A DNA stretch of 64,000 nucleotides from Saccharopolyspora aridisoli. GTDB taxonomy: Bacteria > Actinomycetota > Actinomycetes > Mycobacteriales > Pseudonocardiaceae. A program made the position numbers and the translations under genes. The stretch spans positions 124,001-188,000 of the forward strand of contig NZ_SMKV01000003.1 in the NCBI RefSeq assembly GCF_004348445.1, written 5' to 3'. A model generated the notes under the pieces. It ran no database searches, was not told where the DNA came from, and worked only from the letters and a program-made list of their open reading frames with translations. Of the stretch, positions 1-64,000 are shown in pieces. Each line of letters starts with the position of its first letter. The stretch's first letter is position 1.

Positions 1-1
1 C

Positions 2-1021
2 GAGAAGAAGGCCGTTTTCATCAAGGCGGACGGCACTCCGTACTTCCCCGAGGCGGGAGGCCCGGAGCCGGCGCCGATCGGCGACGACGTGGCCATCCCG
101 GTCGACGGCACCGTCGAGGTCACCGTGCCCCGCATGTACGGCGCTCGCGTGTACTACTCCCTCAACGACACCCTGGAGTTCCAGGTCGTCCAGGGCGCCG
201 ACGGCACGACCTCGGTCGTGCACCCGAACTTCGTCTCCAGCGAAGACCCGAACTTCGGCAAGGACTGGACGTTCGCGGAGTTCACCCTCAACGCCGAGCA
301 GCTCTACGCCAACATCAGCTACGTCGACTTCGTCGCCGCCCCGATCGGGTTGCACCTGACCACCACCGGCAGCGGTGAGCAGAGCGTCCCCGGCATGCCC
401 ACCGGTGGCATGGACAAGGTCGCCGAGAGCCTCAGGGGCATGGGCGGCAACTGGGCCACGCTGGTGCAGGAGACCAACGGCAAGGTCGTGCGGGTGCTCA
501 ACCCGAACCACCGGGCCGCCGACTTCGAGGGCTACATGGAGCCCTACGTCGACGAGGTCTACGCCAAGTACGCGGGCGAGTCGCTGTTCGTCGACACCCA
601 GCGCGAAGACCTCGGCATCATCGAGGGCAAGGTCGAGGGGGAGGAGCTGGTGTTCGGCGCGGAGCGCTTCGCCAAGCCGTCCTCGGTGGACATCTGGGGT
701 TGCAACAGCGGTCCGTTCGCCAACAACCCGGGCAGCGACTCGCAGGAGCGCCTGGCGATCGTGCCGCGGCTGGCGGCGGCGTTCAACCGCACGACGCTGC
801 TGATCAACCCCAACCAGCCGCACGAGGAAGACCCGGCGACGTTCTACCAGAACGACATCACCAACCACTACGCGCGCGTGGTGCACGAGAACCTGCCCGA
901 CGGCAAGGGTTACGCGTTCGCCTACGACGACGTGAGCTCCAACGCCGGCGAGGACCACAGCGGCAAGGTCAACGCGGGTGACCCCGAGGTGTTCACCCTG
1001 ACCCTCAACGCCCTGCGCTGA
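2..1021 (+). CDS. Beta-1,3-glucanase family protein (GH64), 5'-truncated by the window
   Basis: The reading frame is open from base 2, so the N-terminus lies outside the window; about 339 residues are visible. I recognise the GH64 (thaumatin-like endo-beta-1,3-glucanase) pattern: an early SLNDTLEFQVV-type segment, then PNF..EDPNFGKDWTFAEFTLN, the SYVDFVAAPIGLHL core strand, and a C-terminal half with DIWGCNSGPFANNP. Family members are secreted and cleave laminarin-type glucans of fungal walls into oligosaccharides; the signal peptide would be in the missing part. The gene is monocistronic in view: a strong terminator follows 190 bp downstream. The internal ATG at 89 is probably not the true start, because conserved-looking sequence continues upstream of it. 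Confidence 0.85.
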   Translation, partial: EKKAVFIKADGTPYFPEAGGPEPAPIGDDVAIPVDGTVEVTVPRMYGARVYYSLNDTLEFQVVQGADGTTSVVHPNFVSSEDPNFGKDWTFAEFTLNAEQLYANISYVDFVAAPIGLHLTTTGSGEQSVPGMPTGGMDKVAESLRGMGGNWATLVQETNGKVVRVLNPNHRAADFEGYMEPYVDEVYAKYAGESLFVDTQREDLGIIEGKVEGEELVFGAERFAKPSSVDIWGCNSGPFANNPGSDSQERLAIVPRLAAAFNRTTLLINPNQPHEEDPATFYQNDITNHYARVVHENLPDGKGYAFAYDDVSSNAGEDHSGKVNAGDPEVFTLTLNALR

Positions 1022-1205
1022 CGAGCTTGATCCCAGGATCAGCTCGCTCGGCGGTGCGGTAGCGGAGCTCGTCACCCCGGCTCCGGGCGCCGCTCCTGAT
1101 GCGCGCCAACGGCGTCCTCACCGGACGGCGTCCGAGAACCCGCGGCGGCGCGAGCTGCGAAGGTGGTTCAGGCGCCTCGCGGCTGCGCAGCGCAGTCCAG
1201 TGCGC

Positions 1206-1244
1206 AACGGCGGCCGACCCACGACGTGGGTCGGCCGCCGTTTT
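1206..1244 (+). terminator. Intrinsic terminator after the GH64 gene
   Basis: A perfect 15-bp stem (1208-1222 with 1226-1240, extendable to 17 bp) encloses a 3-nt loop and is followed directly by TTTTC. It also argues that the next gene starts after it, at 1285, and not at an upstream in-frame start near 1099. Confidence 0.85.
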
Positions 1245-1284
1245 CGTCGGCTGGGCTCGGGGGCTCGGTGGGTGTTGCGCAAGA

Positions 1285-2106
1285 ATGAACGGCGTGGACG
1301 GTTCTGTGATCAGGGATGACGCTTCGCGCAAGCGCGGTCGCAAGCAGCAGCGCCCGGACCCGCAGGAGAGCCCGGTCGCGGAGTTCGCCTGGCAGCTGTG
1401 CGAGTTGAAGGACGCCGCGGGCGACCCGTCTTACGACCGGATGCGCAGCGAGTTGGGTGCCGCGGCGTCGAAGTCGGCGCTGTCGGCGGCGGCGCGCGGC
1501 AAGGACTTGCCGTCGTGGGAGACGACGTGGGAGTTCGTCCGCTGCCTCGCGGTCGGGGTGCTCGGCCAGGACGAGAACACCGCGCGCCGGGAGTGGTCGA
1601 GGCGCTGGGAGTCAGCGCGGACCGTTCCCGAACCTGATCCCGAACCTCCCCGACCGGAATCCCGGTGGTGGCCGAAGTGGCTGGTCGCGGGCGTCGTCGG
1701 GGTTGTCGTGGCGGCCGGTGCGGTCTGGTGGTGGTGGCCGGAGGAGCGCCCGATTCCCGGGGACGCGTCGTTGATGCTCAGCGAAACCGTCCCGGACGGC
1801 ACCGAATTCGCGATGCGGCAGAACTTCGCCAAGACCTGGGAGGTCCGCAACGTCGGCCGGGAACCGTGGGAGGGGCGGTACCTGGCGCAGGTCTTCCGCG
1901 AGGGCGACGCGGCGTGCACCGCTCCGCAACGTGTCTCGGTCGGCGACGTGGCGCCCGGCGAGACCGTCACGCTCGCTGTTCCGGTCTTCACCGGGAACGA
2001 ACCCGGACGCTGCAAGATCGCGTGGAAGATGGTCGACGAGGACGGTCGGCAGTACTTCCCCGAGGACCTCCGTCCCGTCTTCTTCGACATCCGAATCCGA
2101 CCGTGA
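1285..2106 (+). CDS. HTH / transmembrane / NBR1-Ig-like domain protein
   Basis: A 273-residue single-pass membrane protein. Residues about 30-110 match the XRE-like domain that begins many actinomycete membrane proteins (LKDAAGDPSYDRM ... AARGKDLPSWETTWEFVR ... EWSRRWE). A TM segment at about 130-150 (WLVAGVVGVVVAAGAVWWWW) follows, then an external beta-sandwich resembling the NBR1 Ig-like domain: DGTEFAMRQNFAKTWEVRN, a VSVGDVAPGETVTLAVP strand pair, and a final WKMVDEDGRQYFP. NBR1-like domains in bacteria are thought to be binding modules; the ligand here is unknown. ATG 1285 was chosen because an upstream in-frame start would read through the terminator. The two Cys in the outer domain (AACTAP, GRCKIA) may form a disulfide. 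Confidence 0.75.
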   Translation: MNGVDGSVIRDDASRKRGRKQQRPDPQESPVAEFAWQLCELKDAAGDPSYDRMRSELGAAASKSALSAAARGKDLPSWETTWEFVRCLAVGVLGQDENTARREWSRRWESARTVPEPDPEPPRPESRWWPKWLVAGVVGVVVAAGAVWWWWPEERPIPGDASLMLSETVPDGTEFAMRQNFAKTWEVRNVGREPWEGRYLAQVFREGDAACTAPQRVSVGDVAPGETVTLAVPVFTGNEPGRCKIAWKMVDEDGRQYFPEDLRPVFFDIRIRP

Positions 2107-2379
2107 CCCCGCGGGGGACTCCCCGGCACCCCCTGTCGGCCGAGGAGTCCCGCCCGGGTCGTCACCCACGTTATTCGCCCCGGCGGCCGAACCCCACGGA
2201 TCAATGGGCGTACCTGCACCCCGAGCCATTTCCTGAAGTCTTCGCAGCTCACCGCTTTGGCCAACCTCGCCTCGCGGTCAAAGCCCGAGTTCGCGGGCCT
2301 TGCGGATCGTCAGGGTCGCGGCGGGCGACCGCGGCGCGCAGGTCCACGGCGAACGTCCAGGCGTGGTGCGCGTGGTCCT

Positions 2380-2421
2380 CTCAACGGCCAGGTCCTGCGC
2401 GCCAACGGCGGCATCATCTGA
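2380..2421 (+). pseudogene. SDR C-terminal remnant
   Basis: The frame reads LNGQVLRANGGII followed by a stop. This is the typical last strand of short-chain dehydrogenases (LNGQ.L..NGG). The upstream frame does not continue as an SDR, so it looks like the tail of a decayed or replaced gene, just ahead of the intact SDR gene at 2550. The fragment is short, so chance resemblance cannot be excluded. Confidence 0.4.
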
Positions 2422-2512
2422 CGCACCGCCGCGCCTCCGCCTCTCCCCGGGTTCGCCGGATCACGGCGGTTTCCGGTGTTGGCTGGGTCAGGGGCGACTT
2501 CCGGGTAGAGTC

Positions 2513-2531
2513 AAGTCAACGGTGTTGACTT
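2513..2531. promoter_or_regulatory. Palindromic operator before the SDR gene
   Basis: AAGTCAAC-GGT-GTTGACTT is a perfect 8-bp inverted repeat with a 3-bp centre. It ends 8 bp before the GGAGG ribosome site of the SDR gene, so a bound repressor would sit near the transcription start. The likely binder is the convergent TetR at 3558-4100; this is inference from proximity. Confidence 0.55.
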
Positions 2532-2549
2532 CGCTCGTGGAGGTGCTCG

Positions 2550-3557
2550 GTGGGAGACGTGCTGAGCGGTAGGAGCTCGATCGCGGAGTGGCTCAGCCAC
2601 CCCGAGGGGAGGCCGCTGATCGAGGAGGTGCTGGCCGACTCGGGCCGCGACGCCGAGGCGCTGGCGCCGGTGAGCGGGATGCCGCTCGAGCAGTTGGTCG
2701 AGATCAGCCAGGGTGCGTTCAGCCGCGAGGCCGTCGTCGACATGGTGCTGCGGGTCAACGGCGGGGTCATGCCCGAGGTCGAGGGCGTCGCGTCCGGCTG
2801 GCAGGAACGCCTCGTGCCCGGACGCTTCGAGGGCAAGACCGTCATCGTCACCGGTGCCGCCTCCGGCATCGGACGCGCCACCGCCTCGCGCATCGCGCGC
2901 GAGGGCGGCCGGATCGTCGCCGCCGACATCAACTCCGGACCGCTCGACGAGCTCAAGACCGATCTGCCCTGCGCGGTCACGGTGGCCGGGGACATCTCGC
3001 AGGCCGCCGACGTCGAGCGGATCATCGCCGCCGCAGGCGAGCGGATCGACGGGCTCGCCAACGTCGCCGGGGTCATGGACGACTTCAGCCCGCTGCACGA
3101 ACTCGACGACGCCGTCTGGGAACGCGCCTTCAGGGTCAACGTCGACGGCCTGATGCAGCTCACGCGTGCCGCTCTGCCGTCGATGTTGGCGGCGGGCAGC
3201 GGTTCCATCGTCAACGTCGCCTCCGAAGCCTCGCTGCGCGGCAACGCCGCCGGCGTCGCCTACACCGCCTCCAAGCACGCGGTTCTCGGCATCACCCGCA
3301 ACACCGCCTTCATGTACGGGCCGTCCGGGATCCGGGTCAACGCGGTCGCGCCGGGCGGGGTGGCCACCGGCATCAGCGCGTCGATCGGGGAGATGTCGGA
3401 GTTCGGCAGGCAGCGCACGAGCGGGTTCATGGGGCTGATGCCGCCGGTCGCGACGGCGCCGCAGCTGGCCGCCTCGATCACCTTCCTGCTCAGCGACGAC
3501 GCGGTGAACCTCAACGGCGCGGTCCTGCCCTCCGACGGCGGGTGGTCGGTGCAGTGA
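2550..3557 (+). CDS. SDR-family NAD(P)-dependent oxidoreductase with N-terminal extension
   Basis: 335 residues. The classical SDR core begins near residue 95: TGAASGIG cofactor loop, NVAG strand, catalytic Ser in VNVASEAS, YTASK (catalytic Tyr and Lys), and a C-terminal LNGAVLPSDGGWS. It is predicted to be a cytosolic alcohol/ketone oxidoreductase; the substrate is unknown. The first ~90 residues are not part of the SDR fold and are unusual. They contain SIAEWLSHPEGRPLIEEVL and SGMPLEQLVEISQG, a pattern I associate tentatively with a small domain in some actinobacterial GH3 glycosidases. Start GTG 2550 has GGAGG 6 nt upstream. The stop abuts the stop of the convergent TetR with no gap. Confidence 0.85.
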   Translation: MGDVLSGRSSIAEWLSHPEGRPLIEEVLADSGRDAEALAPVSGMPLEQLVEISQGAFSREAVVDMVLRVNGGVMPEVEGVASGWQERLVPGRFEGKTVIVTGAASGIGRATASRIAREGGRIVAADINSGPLDELKTDLPCAVTVAGDISQAADVERIIAAAGERIDGLANVAGVMDDFSPLHELDDAVWERAFRVNVDGLMQLTRAALPSMLAAGSGSIVNVASEASLRGNAAGVAYTASKHAVLGITRNTAFMYGPSGIRVNAVAPGGVATGISASIGEMSEFGRQRTSGFMGLMPPVATAPQLAASITFLLSDDAVNLNGAVLPSDGGWSVQ

Positions 3558-4100
3558 TCACGGCGTGAGCAGTCGCTGCAGCAGCGCTCCGTAGCGTTCG
3601 ACCAAGCCGGTGCGGTCGGCGGCCAGCCGCTGGTCGCCGACCACCCACAGCGCGTAGAGCAGGCCGCCCACCAAGGCTGCGGCCGAGCGTGCGCGGTCCT
3701 CGGCGTCCGGGCCGCGCATCCGAACCCGCAGCGGTTGCACGAACGACGTCTCGTGGATCTCGCGCAGCCGCGCGGCGATCTGCGGGTTGCCGCTGCCCTG
3801 CACCATCGCCAGGTAGATCGCGCGGCTGCGGCTGTCGGAGTCGAGCAGCACCTCGACGAACCGCGAACCCAGCTGCTCCAGCGGCACGTCCAGCAGCGGT
3901 TCGTCGTCGATGCTCAGGTGCATGGTGTCCAGGAACAGCAGCTCCTTGCTGCCGAAGTGCCGGATCACCAGAGCCGGGTCGGTGGCGGCCAGCGAAGCGA
4001 TGTCGCGGACCGAGGTGTCGGCGTAGCCGTGCGCGGTGAACAGCCGGGTCGCGGCGTCGCGGATCGCCTCGCGCGTCTGGTGTCCGGACCTCCTGGCCAT
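3558..4100 (-). CDS. TetR-family transcriptional regulator
   Basis: 180 residues. The N-terminal TetR helix-turn-helix is clear: IRDAATRLFTAHGYADTSVRDIASLAATDPALVIRHFGSK, roughly residues 10-50. The C-terminal ligand domain is divergent, as usual for the family. The gene converges on the SDR gene, and the palindrome at 2513-2531 is a good candidate operator, so it may repress the dehydrogenase and respond to its substrate (inference). Its start is divergent from the methyltransferase at 4184, leaving 83 bp for both promoters. Confidence 0.85.
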   Translation of the reverse strand: MARRSGHQTREAIRDAATRLFTAHGYADTSVRDIASLAATDPALVIRHFGSKELLFLDTMHLSIDDEPLLDVPLEQLGSRFVEVLLDSDSRSRAIYLAMVQGSGNPQIAARLREIHETSFVQPLRVRMRGPDAEDRARSAAALVGGLLYALWVVGDQRLAADRTGLVERYGALLQRLLTP

Positions 4101-4183
4101 GTCGCGGAGGATATCGGCACGACCCTTCGGCGTGACCTCTCCCGCGTAGGCTTCAAGGCACCACAGTGGAGGGGGCGGGAAGC

Positions 4184-4960
4184 GTGCAGATCGACATCAA
4201 CACGCCGCAGTCGGCGCGGATCTGGAACTACTGGCTCGGCGGCAAGGACCACTACGCGGTCGATCGCGAGGCCGGGGACGCTGTGATCGCGCACATCCCG
4301 GACATCCCGGAAGGTGCCCGCGCTGAGCGCGCGTTCCTCGTGCGCGCCGTGCGTCGGCTCGTGGAGACCGAGGGCTTGCGGCAGTTCCTCGACGTCGGAA
4401 CCGGTCTGCCGACCGCCAACAACACCCACGAGGTCGCCCAGCGCCTCGATCCCGAGAGCCGCATCGTCTACGTCGACAACGACCCGACCGTGCTCGCGCA
4501 CGCTCGCGCGCTGCTGACCAGCACTCCCGAGGGCGCGACCGACTACCTCGACGCCGACATGCGGCAGCCCGGGGACATCATCGAGGCGGCCAAGCGGACC
4601 CTGGACTTCAGTCGGCCGATCGGTCTGATGATGCTCGGCGTGGTCAACCACCTGATGGACGACGAGGAAGCGTACCGGGTGGTGCGCGAGCTGGTCGACG
4701 CGCTGCCCGAGGGCAGTTTCCTCGTGCTCACGCACTCATCCGCCGAGGTGCACGGCGAGCCGATGCTGCGCGCGATGCGGGAGACCACCGAGCGCGGCGG
4801 CACGCCGATCCGGGCGCGCACCGCCGCCGAGATCGAGGGCCTGTTCGCGGGCACCGAGCTGCTGGAACCCGGCGTGGTCAGCTGCTCGCAGTGGTGCCCG
4901 GACACCCCAGGCGAGCCCAAGCCCGTCTACCTCTTCGGAGGCGTCGGCCGCATCGGCTGA
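4184..4960 (+). CDS. SAM-dependent methyltransferase, DUF574 family
   Basis: About 258 residues. It matches the actinobacterial S-adenosyl methyltransferase family formerly called DUF574: the N-terminal signature SARIWNYWLGGKDHYAVDRE, SAM motif LDVGTGLPTANNTHEVAQ, and YVDNDPTVLAHARALL. Members occur in many copies in Streptomyces and relatives and few have known substrates. I prefer GTG 4184 over GTG 4166: a GGAGGG site lies about 10 nt before 4184, and a TAGGCT -10 box at 4147-4152 would place the transcript start near 4160, leaving a short leader. The start is divergent from the TetR gene. Confidence 0.85.
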   Translation: MQIDINTPQSARIWNYWLGGKDHYAVDREAGDAVIAHIPDIPEGARAERAFLVRAVRRLVETEGLRQFLDVGTGLPTANNTHEVAQRLDPESRIVYVDNDPTVLAHARALLTSTPEGATDYLDADMRQPGDIIEAAKRTLDFSRPIGLMMLGVVNHLMDDEEAYRVVRELVDALPEGSFLVLTHSSAEVHGEPMLRAMRETTERGGTPIRARTAAEIEGLFAGTELLEPGVVSCSQWCPDTPGEPKPVYLFGGVGRIG

Positions 4961-5046
4961 CGCCGCGGATTCTTCTGCTCCAGGGGAGGAGTGCACCCAG
5001 AGCAGAAGAATATCTTTCGTACATGCGGACGATCGGCTGAAGTATC

Positions 5047-5076
5047 TTGCTCGAAACACGGCCTTCTGTGTAATTC
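5047..5076 (+). promoter_or_regulatory. Probable promoter of lat
   Basis: TTGCTC and TAATTC hexamers separated by 18 bp lie in a comparatively AT-rich stretch 48 bp before the lat start. The inference is from hexamer match only. Confidence 0.45.
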
Positions 5077-5123
5077 TTGTCGTGTGCGTGAGACCCGCGC
5101 ACACGCAGCCGGGAGGCCGAATC

Positions 5124-6476
5124 ATGACCGCTCAGCACGAGACCGTTTCGACCGCAGTCCCCGCCCAGCGGACCGGAACCGACCCCGTAGCCGCGCTGAA
5201 AGCGCAGGTCACCGGCGACCTGATGGACATCGTCGTGGATCTCGACGCCGGCGAGGGCTGCCGCCTCCGCGACGTGCGCGACGGCACCGAGTACCTCGAC
5301 CTGACGATGTTCTTCAGCTCCGCGCCGCTCGGGCACGGACACCCAGGCCTGCGCACGCCGGAGTTCGAGGACGCCCTGCTGCGCGTCTCGCGGGTCAAGC
5401 CGTCCAACCCCGACTTCGCCACCGAGGAGCAGGCGCGCTTCGTCGATGCCTTCCAGCGGGTCGTCGGGATCCCCGAGCTCCCGCTGCTGTTCTTCATCGA
5501 CGGCGGAACCCTCGCCGTGGAGAACGCCCTCAAGGTCGCATTCGACTGGAAGACCAAGGTCAACGCGCGACGCGGTGTCGCCGTGCGCGGCAGCCGCGTG
5601 ATGCACCTGGAGAAGGCGTTCCACGGGCGCAGCGGGTACACCCTGTCGCTGACCAACACCGACCCGTCCAAGATCCGCGACTACCCGATGTTCGACTGGC
5701 CGCGGATCCCCAGCCCCGCCATCGAGCCCGGTGAGCGGTGGGACTCCGCCGAAATGCTGCCCGAAGAGGTCCAGGCGCTGGGCGCGGCCGAGGCGGCGCT
5801 GCGCCGCTACGGCGCCGAGATCGCTTGCTTCGTCTACGAACCCATCCAGGGCGAGGGCGGCGACCGGCACCTCCGCCCGCAATTCCTGCAGGCGGTGCAG
5901 CGGTTGTGCGTCGAGCACGACGTGCTCACCGTCGCCGACGAGGTGCAGACCGGCGCGCTGACCGGTCAGGCGTGGGCGCACCAGGCGCTGCGCCTGGAAC
6001 CCGACCTCGTCGCCTTCGGCAAGCGGCTGCAGGTCTGCGGCGTCATGGGCGGCCGCCGGGTGCTCGACGTCGCCGACAACGCCTTCCGCGAGCCCAGCCG
6101 GATCAGCTCCACCTGGGGTGGCTCGTTGACCGACATGGTCAGGGCGACCCGGATCCTGGAGGTCATCGAGGCCGACGACCTCTTCGCCCACAGCCGCGCC
6201 ATGGGACAGCTCCTGCTCGGCGAGCTGCGGGACCTCGCCGCCGAGTTCCCGTTCCTGATCCACTCGCCGCGCGGCCGGGGGCTGATGTGCGCCATCAGCT
6301 TCCACGACCCGGACCACCGCGCCCGAGCCCTGGAGATCGCGCGGGACCAGCACCGGACGCTGTTCCTGCCGTCCGGACCGGACTCGCTGCGCGCCCGTCC
6401 GCCGCTCTCAGCGCGCCCGGAGGAGATCCTCGACGCCGTCGCAGCCCTCCGGAGGACCCTCACGTACCTGGCCTGA
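5124..6476 (+). CDS. lat: L-lysine 6-transaminase (lysine epsilon-aminotransferase)
   Basis: 450 residues, close to the ~449 of M. tuberculosis LAT (Rv3290c), and recognisable along its whole length: VKPSNPDFAT, FFIDGGTLAVENALKVAFDWK, LEKAFHGRSGYTLSLTNT, FVYEPIQGEGGDRHLRPQF, DEVQTG, AFGKRLQVCGVM. Lys300 in the FGK motif is the PLP-binding lysine, at the same position as in the mycobacterial enzyme. It transfers the epsilon amino group of lysine to 2-oxoglutarate, giving allysine, which cyclises to piperideine-6-carboxylate. This feeds lysine catabolism or, in some actinomycetes, lysine-derived metabolites. ATG 5124 has a GGGAGG site. No partner gene is adjacent, so the fate of the product is not shown here. 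Confidence 0.92.
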   Translation: MTAQHETVSTAVPAQRTGTDPVAALKAQVTGDLMDIVVDLDAGEGCRLRDVRDGTEYLDLTMFFSSAPLGHGHPGLRTPEFEDALLRVSRVKPSNPDFATEEQARFVDAFQRVVGIPELPLLFFIDGGTLAVENALKVAFDWKTKVNARRGVAVRGSRVMHLEKAFHGRSGYTLSLTNTDPSKIRDYPMFDWPRIPSPAIEPGERWDSAEMLPEEVQALGAAEAALRRYGAEIACFVYEPIQGEGGDRHLRPQFLQAVQRLCVEHDVLTVADEVQTGALTGQAWAHQALRLEPDLVAFGKRLQVCGVMGGRRVLDVADNAFREPSRISSTWGGSLTDMVRATRILEVIEADDLFAHSRAMGQLLLGELRDLAAEFPFLIHSPRGRGLMCAISFHDPDHRARALEIARDQHRTLFLPSGPDSLRARPPLSARPEEILDAVAALRRTLTYLA

Positions 6477-6485
6477 CCGGAGGAT

Positions 6486-6533
6486 GACCGGATTGGTAGC
6501 GGGAATCGTGACCGGTTCCCGCTGAATCCGGTC
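6486..6533. terminator. Bidirectional terminator between lat and the response regulator
   Basis: A long hairpin: GACCGGATT (6486-6494) pairs with AATCCGGTC (6525-6533), and AGCGGGAA (6498-6505) with TTCCCGCT (6516-6523). It lies exactly between two convergent genes. Confidence 0.8.
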
Positions 6534-6540
6534 GCGCGCT

Positions 6541-7137
6541 TCAGATCCAGCCCTCCTGCCAAGCCCTCCGGGCCGCTTCGTGGCGGGTGGTGACGTCGAG
6601 CTTCGCCATGGCTGCCGACAGGTAGTTGCGCACCGTGCCGTGGGCGAGGTGGACCTCGGCGGCGATGCTGGCGATGGTGCCGCCCTTGAGGGTGTGCCGG
6701 AGCAGTTCCAGCTCGCGATCGGTCAGCGGGCAGGCGTCTCCGGTGAGGGCCGTGGCCGCGATCTCGGGGTCGATGTAGCGCCCACCGGACTGGACGTCGC
6801 GCAGGATCGCCGCGAGCTTGGTCGCCGGCGTCGTCTTCGGGACGAAACCGCGGATTCCCGCCGCCAGCGCCCGTTTCAGCACGCCCGGCCGGGCGTGCCG
6901 GGTGACCAGCACGATCGGGAGATCCCCGGTGAGCCGCTTTGCCGCCTCGACCCCGTCGAGGTCGGGCATCTCCAGGTCGAACACGGCGATGTCCGGGCGC
7001 TGCAGGCGAACCGCCTCCAGCGCTTCGACGCCGTTGCTGCACTGGGCGACCACCTCCAGGTCCGGCTCCAGCGCCAGCAGAGCGGCCAGCGCGCCCCTGA
7101 TCAGGTCCTCGTCGTCGGCAAGCACCACGCGGATCAC
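6541..7137 (-). CDS. NarL/LuxR-family response regulator
   Basis: 198 residues. Receiver domain (1-120) has the acidic pocket D8/D9, phospho-acceptor Asp54 (AVFDLEMPDLDG), Thr in LVTRHA and the conserved Lys in VPKTT. The C-terminal LuxR helix-turn-helix spans about 135-195 (LTDRELELLRHTLKGGTIASIAAEVHLAHGTVRNYLS). It overlaps the start of the upstream sensor kinase by 4 bp, so the two are co-translated as a DesK/DesR-type pair. Its probable target is the divergent ABC exporter beyond the kinase. A dyad at 8364-8377 is a candidate binding site. Confidence 0.93.
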   Translation of the reverse strand: MIRVVLADDEDLIRGALAALLALEPDLEVVAQCSNGVEALEAVRLQRPDIAVFDLEMPDLDGVEAAKRLTGDLPIVLVTRHARPGVLKRALAAGIRGFVPKTTPATKLAAILRDVQSGGRYIDPEIAATALTGDACPLTDRELELLRHTLKGGTIASIAAEVHLAHGTVRNYLSAAMAKLDVTTRHEAARRAWQEGWI

Positions 7138-8330
7138 AGCGCCGCCCCCGGTTCCTCGGCCGTGCCGGTGAGTTCGAAGTGCTCGCCGTCGTGGCGGGAG
7201 TCAACTTGCCCGTTCAGCGTGGCGAAGCGGTGCCGAAGCCCGTCGATTCCCGAACCTCCCCCTCCACCAGCCGGTTTCGCCGAGTCGTTGCGCAGGACCA
7301 CGCGGGTGCGCGACCCGTCGACGTCGATGTCGAGGGTGCAGTGCCGGGCGCGGGAGTGGCGCAGGACGTTCGTCGTCCCCTCCCGCACGAGCGCTCCGAA
7401 GATCGGCTGCAGCGGTGGCGGAACCAGCGTCGCGTCCCCGCGCACCTCGGTCTTCACCCCTGCGGCTTCCAGGATCTCCCGCGCGTTGGTGAGCTCACCG
7501 GTCAGGTTGCTGCGCCGGTAGCCCTGCACGACGGCGCGTGTGTCGCGCAGCGCCGTGCGGGCCAACTCGGCGACCTCCGCTGCCTGCGTGCGGGCCGCGT
7601 CGTCGTCGTTGCCGACGAGGCGTTCGGCGAGCTCAGCCTTCAGCGCGATGGCCTGCAGGTGGTGGCCCTGCACGTCGTGCAGGTCGGCGGCGAAGCGCAG
7701 CCGTTCGCGGGCGATCGCCAGCTCGCCGCTGACCGACCGGGCGCGGTCCAGGGCCAGCACCATGTCCCAGAACCACACCACGCCCACCGTCAACGCCGAG
7801 AGCATCGACACGATGACGATGGCGTAGAAGGCGAAGAACATCCCGACCATCGGATGCGGGCCGCCGAGCGCGCTGCCCACCCACGCCACCGCGGCGGTGA
7901 CCACCAGCGCGACGCCCTGGATGGGCAACCGCAAGCGCGGCGCGGCCAGCGCCACGTGCACGCCCACCAAGCCACCGACCAGGACCACCCAGACCATCCC
8001 GTACGGGTGCGTCGACATCGCGTAGCCCGTGGCGGCCAGCCCGGCTGCGAGCACCAGCCCGCGCGCGACCGGGTAGCGGGAACCGTGCCCGAAACCGCCC
8101 ATCAGCAGCGTCGACAACTGCGTCCCGTCCGCCGTGACCAGCAGCGCGACCAGGGCGAGCACCAGGACCTCGGGCACGTCGTAGGCCCCGCTGGCGAGGT
8201 CGATGACCGGGAACACCGCGTAGACCGGCATCATCGGCACGATCGACCACCACGTGTAGCGGCGCAGCCGCGCGAGCCGTCGCGGGTCGAACTCGGTCGG
8301 GTCCTCGTTCACCTCCCCAGCATCGTGCAC
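7134..8330 (-). CDS. DesK-like sensor histidine kinase
   Basis: 398 residues. The N-terminal ~190 residues hold about six hydrophobic segments and form the membrane sensor. The HisKA_3 dimerisation motif follows: LRFAADLHDVQGHHLQAIALK, with the phosphorylated His in LHDVQ. A short HATPase_c domain ends the protein (TTNVLRHSRARHC as N-box, GGGGGSGIDGLRHR as G-box). It should autophosphorylate and pass phosphate to the regulator overlapping it. The start is GTG with no clear ribosome site; GTG at 8312 is an alternative. The kinase is divergent from the ABC exporter, a layout often used to control drug or lipid exporters. Confidence 0.88.
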   Translation of the reverse strand: MHDAGEVNEDPTEFDPRRLARLRRYTWWSIVPMMPVYAVFPVIDLASGAYDVPEVLVLALVALLVTADGTQLSTLLMGGFGHGSRYPVARGLVLAAGLAATGYAMSTHPYGMVWVVLVGGLVGVHVALAAPRLRLPIQGVALVVTAAVAWVGSALGGPHPMVGMFFAFYAIVIVSMLSALTVGVVWFWDMVLALDRARSVSGELAIARERLRFAADLHDVQGHHLQAIALKAELAERLVGNDDDAARTQAAEVAELARTALRDTRAVVQGYRRSNLTGELTNAREILEAAGVKTEVRGDATLVPPPLQPIFGALVREGTTNVLRHSRARHCTLDIDVDGSRTRVVLRNDSAKPAGGGGGSGIDGLRHRFATLNGQVDSRHDGEHFELTGTAEEPGAAL

Positions 8331-8363
8331 ACGCCACTGCGGCGGTACCGGATCGCCGAGGTC

Positions 8364-8377
8364 ATGACATCAGTCAT
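8364..8377. promoter_or_regulatory. Dyad in the kinase/ABC divergent promoter region
   Basis: ATGAC-ATCA-GTCAT is a 5-bp inverted repeat in the 126-bp gap between the divergent kinase and ABC genes. It is a candidate site for the neighbouring response regulator; the assignment is inferred from position only. Confidence 0.35.
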
Positions 8378-8456
8378 CGGATCCGCTGACACCGCACCCG
8401 CGCACCGCTGACGGAAGGCTCTACCGGCGCGAACCGGCGATGACCAGGCTGGACGC

Positions 8457-9347
8457 ATGACACCAGTGATCGTATCCAGCGGCTTGCACTGCCGCTACGG
8501 CGATTTCGAGGCGGTGCGAGGCGTCGACTTCGACGTCTCGCCCGGTGAGCTGTTCGCGCTGCTGGGGACCAACGGGGCGGGCAAGACGACCGTGCTGGAA
8601 ACCGTCGAGGGCCACCGGGCCCCGGCGCAGGGTCGGGTGCGCGTCTTCGGCGCCGACCCGTTGCGCGACCGCTCGATCCGCAGCCGCACCGGGATCATGC
8701 TGCAGGACAGCGGTTTCGCCGGAGATCTCACCGTCGCCGAAACCGCCGAGCTGGCCCGCCGGATGCGCACCGCGAAGTCCGATGTGGACGGAAGGCTCGC
8801 CGCTCTCGGGCTCGACCCGCGCCGCGACGTCCGCGTCAAGCAGCTGTCCGGCGGTGAACGCCGGCGCCTCGACCTCGCGCTGGCCCTGCTCGGTGAGCCC
8901 GAGCTGCTGTTCCTCGACGAACCCACCGCCGGCATGGACCCCGAATCCCGCCGCACCACGTGGGAACTCGTGCGCGGTCTGCTCTCCGCGGGCACCACGG
9001 TCCTGCTGACCACGCACTACCTCGAAGAGGCCGAACGCCTCGCGCACCGGCTGGCGATCATGCACGAAGGTCGCATCGCGGTCGCCGGACGACTCGTCGA
9101 CGTCCTCGCCGACCACCACGCGCGCATCACCTTCAACGCTGCCGAAGACGCCGGCCTGCCGCCGCTGCTGGGCACCGCGACCCGGCGCGACAGCCGCGTC
9201 GACATCCGCACCCCGCACCTGCAGCAGGACCTGCACACCCTGCTGACCTGGGCAGACGGGCGCGTGGGCCTCTCCGGTCTGCGCGCGCAGCCGGCCTCGT
9301 TGGAAGAGGTCTTCCAATCCGTCCGAGAGGGGGCCCAGGCGTGGTGA
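8457..9347 (+). CDS. ABC exporter ATP-binding subunit (DrrA-like)
   Basis: 296 residues. Walker A is GTNGAGKTTV, the signature QLSGGERRRLDLALALL, Walker B ELLFLDEPTAGMDP, and the switch His in TTHYLEEAE. The C-terminal extension after about residue 215 is typical of ABC-2 exporter ATPases related to DrrA. It pairs with the permease whose start overlaps this stop. A CAGGCT box sits 6 nt before the ATG, so the transcript may be nearly leaderless. Substrate is unknown; the neighbouring two-component system suggests response to a membrane-active compound or lipid state. Confidence 0.9.
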   Translation: MTPVIVSSGLHCRYGDFEAVRGVDFDVSPGELFALLGTNGAGKTTVLETVEGHRAPAQGRVRVFGADPLRDRSIRSRTGIMLQDSGFAGDLTVAETAELARRMRTAKSDVDGRLAALGLDPRRDVRVKQLSGGERRRLDLALALLGEPELLFLDEPTAGMDPESRRTTWELVRGLLSAGTTVLLTTHYLEEAERLAHRLAIMHEGRIAVAGRLVDVLADHHARITFNAAEDAGLPPLLGTATRRDSRVDIRTPHLQQDLHTLLTWADGRVGLSGLRAQPASLEEVFQSVREGAQAW

Positions 9348-10039
9348 TGGTCCTGGCTCTGGCCCGAGCCGAGCTGAAACTCCTGCTGCGCAACAAGACC
9401 GTGGCGGTCAGCTCGCTGCTGATGCCGATCCTGGTCGGATCGTGGGTCGGCTCCACACTGCCCGATGACGCCCCGCCGCAGGCCTGGGCGATCACGCTCT
9501 GCCTCCAGCTGCTGGTGGTGCTGGGCTTCACCGTCTACTTCGCCGTCACCGCCGCGCTGGCCTCGCGCCGCGAGGATCTCTACCTCAAGCGGCTCCGCAG
9601 CGGCGAGGCCTCCGACGCGGTGGTCCTCGCCGGGCTGCTCGCCCCGGTGGTGCTGCTCGGAGTGCTGCAGTCGGCGCTGGTGCTGGTCATCTCGATCAGC
9701 ATGGGCGCGCCGGTGCCGAGATCGCTGCCGCTGCTGGCCGCCCTGGTCCTGGGCATGGGGCTCTGCCTGGTGGCCGGCGTCGCCACCAGCGGCCGCACCT
9801 CGTCCTCCGAGCAGGCCCAGATCACCACGCTGCCGCTGTTCCTCGCCTTGACGGGTGGTGTCCTGGTCGCCATCGTCGGTCCGATGTGGTTGCTGCTGCC
9901 CGGCGGAGGCATCGGTGGCCTGATCCTCCACGCGGTGACGGGCAAGGGCGACGCGGTCTCGTCCGCGGCGTCGCTGCTGGTCTGGAGCGTGCTGTTCAGC
10001 CTGCTGGCCAAGGCCTGGTTCCGGTGGGAACCGCGCTGA
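9341..10039 (+). CDS. ABC-2 type exporter permease
   Basis: About 232 residues with six hydrophobic spans: a first helix near VSSLLMPILVG, then LCLQLLVVLGFTVYFAV, VVLAGLLAPVVLLGVLQSALVLVI, LPLLAALVLGMGLCLVAGVA, a helix around FLALTGGVLVAIVGPMWLLL, and a final VWSVLFSLLAKAWF. Between the second and third lies the ABC-2 loop ALASRREDLYLKRLRSGEAS. GTG 9341 has a GAGAGGGGG site about 8 nt upstream and overlaps the ATPase stop; ATG 9347 is an alternative. It dimerises in the membrane and is driven by the preceding ATPase. Its stop abuts the stop of the convergent pmt gene (shared TGATCA). Confidence 0.85.
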   Translation: MVMVLALARAELKLLLRNKTVAVSSLLMPILVGSWVGSTLPDDAPPQAWAITLCLQLLVVLGFTVYFAVTAALASRREDLYLKRLRSGEASDAVVLAGLLAPVVLLGVLQSALVLVISISMGAPVPRSLPLLAALVLGMGLCLVAGVATSGRTSSSEQAQITTLPLFLALTGGVLVAIVGPMWLLLPGGGIGGLILHAVTGKGDAVSSAASLLVWSVLFSLLAKAWFRWEPR

Positions 10040-11608
10040 TCAGCGCCAGGACGGCAGCCACAGCTCGGCCTGCCACTGCTCGTGGGTGAGCGGATCTCCG
10101 TTGAGGATCGGCCACAGCCACACGAAGTTCGCGACCACCAATCCGATGTAGAGCGACACGGCCAGCAGCCCGGTCTTGCGCCGCTCGTAGTGGTCGTCGA
10201 CGGAGCCCAGCACGTGGCCGAGCACCAGCACGATCCCCAGCACCAGGAACGGGACCAGCGGCGTGGCGTAGAAGTAGTACATCTGCCGCGACAGGTTCGT
10301 GAACCACGGCAGGTATCCGGCGCCGTAGCCGACCAGGACCGCCGCGTAGCGCCAGTCCAGCCGGAACACCGCGCGCCACACCGACCACGCCGCGACCGGC
10401 AGCGCCAGCCACCACATCGCCGGGGTGCCGATCAGCATCGTGGCCTGCACGCAGCTGTTGCGGCCGCAGCCCGGCATCCCGGACTCGTAGTAGTAGAGCA
10501 TCGGGCGCATGCCCATCGGCCACGCCCAGGGCTTCGACTCCCACGGGTGCGGTGTCGACGGGGTGGTCAGGTGGGTGTGGAAGTCGAGCACGTTGAGCTG
10601 GTAGTACAGCAGCGACCGCAGCGCGTCGGGCAGGCCGTGCATGCCGATGTCGTCGTCCTGCAGCACCGCGTGCCGGTCGGTCGCGGTCTCGCTGGCGAAC
10701 CAGCCCGACCAGGTCGCGAAGTACACCAGCAGCGGGAGACCCACCAGCGCCCACAGCGCCGGGGCGGTGTCGCGCACCAGCGCGGCCCGCCACGGTCTCC
10801 GCACCCCGGCCGCGCGCCTGGCCAGCGCATCCCAGATCACGCTGAGCAGGCCGAACGCCATGATGTAGTAGATGCCGTTCCACTTGACCCCGCAGGCCAG
10901 GCCGAGCATCAGCCCGGCGCCCAAGCGCCACCAGCGGAAACCCAGTCGCGGGCCCCAGGTCGACGGGTCCAGCCGTCCGTCCGAGCAGACCTGCCACAGG
11001 CGTTCGCGCACCTGGTCGCGGTCGACGAGGAGGCAGGAGAACGCGGCGAGCAGGAACAGCGCCTGGAAGATGTCGAGCATCCCGACGCGCGACTGCACGT
11101 GGCTGAGGCCGTCGCAGATCAGCAGCACGCCGGCCAGCGCGCCCAGCAGCGTGGAGCGGGTCATCCGGCGGGCGATGCGCACGATCAGCAGCACCATCAG
11201 GGTGCCGAACAGGGCGGCCATGATCCGCCAGCCCCACGGCGTGTATCCCAGCAGCCACTCGCCGATCGCGATCATCTGCTTGCCGACCGGCGGGTGCGCC
11301 ACCAGCTCGTAGCCGGGGTTGTCCTCGTAGCCGCCGTTGCGCAGCATCTGCCACGCCTGCGGGACGTAGTGCTTCTCGTCGAAGACCGGAGTGCCCTCGT
11401 CGGTGGCCCGGCCCAGGTCCCAGAAGCGGACCAGACCGGCGACCAGGGTGATCACCAGCGTGACCACCCAGCCGTGCCTGCGGTCGGTGGGCATCGAGGA
11501 GTCCAGCAGTGGCAGCGGGTCGGTCTCCCCCGGGCGGCGAGCCGCCGGTGCGCGGCCTACCTGGACGAGTTCGTCGGCACCGCCGAACCTGCGGACTGGG
11601 ACGCTCAC
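10040..11608 (-). CDS. pmt: Polyprenol-phosphate-mannose--protein mannosyltransferase
   Basis: About 522 residues, the length of mycobacterial Pmt (Rv1002c). Conserved features: the acidic DE pair in the first external loop (GTPVFDEKHYVPQAW), YELVAHPPVGKQ, GMLDIFQALFLL, and the PMT_4TMC C-terminal region with TTPSTPHPWESKPWAWPMG. About eleven membrane spans are visible. It moves mannose from polyprenyl-phosphate-mannose to Ser/Thr of proteins exported through Sec. I chose GTG 11608 because TACGAT lies 7 nt upstream, the leaderless pattern; longer in-frame starts would run into rsmI. It is divergent from rsmI, an arrangement conserved in actinobacteria. Confidence 0.92.
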   Translation of the reverse strand: MSVPVRRFGGADELVQVGRAPAARRPGETDPLPLLDSSMPTDRRHGWVVTLVITLVAGLVRFWDLGRATDEGTPVFDEKHYVPQAWQMLRNGGYEDNPGYELVAHPPVGKQMIAIGEWLLGYTPWGWRIMAALFGTLMVLLIVRIARRMTRSTLLGALAGVLLICDGLSHVQSRVGMLDIFQALFLLAAFSCLLVDRDQVRERLWQVCSDGRLDPSTWGPRLGFRWWRLGAGLMLGLACGVKWNGIYYIMAFGLLSVIWDALARRAAGVRRPWRAALVRDTAPALWALVGLPLLVYFATWSGWFASETATDRHAVLQDDDIGMHGLPDALRSLLYYQLNVLDFHTHLTTPSTPHPWESKPWAWPMGMRPMLYYYESGMPGCGRNSCVQATMLIGTPAMWWLALPVAAWSVWRAVFRLDWRYAAVLVGYGAGYLPWFTNLSRQMYYFYATPLVPFLVLGIVLVLGHVLGSVDDHYERRKTGLLAVSLYIGLVVANFVWLWPILNGDPLTHEQWQAELWLPSWR

Positions 11609-11615
11609 ACCGACG

Positions 11616-11621
11616 ATCGTA
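11616..11621 (-). promoter_or_regulatory. Leaderless -10 box of pmt
   Basis: TACGAT on the minus strand lies 7 nt before the GTG start, so transcription should begin at or beside the start codon. Confidence 0.55.
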
Positions 11622-11759
11622 AAGGTCAGGCACGCCTCGACCGGGGGACGCCCCGCTGGGAGCTGTTGAGGAATCGCCTTGCTCGGCGGTGGCGGCGGGA
11701 GCCGCGCTCCGCGCTCGGAGCAACGGCTACGCCGCATCTCCACCCCGGGCCTGGCGGCC

Positions 11760-11765
11760 TACGCT
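11760..11765 (+). promoter_or_regulatory. Leaderless -10 box of rsmI
   Basis: TACGCT lies 8 nt before the ATG of rsmI, with no Shine-Dalgarno sequence between. Confidence 0.5.
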
Positions 11766-11773
11766 GTGCGGTC

Positions 11774-12610
11774 ATGGACTCCGGCACCCTGCTGCTCGCC
11801 GCCACCCCGCTCGGTGATGCCCGCGACGCGTCCGCGCGGCTGATCGAGGCTCTCGGCACCGCCGAGGTGGTGGCCGCCGAGGACACCCGCCGGGTGCGCA
11901 ACCTCGCCAGCGCGCTGGGCGTCACCCCGGTCGGCAAGGTCGTCAGCTACTACGAGGCAGTGGAGACCGCGCGCGCTCCGATGCTGCTCGACGCGCTCCG
12001 CGAGGGCAGCACCGTGCTGCTGGTGACCGACGCGGGCATGCCGAGCGTGTCCGATCCCGGCTACCGGCTGGTCTCGGCGTGCGTGACCGAGGGAATGCCG
12101 GTGACGTGCCTGCCCGGTCCGTCCGCGGTGACCACCGCGCTCGCGGTGTCCGGCCTGCCCTCGGACCGGTTCTGCTTCGAGGGGTTCCCGCCGCGCAAGA
12201 CGGGGGACCGGCGCAAGTTCTTCGGCCGCCTGGTCGCAGAGGAGCGCACCAGCGTCTTCTTCGAGGCCCCGCACCGGCTGGCCGACACCCTCGCCGACGC
12301 CGTCTCCGTACTGGGGGAGCAGCGGCCGGCCGCGGTGTGCCGCGAACTCACCAAGACCTACGAGGAGATCAAGCGCGGAAGCCTCGGTGACCTCGCCGAA
12401 TGGGCTGCGGAGGGCGTTCGGGGCGAGATCACGGTGGTCCTCGGCGGCGCCGAGCAAGCGCCGCCCACCGACCCCGCTGTGCTCGTGGACCAGGTCGAAG
12501 AGCGCGCTGCGGACGGCATCCGCTTGAAGGACGCGGTAGCCGAGGTCGCCGAACTGGCGGGAGTCCGCAAGAAGGAGCTCTACGACGCGGTCCTCGCCTC
12601 GCGGAGGTAG
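11774..12610 (+). CDS. rsmI: 16S rRNA 2'-O-ribose C1402 methyltransferase
   Basis: 278 residues, a tetrapyrrole-methylase-fold enzyme. Landmarks: LLLAATPLGD at the N-terminus, VVAAEDTRRVRNL, VLLVTDAGMPSVSDPGYRLV, CLPGPSAVTTALAVSGLPSDRFCFEGFPPRK, and FFEAPHRLADTL. RsmI methylates the ribose of C1402 in the decoding centre of 16S rRNA using S-adenosylmethionine. The C-terminal helical region (KDAVAEVAELAGVRKKELYDAVL) is the usual HTH-like tail. ATG 11774 is supported by the TACGCT box 8 nt upstream; the much longer upstream open frame is antisense to pmt and is not real. Confidence 0.95.
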   Translation: MDSGTLLLAATPLGDARDASARLIEALGTAEVVAAEDTRRVRNLASALGVTPVGKVVSYYEAVETARAPMLLDALREGSTVLLVTDAGMPSVSDPGYRLVSACVTEGMPVTCLPGPSAVTTALAVSGLPSDRFCFEGFPPRKTGDRRKFFGRLVAEERTSVFFEAPHRLADTLADAVSVLGEQRPAAVCRELTKTYEEIKRGSLGDLAEWAAEGVRGEITVVLGGAEQAPPTDPAVLVDQVEERAADGIRLKDAVAEVAELAGVRKKELYDAVLASRR

Positions 12611-12714
12611 GCCTGATCGTCAGGCGGGCCTGCACGCATCAGGAGTGGCGCGCGGAGTCCGCGGAGCCGGTCAGGTTCCCCTACCCGCACCGCCCCGCAG
12701 GACGAGCGGGCGAT

Positions 12715-12720
12715 TACGCT
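12715..12720 (+). promoter_or_regulatory. Leaderless -10 box of metG
   Basis: TACGCT lies exactly 7 nt before the metG ATG. Confidence 0.6.
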
Positions 12721-12727
12721 GGCAGGC

Positions 12728-14524
12728 ATGAGCGCCTCTGTGTTGACCGCTGTGGCCTGGCCGTATGCCAACGGTCCCCGGCACATCGGTCATGTTTCCG
12801 GCTTCGGTGTGCCTTCGGACGTCTTCTCCCGGTACCAGCGGATGGCCGGCAACCAGGTGCTCATGGTCTCCGGAACGGACGAGCACGGGACCCCGATCTC
12901 GGTCCAGGCGGAGAACGAGGGCCTGACCACCCGGCAGCTCGCCGACAAGTACAACCGGGTGATCACCGAGGACCTGCAGGGCCTCGGCCTGTCGTACGAC
13001 CTGTTCACCCGCACCACCACCGGCAACCACTACAAGGTGGTGCAGGACCTCTTCCTCGCGCTGCACCGCAACGGCTACGTGCTGCCCAAGACCACGACCG
13101 GCGCGATCAGCCCGTCCACCGGCCGCACGCTGCCCGACCGCTACATCGAGGGCACTTGCCCGATCTGCGGTTACGACGGCGCGCGTGGCGACCAGTGCGA
13201 CAACTGCGGCAACCAGCTCGACCCGGCCGAGCTGAAGAACCCGGTTTCCCGGGTCAACGGCGAGAAGCCTGAGTTCGTCGAGACCGAGCACCTGTTCCTG
13301 GACCTGCCCTCGTTCACCGAGTCGCTGGGCAAGTGGCTGTCCACCCGGGACGGATGGCGGCCGAACGTGCTCAAGTTCGCGCAGAACCTGGTCGAGGACA
13401 TGCGCCCGCGCGCGATCAGCCGCGACCTCGACTGGGGCGTGCCGATCCCGCTGGACGGCTGGCGCGACCAGCCGATGAAGCGCTTCTACGTGTGGTTCGA
13501 CGCCGTCATCGGATACCTGTCGGCCAGCGTCGAGTGGGCCCGCCGCACCGGCGACCCCGACGCCTGGAAGAAGTGGTGGACCGACCCGGCGGCCCAGGGC
13601 TACTACTTCATGGGCAAGGACAACATCACCTTCCACGCCCAGATCTGGCCGACCCTGCTGATGGGTCACAACGGTCAGGGCGACAAGGGCGGCACGACCG
13701 GCCCGTTCGGCGAGCTGAACCTGCCCGGTGAGGTCGTCTCGAGCGAGTTCCTCACCATGAGCGGCTCGAAGTTCTCGACCTCGCGCGGCACCGTGATCTA
13801 CGTGCGCGACTTCCTGCGCGAGTTCGGCCCGGACACCCTGCGCTACTTCATCTCGGTCGCCGGTCCGGAGAACCAGGACACCGACTTCACCTGGGACGAG
13901 TTCGTCCGCCGCACCAACTTCGAGCTGGCCAACGAGTGGGGCAACCTGGTCAACCGGTCCATCTCGATGGCGGCGAAGAACAACGGCGCGGTCCCCGCAC
14001 CGACCGCCCCCGCTCCCGCCGACGAGGAGCTCAAGGCGCAGGCCCGCGCGGCGTTCGACACCGTCGGCGCCCACCTGCGCAGCTCGCGGTTCAAGCTCGC
14101 GTCGCAGGAGGCGATGCGGGTGGTCTCGGCGGCCAACAAGTACCTGTCCGACCAGGAGCCGTGGAAGCTCAAGGAGGACCCGGACCGCCGGGACGCGGTG
14201 CTGCACACCGCGCTGCAGGTCGTCTCCGACGCCAACACGCTGCTCACGCCGTTCCTGCCGCACTCCGCGCAGAAGGTGCACGAGCTGCTGGGCGGCACCG
14301 GGGTGTGGGCGGCGCAGCCGGAGATCCGCGAGGTCGACGACCTCGACGAGCCGTCGATGTCCTACCCGGTGCTGATGGGTGAGTACGCCGCCGAGCAGGC
14401 CAAGTGGGAGTCCACCGACATCGAGGTGGGACGTCCGCTGGACAAGCCGAAGCCGCTGTTCGCCAAGCTCGACGCCGAACTCGGCGAGACCGGGCCGGAA
14501 TGGGCCCCCATCGAGCCGTCCTGA
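12728..14524 (+). CDS. metG: Methionyl-tRNA synthetase
   Basis: 598 residues, class I synthetase. HIGH motif at residues 19-22 ([10 protein letters not shown]), zinc knuckle with Cys144, Cys147, Cys157 and Cys160, and KMSKS-equivalent KFSTS at 348-352. The anticodon-binding helical domain follows ([25 protein letters not shown]). There is no C-terminal tRNA-binding (OB) appendix, as usual in actinobacteria. It charges tRNA-Met with methionine. Its stop overlaps the start of tatD by one base, so the two form an operon. No T-box is seen: the transcript appears leaderless. Confidence 0.97.
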
Positions 14525-15357
14525 TGGGCAAGAAGGACAAGAGGCAGGAACTGCCGCCGGTGCCCGAGGCGCTGGCGGCAGCTGCCGTCGACGCTCACAC
14601 CCACCTCGACGCCTGCGGCGCCAAGACCGCCGAGGACGTTCGCGAGTTGCTCGACCGCGCGCAGAGCGCCGGTGTCGGCCGCGTCGTGACCGTCGCCGAC
14701 GACATCGACTCCGCGCGCTGGGCCGTCGAGGCCGCCACCTGGGACGATCGGGTTTTCGCCGCCGTGGCGCTGCACCCGACCCGCACCAAGGACTTCGGCG
14801 ACGACGACCGCGCCACGCTGGAGGAGCTGGCCGCGCACCCGCGCGTGGTCGCCATCGGTGAGACGGGCCTCGACTACTACTGGGACTACTCGCCGCCGGA
14901 GCCGCAGCAGGAGGCGTTCCGCTGGCACATCGACCTCGCGAAGCGGACCGGCAAGCCGCTGATGATCCACGACCGCGAGGCGCACGACGACATCCTGCGC
15001 ATCCTCGACGAGGAGGGAGCACCGCAGGACGTGGTCTTCCACTGCTTCTCCGGTGATGCCGAGTTCGCGAAGGCCTGCGTGGACGAGGGGTACGTGCTCT
15101 CGTTCGCCGGCACGGCGACCTTCCGCAACGCGAAAGGCCTTCGCGAGGCGGCGGAAGCGGTTCCGCTGGCACAGATGCTGGTGGAGACCGACGCACCGTT
15201 CTTGACGCCGCACCCGTTCCGGGGACGGCCGAACCAGCCTTACTGCGTCAATTACACCCTTCGTGACCTCGCAGAACTCCGTGGCATGAACGTCGATGAG
15301 CTAGCGGTAGCCACCACTGCCACGGCTGAGCGAGTGTTCGGCCTCGAACAGGGGTAA
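14524..15357 (+). CDS. tatD: TatD-family metal-dependent hydrolase
   Basis: 277 residues. Metal ligands are visible in order: DAHTHLD (His25, His27), the Glu in AIGETGLDYYWDYSPPEPQQ, His in LMIHDREAHDD, HCFSGD, and Asp in LVETDAPFLTPHPFRG. The family acts as metal-dependent DNase (3'-5' exonuclease in E. coli TatD) and on D-aminoacyl-tRNA in some reports. It is translationally coupled to metG (TGATG overlap), an arrangement conserved in mycobacteria. Confidence 0.95.
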   Translation: MGKKDKRQELPPVPEALAAAAVDAHTHLDACGAKTAEDVRELLDRAQSAGVGRVVTVADDIDSARWAVEAATWDDRVFAAVALHPTRTKDFGDDDRATLEELAAHPRVVAIGETGLDYYWDYSPPEPQQEAFRWHIDLAKRTGKPLMIHDREAHDDILRILDEEGAPQDVVFHCFSGDAEFAKACVDEGYVLSFAGTATFRNAKGLREAAEAVPLAQMLVETDAPFLTPHPFRGRPNQPYCVNYTLRDLAELRGMNVDELAVATTATAERVFGLEQG

Positions 15358-15543
15358 TCACACCCCTGTAGTTCCTCACGCTGCGGTTTCTGGTAGAGGG
15401 CCTCCTCCTGCTCCCGCTTGCGGTCCGCACGTCGCCTCCTACCGTCCACAGTGGAAGCCGGAGCGGAGGGCACCCCGAACTCCGCGGGGAACTCGCCTGC
15501 GGAGGTCCTCCCACACCGGAACCGTCGGTTGTGAGGATGTGCA
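15358..15543. other. Intergenic region before the small Rpf-like gene
   Basis: 186 bp with GC-rich short dyads only. I looked for the core of a c-di-AMP (ydaO) riboswitch, which precedes rpf genes in some actinobacteria, and did not find it. Confidence 0.4.
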
Positions 15544-15903
15544 GTGCAGTTGCATAGATTCACGAAGTGGACCGTGGCGGTGGCCGTCGCCGTCAGCGGT
15601 AGCGCCCTGGTCGCGGTGACCCCGAACGCCGCGGCAGCCCCGAATGACGATCGAGCTGCGGTGTGGGACCGGCTCGCGAGGTGCGAGTCCGGTGGCGACT
15701 GGGCGGCCAACACCGGGAACGGCTACTACGGCGGCCTGCAGTTCAACCGCAGCACCTGGGTGGCTCACGGCGGTGAGCGGTACAACCGCTACCCGCATCG
15801 CGCGTCGCGCGAGCAGCAGATCGCGATCGCGCAGGAGGTGCACGAGGCCCGCGGCGGTTACGGCGCCTGGCCGGCGTGCTCGCGGAAGCTGGGACTGCCG
15901 TGA
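15544..15903 (+). CDS. Small secreted resuscitation-promoting-factor-like transglycosylase
   Basis: 119 residues. Signal peptide 1 to about 31 ([16 protein letters not shown] then an Ala-rich cleavage site), then an almost bare Rpf (transglycosylase-like) domain: [33 protein letters not shown], with the likely catalytic Glu48 next to the conserved Cys, then [12 protein letters not shown] and [13 protein letters not shown]. Rpf proteins cleave peptidoglycan glycan strands and stimulate regrowth or spore germination. It lacks the LysM, G5 or DUF348 modules of larger relatives. The domain is closely similar to the C-terminal domain of rpfB immediately downstream, so the pair probably arose by duplication. 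Confidence 0.92.
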
Positions 15904-15978
15904 TGACGTGAAACCGCCGCCACAACGCGAAAGATCGTCGCGAGGGAACTCGTTTCCCTCGTGCGTGGGGAGGGGAAA

Positions 15979-16011
15979 TCCGGCCCGAGCGCGCTCCGTG
16001 CTCGGGCCGGA
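15979..16011 (+). terminator. Terminator after the small Rpf-like gene
   Basis: A 12-bp perfect stem (15979-15990 with 16000-16011) around a 9-nt loop, without a clear T tract, as is common in GC-rich actinobacteria. Confidence 0.65.
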
Positions 16012-16231
16012 CCGTTGTCCGGCGCCGTTCCCCGCAGCCCGCACGTCCATTGATCATGGGTTACAACGCCTACCGGCTGCGTGTTATATGTCACGCAAGC
16101 GGCTCGGGCAGCCGTTAACGAATCCTGTAGGTGCCCCCCGAATGGACTAATTATTACCGATCTTGACTACAGAACGTGACGGGTTGCGTGGTAAATGAGC
16201 GTAACTGGTATCACATGTCCAAATCGGGTCC

Positions 16232-16260
16232 TTGGCGGCCTCGCATGATCACGGTAGAGT
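16232..16260 (+). promoter_or_regulatory. Probable rpfB promoter
   Basis: TTGGCG and TAGAGT are separated by 17 bp. Transcription would start near 16267, giving a leader of about 260 nt. Confidence 0.5.
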
Positions 16261-16527
16261 CTCGGCCCCGTAACCGATGACAACCAGTCATGGGGAACGC
16301 CCGTTAGTCTCGCCGGTGTACGTCGGGGAAGTCTGCGGTGAGCGCGAGGAGCTCGCTGCTGGCTAGGCGGCAATTGGCTTGCGGGAGTCGGATACAGACA
16401 CGAAGCACGAAGGTTGTGCGCACGCGAGGAACGAGAGGGGTTGCGCGAGAAACATGAACTCGCCCAACGCTTCTCAAATTCAGTTCGTCGCGGTCGCGAC
16501 TTTGCGCCTTCGGGAGGTAACGACCCT

Positions 16528-18021
16528 GTGAACGGACGTGGCGAGCCCAGCCATGCCGGTTTCGCGAACACGCGGAACAACGGCTACTGGGCCGATTCCT
16601 TTGACGCGGCGACTGACTGGTTCACCCCGGTCCAGCCGACCGAGCAGCACACCGCGGTAGCACTGCTCGACCGCCCGGACCCGTCGTGGTCCGACGAGCA
16701 CCCGAGCTTCCCGCCAGGTGGTCTCGAGATCACCCCGCAAGACGTCTACGACGTGCTCGGCCCCGACGCCGAGGACCTGCTCGCGACCGCCGAGATCGAC
16801 GTCGACGAGGTCATCCGGCAGATCAACGCCGAGACGACCGTCCTGCCGCCGATGGACTTCCTCGAGGCGATGCCCGAGGGCGAGGCGGGCGCTCTCCCGC
16901 CGCAGCAGGTCGCCGAGGCGATGACCGCCTGGAAGCACCGCTTCCTCAAGGGCGCGGTCGCCGGAGTGCTGCTGAGCCTGACCGGTACCGGTGGCGCCGC
17001 CGCCGCGATGGACAAGTCGGTCACCGTCGAGGTCGACGGGCAGACGCGCACCGTCAACACCTACGACGACACCGTGGGCGAGGTCCTGGAGGACCAGGGC
17101 ATCCACGTCGGCGCGCACGACGCGCTGAGCCCCTCCCCGCAAGCCGAGGTCGGTCACGGCGAGACGATCACCCTCGACCGCGGTCGCCTGCTCAAGCTCA
17201 ACATCGACGGCGAGGTCCGCGAGGAGTGGGTCCGCTCGGTGACCGTCGAGCAGGCCCTGCGCCAGCTCGGCGTCAACGCCGACGGCGCCGTGCTCAACGC
17301 GGACCGCAACATGCCGGTGCCCGAGCAGGGCATGGAGCTGTCGGTCCGCACGCAGAAGGACATCACGCTCATCGACGGCAGTGGTGCGCCGCAGCAGCTG
17401 ACCACCACCGCCGCCAACATCGACGAGCTCGTCAAGGAGCGGAAGCTCAAGCTCGGACCGGACGACAAGGTCACCCCTGGCGCCGACACCAAGCTGGTCA
17501 CCGGCGCCGAGGTGCGCATCGACCGGCTGCAGAGCTCCGTGATCAGCGTGACCGTGCCGGTTCCGCCGCCGGTCCGCGAGATCGTCGACAACTCGATGTT
17601 CAAGGGTGAGGAGCGGGTCGAGTCTCCCGGCGAGGCCGGCGAGAAGATCCAGTTCACCCGCATCTCCAAGCGCAACGGCGAGGAGTCGGAGCGCGAGGTC
17701 ATCGACGAGAAGGTCACCAAGAAGCCGGTCGAGAAGGTCGTCCGCGTTGGTGGCAAGGCCGCGCCCAACAGCGCTGTCTGGGACAAGCTCGTCCAGTGCG
17801 AGGCGACCGGCAACTGGGCCATGAACAGCGGCAACGGTTACTACGGTGGTCTGCAGTTCGACAAGTCCACCTGGGACGCCTACGGCGGCGACCAGTACGC
17901 CCCGTACCCGCACCAGGCGAGCCGCGAGCAGCAGATCGCGGTCGCCGAGAAGGTCCGCGACGCCCGCGGAGGCAGCTACGGCGCATGGCCGTCCTGCTCG
18001 TCGAAGCTGGGCCTGGACTGA
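16528..18021 (+). CDS. rpfB: Resuscitation-promoting factor RpfB
   Basis: 497 residues. An acidic ~135-residue N-terminal segment is probably cytoplasmic, followed by one TM span at about 139-158 (FLKGAVAGVLLSLTG). Outside are three DUF348 (ubiquitin-like) repeats (KSVTVEVDGQTRTVNTYDDTV..., RGRLLKLNIDGEVREEWV..., QKDITLIDGSGAPQQL...), a G5 domain (about 360-405) and the catalytic Rpf domain (414-497) with probable catalytic Glu425 after the conserved Cys. It cleaves peptidoglycan during regrowth and division, usually with an RpfB-interacting endopeptidase. GTG 16528 has a GGGAGG site. The cytoplasmic acidic head is longer than in mycobacterial RpfB, where the protein begins close to the lipobox/TM. 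Confidence 0.95.
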   Translation: MNGRGEPSHAGFANTRNNGYWADSFDAATDWFTPVQPTEQHTAVALLDRPDPSWSDEHPSFPPGGLEITPQDVYDVLGPDAEDLLATAEIDVDEVIRQINAETTVLPPMDFLEAMPEGEAGALPPQQVAEAMTAWKHRFLKGAVAGVLLSLTGTGGAAAAMDKSVTVEVDGQTRTVNTYDDTVGEVLEDQGIHVGAHDALSPSPQAEVGHGETITLDRGRLLKLNIDGEVREEWVRSVTVEQALRQLGVNADGAVLNADRNMPVPEQGMELSVRTQKDITLIDGSGAPQQLTTTAANIDELVKERKLKLGPDDKVTPGADTKLVTGAEVRIDRLQSSVISVTVPVPPPVREIVDNSMFKGEERVESPGEAGEKIQFTRISKRNGEESEREVIDEKVTKKPVEKVVRVGGKAAPNSAVWDKLVQCEATGNWAMNSGNGYYGGLQFDKSTWDAYGGDQYAPYPHQASREQQIAVAEKVRDARGGSYGAWPSCSSKLGLD

Positions 18022-18042
18022 CGAGAACAGCGCACTGCTCGT

Positions 18043-18183
18043 CTGCGCAGCGGTGCGAGTGGCGGAACCTTCAGCGGCTCTCCGGACTGCGGGTGCCCCT
18101 CCTGGTGCATTCCACGATGCACGGCGGAGTGGTCGTCGTCGCCAGGGAGCCGCTGAAGAACCGCGGCGGTGCGAGTTGCTCGG
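18043..18183. repeat. Dispersed intergenic repeat, copy A
   Basis: About 140 bp between rpfB and rsmA. It is roughly 85% identical by eye to the reverse complement of 29419-29557. Internally it carries an inverted repeat TTCAGCGGCTC / GAGCCGCTGAA (18070-18080, 18148-18158), an inner GTGCAT/ATGCAC stem (18105-18122), and flanking direct copies of GCGGTGCGAGT. Confidence 0.75.
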
Positions 18184-18242
18184 GTGGGGAGGAAGCGGCA
18201 TCGCCGCTTCGACCTGGTGAGACCGGTCGACGCGGGCGCGGG

Positions 18243-18248
18243 TAGGTT
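18243..18248 (+). promoter_or_regulatory. Leaderless -10 box of rsmA
   Basis: TAGGTT lies 7 nt before the GTG at 18256, which fixes that start. Confidence 0.55.
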
Positions 18249-18255
18249 CATCTGC

Positions 18256-19125
18256 GTGGATGAGCAGGGGGCGGCGTTGCTGGGACCGGCCGACGTGCGT
18301 CGGCTGGCCGACGAGCTGGGCATCAGACCGACCAAGAAGCTCGGTCAGAACTTCGTGCACGACCCGAACACGGTGCGGCGGATCGTCTCCGCGGCCGAGG
18401 TCGGCCCGGACGACGTCGTGCTGGAGGTCGGCCCGGGTCTGGGCTCGCTGACGCTCGCGCTGCTGCCGATCGCGGGAGCCGTCACCGTCGTGGAGATCGA
18501 TCCGGTGCTGGCCGAGCGGTTGCCGCGCACCGCGCGCGAGTTCGCGCCCCAGCTGGCCGACCGGTTGAGCGTGCTGCCCTCCGACGCGCTGCGGGTCCAG
18601 GCCGCCGACTTCCCGCAGCCGCCGACGGCGTTGGTCGCCAACCTGCCCTACAACGTCGCGGTGCCCGTGGTGCTGCACCTGCTGGCCGAGCTGCCGAGCC
18701 TGCGCAAGGGACTGGTCATGGTCCAGTCCGAGGTCGCCGACCGGATGGCCGCCGAGCCCGGCAGCCGCGTCTACGGGGTGCCGAGCGCGAAGGCGGCCTG
18801 GCACGCCGACGTGCGCCGCGCGGGCCCGGTGCCGCGCAAGGTGTTCTGGCCGGTGCCGAACGTGGATTCCGGGCTGGTGTCCTTCCACCGCGTCGACCCG
18901 CCGTCGAGCGCCTCGCGGCAGGACGTCTTCCGGGTGGTGGACGCCGCCTTCGCGCAGCGGCGCAAGACGCTGCGCGGCGCGCTGTCCGGTTGGGCCGGTT
19001 CGGCGGCGCGGGCGGAGGAGTTGTTGCGCGCGGCCGGAATCGACCCGACGACGCGCGGAGAGCAGTTGCGCATCGCCGATTTCGCCCGGATCGCGGAGGT
19101 CGCGTCATCCGGTTCGGGCAGCTGA
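18256..19125 (+). CDS. rsmA: 16S rRNA dimethyladenosine transferase (A1518/A1519)
   Basis: 289 residues. Motifs of the KsgA family: [25 protein letters not shown] motif [27 protein letters not shown], and the catalytic [15 protein letters not shown]. It dimethylates two adjacent adenines in helix 45 of 16S rRNA during small-subunit maturation. GTG 18256 is preceded by TAGGTT at 7 nt and begins [22 protein letters not shown]; the longer upstream frame would cross the dispersed repeat. In many actinobacteria rsmA is followed closely by ispE; here the methionine transporter locus intervenes. Confidence 0.96.
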
Positions 19126-19300
19126 ACCACTCGTCCGGCGGCTTGCGGCCACGCGCTGCTACATCACTGAGGGTGATGAAAACGCCACCCCCTGCCGAAG
19201 AATTCCCGCTCCACTCGGTATGTGACGTGACAAACGATTCCGGTCGGTGACCGCTATCAGCTTGCGCCGGGCCTGTCGATGGGGTCTACTGTTCAGGAAA

Positions 19301-19386
19301 TCCATCCCGAGCGGCTGAGAGACCTGGCTTGTTGACGCCGCAGCAACCACCCATCGCGGGCAGGTGCTAACGCCAGGACCGATGGA
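19301..19386 (+). ncRNA. SAM-I (S-box) riboswitch
   Basis: Conserved SAM-I elements in order: the P1 5' strand TCCATC (19301-19306), CCGAGCGGCTGAGAGA, the GGCTTGTTGACGCCGCAGCAACC core carrying the kink turn and pseudoknot partner, CAGGTGCTAA, GCCAGGACC, then the P1 3' strand GATGGA (19381-19386). It binds S-adenosylmethionine and lies upstream of the MetNIQ transporter, the expected target. The P1 3' strand overlaps the GGAG ribosome site (19384-19387) of a short ORF at 19393, so the switch probably controls translation initiation of that ORF: P1 forms with SAM and hides the site. Confidence 0.93.
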
Positions 19387-19392
19387 GTAGCT

Positions 19393-19521
19393 GTGGATTC
19401 CAACGCGCGGTTAGTCGGCAACGCCCGGTTCGAGGTACCCCACATCAGGGAACTGCTCACGCAGCGACGGTTCATCGACCACGGAAGGCGCACGACCTGC
19501 GCCTGTCGTCTCGAGATGTGA
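19393..19521 (+). CDS. 42-residue leader ORF between the SAM riboswitch and metN
   Basis: GTG start 5 nt after GGAG, which is sequestered in P1 of the SAM riboswitch. The peptide contains LLTQRRFIDHGRRTTCACR near its end. RRxxD...R then Cys-x-Cys resembles the short leader peptides found ahead of sulfur and cysteine genes in actinobacteria, whose Cys codons sense cysteine supply (family resemblance from memory). The two Cys codons (19498-19500 and 19504-19506) sit in overlapping alternative hairpins: AGGCGC/GCGCCT (19486-19504) and ACGAC/GTCGT (19492-19509). Codon 7 is TTA, rare in such GC-rich genomes. It may be a regulatory leader rather than a functional peptide. Confidence 0.6.
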   Translation: MDSNARLVGNARFEVPHIRELLTQRRFIDHGRRTTCACRLEM

Positions 19522-19615
19522 CCTGGCCCTTCCCCCTTCCTTTTTCCCTTAGAAGTTCCCCATGGCTGCTGCCCGAACGCGGGCGCGTCCATCGCGAGCT
19601 GATGTGGAGCAGATC

Positions 19616-20638
19616 GTGATCTCAGTCGAGAACCTGACCAAGTCGTTCCAGCACAACGGCAGCACCGTTCGCGCCCTCGACGGCGTGTCGATGGAGGTCA
19701 ACGCGGGTTCGGTGTGCGGCGTGGTCGGACCGAGCGGAGCGGGGAAGTCGACTCTGGCGCGGTGCGTCGCGCTGCTGGAGAAGCCCGACGGTGGTGCCAT
19801 CCGCGTCGATGGCACTGACCTGGTGTCGCTGGACGGCAAGGCGCTGCGCGCCGCCCGCAGGCAGATCGGGGTTGTGCCGCAAGGCGATTCGCTGCTCCGG
19901 CAGCGCACCGCCGCGGGCAACGTCGCGCTGCCGTTGGAGGCCGCCGGCATCGGCGGTCCGCAGCGGCGCAACCGCGTCGGCGAACTCCTCGACCTCGTCG
20001 GCCTGACCGACAAGGCGTCGGTCTACCCGGACCAGCTCTCCGGTGGTCAGCGACAGCGGATCGCCGTCGCCCGCGCGCTGGCGGCCAAGCCGTCGGTGCT
20101 GCTGGCCGACGAGCCGACCTCTGCGCTGGACCCGGCCACCACCGACTCGGTGCTGACCGTGCTCGACCGCGCGCGTGCCGAACTCGGCGTCACCGTCCTG
20201 GTGGTCACCCACGACATGGCGGTGGTGCGCAAGATCGCCGACGACGTCGCCGTGCTGGAAGACGGCCAGGTCGTCGAGCACGGCAAGGTCCTGGACCTAG
20301 TCGCCGAACCTGGTAGCAAGGTCAGCGGCACCCTGCTGCCCCCGACCGACCAGGCCGAGTCGCTGCGCCCGACCTCGGGCCGCCACGACGTGGTCGCCGA
20401 GATCGTGCTGGTCGGCTTCGCCGCAGTGGGAGCGCTGCTCCCCGAGGCCTCCAACCGGTTCGCCGTCGACCTGGCGATCCTGGGAGGTGGCCTGACCCGC
20501 CTCGGTGACACCCCGGTCGCCAAGTTCAAGATCGGCCTGACCGGTGAGCGTTCCGAGGCGGCGCTGAAGTGGATGATCGAGCGGGACGCGCACGTCCGGC
20601 GCGCCCCGGTGAGCGTTGACGGAGTTGCTGCTGCGTGA
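19616..20638 (+). CDS. metN: Methionine ABC transporter ATP-binding protein
   Basis: About 340 residues from GTG 19616, which has GGAG 6 nt upstream; ATG 19562 gives an 18-residue extension. Walker A GPSGAGKST, Q-loop VVPQGDSLL, signature [17 protein letters not shown], Walker B VLLADEPTSALDP, H-loop VTHDM. After residue ~250 comes a C-terminal ACT-like NIL domain (HDVVAEIVLVGFAAVGALLPEASNRF...), the methionine-sensing trans-inhibition domain of MetN. It energises uptake of L- (and D-) methionine with MetI and MetQ. Control is by the SAM riboswitch and probably the leader ORF upstream. Confidence 0.93.
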   Translation: MISVENLTKSFQHNGSTVRALDGVSMEVNAGSVCGVVGPSGAGKSTLARCVALLEKPDGGAIRVDGTDLVSLDGKALRAARRQIGVVPQGDSLLRQRTAAGNVALPLEAAGIGGPQRRNRVGELLDLVGLTDKASVYPDQLSGGQRQRIAVARALAAKPSVLLADEPTSALDPATTDSVLTVLDRARAELGVTVLVVTHDMAVVRKIADDVAVLEDGQVVEHGKVLDLVAEPGSKVSGTLLPPTDQAESLRPTSGRHDVVAEIVLVGFAAVGALLPEASNRFAVDLAILGGGLTRLGDTPVAKFKIGLTGERSEAALKWMIERDAHVRRAPVSVDGVAAA

Positions 20639-21318
20639 CTGATGTGACCCCCTGGTCGGAGGTCGGCGAACTACTGGGCGAGGCAACGCTCGAAACGCTC
20701 TACATGGTGCTGGTGGCGACCGTGCTGGCCGTGGTCGGCGGGTTGCCGCTGGGTGTGCTGCTGCACCTGACCTCTCCGGTCGGGTTGAACCCGAAACCGG
20801 TTCTGAACAAGGTGCTCGGCGTGATCGTGGACGTGGTGCGCTCGGTGCCCTTCGTGGTGCTCCTGGTTGTGCTGGCGTCGTTCACCCGGCTGCTGATCGG
20901 GACCTCGATCGGCAGCAGCGCGGTGATCGTGCCGTTGACCATCGGTGCGATCCCGTTCTTCGCGCGGCTGACGCAGAACGCGTTGCGCGAGGTCGGTTTC
21001 ACCGTCGTGGAAGCTGCGATCACGACCGGTTCCAGCAGGCTGCGGATCGTGTGGACGGTGCTGCTCGGTGAGGCCCGGGCCGCGCTCGTCGGAGCCGTCG
21101 GCGTCACCGCGGTGGCGCTGATCGGCTACGCCGCGATGGCCGGCGCCATCGGCGGCGGTGGCCTGGGCACGACCGCGATCCAGGACGGCTACCAGGGCTA
21201 CGACGACCGGATCCTCTACGGATCCGTCGTGGTGCTGGGGATGCTGGCCTTCGCGATGCAGCTGATCACCGACCGCACCGCCAAGCTCGTCGATCGCCGG
21301 CGCACCGCCGCCGGCTGA
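20635..21318 (+). CDS. metI: Methionine ABC transporter permease
   Basis: 227 residues with five to six membrane spans. The ABC permease coupling loop reads EVGFTVVEAAITTGSSRLRIVWTVLL. MetI forms a homodimer in the membrane with MetN below and MetQ delivering substrate. GTG 20635 overlaps the metN stop by 4 bp (GTGA), so translation is coupled. Confidence 0.95.
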   Translation: MTDVTPWSEVGELLGEATLETLYMVLVATVLAVVGGLPLGVLLHLTSPVGLNPKPVLNKVLGVIVDVVRSVPFVVLLVVLASFTRLLIGTSIGSSAVIVPLTIGAIPFFARLTQNALREVGFTVVEAAITTGSSRLRIVWTVLLGEARAALVGAVGVTAVALIGYAAMAGAIGGGGLGTTAIQDGYQGYDDRILYGSVVVLGMLAFAMQLITDRTAKLVDRRRTAAG

Positions 21319-21419
21319 CACTCGGGAACCAAACCCGTTTTCCCTCCCGCGTCCGTCCCACGAGGACGGTGCGCGGCCTCTGCCTGCCTGAGAACAGGCT
21401 CGTTGAAAGGACGCACGAC

Positions 21420-22226
21420 ATGCGTTTGCGCTTCGCCGCACTGCTCGCCTCGGCCGGGGTTCTGCTGGCCGCCTGCGGTGGTGGTTCCGCCGCCGAAGAC
21501 CCCAACGCGCCGCTGAAGATCGGCGTCAGCCCGACGCCGCACGGCGAGGTCCTGCAGTACGTCGACGACAACCTGGCCCAGCAGGCCGGGATCGACATCG
21601 AGATCGAGAAGTTCGACGACTACAACCGGCCGAACGAGGCCGTCGCCAACGGCGAGCTGGACGCGAACTACTTCCAGCACGTGCCGTACCTGGAGGAGTA
21701 CCGCAAGGAGCGCGGCGGCGAGTTCACCTGGATCGAGCCGGTGCACCTGGAGCCGCTGGCCGTTTACTCCAAGCAGGCCAAGTCGCTGGCCGAGCTGCCC
21801 GCAGGCGCCACGGTGACGCTGTCCAACGACCCGGCCAACCAGTTCCGCGGCCTGAAGCTGCTGGAGCAGGGCGGGCTGATCAAGCTCGCGCCGGAGGCCG
21901 CCGTCGGCACCCGGCTGGACGCCGCCATCGCGGAGAACCCGAAGAACATCCAGCTCAAGGACCTGTCCCCGGACCAGCTGCCGCGTTCGGTCGACGACGC
22001 GGCCGCCGCGGTGGTCAACGGCAACTACGCGATCAAGGCGAAGCTGTCGAACCCGCTGCTGGTGGAGAGCGCGCAGGGCAACCCCTACGCCAACGGTCTG
22101 GTGACCAGCCCGGCCCTGGCCGAGGACCCGCGCGTGCTCAAGCTCGCCGAGCTGCTGCGCAGCCAGCAGGTCAAGGACTTCATCAACGAGGAGTGGGGCG
22201 GAGTCGCCGTCGTCCCGGCCTCCTGA
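21420..22226 (+). CDS. metQ: Methionine-binding lipoprotein
   Basis: 268 residues. Lipobox LLAAC with Cys19, then the NlpA/MetQ fold: LKIGVSPTPHGEVLQYV, FDDYNRPNEAVANGELDANYFQHVPYLEEY, EPLAVYSKQAKSLAELPAGATVTLSNDPANQFRGLKLL, and VNGNYAIKAKL. It captures methionine outside the membrane for MetI/MetN. It is third in the operon but separated from metI by 101 bp that contain two small hairpins (around CCGTCC/GGACGG and GCCTG/CAGGC), which may stabilise this end of the message. The site GAAAGGACG precedes ATG 21420. Confidence 0.94.
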   Translation: MRLRFAALLASAGVLLAACGGGSAAEDPNAPLKIGVSPTPHGEVLQYVDDNLAQQAGIDIEIEKFDDYNRPNEAVANGELDANYFQHVPYLEEYRKERGGEFTWIEPVHLEPLAVYSKQAKSLAELPAGATVTLSNDPANQFRGLKLLEQGGLIKLAPEAAVGTRLDAAIAENPKNIQLKDLSPDQLPRSVDDAAAAVVNGNYAIKAKLSNPLLVESAQGNPYANGLVTSPALAEDPRVLKLAELLRSQQVKDFINEEWGGVAVVPAS

Positions 22227-22246
22227 CTCCCACGGCGTGACATGAA

Positions 22247-22280
22247 TGCCGGGGCGGTCGACCCCTCGACCACCCCGGCA
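22247..22280 (+). terminator. Terminator of the metNIQ operon
   Basis: A 15-bp stem with one C-A mismatch (22247-22261 with 22266-22280) and a CCCC loop, 20 bp after the metQ stop; no T tract. Confidence 0.7.
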
Positions 22281-22467
22281 TCCACGCATCAACGCCGCAT
22301 CCAGGCGCCGGAATCGGCGGTGATCGGGGCCCGAACACCGCCGTGATCGGGGACCACCGGGCTCGGGAACCCAAGCGGTGCGGGGCGGAGGCGGCTGGTC
22401 ACCGGGGGATTTGTGGCTGGGGTGTGGCTGTGCGCAGGGAAGTGGGCGGTGGGGTTCTTCGGCCACG

Positions 22468-22473
22468 TAGGCT
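22468..22473 (+). promoter_or_regulatory. Leaderless -10 box of ispE
   Basis: TAGGCT lies 6 nt before the GTG start of ispE. Confidence 0.5.
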
Positions 22474-22479
22474 CTTGGT

Positions 22480-23445
22480 GTGCTCTCCGTGGTTCCTACA
22501 CCGATCACCGTTCGCGTCCCGGCGAAGGTGAACCTCCACCTCTCGGTGGGTGACGCGCGTCCGGACGGCTACCACGAACTGGTCACCGTCTTCCAGGCCC
22601 TGTCGCTGACGGATGACGTCACGGTGGTGGCGGCGGACGATCCGGCCATCGAGGTCAAGGGCGAGGGAGCGGACGAGGTCCCGACCGGCCCGGAGAACCT
22701 CGCGTGGAAGGCGGTGCGGCTGCTGGCCGAGCACTGCGGGCGCGATCCGGAGAACCCCGGCGTGCGGATCTCGATCAACAAGGGAATCCCGGTCGCCGGC
22801 GGCATGGCCGGTGGTAGCGCCGACGCCGCCGCCACGTTGCAGGCGGTCAACCAGCTCTGGCGGCTGGAACTGGGCCGCGACGAGCTCAGCGAGCTCGCCG
22901 GCAAGATCGGCAGCGATGTGCCGTTCTCGCTGCAGGGCGGCACCGCCCTGGGCACCGGGCGCGGCGAGCGGCTGGTCCCGGTCCTGGCCCGGCACACCTA
23001 CCACTGGGTGATCGCGCTGGACCGCGAAGGTCTGAGCACCCCCGGCGTCTACGGCGAGCTGGACCGGCTCCGCGCGGACAACGGCAACGGCCGCATCGGC
23101 GAGGTGGAACCCCTGCTGGAGGCACTGGCCTCCGGAGATCCCCGGCAGCTCGCGCTGCTGCTGGGCAATGACCTGCAGTCCGCAGCGGTCTCGCTGCGCC
23201 CGGGCCTGCGCCGCACGCTGCGCGCGGGCGTGCAGGCCGGCGCATTGGCCGGCGTCGTCTCGGGGTCCGGCCCGACCTGCGCTTTCCTGTGCACCGACTC
23301 CGACGAGGCGGTCCGGGTCGCCGCGGAGCTCTCCGGCGCGGGTGTCTGCCGTACCGTCCGCGTCGCGCACGGCCCGGTGCCGGGGGCCAAGGTCGTCTCC
23401 GAGGAACCGGCCCACCGCCCCACCCCGCCCCAAGTCCACGCGTGA
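22480..23445 (+). CDS. ispE: 4-(cytidine 5'-diphospho)-2-C-methyl-D-erythritol kinase
   Basis: 321 residues. GHMP-kinase landmarks: [24 protein letters not shown] at the N-terminus, the phosphate loop [17 protein letters not shown], and the C-terminal [14 protein letters not shown]. It phosphorylates CDP-methylerythritol in the non-mevalonate pathway to isoprenoids. GTG 22480 is preceded by TAGGCT. The gene is followed after 19 bp by an ABC-F gene, likely co-transcribed. Confidence 0.96.
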
Positions 23446-23464
23446 TGGAGTAGTCGAGACCTCG

Positions 23465-25243
<1,779 letters not shown>

Positions 25244-25287
25244 TGCACGGTCGGGCGTTGAGGCGTGCCACCGGGTTCTCCAGATCG

Positions 25288-25293
25288 TAAGCT
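25288..25293 (+). promoter_or_regulatory. Leaderless -10 box of the acyl-AMP ligase gene
   Basis: TAAGCT lies exactly 7 nt before ATG 25301. Confidence 0.55.
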
Positions 25294-25300
25294 GCGTCAC

Positions 25301-26956
25301 ATGAGTCGGTTCGTGGAGACCTTGGTGACGTCGGCTCGGCGGAACTCCGGTGAAGGGGCTCGTGGGCTCATCACAGGAGAACCCGCGGAGCCCCAGTTCC
25401 GGAGTTGGGCGCAGGTGCACGACGCGGCGCTGCGGATGGCCGGCGGGCTGGGCGAGCAGCTCCGGCCCGGCACGGCCGTCGCGATCCTGGCCGCCGATCC
25501 CGGGCTGATCGGTCCCGCCGTGCAGGCGGTGTGGCTCGGCGGTGGCAGCGTGACGATGCTGCACCAGCCGACATCGCGCACCGACCTCGGACACTGGGCC
25601 GAGGACACCCTCAAGGTGCTGAAGATGATCGGCGCGCGGTTGGTGCTGCTCGGCCCGCCGTTCGAGCAGCTGGCGGGGGTGCTGGAGGACAACGGCATCG
25701 CCTACCGCGACCTCGCCGGTCTCGCCGCCACCGACGCAGAGCCGCTGGCCGGGCCGGTCGAGGTCGGCGAGGACGAGACCGCGCTGCTGCAGCTGACGAG
25801 CGGTTCCACCGCCGACCCGAAGGCCGTCCGGATCACCCACCGCAACCTCAACGCCAACCTGCACGCGATGGTCACCGCCGCCGAACTCGACCCACAGCGC
25901 GACGTCGCGGTGTCCTGGTTGCCGCTGTTCCACGACATGGGGATGGTCGGCTGCCTGACCGTGCCGATGGCGATCGGCATGACCACCGTCAAGATCACCC
26001 CGTCGGACTTCCTGGCCGGACCGCTGGTGTGGCCGCAGCTGATCAGCAAGTACCGCGGTACGGTCACCGCCGCGCCGAACTTCGCCTACGCCGTCGTCGG
26101 TCGCCGGCTGGCGCGCGCCGACGACGACTTCGACCTGTCGAGCCTGCGCTTCGCGCTCAACGGGTCCGAGCCGATCGATCCCGTGGCGGCGCGGACGTTC
26201 ACCGATGCCGGGGAGCGCTTCGGCCTCACCCCGGACTCCATGGTGTGCGCCTTCGGCATGGCCGAGGCGACCCTCGCGGTCTCGTTCGCCCCGTTGCGGC
26301 GGGGGCTGCAGACCGATGTGGTCGACGCCGAGGGCTTGGAGAAGCGGCACGTCGCCGAGCCGGCCGATTCCGAGGAGCCGCACGCGCGCCGGTTCGCGCT
26401 GCTGGGGCACCCGCTGCCGGGACTCGAGGTCGACGTCGTCGACGACGAGGGGGAGGAGCTCGCCGACCGGCAGGTCGGGCGGCTGCGCATCCGCGGTGAG
26501 GCCGTTACCCCGGGCTACCTCACGGTGGACGGCCCGCAGAAGGTGCAGGACGCCGACGGCTGGCTGGACACCGGCGACGAGGGGTACCTGGCCGACGGCC
26601 AGGTGGTGATCTGCGGACGTCGCAAGGACGTGATCATCATGGGTGGCCGCAACATCTACCCGGTCGACATCGAGCGGGCCGCTTGCGAGGTCCCGGGCGT
26701 CCGCCCGGGCAACGCGGCGGCGGTCCGGCTGGAGGCGGGCAGCAGGCGCGAGCGCTTCGCCGTGGTGCTGGAGTCCAAGCAGGCCGGTTCGGAGGACGCG
26801 GAGAAGGCGCTGCGCAAGGAGGTCGTGTCCCGCATCGTCGACGCCGTCGGCGTCCGCCCCGCTGAGGTCGTCGTGCTCCCGCCGGGAACGCTCCCGAAGA
26901 CGCCGTCGGGGAAGCTCCGCCGGTCGGCCACGGCCGACCTCGTGCCGCATCGATGA
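25301..26956 (+). CDS. Fatty acyl-AMP ligase / acyl-CoA synthetase (Pks16-like)
   Basis: 551 residues, ANL superfamily. Motifs: LLQLTSGSTADPKAVRITHRNL (P-loop), SWLPLFHDMGMVG, a GSEPID loop, CAFGMAEATLAVSF, DGWLDTGDEGYLADGQ, ICGRRKDVIIMGGRNIYPVDIE, and the terminal catalytic Lys in LPKTPSGKLRRS. The FHDMGMVG and GMAE motifs are those of the FadD/FAAL group that activates long acyl chains as adenylates. By position it corresponds to M. tuberculosis pks16 (Rv1013). ATG 25301 is supported by TAAGCT at 7 nt. It converges on pth. Confidence 0.9.
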   Translation: MSRFVETLVTSARRNSGEGARGLITGEPAEPQFRSWAQVHDAALRMAGGLGEQLRPGTAVAILAADPGLIGPAVQAVWLGGGSVTMLHQPTSRTDLGHWAEDTLKVLKMIGARLVLLGPPFEQLAGVLEDNGIAYRDLAGLAATDAEPLAGPVEVGEDETALLQLTSGSTADPKAVRITHRNLNANLHAMVTAAELDPQRDVAVSWLPLFHDMGMVGCLTVPMAIGMTTVKITPSDFLAGPLVWPQLISKYRGTVTAAPNFAYAVVGRRLARADDDFDLSSLRFALNGSEPIDPVAARTFTDAGERFGLTPDSMVCAFGMAEATLAVSFAPLRRGLQTDVVDAEGLEKRHVAEPADSEEPHARRFALLGHPLPGLEVDVVDDEGEELADRQVGRLRIRGEAVTPGYLTVDGPQKVQDADGWLDTGDEGYLADGQVVICGRRKDVIIMGGRNIYPVDIERAACEVPGVRPGNAAAVRLEAGSRRERFAVVLESKQAGSEDAEKALRKEVVSRIVDAVGVRPAEVVVLPPGTLPKTPSGKLRRSATADLVPHR

Positions 26957-27054
26957 TCGGCGGTTCTGTTCAGAACTGACCCGAAGCGCAACGTCGATCG
27001 ACGGTTCGGGCCACAACTGCCCTCATCCCGCAACGGCGTCGGTCGAGGCCGCGG

Positions 27055-27630
27055 TCAGTGGAACTCGTTCTGGGCCGCTTCCAGGCCCTTCGTGACCAGC
27101 GCTTCCACCGCGTCGGCGCAGAGGTCGATGAAGTAGGCGAGCTCTTTGCGCTCGGTCCCGGAGAAGTCCTTGAGCACGTAGTCGGCGGGGTCCATCCGGC
27201 CGGGCGGGCGTCCGACGCCGAAGCGGACCCGCAGGTAGTCGCGCGTGCCCAGTGACTTGGAGATGGACCGCAGCCCGTTGTGGCCGTTCTCGCCGCCGCC
27301 CTGCTTGATCCGGATCGTGCCGTAGGGCAGGTCCAGCTCGTCGTGGATGACGATCAGCGACTCGGGTGCTGTCTTGTAGAACTTCACCGCGCCGGCGACC
27401 GGGCCGCCGGAGAGGTTCATGAACGAACGCGGCTTGACCAGCACGGACCGGGCGCCGCCCAGCCGTCCTTCGACGGCGTCCGCACCGGAGCGGTGCGACT
27501 TGAACTTGCCGCCGACACGCGCGGCCAGCTCGTCTGCGACGAGGAAGCCGATGTTGTGCCGGTTGCCCTCATAGCGCGGGCCGGGATTGCCCAGTCCGAC
27601 GATCACAGAAACCGCGTCCGCAGTGGTCAC
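27055..27630 (-). CDS. pth: Peptidyl-tRNA hydrolase
   Basis: 191 residues. The Pth signature is complete: VGLGNPGPRYEGNRHNIGF with catalytic His25, VLVKPRSFMNLSGGPV, VIHDELDLPYGTIRIKQGGGENGHNGLRSI, and RVRFGVGRPPG. It releases peptides from tRNA after abortive translation, recycling tRNA. It lies 84 bp downstream of rplY on the same strand; rplY-pth is a conserved pair. Confidence 0.97.
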   Translation of the reverse strand: MTTADAVSVIVGLGNPGPRYEGNRHNIGFLVADELAARVGGKFKSHRSGADAVEGRLGGARSVLVKPRSFMNLSGGPVAGAVKFYKTAPESLIVIHDELDLPYGTIRIKQGGGENGHNGLRSISKSLGTRDYLRVRFGVGRPPGRMDPADYVLKDFSGTERKELAYFIDLCADAVEALVTKGLEAAQNEFH

Positions 27631-27714
27631 GGAAGTAAGTGTCTCCCCTCGTCGAGGCAGAACCCGCGCCGACCCCTGCGGGGGACGGCGCGGGAGCGCC
27701 CGACGTCGTCAGGC

Positions 27715-28329
27715 TCAGGCTTCTTCCGAAACCTCGTCCTCGGCGGGCTCTTCGCCCTCGGAAGCGGAGTCCTCCTCCATCGAGGCCGAGGCCTCGGAGA
27801 CGTTGACGACCATGGTCTCCGGGTCGGACACCAGGGTCGTGCCCTTGGGCAGCTCCAGGTCGGAGGCGTGCAGCTGGGTGCCGATCTCGGCGCCGTCGAT
27901 CGACAGCTCGATCTGCTCCGGAATGTGCATGGCCTCGGCCTCGACCTCGACCTCGGTGAGCTCCTGGCTGACCAGGGCGCCGGAGGCGGCGTCACCGGAG
28001 ACCACGATCGGGACGTTGACGACGACCTTCTCACCGCGCTTGACCAGCACCAGGTCGACGTGCTCGATGTAGCCCTTGATCGGGTGGGCGGTGATGGTCT
28101 TGGTCAGCGCGAGCTCCTTGCCGGAACCCGCGACCTCCAGCGTCAGCACCGCGTTGTGGCCGTTCTCACGGATGGCGCGGGCGAACTCGACGTTGGGCAG
28201 CGACAGGTGCTTCGGGTCGGAGCCGTGGCCGTAGAGGACCGCGGGGATCTGGCCGGCGCGACGGGTGCGGCGAGCCGCTCCCTTGCCGAACTCGTTGCGC
28301 TGCTCGACTGCGATGGTTACCTCGGACAC
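27715..28329 (-). CDS. rplY: 50S ribosomal protein L25 (general stress protein Ctc)
   Basis: 204 residues. The L25 beta-barrel domain is residues 1 to about 92 ([41 protein letters not shown]), followed by the TL5/CTC C-terminal domain and an acidic Glu/Ser-rich tail. It binds 5S rRNA. The long form with C-terminal domain is the usual actinobacterial version. Upstream there is a leader of possibly 200 nt before a TAGACT box (28547-28552, minus strand), so a structured 5' UTR is possible. Confidence 0.97.
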   Translation of the reverse strand: MSEVTIAVEQRNEFGKGAARRTRRAGQIPAVLYGHGSDPKHLSLPNVEFARAIRENGHNAVLTLEVAGSGKELALTKTITAHPIKGYIEHVDLVLVKRGEKVVVNVPIVVSGDAASGALVSQELTEVEVEAEAMHIPEQIELSIDGAEIGTQLHASDLELPKGTTLVSDPETMVVNVSEASASMEEDSASEGEEPAEDEVSEEA

Positions 28330-28730
28330 GGTGGTGCACTCCTTGAAGACGTCGGGCGGAACGTGAGTTGTTCGCTGGCCTGCGGCGGTGGGGCGCGCTA
28401 CTGGGGTGATCGACCGGTGCCGGTGGGAACGGCACCAGGAGAGTGCGCGACATCAGTGCGCCGGAGGAAATTTCGACCGACCGTCACCGTGCCACCGCGC
28501 CGATCACGCCGGGCGTACGTCCCGACCTCGCCGAGGCAACCCGAATAGTCTAAACGGTGCTTGCATAGCCGTTTTCGCACGGGTGGACACGGCGCCCGAA
28601 CGGGCCGTCGCGGTGACCCTGCTAACACGCCCCTTCACCGGAATTCTTGACGGTTCAAAAATGTTGGTGACGTGTGGCCGGGGAACCGACTACCGGCCGG
28701 TGAGACCGCCCGATCGCCAGGAGTGACCCC
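28330..28730. other. Divergent promoter region of rplY and the nitroreductase
   Basis: 401 bp without a gene. On the minus side a TAGACT -10 box (28547-28552) may serve rplY, leaving a ~210-nt leader that contains a GGTGCC/GGCACC hairpin near 28415-28437. On the plus side TTGACG at 28647-28652 may be a -35 element for the nitroreductase, without a clear -10. No RNA family is recognised. Confidence 0.35.
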
Positions 28731-29336
28731 ATGACCGTCTCCCAGTCCGAGCTCGCGCTCGACGCCGAGGCCCAGGACCTGCTGTTCCGCGGGGCCCGCA
28801 CCGCGAATTCCTTCAGCGACGAACCGGTGACCGACGAGCAGGTCCAGGCGATCTACGACCTCGTCAAGTGGGCCCCGACCTCGATGAACCAGCAGCCGCT
28901 GCGGATCGTGCTGCTGCGCTCGGCCGAGGCCAAGCAGCGCCTGCTGCCGCACCTGATGGAGGGCAACCGGGCCAAGACCGAGCAGGCTCCGCTGGTCGCG
29001 ATCCTGGCGGCCGACACCGAGTTCCACGAGAACCTGCCGAAGGTCTTCCCGCACAAGCCCGAGGCCAAGGACATCTTCGCCGACCCGGGCTTCCGGGAGC
29101 AGAACGCGAAGCTGAACGCCACGCTGCAGGCCGGCTACTTCTTCCTCGGGGTCCGGGCCGCCGGGCTCGCCGTCGGACCGATGACCGGGCTGGACGCCGC
29201 GGGCATCAACGCCGAGTTCTTCCCGGAGGGCCACCAGCAGACCCTGGTCGTGGCCAACATCGGCAAGCCCGGCGAGAACCCCTGGTCCGACCGCCTCCCC
29301 CGACTCGACTACGACGAGGTCGTCACCACCCTCTGA
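28731..29336 (+). CDS. Nitroreductase family protein, RutE-like (malonic semialdehyde reductase)
   Basis: 201 residues. The flavin-binding pattern of the RutE/HadB group is visible: LFRGARTANSFSDEPVTDEQ, YDLVKWAPTSMNQQPLRIVLLRS, LNATLQAGYFFLGVRAAGLAVGPMTGLDAAGI, VVANIGKPGENPW. RutE-type enzymes reduce malonic semialdehyde to 3-hydroxypropionate with NAD(P)H and FMN; no other rut genes are nearby, so the physiological substrate is uncertain. In the mycobacterial order a lipoprotein gene (lpqT) occupies the space between rplY and prs, so this gene is a local replacement. A strong terminator follows. Confidence 0.87.
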   Translation: MTVSQSELALDAEAQDLLFRGARTANSFSDEPVTDEQVQAIYDLVKWAPTSMNQQPLRIVLLRSAEAKQRLLPHLMEGNRAKTEQAPLVAILAADTEFHENLPKVFPHKPEAKDIFADPGFREQNAKLNATLQAGYFFLGVRAAGLAVGPMTGLDAAGINAEFFPEGHQQTLVVANIGKPGENPWSDRLPRLDYDEVVTTL

Positions 29337-29346
29337 GGGCAGAACA

Positions 29347-29377
29347 ACGGCCCCGGTCCGCGAAGGACCGGGGCCGT
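29347..29377 (+). terminator. Terminator after the nitroreductase
   Basis: A perfect 13-bp stem (29347-29359 with 29365-29377) with a 5-nt loop, 10 bp after the stop codon. Confidence 0.85.
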
Positions 29378-29418
29378 CGTCATCCCATCCTCGAACGGCC
29401 TGTGCCGTGGACCCGCCT

Positions 29419-29557
29419 GAGCGGTTCGCACCGCCGCGGGTCCCTGAGCGGCTCCCTGGCGAGGACGGCCACTCCGCCGTGCATCGTGGAAACCGCCAGA
29501 GGGGCACCCGCAGTCCAGAGAGCCGCTGGAGGTTCCGTAACTCGCCCCGCTGCGCAG
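29419..29557. repeat. Dispersed intergenic repeat, copy B
   Basis: Inverted copy of the element at 18043-18183. Long identical stretches include GCTCCCTGGCGA, the 20-bp ACTCCGCCGTGCATCGTGGA (29471-29490) and AGGGGCACCCGCAGTCC. It lies between the nitroreductase terminator and the end of prs. Confidence 0.75.
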
Positions 29558-29579
29558 GTCGAGTGCGGAGAAGTGCTCG

Positions 29580-30566
29580 TCAGGCGCGGCCGTCGAACAG
29601 GCTCGTCACCGATCCGTCCTCGAAGACCTGGTGGATCGCTTCCGCGACGAGCGGGGCGATCGACAGGACCGTCAGGTTCGGGAACCGGCGCTCGTCCGGG
29701 ATCGGCAGCGTGTTGGTCAGCACGACCTCCTTGGCGCCGCAGTTCGACAGCCGCTCCACGGCGGGGCCGGACAGCACGGCGTGGGTGGAGGCGATGATGA
29801 CGTCGCTGGCACCGGCCGCGAGCAGCTGCTCAGTGGCCTTGGTGATCGTGCCGCCGGTGTCGATCATGTCGTCGACCAGCACGCACAGCCGGCCCTCGAC
29901 GTCACCGACGACGCGGTTGGCGACCACCTGGTTGGGCTTGCTGGGGTCGCGCGTCTTGTGGATGAACGCCAGCGGCGTGCCGCCCAGGTCATCGGCCCAC
30001 TTCTCGGCGACGCGAACGCGACCGGAGTCCGGGGAGACCACGGTGATGTTCTGGTCGGTGTAGGTCTCGCTGATGTAGTTCGCGAGCAGCTTCTGCGCCA
30101 TCAGGTGGTCCACCGGACCGTCGAAGAAGCCCTGGATCTGGTCGGTGTGCAGGTCCACGACCATGATCCGGTCAGCACCGGCGGTCTTGAACAGGTCCGC
30201 CATCAGCCGCGCCGAGATCGGCTCGCGGCCCTTGTGCTTCTTGTCCTGACGGGCGTAGCCGTAGAACGGGATGACCACGGTGATGCGCTTGGCGCTGGCG
30301 CGCTTGAGCGCGTCCACCATGATCAGCTGCTCCATGATCGCGTCATTGAGCGGCGTGCAGTGCGACTGGATCACAAAGGCGTCGCAGCCACGAACGGACT
30401 CGTCGTAGCGCACGAAGATCTCGCCGTTGGCGAACTGGTACGCGGCCTGGGGCGTGACCGTCACGTCGAGCTGCTTGGCCACCTCCTCGGCAAGTTCCGG
30501 GTGGCTGCGGCCGGAGAAGAGCTTGAGGCTCTTCTTCGGGGTCGCAGACATGGCACTCACGGTCAT
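29580..30566 (-). CDS. prs: Ribose-phosphate pyrophosphokinase (PRPP synthetase)
   Basis: 328 residues, class I. Motifs: LFSGRSHPELAEEVA, FANGEIFVRYDESVRG, IPFYGYARQDKKHKGREPISA, the metal-binding VVDLHTDQIQGFF, and the PRPP loop VLVDDMIDTGGTITKA. It makes PRPP from ribose-5-phosphate and ATP for nucleotide, histidine, tryptophan and decaprenyl-phospho-arabinose synthesis. The first ATG overlaps the glmU stop (ATGA); a second ATG five codons later gives the more usual N-terminus MSATPKKSL. Confidence 0.97.
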   Translation of the reverse strand: MTVSAMSATPKKSLKLFSGRSHPELAEEVAKQLDVTVTPQAAYQFANGEIFVRYDESVRGCDAFVIQSHCTPLNDAIMEQLIMVDALKRASAKRITVVIPFYGYARQDKKHKGREPISARLMADLFKTAGADRIMVVDLHTDQIQGFFDGPVDHLMAQKLLANYISETYTDQNITVVSPDSGRVRVAEKWADDLGGTPLAFIHKTRDPSKPNQVVANRVVGDVEGRLCVLVDDMIDTGGTITKATEQLLAAGASDVIIASTHAVLSGPAVERLSNCGAKEVVLTNTLPIPDERRFPNLTVLSIAPLVAEAIHQVFEDGSVTSLFDGRA

Positions 30567-32089
30567 CGTCCCTCCCCGTTCGACGTCTCTGCGTCATCGG
30601 TCGGTTCATTGCCCAAAGCCCGCTGTGCGGCCTGGTCGGCGGCGGTGCCCGGGCGGCGCTTGGCCACCCAGCCATCGATGTTTCGTTGCCTCCCGCGGGC
30701 GACCGCCATCGCGCCCGGGGGGACATCCTGGGTGATCACCGAACCGGCGGCGGTGTACGCGCCGTCGCCGATCTCCACCGGTGCGACGAACATGTTGTCC
30801 GCGCCGGTCCGTGAGTGTGATCCGATCTTGGTGTGGTGCTTGTTCACGCCGTCGTAGTTGACGAAGACGGTGGCGGCGCCGATGTTGGACTTCTCGCCGA
30901 TCGTCGCGTCGCCGACGTAGCTCAGGTGCGGCACCTTGGTGCCCTCGCCGATCTCGGCGTTCTTGGTCTCGACGAAGGTGCCGATCTTGCCGTCCGCGCC
31001 CAGCGAGGTGCCGGGGCGCAGGAAGGCGAAGGGGCCGACGCTGGCGTTCGGGCCGATCTCCGCGCCTTCGCCGTGGCTGCGCACCACTGACGCGCCGGGG
31101 CGGATCGCGCAGTTCGTCAGCGTGGTGTCCGGACCGACGGTGGCGCCCTCGCCGACGGTGGTGCCCGCGCGCAGCTGCACACCCGGCTCCAGCGTCACGT
31201 CGCGGGCCAGGGTCACGTCGCAGTCCAGCCACACCGTGGCCGGGTCGATGACGGTGACGCCCTCGCGCATCCAGCGCGTCACCAGCCGGCGGTTGAGCTC
31301 AGCGCCGAGCCGGGACAGCTGCACCCGGTCGTTGACGCCTTCGACCAGCCACGTGTCCGAGCAGATCAGTGTGCCGACGGTGCGGCCGTCGCCGCGCGCG
31401 ATGGACAGCACGTCGGTCAGGTAGAGCTCGCCCTGGGCGTTGTCGGTGGACAGCCGCTTGAGCGCGCCGGTGAGCACCTCGGCGTCGAAGGCGTAGACCC
31501 CGGAGTTGATCTCGGTGATCGCGGCCTGCTCGGCGGTTGCGTCCTTCTGCTCGACGATGCCGGTGACCTGACCGGAGGCGTCGCGGGTGATCCGGCCGTA
31601 GCCGGTCGGGTCAGCGACGACCGAAGTCAGCACCGTGACGGCGTTGCCGGACGCGGCGTGCTCGTCGAGCATCGCGCGCAGCGTGTCAGCGTCGAGCAGC
31701 GGCACGTCGCCGTAGCTGACCAGCACCGTTCCCGCGAGGCCGTCGGGGAGCTCGGCCAGGCCGCAGGACACGGCGTGGCCGGTCCCCAGCTGCTCCTCCT
31801 GGACGGCGGTGGTGATCGGGCGGCCGAGCGAGTCCGACACCGAGTTCAGGTGCTCGGCGACGGCATCGCGGCCGTGCCCGAGAACGACGACCAGCTGATC
31901 GGGATCGATCCCCGCGGCGGCGCGGACGGCGTGTTCGACGAGGGGCCTGCCGGCGATCCGGTGCAGCACCTTCGGTGTCGCCGATCGCATCCTGGTGCCC
32001 TCCCCGGCCGCCAGCACGACCGTGCTGACCGGTTCCGGGTGCGCAGCAGCGCGCTGGGAGGAGGGCTGGGCGTTGTCGCCCTGGAGCAT
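30563..32089 (-). CDS. glmU: Bifunctional GlcNAc-1-phosphate uridyltransferase / GlcN-1-phosphate acetyltransferase
   Basis: 508 residues. The N-terminal pyrophosphorylase has the LAAGEGTRM loop (26-34), GTGHAVSCG and VSYGDVPLL. The C-terminal left-handed beta-helix acetyltransferase carries hexapeptide repeats (GEGATVGPDTTL, GPNASVGPFAFLRPGTSLGADGKIG) and FVNYDGVNKHHTKIG with the catalytic His. It supplies UDP-GlcNAc for peptidoglycan. AGGGAG lies upstream of ATG 32089. It is translationally coupled to prs, as in mycobacteria. Confidence 0.97.
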   Translation of the reverse strand: MLQGDNAQPSSQRAAAHPEPVSTVVLAAGEGTRMRSATPKVLHRIAGRPLVEHAVRAAAGIDPDQLVVVLGHGRDAVAEHLNSVSDSLGRPITTAVQEEQLGTGHAVSCGLAELPDGLAGTVLVSYGDVPLLDADTLRAMLDEHAASGNAVTVLTSVVADPTGYGRITRDASGQVTGIVEQKDATAEQAAITEINSGVYAFDAEVLTGALKRLSTDNAQGELYLTDVLSIARGDGRTVGTLICSDTWLVEGVNDRVQLSRLGAELNRRLVTRWMREGVTVIDPATVWLDCDVTLARDVTLEPGVQLRAGTTVGEGATVGPDTTLTNCAIRPGASVVRSHGEGAEIGPNASVGPFAFLRPGTSLGADGKIGTFVETKNAEIGEGTKVPHLSYVGDATIGEKSNIGAATVFVNYDGVNKHHTKIGSHSRTGADNMFVAPVEIGDGAYTAAGSVITQDVPPGAMAVARGRQRNIDGWVAKRRPGTAADQAAQRALGNEPTDDAETSNGEGR

Positions 32090-32326
32090 CAGCGCTCTCC
32101 CTTGATCTCTAGAAGCGGCCTGCCGAGTCTGGATCCGGCGCCGGCCGACGTGCCTGTCGCGTCCAAGCGGGTGAAGGGTAACCGCACGGGTCGTCCTTCA
32201 CCTTCGGCGCCCCTGCCCCTTCCGGCAGCAGCTGCGATGGTACCGCCGCTCGGCTGGACGGTGGCGGATGAAAGGGCCCCCTAGCTGGGCCAACGTGATC
32301 TTTCCCCGACCAGTTGACACGTCGCT

Positions 32327-34099
32327 TCAGCGTGCGTCCGGCGGGATCCACACAGCTTGATCGATCCCGGACGGCGGCTCGGCCGGGTGAGGCTCGGCGC
32401 GGTCGTTGACTCCGGAGAGTGCTGTGACGCGGTTCCCGCCGTTGCGCTTCGCCTGGTACATCGCGGCGTCGGCGCGAGCGAGGACCTGTGCGGCGGACTC
32501 CTGCGGGCGCATCGCGACCACGCCGATCGACAGCGTCACACCCCGGGACAGCTCCGGAGCCAGCCCGTCGACGGCCTCCACCGTGCGGTGCAGCGCGGCC
32601 TCGGCGGCGCTGAGCGTCGCGCCGGGCAGCAGGACCACGAACTCGTCACCGCCGTAGCGGGCCACGAAGTCGTCGGTGCGCAGCGTGTCGCGCAGGTTGC
32701 GGGCGACGGTGCGCAGCACGTCGTCGCCTTCGGCGTGCGAACAGCGGTCGTTGACGCCCTTGAAGCCGTCCAGGTCGACCAGCGCGACCGCCAGCGGCTG
32801 CACCTCCGGCGCGCCGAGCAGGGTCTCCAGCCGGTCGTCGAGCGCGCGCCGGTTGGACAGCCCGGTCAGCGGGTCCTCGCGGGCCTGCCGGGTGATCGCG
32901 TCGTGCTTGTGGCTCAGCCGCGAGTTCTCCAGGCGAGTGGCCAATGTGGACACCCGGGCCTCCCGCATCGCCCACAGCTCGGTCTCCAGCTCCAGCGCGT
33001 AGTCGCGGAGGGCGTCCCGCGGGCGGTCCGGAGCCAGCTCGGTGAGCAGTGCGAACTCCCTGGCCAGTGAGATCCGCAGGGTCGGTTCGGAGGAGTCGTG
33101 GCTGAGGGTGGTCAGCGTCTCCGACAGCACCCGCACCGCGTCGTCGCGGTGGTCGCCGCGCACCAGGCAGCGGGAGAGCGCGATCGCCATGATGATCTGC
33201 TCCCGCGGGTGCATCGAGCGGTCGAGGTGACGCATCTCCTCCAGCCGCGTGATGTGGTCGGCTGAGGGGGAAGCGAGGGCGTGCGCGGCGCCCAGCACAG
33301 GCATCTGCTCGGCGGCGGTGCGGTTGGACACGCGCGGGAACAGCGACTCCCGCCACGGGCCCTCGACGGCGACGGCGAGCGCGGAGGCGGTGGAGAACTG
33401 GCTTGCCGCCTCGTCCTGCAGTCCGACGCGTTCCAGCCGCAGTCCCCAGCCCAGCTGCATGCGGCAGCGGTTGATCATGTGCACGGCGATCTCGTGCGGC
33501 CCGCCGCTCTCGCGGATGCGCTGGTGGGCGCGGGCCATCACCTCGTCGGCCATCTCGTAGATGCCCAGCTGCGTCAGCACCAGGCCGATGTCGATCAGCG
33601 AGGTCGCCAGCAGGCGCTCCCAGGAGCGGCGGCCGAGCGTGCGGTCGGGGACCAGTTCCTCGTCGAGCATCGCGAGGCCGTGCGCGACCTCGGTCAGCGC
33701 GTTGTCCTCGGCGCCCACGAGCAGCGCGCGTCGTCCGCGCAGCGCGTGGGCGTCGGCCTGCAGCACTTCGAGGCCGTGGCGCTTGGTGTGGCTGAGCAGC
33801 TCGTCCAGCAGCTCGTCGGCGCTGTCCACCAGTTCGGCGGTGGTCAGGCGCAGGGCTGCGCAGTGCCGGAGGAGTTGGGCGACGATGCGCGGTTCACCCC
33901 GGCGCTGGGCTTCGGTGAGTAAGTTGTCGGCTTCGCGGATCGTGCTGGACTGGCCGGCCGGGGCGCTGTGCTGGCCGACTGCGTTGAGTTCGCGGGCGCG
34001 ACCGACCAACCACGCGTCGGATACCTCGCCCAGCGTGGTGACCGGATCTTCGCGCACGGCGGCAGTGTCGTCGCGCAGCGGCGCACACCCCCTGTTCAC
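32327..34099 (-). CDS. Diguanylate cyclase (GGDEF) with N-terminal helical-repeat region
   Basis: 590 residues, no membrane span. The first ~380 residues are helical and TPR-like (for example LAMLDEELVPDRTLGRRSWERLLATSLIDIGLVLTQLG). The C-terminal GGDEF domain begins DPLTGLSNRRALDDRLE. The active motif GGDEF is intact at 483-487 and is preceded by an RxxD inhibitory site (RTDD, 474-477), so it should make cyclic di-GMP and be inhibited by it. c-di-GMP controls development in actinomycetes through BldD. GTG 34099 has GGAG at 5 nt. It lies downstream of tRNA-Gln, between it and glmU, where mycobacteria have no such gene. Confidence 0.92.
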   Translation of the reverse strand: MNRGCAPLRDDTAAVREDPVTTLGEVSDAWLVGRARELNAVGQHSAPAGQSSTIREADNLLTEAQRRGEPRIVAQLLRHCAALRLTTAELVDSADELLDELLSHTKRHGLEVLQADAHALRGRRALLVGAEDNALTEVAHGLAMLDEELVPDRTLGRRSWERLLATSLIDIGLVLTQLGIYEMADEVMARAHQRIRESGGPHEIAVHMINRCRMQLGWGLRLERVGLQDEAASQFSTASALAVAVEGPWRESLFPRVSNRTAAEQMPVLGAAHALASPSADHITRLEEMRHLDRSMHPREQIIMAIALSRCLVRGDHRDDAVRVLSETLTTLSHDSSEPTLRISLAREFALLTELAPDRPRDALRDYALELETELWAMREARVSTLATRLENSRLSHKHDAITRQAREDPLTGLSNRRALDDRLETLLGAPEVQPLAVALVDLDGFKGVNDRCSHAEGDDVLRTVARNLRDTLRTDDFVARYGGDEFVVLLPGATLSAAEAALHRTVEAVDGLAPELSRGVTLSIGVVAMRPQESAAQVLARADAAMYQAKRNGGNRVTALSGVNDRAEPHPAEPPSGIDQAVWIPPDAR

Positions 34100-34167
34100 C
34101 TTGTCTCCCGGGGAACCCGGGCGGTGCGCGTCGCCGCGTACCGCGTCGGGCCCAGGAGGGCTGCTCG

Positions 34168-34238
34168 CTCCGCCGCCAGGATTCGAACCTGGACCATCGG
34201 AACCAAAATCCGAGGTGCTGCCTTTACACCACGGCGGA
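34168..34238 (-). tRNA. tRNA-Gln (anticodon TTG)
   Basis: 71-nt cloverleaf on the minus strand: acceptor TCCGCCG/CGGCGGA, D-arm GTG/CAC, anticodon stem TCGGA/TCCGA around TTTTGGT (anticodon TTG), and T-arm CCAGG/CCTGG with TTCGAAT. The CCA end is not encoded. In M. tuberculosis a tRNA-Gln gene also lies next to glmU and the TetR gene. Confidence 0.95.
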
Positions 34239-34645
34239 TTGGGCGCATTGGGCCCCTGGAACCGGGCGTTGCGCGCCGGCGCCGCAGCGTGAGCTTACCG
34301 GTCGATGACAACGGCCGGTGGCGCCCTGCCGAGATAGTCACGTGGCCGGCCGAATCCGAGTGCCGACCGTGGTTGCGCGGGGGCCGGGGACGCGGTGCCG
34401 GGCGGCAGGGCGGGGCGAGCGGCTGCCGCCGTTGGGGTCGAGGTGTCGCGGGAAGTCGGGGGCTGAGGCTCGGAAGCCCGCACGGCTGGTTCTGGGCAGG
34501 CACACCGGGGAGACGGAACGGGGCGGGCCCCGGTTGCACGGCGCGATGCGGACGATCGGGTGAACGGATAAGTCACGACATGCCCGGAAAATAGCGACAC
34601 GCCGCTTTTTTCCTCTGGGGGGTGACGATTTCGCATCAAACAACC
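34239..34645. other. Gene-free region upstream of the tRNA and the desaturase operators
   Basis: About 400 bp. It must contain the tRNA-Gln promoter on the minus strand. I see no gene, no remnant with family resemblance and no repeat. Confidence 0.4.
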
Positions 34646-34672
34646 TACGCTAGCGTAAGTTACGGTCCCGTA
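34646..34672. promoter_or_regulatory. Tandem TACG-N4-CGTA operators upstream of the desaturase
   Basis: Two inverted repeats of the same form, TACGCTAGCGTA (34646-34657, fully palindromic) and TACGGTCCCGTA (34661-34672), with centres 15 bp apart. A TAGGGT box overlaps the second. The form fits a TetR-family repressor binding as two dimers. The binder could be the TetR encoded at 35825 or a fatty-acid regulator elsewhere. Confidence 0.65.
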
Positions 34673-34754
34673 GGGTGGAGGTGTTGCGGGACCACGACCA
34701 CCCGGTGCTGACAACCGTTTAACCACCTCCCCAACGCCATTCGAGGTATTGAGC

Positions 34755-35723
34755 ATGACCGCAGCAACCGAGCGCGTCGCCGCTCCGGGCGTCGGCGCTG
34801 AGTCCGGGCCGAAGCCCCTGACCACAGGGCCGCAAACGGCCGGACGGTCGTCATTGGTGTACGCGTTCCTCCTGATCCCGATGACCGCGCTGGTCGCTTC
34901 CGTCCCGGTCCTGTGGGGTTGGGGCATCGGCCCCGTCGACATCGCCCTGGCGGTGGCGTTCTGGCTGATCAGCGGACTGGGCGTGACCGTCGGTTTCCAC
35001 CGGTACTTCACGCACGGCGCCTTCAAGGCCAACCGCGGCGTCAAGATCGCTCTGGCCATCGCGGGAATGATGTCGGTCCAGGGCCCGGTGATCACCTGGG
35101 TCGCCGACCACCGGCGGCACCACGCCTACTCCGACCGCGAGGGCGATCCGCACTCGCCTTGGCTGTTCGGCACCTCCGCCGTTGCGTTGACCAAGGGCTT
35201 CTGGCACTCCCACATGGGCTGGATGTTCAGCCGCGAGATGACCAACGAGGACCGGTTCGCGCCGGACCTGCTCAAGGACCGCGACATCGTCTGGGCCAAC
35301 AAGCTGTTCCCGGTGTGGACGGCGGCGAGCCTCGTGCTGCCGGCGCTGCTCGGCGGGCTGTTCACCTGGTCGCTGTGGGGCGCGCTCACCGGGTTCTTCT
35401 GGGCCGGGCTCGTGCGCGTGTCGTTCCTGCACCACATCACGTGGTCGGTCAACTCGATCTGCCACATGATCGGTGAGCGGCCGTTCAAGAGCCGTGACAA
35501 GGCCGCCAACTTCTGGCCGCTGGCGATCCTGTCCTTCGGCGAGTCCTGGCACAACTCGCACCACGCCGACCCGACCTGCGCGCGGCACGGCGTGCTGCGC
35601 GGGCAGCTGGACATCTCGGCGCGCACGATCTGGATCTTCGAGAAGCTCGGCTGGGCCTGGAAGGTCCGCTGGCCGAACGAGAAGCGCCTCGCGCGCATCG
35701 CGGTCACCGACCACAAGGGCTGA
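34755..35723 (+). CDS. Acyl-CoA (delta-9 type) fatty acid desaturase
   Basis: 322 residues. Three histidine boxes bind the di-iron centre: H82-RYFT-H87, H119-RR-HH (122-123) and H266-NS-HH (269-270). Four hydrophobic spans surround them, so it is an integral membrane desaturase of the stearoyl-CoA type, which introduces a double bond into long acyl-CoA using O2 and an electron donor. ATG 34755 has GAGG 8 nt upstream; TTG 34749 is possible but less likely. Expression is probably controlled through the tandem operators at 34646-34672. Confidence 0.93.
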   Translation: MTAATERVAAPGVGAESGPKPLTTGPQTAGRSSLVYAFLLIPMTALVASVPVLWGWGIGPVDIALAVAFWLISGLGVTVGFHRYFTHGAFKANRGVKIALAIAGMMSVQGPVITWVADHRRHHAYSDREGDPHSPWLFGTSAVALTKGFWHSHMGWMFSREMTNEDRFAPDLLKDRDIVWANKLFPVWTAASLVLPALLGGLFTWSLWGALTGFFWAGLVRVSFLHHITWSVNSICHMIGERPFKSRDKAANFWPLAILSFGESWHNSHHADPTCARHGVLRGQLDISARTIWIFEKLGWAWKVRWPNEKRLARIAVTDHKG

Positions 35724-35736
35724 TCGCTCACGACCG

Positions 35737-35772
35737 GAGGTGCCCGTGCGGTGAGAACCGCGCGGGCACCTC
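35737..35772 (+). terminator. Terminator after the desaturase
   Basis: A 15-bp stem with one G-U pair (35737-35751 with 35758-35772) and a 6-nt loop, followed by GTTGTC. Confidence 0.75.
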
Positions 35773-35811
35773 GTTGTCTCGGGCCTGCACCTCGAACGCG
35801 GGTCCCTCACC

Positions 35812-35817
35812 TAGGGT
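35812..35817 (+). promoter_or_regulatory. Leaderless -10 box of the TetR gene
   Basis: TAGGGT lies 7 nt before GTG 35825. Confidence 0.55.
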
Positions 35818-35824
35818 GGGTCGA

Positions 35825-36496
35825 GTGGCAGGACGGAGACGCGGGCGGAACGCGCCCGAACCGGCGGCGCCGACGCGGGCTCCGGCTCGGACGCGCGCCC
35901 GGATGACGGGCAAAGAACGACGGCAGCAACTGCTGGACGTGGCTCGCGCGCTGTTCGCGGAGAAGGGCTTCGACGGCACCTCCATCGAGGAGATCGCCCA
36001 TCGCGCCGGGGTTTCCAAGCCGGTGGTCTACGAGCACTTCGGCGGCAAGGAGGGCGTGTACGCGGTCGTCGTCGACCGCGAGATGCGCGACCTGCTGGAC
36101 CTGATCGTCTCCGCCCTCGACGCCGGGCATCCGAGGGTTCTGCTGGAGCAGGCCGCGCACGCGCTGGTCGACTACATCGACGAGAACACCGACGGCTTCC
36201 GGGTCCTGGTCCGCGACTCCCCGGTGGCCAGCAGCAGCGGGACGTTCTCCAGCCTGCTCAACGACATAGCCAGTCAGGTCGAGCACATCCTCGGCCTGCA
36301 GTTCAGCGCCCGCGGCTACGACCCCAAGCTCGCACCGCTCTACAGCCAGGCCTTGGTCGGCATGGTCGCGCTCACCGGCCAGTGGTGGCTGGAGGCGCGC
36401 AAGCCGAAGAAGGAAGAGGTCGCCGCGCACCTGGTCAACCTCGCCTGGAACGGCCTCTCCCACCTGGAGCACAAGCCCAAACCGACGACCAGGTGA
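35825..36496 (+). CDS. TetR-family regulator (Rv1019-like by position)
   Basis: 223 residues. After a basic Arg/Pro-rich tail of about 25 residues comes the TetR helix-turn-helix: ERRQQLLDVARALFAEKGFDGTSIEEIAHRAGVSKPVVYEHFGGKEGVYAVVV. The C-terminal domain carries FRVLVRDSPVASSSGTFSS and ALVGMVALTGQWWLE, a ligand domain typical of a conserved actinobacterial group. Rv1019 sits at the same place next to tRNA-Gln and mfd. The preceding desaturase with its tandem operator is a plausible target. GTG 35825 follows TAGGGT by 7 nt. Confidence 0.9.
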   Translation: MAGRRRGRNAPEPAAPTRAPARTRARMTGKERRQQLLDVARALFAEKGFDGTSIEEIAHRAGVSKPVVYEHFGGKEGVYAVVVDREMRDLLDLIVSALDAGHPRVLLEQAAHALVDYIDENTDGFRVLVRDSPVASSSGTFSSLLNDIASQVEHILGLQFSARGYDPKLAPLYSQALVGMVALTGQWWLEARKPKKEEVAAHLVNLAWNGLSHLEHKPKPTTR

Positions 36497-36615
36497 CGAA
36501 CGCTCGGCGGTGCCCGTGGCAGGGGAGCGGCTCCGTGGATCTCCCGCGCCACTGCTGATGTCTCCAACGCACGGCTTGCGGCGCACTCGCGTCGAAGTGC
36601 CTTCGTGACCGCGGT

Positions 36616-37764
36616 CTAGAGCGTGATTCGCAGGAGTTCGTCGCTGGTGCCGTTCGAAGTGGTGACGTAGAGGCTGCCGTCCGGTGCCTGCCGGGCGGCG
36701 CGCAGCCGGCCGTGGGTGTCGTCGAGCTCCGCCGGGATCTCCGGCGGGGACGCGGTGCCGTCGGGGTTGAGCCGGAAGATCAGGAGCTTGCTGCCCTTCA
36801 ACGCCGGCACCACCAGGGCTCCGTCCAGCTCTCCCCACTGCGGACCGGTGAGGAATTCCGCGGCGCAAACCGCTTCGGTCGACGAGCCGGAGGACCACGC
36901 CGCGCGCACCGCGTCGGGGAAGCGCTGCAGATCGGTCATCGGCACCGACTCGTCGTACTCGTCGGTCGTGCCGCCCCGCGACGGGTCCCAGCCGTAGTTG
37001 CCGCCGGGTCGCAGGACGTTGACCTCGTCGTCGACGTCGGGGCCGTGCTCGGCCACGAACACCCGGCCGTCGGGGTGCAGCGCGACGCCCTGCGGGTTGC
37101 GGTGGCCGTAGGTGTAGACCAGCCGCTCGTTTGGATCGGAGGAGTCGGCGAAGGGGTTGTCCGGCATCGCCGCACCGGTGTCGATGTTCATCCGCAGGAC
37201 CTTCCCGCCGAGCGAGGAGCGGTCCTGCGAGAGCGGCGCCTGAGCCGTGTCTCCCGTGCTGACCAGCAGAGATCCGTCCGCGCCGAGTTCCGGGCGGCAG
37301 CCGGAGTGCCGACCGGAGGAGTTGATCGGCAGGCCGTTGAGCAGGTCGCCGACGCGGTCCGCGCGGGAACCGTCCTCCGCCAGGCGCCAGGTGACCAGCC
37401 TGATGTCGACCGGTTTCCCGCCCTCCTGGTGCGTCTGGCAGGTGATGAAGGTGCGGTTGTTCGCGAAGTCGGGGTGCACGAGCAGGCCCATCAGCCCGCC
37501 CTCGCCCTCGGCGTGGACCGAGGCGAGATCAGCCTGCACATCGCGTGTCTGGCCGCCGCTGACCAGCGCGAACTTCCCAGGGCGCTGGCTGATCAGGGAG
37601 CTGCCGTCGGGCAGGAAACCGACGTCCCACGCGTGTTCGAGCCCGGAGGCGACAGTCTCGACCTTCAGCTGCGGTGCCGAGGCGCCTGCGGGGTCGGGGG
37701 GAGCCGTCGCGCAACCGGCGGCGACCAGGGACAGGACCAGTGCTGCGGTTCTGATGCCTGACAT
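36616..37764 (-). CDS. PQQ-dependent sugar dehydrogenase-like lipoprotein
   Basis: 382 residues. Lipobox with Cys18 (VAAGC), then the six-bladed beta-propeller of the soluble glucose/aldose dehydrogenase (GSDH) family: [110 protein letters not shown] and a final [19 protein letters not shown]. Family enzymes oxidise aldoses using pyrroloquinoline quinone and Ca2+; whether this host makes PQQ cannot be seen here. ATG 37764 gives a proper lipoprotein signal; an upstream in-frame ATG does not. It converges on the TetR gene and is divergent from mfd. Confidence 0.87.
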
Positions 37765-37932
37765 GAAGATCAGTGTGTCACCGATCACGTCTCCGCCAAC
37801 GGGTCGTCGTGTTTCCGTCATAGCAGCGTCGTAGTCTGGGGTACCCACTCCCGGAGTGGCCGCCGCCTCTGGCCCATCTTTCGCGGGCAGAGGTGTGTCC
37901 GCATTCGCTTTTCTCCGCTGCGAGGTAGCTCC

Positions 37933-41517
<3,585 letters not shown>

Positions 41518-41679
41518 TGGGCACTCCGTGGCTGGTGTGCTTGGCGGAACCTGACACGCCTTCTGGCTCCGGGGTCCGAGCATCAACGGGGAAGCGGCGC
41601 TACGGCTGTTCCTGCCAGAAGACGTGTCAGAACTTGCGTCGGTGCCGGTCGCTTCGGTGGGCAGAAGCCCCTTCTGCGC

Positions 41680-41759
41680 TCGTCTGACGGTGGTTGAGCG
41701 CTCATCTGAGGGTGGCGGGAGTTCGACTTCGGACAGTGTTGTGGCTTCATCTGAGGGTT
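41680..41759 (+). repeat. Three imperfect direct repeats upstream of the SurA-like gene
   Basis: TCGTCTGACGGT (41680-41691), TCATCTGAGGGT (41702-41713) and TCATCTGAGGGT (41748-41759) are spaced 22 and 46 bp apart, about two and four helical turns. The last ends 21 bp before the GTG start, so the array covers the promoter. Confidence 0.6.
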
Positions 41760-41780
41760 ACTTCGTGAGAGGGTGCCCGC

Positions 41781-42710
41781 GTGACGATCTCGCTGCGCCG
41801 TGGCCGCTTGTTCGCTTCTCTCGCCGTTGCCGGTGTGCTGTTGTCTGGGTGCGGTTCCGGGCCCAACCAGGTCGGTGCCGCCGCGATCGTCGGTGACCAG
41901 CGGATTCCGGTCACCGAGGTGCAGTCCTGGTTCGCCGAGGTGCTGGCGAAGGAGCCGGAGCTCAAACCGCAGCTGCGGGAGCAGGGCCAGTACGACGAGC
42001 TCGGGCGGACGCTGGCCGGTCAGCTGGTGCGGCAGGAGCTCGTCGCGCAGGCCGCTCGGGAGAACGGGCTGACCGCCTCCGAGCAGCAGGTCACCGACAT
42101 GATCAACCAGTCGGGCGGTCCGCAGGCCACCGAGGGCAAGATCTTCACGCCCGGGAACCTGCACGAGATGGCGCGCACCGAGGCGCTGGTGACCGAGCTG
42201 GGCCGCCGCTACTTCGACGGCCTGGCGGTCACCTTCGACTTCACCCAGGCCACCACCCGCGCCGAGGCCGAGCGCAAGGCCCACCAGATGGCGCGGGGCG
42301 ACGCGGCCGTCCGCGACCTGATCGCCGCCGATGCCAAGGCGGGCCTCCCGGCCTCCGCGGGTCAGCAGCTGCGCGCGGTCGACAGCCCGAAGCTCGCCGC
42401 CTCCACCCCGCTGTTCAGCGCCGAGCCTGGGACGGTCCTGGCCTTCGAACCGGAACCCAAGTCCGGTCAGTGGCTGGTCGCGCTCATCCGCGACCGCGAG
42501 GCCGCACCCACGGCCACCCCGGCCGGTGGCGTGGACGACCAGACGTTGCAGGGCGTCGGCACCTACCTGCTGGGCGCCACCGCCGACCGCGTCGGCGTCA
42601 CCCTCAGCCCCCGCTACGGCGTGTGGGACCCGATCGGGCTCCAGCCCGTGCCGAGCGAGGGCGAGACGACTGGCTTCCGCATCGAGCCGCACCACCACGA
42701 GGGCGCCTGA
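41781..42710 (+). CDS. SurA N-terminal-domain lipoprotein
   Basis: 309 residues. Signal peptide with lipobox LLSGC (Cys24), then a SurA-like helical chaperone domain: AAIVGDQRIPVTEVQSWFAEVL, LAGQLVRQELVAQAARENGLTASEQQVTDMI. No peptidyl-prolyl isomerase signature is evident in the C-terminal half. Such proteins are membrane-anchored chaperones on the outer face in actinobacteria. It sits between mfd and mazG; the direct repeats upstream may regulate it. Confidence 0.82.
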   Translation: MTISLRRGRLFASLAVAGVLLSGCGSGPNQVGAAAIVGDQRIPVTEVQSWFAEVLAKEPELKPQLREQGQYDELGRTLAGQLVRQELVAQAARENGLTASEQQVTDMINQSGGPQATEGKIFTPGNLHEMARTEALVTELGRRYFDGLAVTFDFTQATTRAEAERKAHQMARGDAAVRDLIAADAKAGLPASAGQQLRAVDSPKLAASTPLFSAEPGTVLAFEPEPKSGQWLVALIRDREAAPTATPAGGVDDQTLQGVGTYLLGATADRVGVTLSPRYGVWDPIGLQPVPSEGETTGFRIEPHHHEGA

Positions 42711-42788
42711 GCCGGTTCTCGGCCGGCTCGTCCCGGGTGTGGCGCACGTCGCTGAACCGCGGCCGTTCCCGGTTGGGACAATCGTCGT

Positions 42789-43769
42789 ATGAGCGAGCTG
42801 CGGGTGGCCGGAGGTACTGCGATCGTCCTGGTGGACGACAGGCTCGGCGAGGCGTTGCCCGCGGCCGCGTTGCCGCTGGTCCGCAAGGCCGCCGCAGTCT
42901 TCGCGGGAACCGGTCTGTCGGTGGCGGCCAAGGCAGCGCTCGACGTTCCCGAAGCACCGCAGGACGTCGTCGAGCGGGCGGCGACCGCGCCGACCGTGCT
43001 GATCACCGGTGAGATCGACGCCGTCGCCGAATCGCTGCGCGCGGCGGGCGCCGCCGTCGTTCCCGCCCCCGCGCCCGCGGGGGTGGAGCTGCTGGACGCG
43101 GTCACCGTGATGGACCGGCTGCGCTCGCCGGGCGGCTGCCCGTGGGACGCCGAGCAGGACCACGACTCCTTGCGCCAGTACCTCGTCGAGGAGACCTACG
43201 AGCTGCTCGACGCGATCGCGGAGAAGGACCGCTCGGCGCTGCGCGAGGAGCTCGGGGACGTGCTGCTGCAGGTGCTCTTCCACGCCCGGGTCGCCGCCGA
43301 GGACTCCGAGGACCCGTTCGACGTCGACGCCGTGGCGGCGGGTTTGGTCAGCAAGCTCGTCAGCAGGCATCCGCACGTCTTCGCCGACGACACCACCGTG
43401 CTCGACACCGAGTCGCAGCACGCGCGCTGGGAAGAGCTCAAGCAGCAGGAGAAGCAGCGGGAGTCCATCGTGGACGGTGTTGCGCTCGGCCAGCCCGCGG
43501 TCGCGCTGGCCGCCAAGCTCACCCAGCGGGCGGACCGGGCCGGAATCCCGCTGGCCGCGATGCCTTCCGGCGAGGACACCGGTTCCGCGCTGTTCGCGCT
43601 GGCCGCCAGGGCCAAGCTGGGTGGGATCGATCCCGAGGACGCGCTGCGCGAGGTCGCCCTGCAGTTCGCGGAGCGCATCCGCGCGGCCGAACGCCGCGCC
43701 CGCGAGGCGGGCGGCACCGCCCCCACCTCCGACGACTGGCGCGAACTCCTCAGCGGTTCCGATGCGTGA
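42789..43769 (+). CDS. mazG: Nucleoside triphosphate pyrophosphohydrolase
   Basis: 326 residues, the length of mycobacterial MazG. An N-terminal ~95-residue actinobacterial extension precedes the MazG core: GGCPWDAEQDHDSLRQYLVEETYELLDAI (EExxE) and LREELGDVLLQVLFHARVA (ExxD), which bind Mg2+. It hydrolyses oxidised and canonical NTPs to NMP and pyrophosphate, protecting DNA against mutation in stationary phase. GACAAT lies 6 nt before the ATG, a weak leaderless-type box. The stop overlaps the next start by 8 bp. Confidence 0.95.
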   Translation: MSELRVAGGTAIVLVDDRLGEALPAAALPLVRKAAAVFAGTGLSVAAKAALDVPEAPQDVVERAATAPTVLITGEIDAVAESLRAAGAAVVPAPAPAGVELLDAVTVMDRLRSPGGCPWDAEQDHDSLRQYLVEETYELLDAIAEKDRSALREELGDVLLQVLFHARVAAEDSEDPFDVDAVAAGLVSKLVSRHPHVFADDTTVLDTESQHARWEELKQQEKQRESIVDGVALGQPAVALAAKLTQRADRAGIPLAAMPSGEDTGSALFALAARAKLGGIDPEDALREVALQFAERIRAAERRAREAGGTAPTSDDWRELLSGSDA

Positions 43770-44514
43770 CCGCCGTGCGTTGGCGCTGCCGCTGCTGCTG
43801 GCCCTCGCTGCCTGCTCCCCGCAACCCGCGCCCACGTCCGAGCCGCCGTCGGCGTCGGCCCCGCCAGATCCCGGTGTCGTCCCACCGGCGGTCGAGCTGC
43901 TCGCCCCAGGGGCGTCGTCGCCGGAACGGCCGCAGGCCCAGCTGGTCGACTGGTCCGAACGGATGTCCGACGAGCTCAACATCCCCCGCGCAGCGCTGCA
44001 GGCCTACGGCTACGCGCAGCAGATGATGAGCGCCTCCGCCCCCGACTGCGGGTTGAGCTGGACGGTGCTGGCCGGCATCGGCTCGGTGGAGTCCAGCCAC
44101 GGCAGGCACGGCGGTGCCCGGCTCGACGGGACCGGCAGGCCCGAACCCCGCATCATCGGTTTGCCGCTGGACGGCAGCGCCGGGGTCAAGGAGATCCGGG
44201 ACACCGACGGTGGGGGTCTGGACGGGGACCCGGTGTGGGACAGGGCGGTCGGGCCGCTGCAGTTCATCCCGTCGACCTGGCGCAAGTACGAGGTCGACGC
44301 CGACGGTGACGGCGTCGCCGACCCGCAGGACCTCGACGACGCCGCGCTGACCGCCGGGCGGTACCTGTGCGCGGTCGGCCACGACCTGCGCGGCGGCGAC
44401 CGGTTCTGGGCGGCGTTGCTGGACTACAACCAGTCCCGCAGCTACGGCCAGGACGTCATCGACTACGCCGACCACTACGGGAAGCTCAGCCGGTCACTGC
44501 CGGTTGAGGGGTGA
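43762..44514 (+). CDS. Lytic transglycosylase lipoprotein (first of three paralogs)
   Basis: 250 residues. Lipobox LALAAC with Cys18, Pro/Ser-rich spacer to about 60, then an MltB-like SLT domain: LSWTVLAGIGSVESSHGRHG (catalytic Glu in SVES), DGDPVWDRAVGPLQFIPSTWRKY, DADGDGVADPQDLDDAALTAGRYLC, LLDYNQSRSYGQDVIDYA. It cleaves peptidoglycan glycan strands to 1,6-anhydromuropeptides. The ATG lies inside the mazG end (8-bp overlap), so they are co-translated. Confidence 0.9.
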   Translation: MRDRRALALPLLLALAACSPQPAPTSEPPSASAPPDPGVVPPAVELLAPGASSPERPQAQLVDWSERMSDELNIPRAALQAYGYAQQMMSASAPDCGLSWTVLAGIGSVESSHGRHGGARLDGTGRPEPRIIGLPLDGSAGVKEIRDTDGGGLDGDPVWDRAVGPLQFIPSTWRKYEVDADGDGVADPQDLDDAALTAGRYLCAVGHDLRGGDRFWAALLDYNQSRSYGQDVIDYADHYGKLSRSLPVEG

Positions 44515-44567
44515 TTCCGGAGGGTGGTCGGTGCCCGGGAGTGCTGGAGCCGGGATCTACCTGCGAG

Positions 44568-44573
44568 TAGCCT
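44568..44573 (+). promoter_or_regulatory. Leaderless -10 box of the second transglycosylase
   Basis: TAGCCT lies 6 nt before GTG 44580 and rules out the in-frame GTG at 44574. Confidence 0.45.
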
Positions 44574-44579
44574 GTGCGG

Positions 44580-45392
44580 GTGATCAGGACCTCGCCAATG
44601 GTGCTCGCGGCCCTCGGACGCCTCGTGCTGGCCGTATCGCTGCTGGCCTCGATGGTCGTCGGCGTCGCCCTGGTCAACGTACTGGGCGCCCCGCCGAAGG
44701 CACCGGTGGCCGCGCCGCCGCGACCCGAGGACCCCAAGCCCGCGCCGGTCGCGCCCGGATCGATCGCGCCACCGGTCGAGGCCCCGCAGGTGGAAACCCC
44801 GCCGCAGCCCCAGCCTGGCGTCGACCCCGTGCGTGAGTGGGCGAACCAGATCTCGGCGGTCGTCGACCTCCCGGCTCGCGCGGTCGTCTCCTACGTCAAC
44901 GCGGACCTGGCTGTGCGCCAGCACCAGCCGAGCTGCCGGATCTCCTGGACCACGCTGGCCGGCATCGGCCGCATCGAGTCCAACCACGGCCGGTTCGGCA
45001 ACCGGCAGCTGCGCGAGGACGGTCGCCCGTCGGTGCCGATCATCGGCATCAAGCTCGACGGCGGTCCCAACGTGCGGCTGATCCCGGACAGCGACGGGGG
45101 AACGCTGGACGGCGACGTCGAGCACGACCGGGCCGTCGGCCCGATGCAGTTCATCCCCACGACGTGGCGCAAGTGGGCCACCGACGGCAGTGGTGACGGC
45201 CGCGGCGACCCGCAGAACCTCGACGACGCGGCGGTCTCCGCCGCTCGCTACCTCTGCGCGAACGGCCGTGACATGTCCACCGGCTCCGGCTGGTGGCAGG
45301 GCGTCATGTCCTACAACAACTCCGTCGAGTACGCCCAGAAGGTCTTCGGCCTGGCCGAGAACTACGCAGCAGCAGGAAACCCCCGCCGCTGA
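44580..45392 (+). CDS. Lytic transglycosylase, membrane-anchored (LpqU-like, second paralog)
   Basis: 270 residues. One N-terminal TM helix (LVLAVSLLASMVVGVALVNVLG) without a lipobox Cys, a Pro-rich linker to about 80, then the SLT domain: WTTLAGIGRIESNHGRFG (catalytic Glu), VEHDRAVGPMQFIPTTWRKW, GDGRGDPQNLDDAAVSAARYLC and VMSYNNSVEYAQKVFGLAENY. By position it matches M. tuberculosis LpqU (Rv1022), next to eno. It is closely similar in sequence to the preceding gene, so the pair is a tandem duplication. Confidence 0.9.
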   Translation: MIRTSPMVLAALGRLVLAVSLLASMVVGVALVNVLGAPPKAPVAAPPRPEDPKPAPVAPGSIAPPVEAPQVETPPQPQPGVDPVREWANQISAVVDLPARAVVSYVNADLAVRQHQPSCRISWTTLAGIGRIESNHGRFGNRQLREDGRPSVPIIGIKLDGGPNVRLIPDSDGGTLDGDVEHDRAVGPMQFIPTTWRKWATDGSGDGRGDPQNLDDAAVSAARYLCANGRDMSTGSGWWQGVMSYNNSVEYAQKVFGLAENYAAAGNPRR

Positions 45393-45406
45393 CCCCAGGA
45401 CCGGGG

Positions 45407-45468
45407 TTCCAGTGGAACTCAGGCACGGAATTCCAGTGGAACTCGGAAGCCTGATTCCCACTGGAATC
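45407..45468. repeat. Three copies of a TTCCAGTGGAAyTC element between convergent genes
   Basis: Two direct copies TTCCAGTGGAACTC (45407-45420 and 45431-45444, 24 bp apart) and one inverted copy (45454-45468). The second and third pair into a 12-bp hairpin that could terminate transcription from both sides. Confidence 0.65.
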
Positions 45469-45530
45469 CGGTCAGCACGGGGCGGGAGGGTACTTCGCTT
45501 CGCACGGTGCGGACCCGATCAAGGGTCCGG

Positions 45531-47511
<1,981 letters not shown>

Positions 47512-47514
47512 GCC

Positions 47515-48060
47515 ATGCCGGCCGGGCGCGCATCGAATCCGCAGGGGCGCGGCGAGCGGGACGTCCCGCCGTCGCGCCGGCAGGTGCGCGCCCGCCGGGA
47601 CTCGGCTCAACGCAAGGCGACCGGAACCAGCTCGGTTCGGGGCACCCCGAAGCGGCGCCCGGCGAGCAGCGCGAAGTCCAGCACCGGGGGCGCGTTCAAG
47701 CTCTCCTCGACGCGTCGCGCGGCGGTGCTGGCGCTGATCGTGTGCGTGATGGCGCTGAGCGTCGCGGTGCCGCTGCGCACCTACCTCAGCCAGCGCGACG
47801 AGCTCGCCGCGCAGGAGACGCAGCGCGTCGAGCTGGAGATCCAGGTGCGCGAGCTGGAACAGCGCAAGCAGGAGCTCTCCGATCCCGCCCAGGTCGAGGC
47901 GGAGGCGCGGGCGCGGCTCGGCTACGTCCGGCCGGGCGAGACGCCCTACATCGTGGAGGTCCCGCAGGCTCCGGCCCCGCCGCCTCCGCGGGCACCGGGT
48001 GACGACGGAGTGCCGTGGTACGAGGAGATGTGGAACTCGGTGTTGGGGAAGGAATCGTGA
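47515..48060 (+). CDS. ftsB: Septum-formation initiator FtsB/DivIC family protein
   Basis: 181 residues. Long basic cytoplasmic tail (1-70, rich in Arg/Ser), one TM helix at about 72-90 (AVLALIVCVMALSVAVPL), then an external coiled coil (RDELAAQETQRVELEIQVRELEQRKQEL) and the conserved DPAQVEAEARARLGYVRPGETPYIV. FtsB joins FtsL and FtsQ to activate septal peptidoglycan synthesis. It starts 3 bp after eno, and its stop overlaps the next start. Confidence 0.93.
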   Translation: MPAGRASNPQGRGERDVPPSRRQVRARRDSAQRKATGTSSVRGTPKRRPASSAKSSTGGAFKLSSTRRAAVLALIVCVMALSVAVPLRTYLSQRDELAAQETQRVELEIQVRELEQRKQELSDPAQVEAEARARLGYVRPGETPYIVEVPQAPAPPPPRAPGDDGVPWYEEMWNSVLGKES

Positions 48061-48560
48061 CGGTGGTGGATACGTCGCTGGTCAGCGAGGCGGACCGGGA
48101 GTGCGTCCGGAGTCAGCTCGGACGGCCGCCCCGGGGGCTGCACGCGATCGCGGCACGTGACGCCTCCGGTGAGCCGACGGTCGTGCAGACCTGGCCCCGC
48201 CTGGAGGACGGCACCCCGTTCCCGACGCTGTACTACTTGACGGCGCCGGACCTGACGGCCCACGCCTCGACGTTCGAGGCGGAGGGCCTGATGAAGGAGA
48301 TGGCCGAGCGGCTGGAGACCGATGAGGACTTGGCTGCCCGCTACCGCGCGGCCCACGAGTCCTACCTGGCCGAGCGCAACGCCTTGCAGTCGCTGGGCAC
48401 AGACGTCAGCGCCGGCGGCATGCCGGACCGCGTGAAGTGCCTGCACGTCCACATCGCGCACTCCTTGGCGAAGGGGCCAGGGGTGAACCCGTTCGGCGAC
48501 GAGGCCGTCGACCTCATCGCCGAACGCTGGCCCGAGCACCGCTACCTGCTCAACCGCTGA
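48057..48560 (+). CDS. DUF501 family protein
   Basis: 167 residues. Recognised as DUF501 (Rv1025 family): VRSQLGRPPRGLHAIAARD, PFPTLYYLTAPDLTAHASTFEAEGLM, GMPDRVKCLHVHIAHSLAKGPGVNPFGDEA. The conserved Cys/His cluster CLHVHIAHSLA suggests a metal site, but no function is established. It overlaps ftsB by 4 bp (GTGA) and precedes ppx in most actinobacteria; here two genes have been inserted between it and ppx. Confidence 0.93.
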   Translation: MTVVDTSLVSEADRECVRSQLGRPPRGLHAIAARDASGEPTVVQTWPRLEDGTPFPTLYYLTAPDLTAHASTFEAEGLMKEMAERLETDEDLAARYRAAHESYLAERNALQSLGTDVSAGGMPDRVKCLHVHIAHSLAKGPGVNPFGDEAVDLIAERWPEHRYLLNR

Positions 48561-48650
48561 GGTCCTTCCCGCGGTGTGGAGCCCGGGTTCCGCCGAGGGC
48601 TGTCTTGGTCGTCCTCTCCATCGGACCAGCTCGAACCAAGCCGAGTTCCC

Positions 48651-50264
48651 TCACTGACCAGGTGCGATGCGGTCGAAGAGCGATTTGGCGCCGGTGACCG
48701 GGGTTGAGCCGAAGGTTCGGCCCGGGTCCACCAGGCGCGTCGCGATGAACGCGTCCGACACCGACGCCGGGGCGTAGCGCTGGAGCAGCGACGCCTGCAG
48801 CGCCAGCGCCAGCGACTCCGCCAGGGCCCGCGCCCGCTCCGGCCGGGGATCGGCGAGTTCCGCGCGGACGCGGCGCAGCGCGTCGTCGTAGGCGGCGTTC
48901 TCGCCGGCGGCGGCGTCGAGCTCGGCGAGGATCGCGTCCCGGCTCGTCGGCTGCTTGGCCAGCGCCCGCAGCAGGTCCAGCGCGGTGACGTTGCCCGAGC
49001 CCTCCCAGATCGACATCAGCGGCGCTTCGCGGTAGAGCCGGGGCATCCCGGATTCCTCTGCGTACCCGTTGCCGCCCAGGCACTCAAGCGCCTCGGCCAC
49101 CACGTGCGGGGCGCGCTTGCAGACGTAGAACTTCGTGGCGGGCAGCGCCAGCCGGAGCAGGTCGTGCTCCTGCTGCTCGACGGCCGCGGCCAGCCGCATC
49201 GCCAGCGTCGTCGCGGCCTCGGACTCCAGCGCCAGATCGGCGACCACCTGCTGCATCAGCGGCTGGTCGGCCAGCCGGGCGCCGAACGCGCTGCGCTGCT
49301 GCACGTGGTGGGCGGCCTCCGACAGCGCGATCCGGATGTTCGCCGACGCGCCGAGCACGCAGTCGAGCCTGGTCATCGACACCATCTCGATGATGCAGCG
49401 GACCCCGCGCCCCTCCTCGCCGATGAGGTGCCCGATCGCGCCGGTGTACTCGATCTCGGAGGAGGCGTTCGACTTGTTGCCCAGCTTGTCCTTCAGCCGC
49501 TGCAGGCGGATCTCGTTGCGGCTGCCGTCGGGCAGCACGCGCGGGACCAGGAAGCAGCTCAGCCCGCCCGAGGTCTGCGCGAGCGTCAAGAACAGGTCGT
49601 TCATCGGCGCCGAGGTGAACCACTTGTGCCCGATCAGCCGGTACGTGCCGTCGGCCAGCGGTTCGGCGGTGGTGGTGTTGGCGCGGACGTCCGAGCCGCC
49701 CTGCTTCTCGGTCATCGACATGCCCGCCAGCAGCGCCGACTTCTCGTGCGGCGGGCGCAATCCGAACTCGTAGCGGCGAGCGGTCAGCTTCGGCTCGTGT
49801 TCGGCGGCCAGCTCCGGTGACCAGCGCAGCGCGGGAACTGCGGCGTAGGTCATCGAGATCGGGCAGCCGTGCCCGGCCTCGGCCTGCGACCACAGGTAGA
49901 ACCCGGCAGCCCGGCGCAGGTGCGCGCCCGGGCCCTGCCCCCACGGGGCGGCGTGCAGGCCGTGCGTGATCGCCCGCTCCATCAGCCAGTGCCACGACGG
50001 GTGGTACTCGACCTCGTCGATGCGGTTGCCGTAGCGGTCGTGGGTGCGCAGCTGCGGCGGGTTCTCGTCGGCGAGCCTGCCGTGCTCGCGGGCCTCGGCC
50101 GAACCGGCCTCGAGCGCGAGCGGGGTCAGGTCGCCGACGACATAGCGGGTCAGCGCCGAACCCAGCGCGGGGTCGCAGGCCAGCGGATCGAATCCGGACA
50201 GCGGTGAAGCCTGGTTGACGACCTGGTGGGTGCTGTGCACGCGCGGCTCGTCGATGAGCGTCAT
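48651..50264 (-). CDS. Acyl-CoA dehydrogenase, AidB-like
   Basis: 537 residues. Acyl-CoA dehydrogenase fold with the long N-terminal region of the AidB group: THDRYGNRIDEVEYHPSWHWLM, ISMTYAAVPALR, AGMSMTEKQGGSDVRANTTTAEP, GHKWFTSAPMNDLFLTLAQT, MVSMTRLDCVLGASANIRIALSEAAHHVQQRSAFGARLADQPLMQQVVADLAL, and ALECLGGNGYAEESGMPRLYREAPLMSIWEGSGNVTALD. E. coli AidB belongs to the alkylation response; in actinomycetes the substrate is unproven. ATG 50264 follows TACGCT by 6 nt. It interrupts the usual DUF501-ppx neighbourhood and converges on DUF501. Confidence 0.9.
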   Translation of the reverse strand: MTLIDEPRVHSTHQVVNQASPLSGFDPLACDPALGSALTRYVVGDLTPLALEAGSAEAREHGRLADENPPQLRTHDRYGNRIDEVEYHPSWHWLMERAITHGLHAAPWGQGPGAHLRRAAGFYLWSQAEAGHGCPISMTYAAVPALRWSPELAAEHEPKLTARRYEFGLRPPHEKSALLAGMSMTEKQGGSDVRANTTTAEPLADGTYRLIGHKWFTSAPMNDLFLTLAQTSGGLSCFLVPRVLPDGSRNEIRLQRLKDKLGNKSNASSEIEYTGAIGHLIGEEGRGVRCIIEMVSMTRLDCVLGASANIRIALSEAAHHVQQRSAFGARLADQPLMQQVVADLALESEAATTLAMRLAAAVEQQEHDLLRLALPATKFYVCKRAPHVVAEALECLGGNGYAEESGMPRLYREAPLMSIWEGSGNVTALDLLRALAKQPTSRDAILAELDAAAGENAAYDDALRRVRAELADPRPERARALAESLALALQASLLQRYAPASVSDAFIATRLVDPGRTFGSTPVTGAKSLFDRIAPGQ

Positions 50265-50270
50265 GCCGGG

Positions 50271-50276
50271 AGCGTA
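50271..50276 (-). promoter_or_regulatory. Leaderless -10 box of the AidB-like gene
   Basis: TACGCT on the minus strand lies 6 nt before ATG 50264. Confidence 0.5.
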
Positions 50277-50448
50277 GGCACGAATCGTCGCGAGATGAAT
50301 GCCTCGATCCGAAGCAGCTCGATTCGAGGTGGGCGAGCTCCTCCTGCGGCGCGGGTGGGTGAAGTCGCTCGGCGAGTGCCCCTGAGGTGGTGTATCCAGG
50401 GGTTCGGCTGTTTGTGGAGTGCTCGATCCAGGCGCGGGGGTTCGACGA

Positions 50449-51969
50449 GTGGAGGACCGCAGGAAGCGCAGAGCCCGGCGGAACGATCCGACGGGTGTGC
50501 TGGCGCGACGCCGGGCCCGGAGGTGGCTGGCGGTCACCGCGATGGCACCGGTGCTGGCGCTCCCCGCGGCCTTGCTGAGCGCTTCGGCCCTGCCCACCGG
50601 ACCGGGACCGCAAACGTCCGATCTGCGCGAGCTGGGCGTGAGCGGGAAGCTGCCGCAGGCTCCGGTGCTCAGCCCTCGGCTGCTGGAAGACGCGGCCGAC
50701 CCGGCGCAGCTCTCCGCCCTGCCGCAGGCCGCGCCCCGCGTGGAGTTGCCCACCGGTGAGCTCGGCATCCCCGAACCCGTGCTGGCCGCCTACATGCAGG
50801 CCGCGCGCGAAGTCGAGCAGGTCCAAGCCTGCGGGCTGCACTGGTCGGTGCTGGCGTCGATCGGGCGCATCGAGTCCGGGCACGCCCGCAACGGCGACAT
50901 CGACGTCAACGGCACGACGGTGCACGCGATCCTCGGCCCCCAGCTGTCCGGCGGGCCGGACGTCGCGGCGATCCCGGACACCGACGCCGGCAGCTTCGAC
51001 GGTGATCCGGTGTGGGACCGGGCGGTCGGGCCGATGCAGTTCATCCCGTCGACCTGGCGGAAGTTCGCCTCCGACGGCAACCAGGACGGTGTCGAGAGCC
51101 CGCACAACGTGCCCGACGCGGCGGCCGCGGCGGGCACATACCTCTGCAGCGGCGGCGAGGACCTCACCGATCCGCGCGCCCTGGCGGCGGCCGTGTTCCG
51201 CTACAACCACTCCGAGAGCTACGTCCGCACGGTCCTGGTCTGGGCCGACGCCTACCGGCGCGGTGTCACGCCGACCCCGGCCGAGCTGGCCCCGGAGACC
51301 GGCGACGTCCAGGCCGGTGAGCGGATGACCGAAAGCCCGAGCGCGCTGGCTCTGCCGGAGCCCGAGCCGCTGACGATCCCCGAGATCGAGCCCGTGCCGC
51401 CGATCCCGGATCCGCAGCCGCAAGCGTTCCAGCCGGTCGTCCCGGAAATCCCCGGCCTGCAGCTCGCTCCGGCTCCTGAGCCCGAGCCCGAGCCCGAGCC
51501 GCTGGTCGCCCCGGTCGAACCGGTTGTTCCGCAGGAGCCGTCGACCACGCCCGCGTTGGAAACCCCCGCGCCGTCGCCATCCCCGTCGTCCGAGCCGGCT
51601 CCGCCGAACGTGGAACACGTGCCGCAGAGCTCGGAACCCGTGCCGCCGAGCTCGGAACCCGTGCCGCAGAGCTCGGTTCCCGCCCCGCAGAGCTCGGAGC
51701 TGGTTCCGCATAGCTCGGAACCCGTGCCGTCGACGAGTTCCTCGGAGGCGATCCCGTCGTCCTCGGCCTCCGAGGTCGACGAAACCTGCGACACGACCTT
51801 GCTCGACCGCGGCGAGTTCGCCCTCGTCGAACCGGCTGCGGGTCACGACGTGCGACCTGGCGAGTCGCTGCCGGTGCTGGCGCAGCCTGAGTTCGAGGTC
51901 TTCACCGACGCCGATGGCGCGACGAAGCCCTGCACCGTCCCCGACGGCTACACCCCAGGACCGCAGTAA
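50449..51969 (+). CDS. Secreted lytic transglycosylase with Pro/Ser repeat tail (third paralog)
   Basis: About 506 residues from GTG 50449 (GGGGG about 8 nt upstream); GTG 50419 adds ten residues. A strongly basic head precedes a signal helix (RRWLAVTAMAPVLALPAALLSASA), then an SLT domain closely like those at 43762 and 44580: HWSVLASIGRIESGHARNG (catalytic Glu), DPVWDRAVGPMQFIPSTWRKFASDGNQDGV, FRYNHSESYVRTVLVWADAY. A disordered region of ~190 residues follows, with PEP-rich runs and five copies of a seven-residue SSEPVPQ unit. It ends in a small domain with two Cys (DETCDTTLLDRGEF ... TKPCTVPDGY). Confidence 0.88.
   Translation: MEDRRKRRARRNDPTGVLARRRARRWLAVTAMAPVLALPAALLSASALPTGPGPQTSDLRELGVSGKLPQAPVLSPRLLEDAADPAQLSALPQAAPRVELPTGELGIPEPVLAAYMQAAREVEQVQACGLHWSVLASIGRIESGHARNGDIDVNGTTVHAILGPQLSGGPDVAAIPDTDAGSFDGDPVWDRAVGPMQFIPSTWRKFASDGNQDGVESPHNVPDAAAAAGTYLCSGGEDLTDPRALAAAVFRYNHSESYVRTVLVWADAYRRGVTPTPAELAPETGDVQAGERMTESPSALALPEPEPLTIPEIEPVPPIPDPQPQAFQPVVPEIPGLQLAPAPEPEPEPEPLVAPVEPVVPQEPSTTPALETPAPSPSPSSEPAPPNVEHVPQSSEPVPPSSEPVPQSSVPAPQSSELVPHSSEPVPSTSSSEAIPSSSASEVDETCDTTLLDRGEFALVEPAAGHDVRPGESLPVLAQPEFEVFTDADGATKPCTVPDGYTPGPQ
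51628..51732 (+). repeat. Five 21-bp tandem repeats inside the third transglycosylase
   Basis: AGCTCGG recurs at 51628, 51649, 51670, 51691 and 51712, exactly every 21 bp, encoding a seven-residue unit of the type SSEPVPQ. The unit is a likely flexible wall-spanning linker and may vary in copy number between strains. Confidence 0.85.
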
Positions 51970-52109
51970 CTGCCGGACCCCGGCACCGGGCCGCGCGCGC
52001 TTCTTCGTGGAACGTGCGCGGCCCGGCGCTCTCCTCGCCCCGGCCTCGGGCCCGATAGCGTGGGGGAGCGGCCGGAAGCGCCGGTGCGCAGCTGGGCGAG
52101 GAGGGTGCG

Positions 52110-53063
52110 ATGGCACGGGTTGCGGCGATCGACTGCGGGACGAACTCGATTCGCCTGCTGGTCGCGGACGTCACGGTGCACGAGGACGGGCGCAAGGACC
52201 TGCGCGACATCTACCGCACGATGCGCATCGTCCGGCTCGGCCAGGGCGTGGACGCCACCGGCCGGCTCGCGCCGGAGGCGATCGAGCGCACCCGGGCGGC
52301 GCTGGTCGACTACGCCGCGATGGCCGCGCGCAAGGGCGTGGAACGGGTCCGGATGGTGGCGACCTCGGCGACCCGCGACGCGGAGAACCGCGAGGACTTC
52401 TTCTCCATGGTCCGCGAGACGCTGGGCGTCGACGCCGAGGTGATCACCGGAGACGAGGAGGCTCGGCTGTCGTTCGTCGGCGCGGTCGGCGACCTCGACC
52501 CGCTGGACGGACCGTTCGTCGTGACCGACGTCGGTGGTGGTTCCACCGAGGTCGTGGTGGGCAGCTGGGACGGCGCGAACGCCGACATCATTGCGGCCCA
52601 CTCGGCCGACATCGGCTGCGTGCGGCTGACCGAGCGGTGCCTGCGCGACGACCCGCCGACCGACGAGGAGGTCGGTGAGGCGGAGAAGGTCGCGCGGCAG
52701 GTCCTCGACGAGGCATTCGCCCGGGTCGACGTCAGCGGTGCCCGGACCTGGGTCGGAGTCGCCGGAACCGTCACCACGCTCTCCGCCATCGCGCAGGATT
52801 TGCCGGAATACGATCCGCAAGCGATCCACCTTTCCCATATTTCCCAGAATTGTGTCGAACAAATCGCCGAACGACTTCTTTCCATGTCGCATGAGGAGCG
52901 TTCGCAGATCGGATCGATGCACCCGGGTCGCGTGGATGTGATCGGGGGCGGTGCGCTGGTGGTCAAGGTGCTCGCGCAGGAGTTCTCAGAGCGCAGCGGC
53001 ATTTCGTCGATGACTGCTAGCGAGCACGACATACTCGATGGTATTGCCCTGTCGATCAGCTAG
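52110..53063 (+). CDS. ppx: Exopolyphosphatase / GppA phosphatase family protein
   Basis: 317 residues, the short actinobacterial form (Rv1026-like). ASKHA-fold motifs: RVAAIDCGTNSIRLLVADV, VATSATRDAENREDFF, GDEEARLSFVGAVGDLDP, VVTDVGGGSTEVVVG, ADIGCVRLTERCL, WVGVAGTVTTLSAIAQDL and HPGRVDVIGGGALVV. It hydrolyses inorganic polyphosphate or (p)ppGpp-type substrates; M. tuberculosis Rv1026 is a polyphosphatase. ATG 52110 follows GAGGAGG. The 3' part (about 52800-52900) uses noticeably AT-richer codons than its surroundings. Confidence 0.94.
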   Translation: MARVAAIDCGTNSIRLLVADVTVHEDGRKDLRDIYRTMRIVRLGQGVDATGRLAPEAIERTRAALVDYAAMAARKGVERVRMVATSATRDAENREDFFSMVRETLGVDAEVITGDEEARLSFVGAVGDLDPLDGPFVVTDVGGGSTEVVVGSWDGANADIIAAHSADIGCVRLTERCLRDDPPTDEEVGEAEKVARQVLDEAFARVDVSGARTWVGVAGTVTTLSAIAQDLPEYDPQAIHLSHISQNCVEQIAERLLSMSHEERSQIGSMHPGRVDVIGGGALVVKVLAQEFSERSGISSMTASEHDILDGIALSIS

Positions 53064-53148
53064 TTCTCAGGAAGTGGGCAGTCTGTCCCAAGGGCGAAGA
53101 ATGGGAACGTTGAATCGATTCAGAAAGTGACGGCTTTGTGACACTGCA

Positions 53149-53176
53149 TTGTCGCCGCCCGGTTCTCACTTATCTT
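53149..53176 (+). promoter_or_regulatory. Probable promoter of the peptide transporter operon
   Basis: TTGTCG and TATCTT hexamers are separated by 16 bp; transcription would start near 53183, about 87 nt before the first gene. Confidence 0.5.
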
Positions 53177-53269
53177 TACGCACGTCTGACGCGACGGTGA
53201 AGAACCGTCGTGCGTGATGACCCCGGGAAAAACCAATTCTGGGGCGCGCGTGGAAGCGGGAGGACCTAC

Positions 53270-54898
53270 ATGCGAAAGGGACGTTTGGCCGCACTGGTCG
53301 CGGCCCCGCTGGCGGTGGCGTTGCTCGCCACCGGCTGCGGTGGCGGCGGCAGCGGCTCGGGAGAGGACGGCATCATCTCCTTGCATTGGAGCGAGCCGGA
53401 GAACCCTCTTGTCCCGGCCAACACTACCGAGGAGATGGGTAGTTTCATCGTTGATGCCATGTTCACCGGTCTGGTGAAGTACCGGGCCACGGACATGGCG
53501 GTGGAGAACGCGGTCGCCCAGTCGATCGAGACCACCGACAACCAGAACTACACGATCAAGCTGAAGCCGGGCTGGACGTTCCACGACGGGTCCCCGGTCA
53601 AGGCCAAGAACTTCGTGGACGCCTGGAACTACTCGGCTTACGGCCCCAACGGCATGCAGGGTGCGAGTTTCTTCGAGCAGATCGACGGTTACGACGCGTT
53701 GCAGAGCGAGGACCCGGACGAGGACGGTCCAGCCGAAGCGCCGAAGCCGCCGACTGACAAGCTCTCCGGCCTCAACGTGGTCGACGACAACACGTTCACG
53801 GTGAAGCTGAAGACCCCGCTCACCATCTTCCCCGTGATGCTGGGTTATTCCGCTTACATGCCGCTCCCGGACTCCTTCTTCAGGGACCCGAAGGCGTTCG
53901 AGGCGCACCCGGTCGGCAACGGTCCGTTCAGGTTCGAGAACCGGTCCCCGAACGTCGAGCTGAACGTCATGAAGTACGACCAGTACGCGGGCGATGACAA
54001 GCCGCAGATCAACGGCGCCAAGTTCAAGGTCTACAACGAACTCGACGCGGCTTACCAGGACCTGATCTCCGGCAACCTGGACTTCCTGGAGGCCATGCCG
54101 GTCTCCGCGCTGGTCGGCGACAAGTGGAAGCAGGACCTCGGCGAGCGCGCCCACCAGAAGCCGGGCCTGCTGATTCAGACCATCGGCTTCCCGATGTACG
54201 ACGAGCGGTTCAAGAACCCGCTGGTGCGCAAGGCGATTTCGATGTCCATCGACCGCAAGACGGTCACTCAGCAGGTGTTCGCCGGCAGCCGCGACCCGAT
54301 GGACGGCTTCGCCACTCCGGCGGTCGAGGGCTACCGCCCGAACCAGTGCGGTGAGGCCTGCACGTTCAACCCGGAGAAGGCCAAGCAGTACCTGCAGCAG
54401 GCCGGCGGGTTCCAGGGTCCGCTGATCCTGCAGAGCAACTCCGACGGTGGGCACAGCGAGTGGATGCAGGCCGTCGCGGCGCAGATCAGGCAGAACCTCG
54501 GCGTCGACGCCCAGTTCGTTCCGCAACCGACGTTCAGCGAGTTCCTCAACCAGCGTCGCGCGTTCCAGATGGACGGTCCGTTCCGCAGCGGGTGGAAGGC
54601 CGACTACCCGAACATCGAGACCTTCCTGACCCAGATGTACCGCACGGGCACTTCGTCGAACGACTACCAGTACTCCAACCCGGCGTTCGACGCCGCGCTG
54701 GACAAGGCGAACGCCGCCCCGACGGTGGAGGCGGCCACGGCTGCCTACGCCGACGCGGAGAAGCTGCTGGCCGAGGACCTGCCGGTCATTCCGCTGTGGA
54801 CGCAGCCGGTGCAGTACGGCTTCTCGGAGAAGATCGCCAACGGTGAGGTTCTGGCGAACCGCAGGCTCGACCTGACAACGGTGACGCTGAACCCGTGA
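53270..54898 (+). CDS. Oligopeptide/dipeptide ABC transporter substrate-binding lipoprotein
   Basis: 542 residues. Lipobox LLATGC with Cys23, then an SBP family 5 fold: ISLHWSEPENPLVPANTTEEMGSFIVDAMFTGLVKY, WTFHDGSPVKAKNFVDAWNYSAYG, NGPFRFENRSPN, AYQDLISGNLDFLEAMPVSAL, NPLVRKAISMSIDRKTVTQQVFAG. It resembles OppA and BldKB, which bind short peptides outside the cell. It heads an operon with two permeases and two ATPases. GGGAGG precedes ATG 53270. The exact ligand (peptide, nickel or sugar) cannot be told from sequence alone. Confidence 0.92.
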   Translation: MRKGRLAALVAAPLAVALLATGCGGGGSGSGEDGIISLHWSEPENPLVPANTTEEMGSFIVDAMFTGLVKYRATDMAVENAVAQSIETTDNQNYTIKLKPGWTFHDGSPVKAKNFVDAWNYSAYGPNGMQGASFFEQIDGYDALQSEDPDEDGPAEAPKPPTDKLSGLNVVDDNTFTVKLKTPLTIFPVMLGYSAYMPLPDSFFRDPKAFEAHPVGNGPFRFENRSPNVELNVMKYDQYAGDDKPQINGAKFKVYNELDAAYQDLISGNLDFLEAMPVSALVGDKWKQDLGERAHQKPGLLIQTIGFPMYDERFKNPLVRKAISMSIDRKTVTQQVFAGSRDPMDGFATPAVEGYRPNQCGEACTFNPEKAKQYLQQAGGFQGPLILQSNSDGGHSEWMQAVAAQIRQNLGVDAQFVPQPTFSEFLNQRRAFQMDGPFRSGWKADYPNIETFLTQMYRTGTSSNDYQYSNPAFDAALDKANAAPTVEAATAAYADAEKLLAEDLPVIPLWTQPVQYGFSEKIANGEVLANRRLDLTTVTLNP

Positions 54899-54971
54899 AC
54901 ATGGAGCCGGTGCCCGGCCCGCGGAGATCCTGTGGGCCGGGCACCGCGCTGGCTGCGATGAGGAGGCCCGA

Positions 54972-55898
54972 ATGGGTCGCTACGTGTTGCGGCGACTGCT
55001 GCAACTGATCCCGGTATTCATCGGGACCACGCTGATCATCTACTTGCTCGTCTGGGCGATCCCGGGAGATCCCTTCGCCGGGAAATGCGGTGAGCGCGGG
55101 TGCCCGCCGGCCTACATCGCCGAGATGCACGACAAGTACAACCTGGACGATCCGCTGATCGTCCAGTACTTCAAATACCTCGGGAAGCTCCTGACGGGGG
55201 ATTTCGGGGAGACCTACGCCGGGGTCCAGGTCAGCCAGCTCATCGAGCAGGCGTACCCGACCACGATCAAGCTCGCCGTAGTCGCGCTGATCATCGAGGC
55301 CCTCATCGGCCTGGCCGCCGGCATCCTGACCGGGCTTCGGGGGCGTGGTTTCGCCGACAACCTGGTGCTGGTCTCGACGCTGTTCCTGATCTCGCTGCCG
55401 GTGTTCGTCACCGGTTTCGTACTGCAGATCGTGCTGGGCAGCGAGCTCGGCATCATCAAGACCACGGTCAGCTCGCAACCCTCGATCGGTGAACTGATCG
55501 TGCCCGGTTTCGTGCTCGGTTCCTTGTCGATGGCCTACGTCGCGCGACTGACCCGGACCAGCTTGATGGAGAACCGCCGCGCCGACTTCGTGCGCACCGC
55601 GGTAGCCAAGGGCCTGGGGCCGAAGCGGGTCGTGGGCGTGCACCTGCTGCGGAACTCGCTGATCCCGGTCATCACCTTCCTGGGCACTGACCTCGGCGCC
55701 CTGATGGGCGGCGCGATCGTCACCGAGGGCGTGTTCAACATTCGCGGCATCGGTGGCCTGATCTTCAAAGCCATCCTGACCAAGGAAGGCACCACGGTGA
55801 CCGGCATCGTCACCCTGCTGGTACTGGTCTACCTGCTGATGAACCTGCTAGTGGACGTTCTCTACGCGGTTCTCGACCCGAGGATCCGATATGACTGA
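54972..55898 (+). CDS. Oligopeptide/dipeptide ABC transporter permease 1 (OppB/DppB)
   Basis: 308 residues, six TM spans. Typical N-terminus MGRYVLRRLLQLIPVFIGTTLIIYLL, external loop with paired Cys (GKCGERGCPPAYIAEMHDKYNLDDPL), and the coupling loop DFVRTAVAKGLGPKRVVGVHLLRNSLIPVIT. It forms the pore with the next permease. GAGGAGG precedes ATG 54972; the 73-bp gap to the binding-protein gene is the longest in the operon. Confidence 0.95.
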   Translation: MGRYVLRRLLQLIPVFIGTTLIIYLLVWAIPGDPFAGKCGERGCPPAYIAEMHDKYNLDDPLIVQYFKYLGKLLTGDFGETYAGVQVSQLIEQAYPTTIKLAVVALIIEALIGLAAGILTGLRGRGFADNLVLVSTLFLISLPVFVTGFVLQIVLGSELGIIKTTVSSQPSIGELIVPGFVLGSLSMAYVARLTRTSLMENRRADFVRTAVAKGLGPKRVVGVHLLRNSLIPVITFLGTDLGALMGGAIVTEGVFNIRGIGGLIFKAILTKEGTTVTGIVTLLVLVYLLMNLLVDVLYAVLDPRIRYD

Positions 55899-56847
55899 TC
55901 AAACCGCCTCCAGCCTGACCACCGGGCCGACCGCGGGACCGGACGAACCTGTGCTCGCAACGACGAACAAGCCGGAGAAGCCGCGGGGGCTCTGGGGTGA
56001 TGCGTGGCACGACCTGCGCCGACGGCCGCTGTTCCTGATCTCGATGGTGATCATCGTCGCGCTGCTGTTCATCGCAGCTTTCCCCGGCCTGCTGACGTCG
56101 GCCGACCCGAGCTGGGCCGTCCTGTCGAAGGCTCGGCAGGAACCCTCCGGGCAGGCCTGGTTCGGGTACGACAACCTCGGCCGCGACGTGTTCGCCAGGA
56201 CCGTCTACGGCACCCGGGCCTCGATCGTGGTCGGTCTGCTGGCGACGACCCTGACCGTGCTGATCGGTGGCACCGTGGGCATCGTGGCCGGGTACGTCGG
56301 GGGCTGGTTCGACAGCCTCTGCTCCCGGTTCTCCGAGATCTTCTTGGGGCTGCCCTTCGTGCTCGGCGCGATCGTCATCCTGACGACTTTCAACGCGGAG
56401 ATCCTGATTCCCAGCCCGGTGCGGATCATCACCCAGGTGGTGCTGTCCATCGCTGTCCTGTCGTGGCCGATCGCGATGCGGATCATGCGTTCGGCGGCGA
56501 TCTCAGCCAAGCAGCAGGACTACGTCAAGGCCGCGCGGGCGCTCGGCGCGGGTGCGCCGCGGATCATCCTGCGGCACATGCTGCCGAACTGCCTGGCCCC
56601 GGTCATGGTGTACGCGACGATCGCGCTGGGCGGCTTCATCGGCGCCGAGGCGACGCTGTCGTTCCTGGGCATCGGCCTGCGCGACCCGGTCGTGTCGTGG
56701 GGAGTGATGATCGCCGAGTCGCGCAACTACATCCAGGCCGCACCCCACATGCTGCTCTTCCCAGCCGGTTTCCTGGTGGTCACGGTCCTGGCGTTCGTGA
56801 TGCTCGGTGACGCCGTCCGCGACGCGCTCGACCCGAAGCAGAAGTAG
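55891..56847 (+). CDS. Oligopeptide/dipeptide ABC transporter permease 2 (OppC/DppC)
   Basis: 318 residues, six TM spans. The OppC N-terminal segment lies around AWHDLRRRPLFLISMVIIVALLFIAAFPGLL. GYDNLGRDVFARTVYGTRASIVVGLLAT and the coupling loop DYVKAARALGAGAPRIILRHMLPNCLAPVMVY are diagnostic. It overlaps the first permease by 8 bp and is followed after 11 bp by the first ATPase. Confidence 0.95.
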   Translation: MTDQTASSLTTGPTAGPDEPVLATTNKPEKPRGLWGDAWHDLRRRPLFLISMVIIVALLFIAAFPGLLTSADPSWAVLSKARQEPSGQAWFGYDNLGRDVFARTVYGTRASIVVGLLATTLTVLIGGTVGIVAGYVGGWFDSLCSRFSEIFLGLPFVLGAIVILTTFNAEILIPSPVRIITQVVLSIAVLSWPIAMRIMRSAAISAKQQDYVKAARALGAGAPRIILRHMLPNCLAPVMVYATIALGGFIGAEATLSFLGIGLRDPVVSWGVMIAESRNYIQAAPHMLLFPAGFLVVTVLAFVMLGDAVRDALDPKQK

Positions 56848-56858
56848 GAGGAACCGCA

Positions 56859-57869
56859 GTGTCCGCGAACGAACACGAGTCCTCGGCGGGACGTCTGCTG
56901 GAGGTCGAGGACCTGCACGTCGAGTTCCGCACCAGGGACGGCGTCGCGAAGGTCCTCAACGGTGTGAACTACCACGTCGACTCCGGTGAAACCCTCGCCG
57001 TGCTGGGCGAATCCGGTTCCGGCAAGAGCGTCACGGCGCAGACCGTGATGGGCATCCTGGACATCCCGCCGGGGGCGGTCACCGGAGGTGCGATCCGGTA
57101 CCGCGGTGAGGACCTGCTGACCGCCACCGAGGAGCGCAGGCGAGAGCTGCGCGGCGACGCGATGGCGATGATCTTCCAGGACGCGCTGTCGGCGCTGAAC
57201 CCGGTCTACACGGTCGGGTTCCAGATCGCCGAGCAGCTCAGGACGCGACGCGGCATGTCCCGCAAGGACGCCACGAGCAGGGCCGTGGAACTGCTGGACC
57301 AGGTGAAGATCCCGAACGCCAAGCAGCGCGTGAAGGAGTACCCGCACCAGTTCTCCGGCGGCATGCGGCAGCGCGCGATGATCGCGATGTCGCTGGCGCT
57401 GGACCCGGATCTGCTCATCGCCGACGAACCGACCACGGCACTGGACGTCACGGTGCAGGCCCAGATCATGGACCTGCTCGACGAACTCCGCCGGGACCGA
57501 GGCATGGGCCTGATCCTCATCACCCACGACCTGGGCGTGGTCGCCGAGGTCGCGGACCGGATCGTGGTGATGTACGCGGGCCGCATCGTCGAGGCGGCTG
57601 ACGCGTACTCGCTGTACAAGGCCCCGGGCCACCCCTACACCGACGGCCTGATGCGGTCGATCCCGCGCCTGGACCTCAAGGGGCAGGAGCTGGAGACGAT
57701 CAAGGGCCTGCCGCCGAACCTGATGGCGGTGCCGCCGGGATGCCCGTTCCACCCGCGCTGCTCGCGGGCCCAGGACAAGTGCCGCACGGAGGTGCCGACC
57801 GACCACAACCTCGGGTTGGGCCGCGTCAGCGCCTGCCACTTCGCGGAGGAGATGATGAGCCGTGGCTGA
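56859..57869 (+). CDS. Oligopeptide/dipeptide ABC transporter ATPase 1 (OppD/DppD)
   Basis: 336 residues. Walker [17 protein letters not shown]-loop [23 protein letters not shown], signature [18 protein letters not shown], Walker [20 protein letters not shown]-loop ITHDLGVV. The C-terminal oligo_HPY extension contains [15 protein letters not shown], whose Cys residues match the iron-sulfur type motif found in Opp/Dpp ATPases. GGAGG lies upstream of GTG 56859. Confidence 0.95.
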
Positions 57870-58860
57870 GCCGATCCTCCAGGTGCAGAACCTGGTCAAG
57901 CACTTCCCGGTGCGCGCGGGCATCCCGCGCCGCACCGTCGGGCACGTGCGGGCGGTCGACGGCGTGTCCTTTGACCTGCGGCGCGGTGAAACCCTCGGCA
58001 TCGTGGGTGAATCGGGTTGCGGCAAGTCGACGTTGGCACAGGTGCTGATGCGGCTGGAGAACCCGACCGGCGGCACCGCGCTGTTCGAGGGGCGCGACAT
58101 CTTCAAGATGCGCGGCTCGGAACTGCGCAAGCTGCGCCGGGACATGCAGATCGTGCTGCAGGACCCGTACACCTCGCTGAACCCGCGGCGCACCGTCGGC
58201 GACATCGTCGGCGAGCCCTTCGAGATCCACCCCGAGGTGGCGCCGAAGGGCGAGCGGCGGCGCGAGGTCCAGGAGCTGCTGGACGTCGTGGGCCTCAACC
58301 CCGAGCACATCCACCGCTACCCGCACCAGTTCTCCGGCGGCCAGCGGCAGCGCATCGGCATCGCCCGCGCGCTGGCGCTCAAGCCGAAGGTGATCGTCTG
58401 CGACGAGCCGGTGTCCGCGCTGGACGTGTCGATCCAGGCGCAGGTGATGAACCTGCTGGGTGATCTGCAGGACGAGTTCGGGCTGTCCTACGTGTTCATC
58501 GCCCACGACCTGGGCGTGGTCCGGCACCTGTCGGACCGGGTCGCGGTGATGTACCTCGGCAAGATCGCCGAGGTCGGCACCGAGGACGACATCTACGAGC
58601 ACCCGCAGCACCCGTACACCCAGGCCCTGCTGTCGGCCGTCCCGGTCCCGGACCCGACCCTGCGCGGCAAGCGCGAGGTCATCCGCCTCACCGGCGACGT
58701 CCCCAGCCCGGCCAACCCGCCTTCGGGCTGCCGCTTCCGCACCCGCTGCTGGAAGGCCCAGGACATCTGCGCAGAGAAGGCCCCGGAACTGGAAGTCCGC
58801 ACGGGCGCGCACCCCTCGGCCTGCCACTTCGCGGAAGAACACCCGCACGTCGTGGTCTGA
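57862..58860 (+). CDS. Oligopeptide/dipeptide ABC transporter ATPase 2 (OppF/DppF)
   Basis: 332 residues. [81 protein letters not shown], and the C-terminal [15 protein letters not shown]. It forms the ATPase heterodimer with the preceding gene, which it overlaps by 8 bp. It is the last gene of the operon; a terminator follows 16 bp after the stop. Confidence 0.95.
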
Positions 58861-58876
58861 TGCCACAACGAGGATC

Positions 58877-58912
58877 GGGCGCCCTCACCGAAATCAGGTG
58901 GGGGCGCCCTTT
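58877..58912 (+). terminator. Terminator of the peptide transporter operon
   Basis: A 13-bp stem with one G-U pair (58877-58889 with 58897-58909) and a 7-nt loop, followed by TTT. Confidence 0.85.
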
Positions 58913-58928
58913 CGCGCGCAGCGCCGGG

Positions 58929-59174
58929 TCAGCGCTGTTCGGGCTGCTCGGGGTGGCTCAGGAGGAAGACCTTCGGGGCGACCCGCTGCAGGTCTCCGCC
59001 GCGGGCCACGACCAGGCCGGCCGCGAAGTCGACGAGCTGGGTCGCTTCGGGACCCCGGACGTCGGTGAGGTCCATGAGGACGGCGTTGCCCTGGCGGTAG
59101 TAGTCGCCCACGTAGTAGACGTCCTCGTAGTTCTGCGGGTGCAGCGTCTTGACCACGCGCTCAGTGTCGCCCAC
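58929..59174 (-). CDS. Short SepF-like (DUF552) protein
   Basis: About 81 residues, essentially the bare SepF core: VVKTLHPQNYEDVYYVGDYYRQGNAVLMDLTDVRGPEATQLVDFAAGLVVARGGDLQRVAPKVFLLSHPE. Canonical SepF (over 130 residues) has an N-terminal membrane-binding helix and linker, absent here. SepF anchors FtsZ to the membrane; a version without the helix may be an FtsZ-binding modulator, as suspected for the SepF-like paralogs of Streptomyces. GTG 59174 is preferred; TTG 59180 would add two residues. It lies alone, converging on the transporter operon terminator. Confidence 0.85.
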   Translation of the reverse strand: MGDTERVVKTLHPQNYEDVYYVGDYYRQGNAVLMDLTDVRGPEATQLVDFAAGLVVARGGDLQRVAPKVFLLSHPEQPEQR

Positions 59175-59288
59175 CGCCAAGCGGTGTCAAACGCAAGCAA
59201 CCGCCGTGGCGCACCGACATCTCGAGGATCCCGCGGTTCGAGCGGCTCGGCGTGACGCTCCCGGGCCTCGACTTCGCGCGAGGTCCGT

Positions 59289-59338
59289 CCCCGGGCCGGG
59301 CGCGCTCCTGAACTGCGAAGGCACACCCGGCCGGGGGC
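59289..59338 (-). terminator. Possible terminator after the S10 peptidase
   Basis: GC-rich complementary arms of 12 nt with one mismatch (59289-59300 and about 59327-59338) just beyond the peptidase stop on the minus strand; loop about 26 nt. Confidence 0.4.
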
Positions 59339-59340
59339 TG

Positions 59341-60807
59341 TCAGGAACGGGTGATGAAGGTGGCGAGGTCTTCGGACTGCTGGATGCGGGACGGCTCGTG
59401 GACGTACATCATGTGGCCCGCCGGGTAGTAGCGGACGTCGATGTTCTCCCGCAGCTCCTCCGGAACCGGCAACCGCGCCAGGACGTGCTCCGCGGCGAAG
59501 TACGGCGTGGCGCCGTCGGTGTAGCCGCAGCCGACGTGCACCCGCAGGTGCGGGTTGGCCTGCATCGCTGCCCCGAGCCGGTCCACGACGGACACCGCCG
59601 CGCCCTCGAACTCCTTGTACGACCAGGGCTGCACCCGCCCGGTCAGGGTCTCGTAGGGCAGGTCGCTGCGGTAGTCGAGCTCTTCGCGCAGGTAGTGGTT
59701 GATGGCCGCGGAGTAGGCGCCGCGGATGCCGGAGATGCTCGGGTCGTCGCTGAAGCGCTCCACCGCGGCGTCGGGCTCCCAGCCGGTGAACCGCCCGTCC
59801 ATCCGGCCGACGGTCTTGCGCTCGTCGCGCAGCAGCTCGGTGAAGAACCGGATGTGCTCGATGCGCAGGTTGACGCGGTCCACGTAGTCCTCGGACAGCC
59901 CGGACAGCTCGGCGACCTTGCGCACCACGTCGGCCCGCTCCTCGGCGTTCAGCCGAGCGCCTCGCGCCAGCGCCCACGCGTAGTCCCCGGCGGCGAACTT
60001 CTCGGCCTCGTCGAGGACGTCGCGCAGCGGGCGGTCGCCGTGCTTGCCGTGGTGGTGGGCGATGGCCGCGTAGGTCGGCAGGTACAGCGAGTACGGCAGG
60101 TCGTTGCCCTCGGTGAACCGGATCGTGCCCATGTCCAGCACGGACGAGATCAGCAGCAGCCCGTTCGGGTACCACCCGTGCCGCGACTGGAGGTGGTCGG
60201 CCAGCGCCGCCGCGCGCAGCGTCCCGTAGGACTCGCCCGCGAGGTACTTCGGCGACATCCACCGGCTGTTGCGGGTCGTCCACAGCCGGATGACCTCGGC
60301 GATCGACTCGATGTCGCCCTGGAAACCGTGGAAATCACCGGGCTTTCCGCCTTCGATCGCCCGCGAGTAGCCGGTGGAGACTGGGTCGATGAACACCAGG
60401 TCGCTGTGCTTGAGCAGCGTCTCGGCGTTGTCGGCGAGCCCGTAGGGCGGCGGGGCGAGATCCCCGGCATCGCCGGACAGGACTCGCCGCGGACCCAGCA
60501 CCCCCAGGTGCAGCCACACGCTCGCCGAGCCGGGGCCGCCGTTGAACGCGAAGGTCACCGGGCGGTTGCTGTCCGGAGCGGCGTCGAGGACGTAGGAGGT
60601 CAGGAAGACCTCGGCCTTGGCCTTGTGCCCGTCGAACTTGCCGTCGGTGTAGACCTCGTCGCGCAGCACGACGCGTCCCGTGGTCGCGGTGTAGGACAGC
60701 TCGGTGCCGTCCACGGTGATCGCGTGATGCGTGCTGACCAGATCGTCCACCGGCTCGGCGGGGCTGGTGTCCTGCTGCGTCGCCTCGTCGGCCTTCTCGT
60801 CTGCCAT
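59341..60807 (-). CDS. Serine carboxypeptidase-like (S10 family) peptidase
   Basis: 488 residues. S10 hallmarks: FAFNGGPGSASVWLHLGVLGP (oxyanion region), DLVFIDPVSTGYSRA, YLAGESYGTLRAAALADHL with nucleophile Ser193, and YYPAGHMMYVHEPSR with His465; the acidic residue is probably in GCGYTDGATPYF. It has no signal peptide, so it appears cytosolic, unlike fungal and plant S10 enzymes. ATG 60807 is fixed by TAATGT 7 nt upstream; the upstream frame begins only seven codons earlier. It is divergent from udgB across 49 bp. Confidence 0.92.
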   Translation of the reverse strand: MADEKADEATQQDTSPAEPVDDLVSTHHAITVDGTELSYTATTGRVVLRDEVYTDGKFDGHKAKAEVFLTSYVLDAAPDSNRPVTFAFNGGPGSASVWLHLGVLGPRRVLSGDAGDLAPPPYGLADNAETLLKHSDLVFIDPVSTGYSRAIEGGKPGDFHGFQGDIESIAEVIRLWTTRNSRWMSPKYLAGESYGTLRAAALADHLQSRHGWYPNGLLLISSVLDMGTIRFTEGNDLPYSLYLPTYAAIAHHHGKHGDRPLRDVLDEAEKFAAGDYAWALARGARLNAEERADVVRKVAELSGLSEDYVDRVNLRIEHIRFFTELLRDERKTVGRMDGRFTGWEPDAAVERFSDDPSISGIRGAYSAAINHYLREELDYRSDLPYETLTGRVQPWSYKEFEGAAVSVVDRLGAAMQANPHLRVHVGCGYTDGATPYFAAEHVLARLPVPEELRENIDVRYYPAGHMMYVHEPSRIQQSEDLATFITRS

Positions 60808-60814
60808 GCCGCCC

Positions 60815-60820
60815 ACATTA
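60815..60820 (-). promoter_or_regulatory. Leaderless -10 box of the S10 peptidase
   Basis: TAATGT on the minus strand lies 7 nt before ATG 60807. Confidence 0.55.
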
Positions 60821-60856
60821 CGTGCCACGAGAGGCGTTTTCTGTCAGTTTTGCGGT

Positions 60857-61621
60857 GTGGAAACGACCTCGGAGTTGATCACCGATCCGTCCGGGGAGCC
60901 CGCCGACGCGGCCCCCGGAGCAGGCGACCTGACCGAACTGGACGACCTGGTCAGCCGGTGCACGGCCTGCCCTCGGCTGGTCGAGTGGCGGGAGGAGGTC
61001 GCTCGCATCAAGCGCGCCGCGTTCCGCGACGAGGACTACTGGGGTCGCCCGGTTCCCGGCTACGGCTCGCCCGAAGCGGAGATCGCGATCGTCGGTCTCG
61101 CCCCTGCCGCTCACGGTGGCAACCGCACGGGCCGCATCTTCACCGGAGACCGCTCGGGCGACGTCCTGTTCCAGGCGCTCCACGACGTCGGTCTGGCCTC
61201 CCAGCCCGAGTCGGTCTCGCTGCACGACGGCATGACGCTGCACAACACGCGCATCACGGCCCCGGTCCACTGCGCCCCGCCGGCGAACAAGCCCACTCCG
61301 GCCGAACGCGACACGTGCCGCCCTTGGCTGGTCAGAGAGCTCGACCTGCTGCGCCCCACCCTCCGCGTCGTCGTGGTCCTGGGCGCCTTCGGCTGGCAAG
61401 CACTCCTGCCGGTCCTCGCTGACGCCGTCTGGCAGGTCCCGCGCCCCCGCCCCAAGTTCGGTCACCTCGCCCACGCGGAACTCCCCGCCACCGACGGCGG
61501 ACCCCCGCTCCACCTCCTCGGCTGCTACCACGTCAGCCAGCAGAACACCTTCACCGGAAAGCTGACACCAGCCATGCTCCGCGAGGTCTTCGAACGAGCG
61601 AAGGAGCTGGTGGAGCGTTGA
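60857..61621 (+). CDS. udgB: Type 5 uracil-DNA glycosylase (UdgB)
   Basis: 254 residues. Family 5 features: N-terminal CTACPRLVEWREEVA, motif A GLAPAAHGGNRTGRIFTGDRSGD (no catalytic Asp/Asn, typical of family 5), CAPPANKPTPAERDTCRPWL supplying iron-sulfur cysteines, and motif B CYHVSQQNTFTGKL. It removes uracil, hypoxanthine and other deaminated bases from DNA. It resembles M. tuberculosis Rv1259. GTG 60857 (VETTSEL) follows closely on the divergent peptidase promoter. Confidence 0.94.
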   Translation: METTSELITDPSGEPADAAPGAGDLTELDDLVSRCTACPRLVEWREEVARIKRAAFRDEDYWGRPVPGYGSPEAEIAIVGLAPAAHGGNRTGRIFTGDRSGDVLFQALHDVGLASQPESVSLHDGMTLHNTRITAPVHCAPPANKPTPAERDTCRPWLVRELDLLRPTLRVVVVLGAFGWQALLPVLADAVWQVPRPRPKFGHLAHAELPATDGGPPLHLLGCYHVSQQNTFTGKLTPAMLREVFERAKELVER

Positions 61622-61684
61622 GATCGTGGACGTCCACCGAAGGAGGTCGAGGACGTCCGACGAGTTCACGCGGAATCCCGCGCT

Positions 61685-62371
61685 GTGGTTCGGTTCGCGT
61701 GGCAGCCTCGGCGGATGGTGAGAGAGCTACCTCCTGGTCAGCACGTCGCGGAGCTGGAGCGGTTCGGATTGCCCGAGTTCGCGCGCCGCTTCGGTGTGGT
61801 GCCGGAGCATCCGGTCCTGACCGTGCAGGGCGCCGTGCGGTACCCGGCGCAGTTCGACCTGGCGAAGCTCATCGATGGTCTGCAATGGCAGGACAAGCGT
61901 GCTGACCTGCACTGCGTGACGACTTGGAGTGCGCTCGACCTGCGCTGGTCGGGGGTGCGGTTCAGCGAGCTCGCCGCGCGTATCGCCGAGGCTGTGCAAC
62001 CGCATCCGCGCGCGAAGTGGCTGATGGTGACCGGACTGGACGGCTTCCGATCCTGCTCGTCGCTCGAGGACGTACTCGCGGACGGCGTCCTAGCGGCAAC
62101 GCGGTTGAACGGAGAGGGGCTGGCTCCGGAGCACGGTGCACCGCTGCGCCTGGTCTCCGCCGACCAGTACGGGTACAAGAACGTGAAACAACTCGTAGCG
62201 CTCGAATACCGGCTCACCTACGAGCCCGGCTCCGCCGGCTACGAAGAACACCCGCGCGGCAGAGTGGCCCGCGAAGAACGCAGCCGCTTCCTGCCCGGCC
62301 CCATCTGGCGCCGCATCTGGGCAGCAGCGCTTCCCATCGCACGCCGCCCGTACCGAACCGCTCAACGGTGA
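61685..62371 (+). CDS. Molybdopterin-dependent oxidoreductase (sulfite-oxidase-fold)
   Basis: About 228 residues. Contains the Oxidored_molyb domain: HPVLTVQGAVRYPAQFDLAKLIDGLQWQDKRADLHCVTTWSALDLRWSGVRFSELA, where the Cys in HCVTTWS is the expected molybdenum ligand, then LVSADQYGYKNVKQLVALEYRLTYEPGSAGYEEHPRGRVAREER. No Tat signal, haem domain or dimerisation domain is present, so it looks like a cytosolic stand-alone catalytic domain; the substrate is unknown. GTG 61685 was taken; ATG 61715 is also possible. Confidence 0.85.
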   Translation: MVRFAWQPRRMVRELPPGQHVAELERFGLPEFARRFGVVPEHPVLTVQGAVRYPAQFDLAKLIDGLQWQDKRADLHCVTTWSALDLRWSGVRFSELAARIAEAVQPHPRAKWLMVTGLDGFRSCSSLEDVLADGVLAATRLNGEGLAPEHGAPLRLVSADQYGYKNVKQLVALEYRLTYEPGSAGYEEHPRGRVAREERSRFLPGPIWRRIWAAALPIARRPYRTAQR

Positions 62372-62426
62372 TCGGGCCGCCTCGGAAGGACTAGCGCTGC
62401 GGCGGTCGGTTCAGGCCAGATCGCTC

Positions 62427-62867
62427 TCAGGACAGCGTGAAGGTCAGGTTGATGTCGTAGCCGTCGTCGGAGTGGCCTGCGATGGTGACGTCGGCTTCGC
62501 CTCGGAGGGTTTCGAGGCCGCCGGTGCCCATGCCCGGGACGACCTGGAGGTGGGCCGAGACCGAGCTCTTGTCCTGGCTGCCGGTGTGCTGGAAGACGCA
62601 GGTGCCTTCGTGACCTGCGATGGAGCCTTCGAAGCGTTCGAAGCAGAGGATCGGCGCCGCGTCGGCCTTGTAGGCGATCAGGTAGGTCAAGGTGCTCGCG
62701 CCCTCGATCTCCCCGGTGTAGGTGTACTGGACCTCGGCCCGGGTGATGCCCCGGTTCGGGTAGTAGGCGTCGCCGGACTCGGTGCCTTCTCCGTCGATGT
62801 CGACGACGAGGTGTTCCGACCACGCGGTGACGTTGAAGCGGGCTGCGGCTTCGTGCTGGTAGGTCAT
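62427..62867 (-). CDS. DUF3224 family protein
   Basis: 146 residues. Recognised as DUF3224 (allene-oxide-cyclase-like barrel): ARFNVTAWSEHLVVDIDGEGTESGDAYYPNRGITRAEVQYTYTGEIEGASTLTYLIAY, FERFEGSIAGHEGTCVFQHTG, and a final SGAVTIAGH-type strand followed by YDINLTFTL. Function is not established; members are often next to AraC or MarR regulators. ATG 62867 is preceded by TAGCGT at 7 nt. It is divergent from the AraC gene across 65 bp. Confidence 0.88.
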   Translation of the reverse strand: MTYQHEAAARFNVTAWSEHLVVDIDGEGTESGDAYYPNRGITRAEVQYTYTGEIEGASTLTYLIAYKADAAPILCFERFEGSIAGHEGTCVFQHTGSQDKSSVSAHLQVVPGMGTGGLETLRGEADVTIAGHSDDGYDINLTFTLS

Positions 62868-62874
62868 GCCAACG

Positions 62875-62880
62875 ACGCTA
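62875..62880 (-). promoter_or_regulatory. Leaderless -10 box of the DUF3224 gene
   Basis: TAGCGT on the minus strand lies 7 nt before ATG 62867. Confidence 0.55.
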
Positions 62881-62920
62881 GGTCGCGTCGTCGCGCCGGT
62901 CTTGAACAAACGCGACGGCT

Positions 62921-62926
62921 TACGCT
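62921..62926 (+). promoter_or_regulatory. Leaderless -10 box of the AraC gene
   Basis: TACGCT lies 6 nt before ATG 62933; with the box at 62875 it forms a compact divergent promoter. Confidence 0.55.
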
Positions 62927-62932
62927 GAGCCC

Positions 62933-63733
62933 ATGTCGAAAGCCGGGCGGCCCGAGGCCATCGTTCGCCCGAAGGCGGGGGCGCGGGCGTTCGAGGTGGA
63001 ACGCCTCGAACCGGATCCTGCGCTGGCCGAGTTCGTCGACTACTACTGGCTCGTCCGCTGGACCGTCACCGACCCGCACCGGCAGCAGGTCGTACCGCAG
63101 CCGCGAGTCCACGTCGCGGCGGAGGACGGCAGGCTCTTCGTCCACGGCGTCTCCCGCGAACCGTTCTTCCGGACCCTGACCGGAGTCGGCCACGTGCTCG
63201 GCGCGGCCTTCCACCCCGGCGGGTTCCGGGCGCTGCTGAAGGGCAGCGTCGGAGCGATCTCGGGAACCGTCCGAACCGCCGAGGACGTCCTCGGCCACGA
63301 CGACCGCGCGGCGGCCGAGCGAATCCTGTCCACCAGCGCAACCGCCGAGATCGTTCCGGTCCTCGATGCCTACCTGCTGGCCTGCGAACCCGAACCCGAC
63401 CCCGCCGGCCGCGAAGCGACCGACCTGGTCAACGAGGCTCAACGGCGGTCCGGCATCGTGCGCGCCGAGCAGCTCGCCCAGCACGCTGGGCTGAGCCTGC
63501 GCAGCCTCCAGCGCCTCTTCGCCGATCACGTCGGGATCGGCCCGAAGTGGGTCATCCAGCGCTCCCGCATCCTCGACGCCACCGCGGCCGCCCACTCCGG
63601 CGAACCGGTCGACTGGTCCGAACTCGCCGCTGAGCTCGGCTTCAGCGACCAGGCCCACCTGACCCGCGCCTTCACCCAGGTCGTCGGCACCTCCCCGGCC
63701 ACCTACCGGCGCGACCCCGGCACCGCGGGGTGA
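62933..63733 (+). CDS. AraC-family transcriptional regulator (DUF6597 + HTH)
   Basis: 266 residues. The N-terminal sensor domain has PDPALAEFVDYYWLVRWTV, PQPRVHVAAEDGRLFVHGV, and VLGAAFHPGGFRALL, the pattern of the DUF6597 domain common before AraC HTHs. The C-terminal AraC HTH reads RAEQLAQHAGLSLRSLQRLFADHVGIGPKWVIQRSRI then WSELAAELGFSDQAHLTRAFTQVVGTSPATYRR. It probably regulates the divergent DUF3224 gene. Confidence 0.93.
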   Translation: MSKAGRPEAIVRPKAGARAFEVERLEPDPALAEFVDYYWLVRWTVTDPHRQQVVPQPRVHVAAEDGRLFVHGVSREPFFRTLTGVGHVLGAAFHPGGFRALLKGSVGAISGTVRTAEDVLGHDDRAAAERILSTSATAEIVPVLDAYLLACEPEPDPAGREATDLVNEAQRRSGIVRAEQLAQHAGLSLRSLQRLFADHVGIGPKWVIQRSRILDATAAAHSGEPVDWSELAAELGFSDQAHLTRAFTQVVGTSPATYRRDPGTAG

Positions 63734-63764
63734 GCGCGGGGATTCGGGTGCGGACCGAAGCGAA

Positions 63765-64000
63765 GTGGCCACGACCGCGGCGGTGGATCGCCACGAGCTG
63801 AGCGCGCTGGCGCATGCCGAGCACCCCGTCGCCGCCCCGATCAGCGACGTCAACGTGCGGAAGTCGGTGCGGCGGGCCCGGGTCGAGTCCGTCCTCGATC
63901 CCGGGTGCGGTGCGGGGGGATGGGTGCTGACGCCGCCGAGGAGCGGCCGAACGGCCTGCGCCGTGGGCGTCTCGAGTGGGCCCTCGACCACCGCGGTGAA
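63765..64000 (+). pseudogene. SAM-dependent methyltransferase remnant (3' end outside the window)
   Basis: From GTG 63765 the frame encodes VDRHELSALAHAEHPVAAP, matching the start of a class I methyltransferase group, then VLDPGCGAGGWVL, its SAM motif I. After that the same frame loses resemblance, while another frame reads ADAAEERPNGLRR then LEWALDHRGE, as expected further along the same fold. The 20-30 residues normally between them are missing. This suggests a deletion with frameshift. The window ends at 64000, so the rest of the gene is not seen. Confidence 0.45.

Follow-up and report, generated by a model that had tools for sequence, protein, structure and literature searches.

Riboswitches and leader-peptide attenuators are usually presented as alternatives. 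The mgtA leader of Salmonella brings two inputs together on one leader RNA, Mg2+ and the proline-rich mgtL, one of them acting via the leader peptide. For cysteine, mycobacterial leaderless short ORFs with polycysteine tracts were reportedly the subject of a 2020 study by Canestrari. The accessible text of PMC13236596 cites Canestrari 2020 on polycysteine leaders, and pyrimidine motifs (polyY), which are not conserved, are described behind mycobacterial Cys leaders in the available part of Seliverstov 2005 (PMC1262725); such a pyrimidine tract is discussed as an anti-SD or a rut site in the accessible portion of D'Halluin 2026. In Streptomyces lividans, the available part of PMC8079986 describes a leader peptide, metL, whose codons include those for Cys and Met, in front of the same metNIQ operon that is considered here, and reports a SAM riboswitch at another gene set, that for threonine biosynthesis. 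Riboswitches which control the translation of a uORF are described in the accessible texts on two Mycobacterium tuberculosis systems, namely the B12 riboswitch with uPPE2 before the ppe2 operon (PMC11260477) and the Mg2+-responsive Mbox with the rv1805A uORF, where Rho is implicated (PMC12810186). Here we describe a locus of the soil actinobacterium Saccharopolyspora aridisoli, contained in a 64,000-nucleotide stretch of DNA that was analysed as a whole (the window), in which a SAM-I riboswitch and a putative Cys leader are combined upstream of metNIQ; the two elements are known separately.

The SAM-I element and its leader ORF at metNIQ

The aptamer of the window clears the Rfam gathering cut-off and would be expected to bind SAM; a short ORF with Cys codons near its end follows, and metN, metI and metQ come next in this order on the same strand (Table 1). 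The GGA at the 3' end of helix P1 is shared with the GGAG of the short ORF, which straddles the end of the helix, and the coordinates given for this overlap and for the GTG start behind it in the preliminary description were reproduced in the sequence. The helix that is expected to be stabilised by the ligand thus overlaps a Shine-Dalgarno (SD) sequence, as in a translational riboswitch, and the overlap is conserved (see below). The distance from the leader stop to the metN start is 94 nt in the window and at least 70 nt wherever a metN start was recognised. The genome encodes Rho, and also a cystathionine beta-synthase, which scores above its cut-off; imported methionine could feed SAM and, via cystathionine beta-synthase, cysteine. 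A search for σ70 promoters found none in 19100-19700.

Table 1. Features of the SAM-I, leader and metNIQ region, in window coordinates
Feature	Position	Strand	Basis
SAM-I riboswitch aptamer (RF00162)	19299-19388	+	cmscan 59.7 bits, E 2.5e-11, cut-off 44.4
P1 5' strand UCCAUC	19301-19306	+	sequence and Rfam alignment
P1 3' strand GAUGGA, overlaps leader SD	19381-19386	+	sequence
Leader ORF Shine-Dalgarno GGAG	19384-19387	+	5 nt upstream of GTG 19393
Putative Cys leader ORF, 42 codons, GTG start, MDSNARLVGNARFEVPHIRELLTQRRFIDHGRRTTCACRLEM	19393-19521	+	frame kept in 22/22 congeners; dN/dS 0.15
TTA, leader codon 7	19411-19413	+	TTA at codon 7 in 17/22 Saccharopolyspora leaders
First Cys codon TGC	19498-19500	+	Cys at that place in 6/22 congeners
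Conserved Cys codon TGT	19504-19506	+	last Cys is TGT in 68/72 leaders
C-rich, G-poor tract (candidate rut or anti-SD)	19522-19561	+	position-specific peak, 72 loci; excess over controls
metN Shine-Dalgarno GGAG	19606-19609	+	sequence
metN, ABC transporter ATPase with NIL domain	19616-20638	+	Pfam ABC_tran and NIL; GTG start
metI, permease	20635-21318	+	Pfam BPD_transp_1
metQ, NlpA-type substrate-binding lipoprotein	21411-22226 (start provisional within listed ORF 21369-22226)	+	Pfam Lipoprotein_9

The leader of the window ends in ..LLTQRRFIDHGRRTTCACRLEM, followed by a TGA at 19519-19521. Its assignment to the Cys-attenuator type in the preliminary description agrees with what was found, as it is short, under coding selection, has Cys codons near its end and lies upstream of a sulfur operon, and we infer that it works like an actinobacterial Cys leader peptide. 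The rarity claimed for the TTA at codon 7 was likewise borne out, with 5 TTA among 16664 codons in long ORFs of the window; this codon is a possible extra input via a rare Leu tRNA, or may serve RNA pairing. The start of the leader (19393-19420) is complementary to the SAM-I core in Saccharopolyspora (CCGCAGC with GCUGUGG or GUUGUGG), over a long stretch, and in the free fold of the window the two are predicted to pair with each other. The excess of this complementarity over shuffled sequences is weak (mean z -0.60 in 22 Saccharopolyspora and +0.05 in 49 other loci).

Conservation, coding constraint and distribution

Conservation was assessed in 61 genomes (that of the window and 60 relatives), 59 of which contain SAM-I, and in the 41 short-form SAM-I loci found with the covariance model (40 plus the window). 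An in-frame Cys leader is present behind P1 in 38 of these 41 loci, the exceptions being G023, G053 and G056, and the reading frame is conserved in 22/22 Saccharopolyspora, where frameshifts and stops in the ORF were looked for and none was found; both counts include the leader of G018, the frame of which was assigned by hand. Leader length in Saccharopolyspora ranges from 42 to 56 codons, with an N-terminal half that varies in both length and sequence. The overlap of P1 and SD was claimed for the window and extends to its relatives, with GATGGAG in 34 of the 38 leader loci found with the covariance model and GATGGGAG or GATGGGGG in the remaining four. In the wider set of 72 leaders, from which L111, L119, L121, L136, L152 and L184 were left out as judged duplicates of genomes already included, the GGAG lies 5-7 nt from the start codon in 51.

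A wider view was obtained by scanning for loci that match a pattern of the aptamer end (GGTGCTANCGCCAGGNNCGATGGAG). The scan is blind to the downstream sequence and gave at least 117 named loci; since the pattern itself fixes GATGGAG, conservation of this heptamer was read from the covariance-model loci alone. Among the 117 matches listed, a Cys leader is present in 40, the element is immediately followed by an ORF of 90 codons or more in 50, and 27 are of other kinds. All 35 Pseudonocardiaceae loci among the matches listed, from 12 genera, belong to the leader class, and no member of this family is found among the 50 direct-ORF loci listed; the other five leaders among these matches are from Rhodococcus/Rhodococcoides (three), Plantactinospora and one actinobacterial metagenome genome. 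When other GGAG sites of the 117 listed loci were subjected to a near-identical test (with ORFs limited to 70 rather than 89 codons), only 14/8877 gave a leader vs 40/117 at the riboswitch GGAG, and one of the 14 is the leader of L079 read from an upstream start. In nine Saccharopolyspora loci (L019-L022, L024, L026, L028, L029 and L031) a long-form copy of SAM-I was also seen, behind which a frame opens with ATG within approximately 20 nt and no obvious Cys leader was apparent by eye.

The leader is under selection as a coding sequence. For a 17-codon block, dN/dS was 0.17 vs 1.79 and 3.45 in the other frames (60 motif-chosen loci with 52 distinct sequences, 12 of the 72 leaders being excluded as they do not fit the block), although the motif itself dictates approximately 10 residues, the Cys among them, so that dN/dS is lowered and the Cys of the block is trivially invariant. 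Because of this bias the calculation was repeated without motif choice on all 22 Saccharopolyspora (20 distinct sequences), anchored at the stop codon, and gave a dN/dS of 0.15 over the last 22 codons, the other two frames giving 1.65 and 2.95; over 26 codons in the same 22 Saccharopolyspora it was 0.21, with an overall range of 1.2 to 2.9 in the shifted frames.

Only one Cys is broadly conserved in the leaders, and its codon is usually the rare TGT, which is absent from the last 22 codons in only 2/72 leaders and makes up approximately 10% of the Cys codons in long ORFs (18/185 in the window, 97/901 in the named loci). A motif search (RRHVD..AC) gave 30 further Saccharopolyspora loci (L190-L219) with 17 leader-like ORFs carrying the RRHVD motif, of which the L206 member looks doubtful, and no SAM-I match at the Rfam cut-off was found in the loci of these 17. 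As all 17 contain TGT, this codon is a general trait of Cys leaders and lends no support to the nesting; slow decoding or RNA pairing could explain the preference. Behind some leader-like ORFs of L190-L219 there is a GTCCACANNGGAC-like hairpin, which by eye was also seen behind some SAM-I leaders. With regard to known families, the leader of the window has no match to NCBIfam models NF042933, NF042934 or NF042936, and the cut-off of NF042934 (27) was reached by 3 of the 15 distinct leader peptides tested: L102 (41.8), L117 (27.3) and one without SAM-I (33.4).

The combination of SAM-I and Cys leader is not confined to metNIQ, as it is also found upstream of SBP_bac_5 genes in G025, where the SBP is of the oligopeptide type, and in Rhodococcus (L102), before an ABC permease in Rhodococcoides (L093), before an SBP_bac_3 protein in Plantactinospora (L117), and before a sulfite/nitrite reductase gene in the actinobacterial metagenome genome (L149). 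In G025, which represents another genus of the Pseudonocardiaceae, one copy precedes an FAD oxidoreductase (Pfam-tested) and a second unit a protein with 50% identity to it, and for a further copy the nearest long ORF, 307 nt behind it, encodes a luciferase-like monooxygenase; at least four units at different genes were seen in this genome (L064, L067, L071 and L072), while its sub-cut-off SAM-I G025:C30 was left out of the locus set. The Rhodococcoides permease has counterparts in Nocardia (L103 and L125, 74% and 76% identical) which directly follow the element, as does a stretch with 76% identity in L090, and to judge from the sequences the same permease gene thus occurs both with and without a leader behind the SAM-I element. 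In Rhodococcus sp. Leaf278 (L080), the SAM-I SD is followed by a 9-codon ORF with another Cys-rich sequence (MNICTCTHA), itself a leader candidate, and then by a permease that shares 86% identity with the L093 permease. Since GATGGAG stands directly before a long ORF in 50 of the 117 listed loci, the SAM-I element probably acts as a switch of a ribosome site and has changed its target.

Folding and sequence between P1 and metN

Folding with P1 enforced, left free or forbidden was compared in 71 of the 72 loci, and gave a mean openness of the leader GGAG of 0.19, 0.26 and 0.26 in 22 Saccharopolyspora, and of 0.23, 0.39 and 0.41 in the 49 other loci. The direction fits an OFF switch, with a predicted effect that is small in Saccharopolyspora and modest elsewhere, and with no clean SAM on/off transition; as two-dimensional folding omits both SAM and tertiary energy, we take this as a reason for caution and not as a refutation.

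Downstream of P1, the preliminary description had proposed two mutually exclusive hairpins at the Cys codons, a Cys-x-Cys end of the leader, and a ribosome at the Cys codons that governs downstream folding and so metN expression. Both hairpins can be drawn at the proposed places in the window, but they do not generalise, as the arms of the second hairpin (ACGAC/GTCGT) were found in only 6/22 Saccharopolyspora; the Cys-x-Cys end is similarly present in 6/22 and is not typical. Hairpins at the Cys codons are weak when compared with synonymous shuffles (mean z -0.55, with 33% below -1, 60 loci), and the five best-paired helices of five pairs show 0 or 1 double changes. The proposed effect on metN was not seen either: when the footprint of a ribosome was masked at one codon of the leader after another, the predicted openness of the metN SD changed by a mean of -0.04 to +0.03, and by +0.01 at the last Cys codon (50 loci), so that in folding the footprint does not open this site. 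A search for anti-SD duplexes gave no excess complementarity (mean z +0.24) in 58 loci, the 14 of the 72 without a recognised metN start being left out. The heptamer CCACATC, which pairs with GATGTGG at the metN SD, was considered as a general element and rejected: it occurs in 18/22 Saccharopolyspora leaders, is absent from G003, G009, G019 and G020, and none was seen by eye in three genomes from other genera (G026, G033 and G034). The leader end (TCGCGAGATGTG) is nearly repeated at the metN SD (TCGCGAGCTGATGTGG) in many congeners, and in the window the copy at the leader end (19510-19520) reads CTCGAGATGTG, with its counterpart at the metN SD in 19592-19607.

The stretch directly behind the leader stop is rich in C and poor in G. 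Over the first 30 nt, mean C minus G is 0.29 and the pyrimidine fraction 0.71 in the 72 loci, with C minus G falling to approximately 0 by 40 nt and the centre of the tract approximately 15 nt past the stop. This exceeds both 242 post-gene stretches and 186 upstream intergenic stretches, and a 24-nt window with at most two G is present in 43/72 loci vs 128/4680 random stretches. The tract may be anchored either to the stop codon or to the Cys codon, and it is weaker behind the 17 leader-like ORFs without SAM-I (C minus G 0.10 and pyrimidine 0.52 vs 0.21 and 0.66, over 50 nt). A scan of 19100-19700 in the window detected no intrinsic terminator, so that here a C-rich, G-poor stretch upstream of a gene is combined with the lack of such a terminator, as looked for in a Rho-dependent attenuator. 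The tract suggests Rho-dependent attenuation, which we prefer albeit short of proof, and it may alternatively be an anti-SD.

Regulatory readings and comparison with known systems

We infer SAM control of leader translation, cysteine sensing by the leader and an output through Rho, which together would make up a SAM-gated cysteine attenuator of metNIQ, a reading to which we assign a probability of roughly 0.6. At high SAM, P1 would be closed and the leader GGAG covered, leaving the leader untranslated and metNIQ expression low, while a drop in SAM would allow translation, with ribosomes reaching, near the end of the leader, the conserved Cys codon, which in most leaders is the rare UGU. If Cys-tRNA is ample, ribosomes would finish and leave at the stop codon, exposing the C-rich tract for Rho to stop transcription before metN; if it is scarce, a ribosome would pause near the stop and transcription would continue into metNIQ. 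The imported methionine would in turn supply SAM and, via cystathionine beta-synthase, cysteine. The two sensors would thus work in series, with cysteine shortage raising import only when SAM is low.

In favour of another output, in which the SAM-gated leader acts by translational attenuation and a ribosome stalled at the Cys codon frees the metN ribosome site from the pairing that conceals it, metN has its own SD, the GGAG of which is predicted to be mostly paired in many loci, and the available part of PMC13236596 cites such a mechanism for Cys genes of M. smegmatis; the near-zero mean response of the metN SD to a footprint at any leader codon, including the last Cys, and the lack of an anti-SD excess both argue against it, and we consider it unlikely. 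A relay from riboswitch to uORF without cysteine sensing, in which translation shields the RNA from Rho or delivers ribosomes to metN and the peptide is a relic, can draw on the ppe2 and pe20 loci of M. tuberculosis, where the accessible texts show riboswitch-controlled uORFs and, for ppe2, a uORF on which downstream expression depends (PMC11260477, PMC12810186). This relay leaves both the protein-level constraint at the C-terminus and the fixation of TGT unexplained, and with 94 nt between leader stop and metN in the window, and at least 70 nt elsewhere, stop-start reinitiation is improbable; we regard the relay as quite unlikely.

The low dN/dS (0.15 to 0.21) would also be expected if the leader were a small functional protein under riboswitch control with no role in cis, but the variable N-terminal half and the range of 42-56 codons within one genus do not fit this, and the conserved part is the Cys-leader motif that is also found in leader-like ORFs without SAM-I, making this a very improbable explanation. 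That high-GC DNA is rich in open frames would allow for an ordinary SAM-I switch followed by an ORF that is open by chance; given the coding selection and the leaders in 38/41 covariance-model loci and 40/117 listed loci as opposed to 14/8877 control sites, the likelihood of this is practically negligible.

Beyond metNIQ, we put at slightly better than even the chance that a hierarchical RNA gate for two metabolites is used repeatedly, with SAM-I licensing a leader that senses Cys-tRNA and the cysteine response of an operon requiring low SAM. If true, this would be a portable module that recurs across several actinobacterial lineages, at transporters of methionine, peptides and amino acids as well as at a sulfite/nitrite reductase, an FAD oxidoreductase and a flavin monooxygenase, and would give a likely job to tens of small ORFs that are conserved among actinomycetes. 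Instead of acting as alternatives, one of the two regulators would here control the sensing of the other, which predicts AND-type logic for SAM and cysteine, and the permeases of Nocardia and Rhodococcoides would provide a natural experiment in which a riboswitch gains a second sensor.

No description of SAM-I gating a Cys leader was found among the open-access matches listed, as judged from titles and the start of abstracts, with subscription papers mostly outside this search. In comparison with the SAM-I (S-box) family RF00162, the aptamer scores above the cut-off and an SD lies within reach of P1, in line with a translational switch, but the SD hidden by P1 here serves a Cys leader ORF and not a structural gene. 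With the actinobacterial Cys leaders (Seliverstov 2005, PMC1262725) and the mycobacterial polycysteine leaderless ORFs, the leader has in common that it is a short ORF before sulfur genes; a basic motif before Cys near the stop and the finding of no intrinsic terminator are also shared. It differs in being, by its sequence, SD-led and probably riboswitch-gated, whereas the polycysteine ORFs are leaderless, and in usually having one conserved Cys in place of the polycysteine tracts of mycobacterial attenuators. The S. lividans metL leader is also described as leaderless in the accessible text of PMC8079986, unlike the SD-led leader of the window. The Salmonella mgtA leader differs in both ligand and peptide. 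The ppe2 system of M. tuberculosis shares with our proposal a riboswitch acting on a uORF before an operon, but its type of stop/start overlap is absent here. While the ppe2 and Mbox uORFs are not described as amino-acid sensors in the available parts of PMC11260477 and PMC12810186, the uORF of the window looks like a cysteine sensor, which would place two inputs in series on one RNA.
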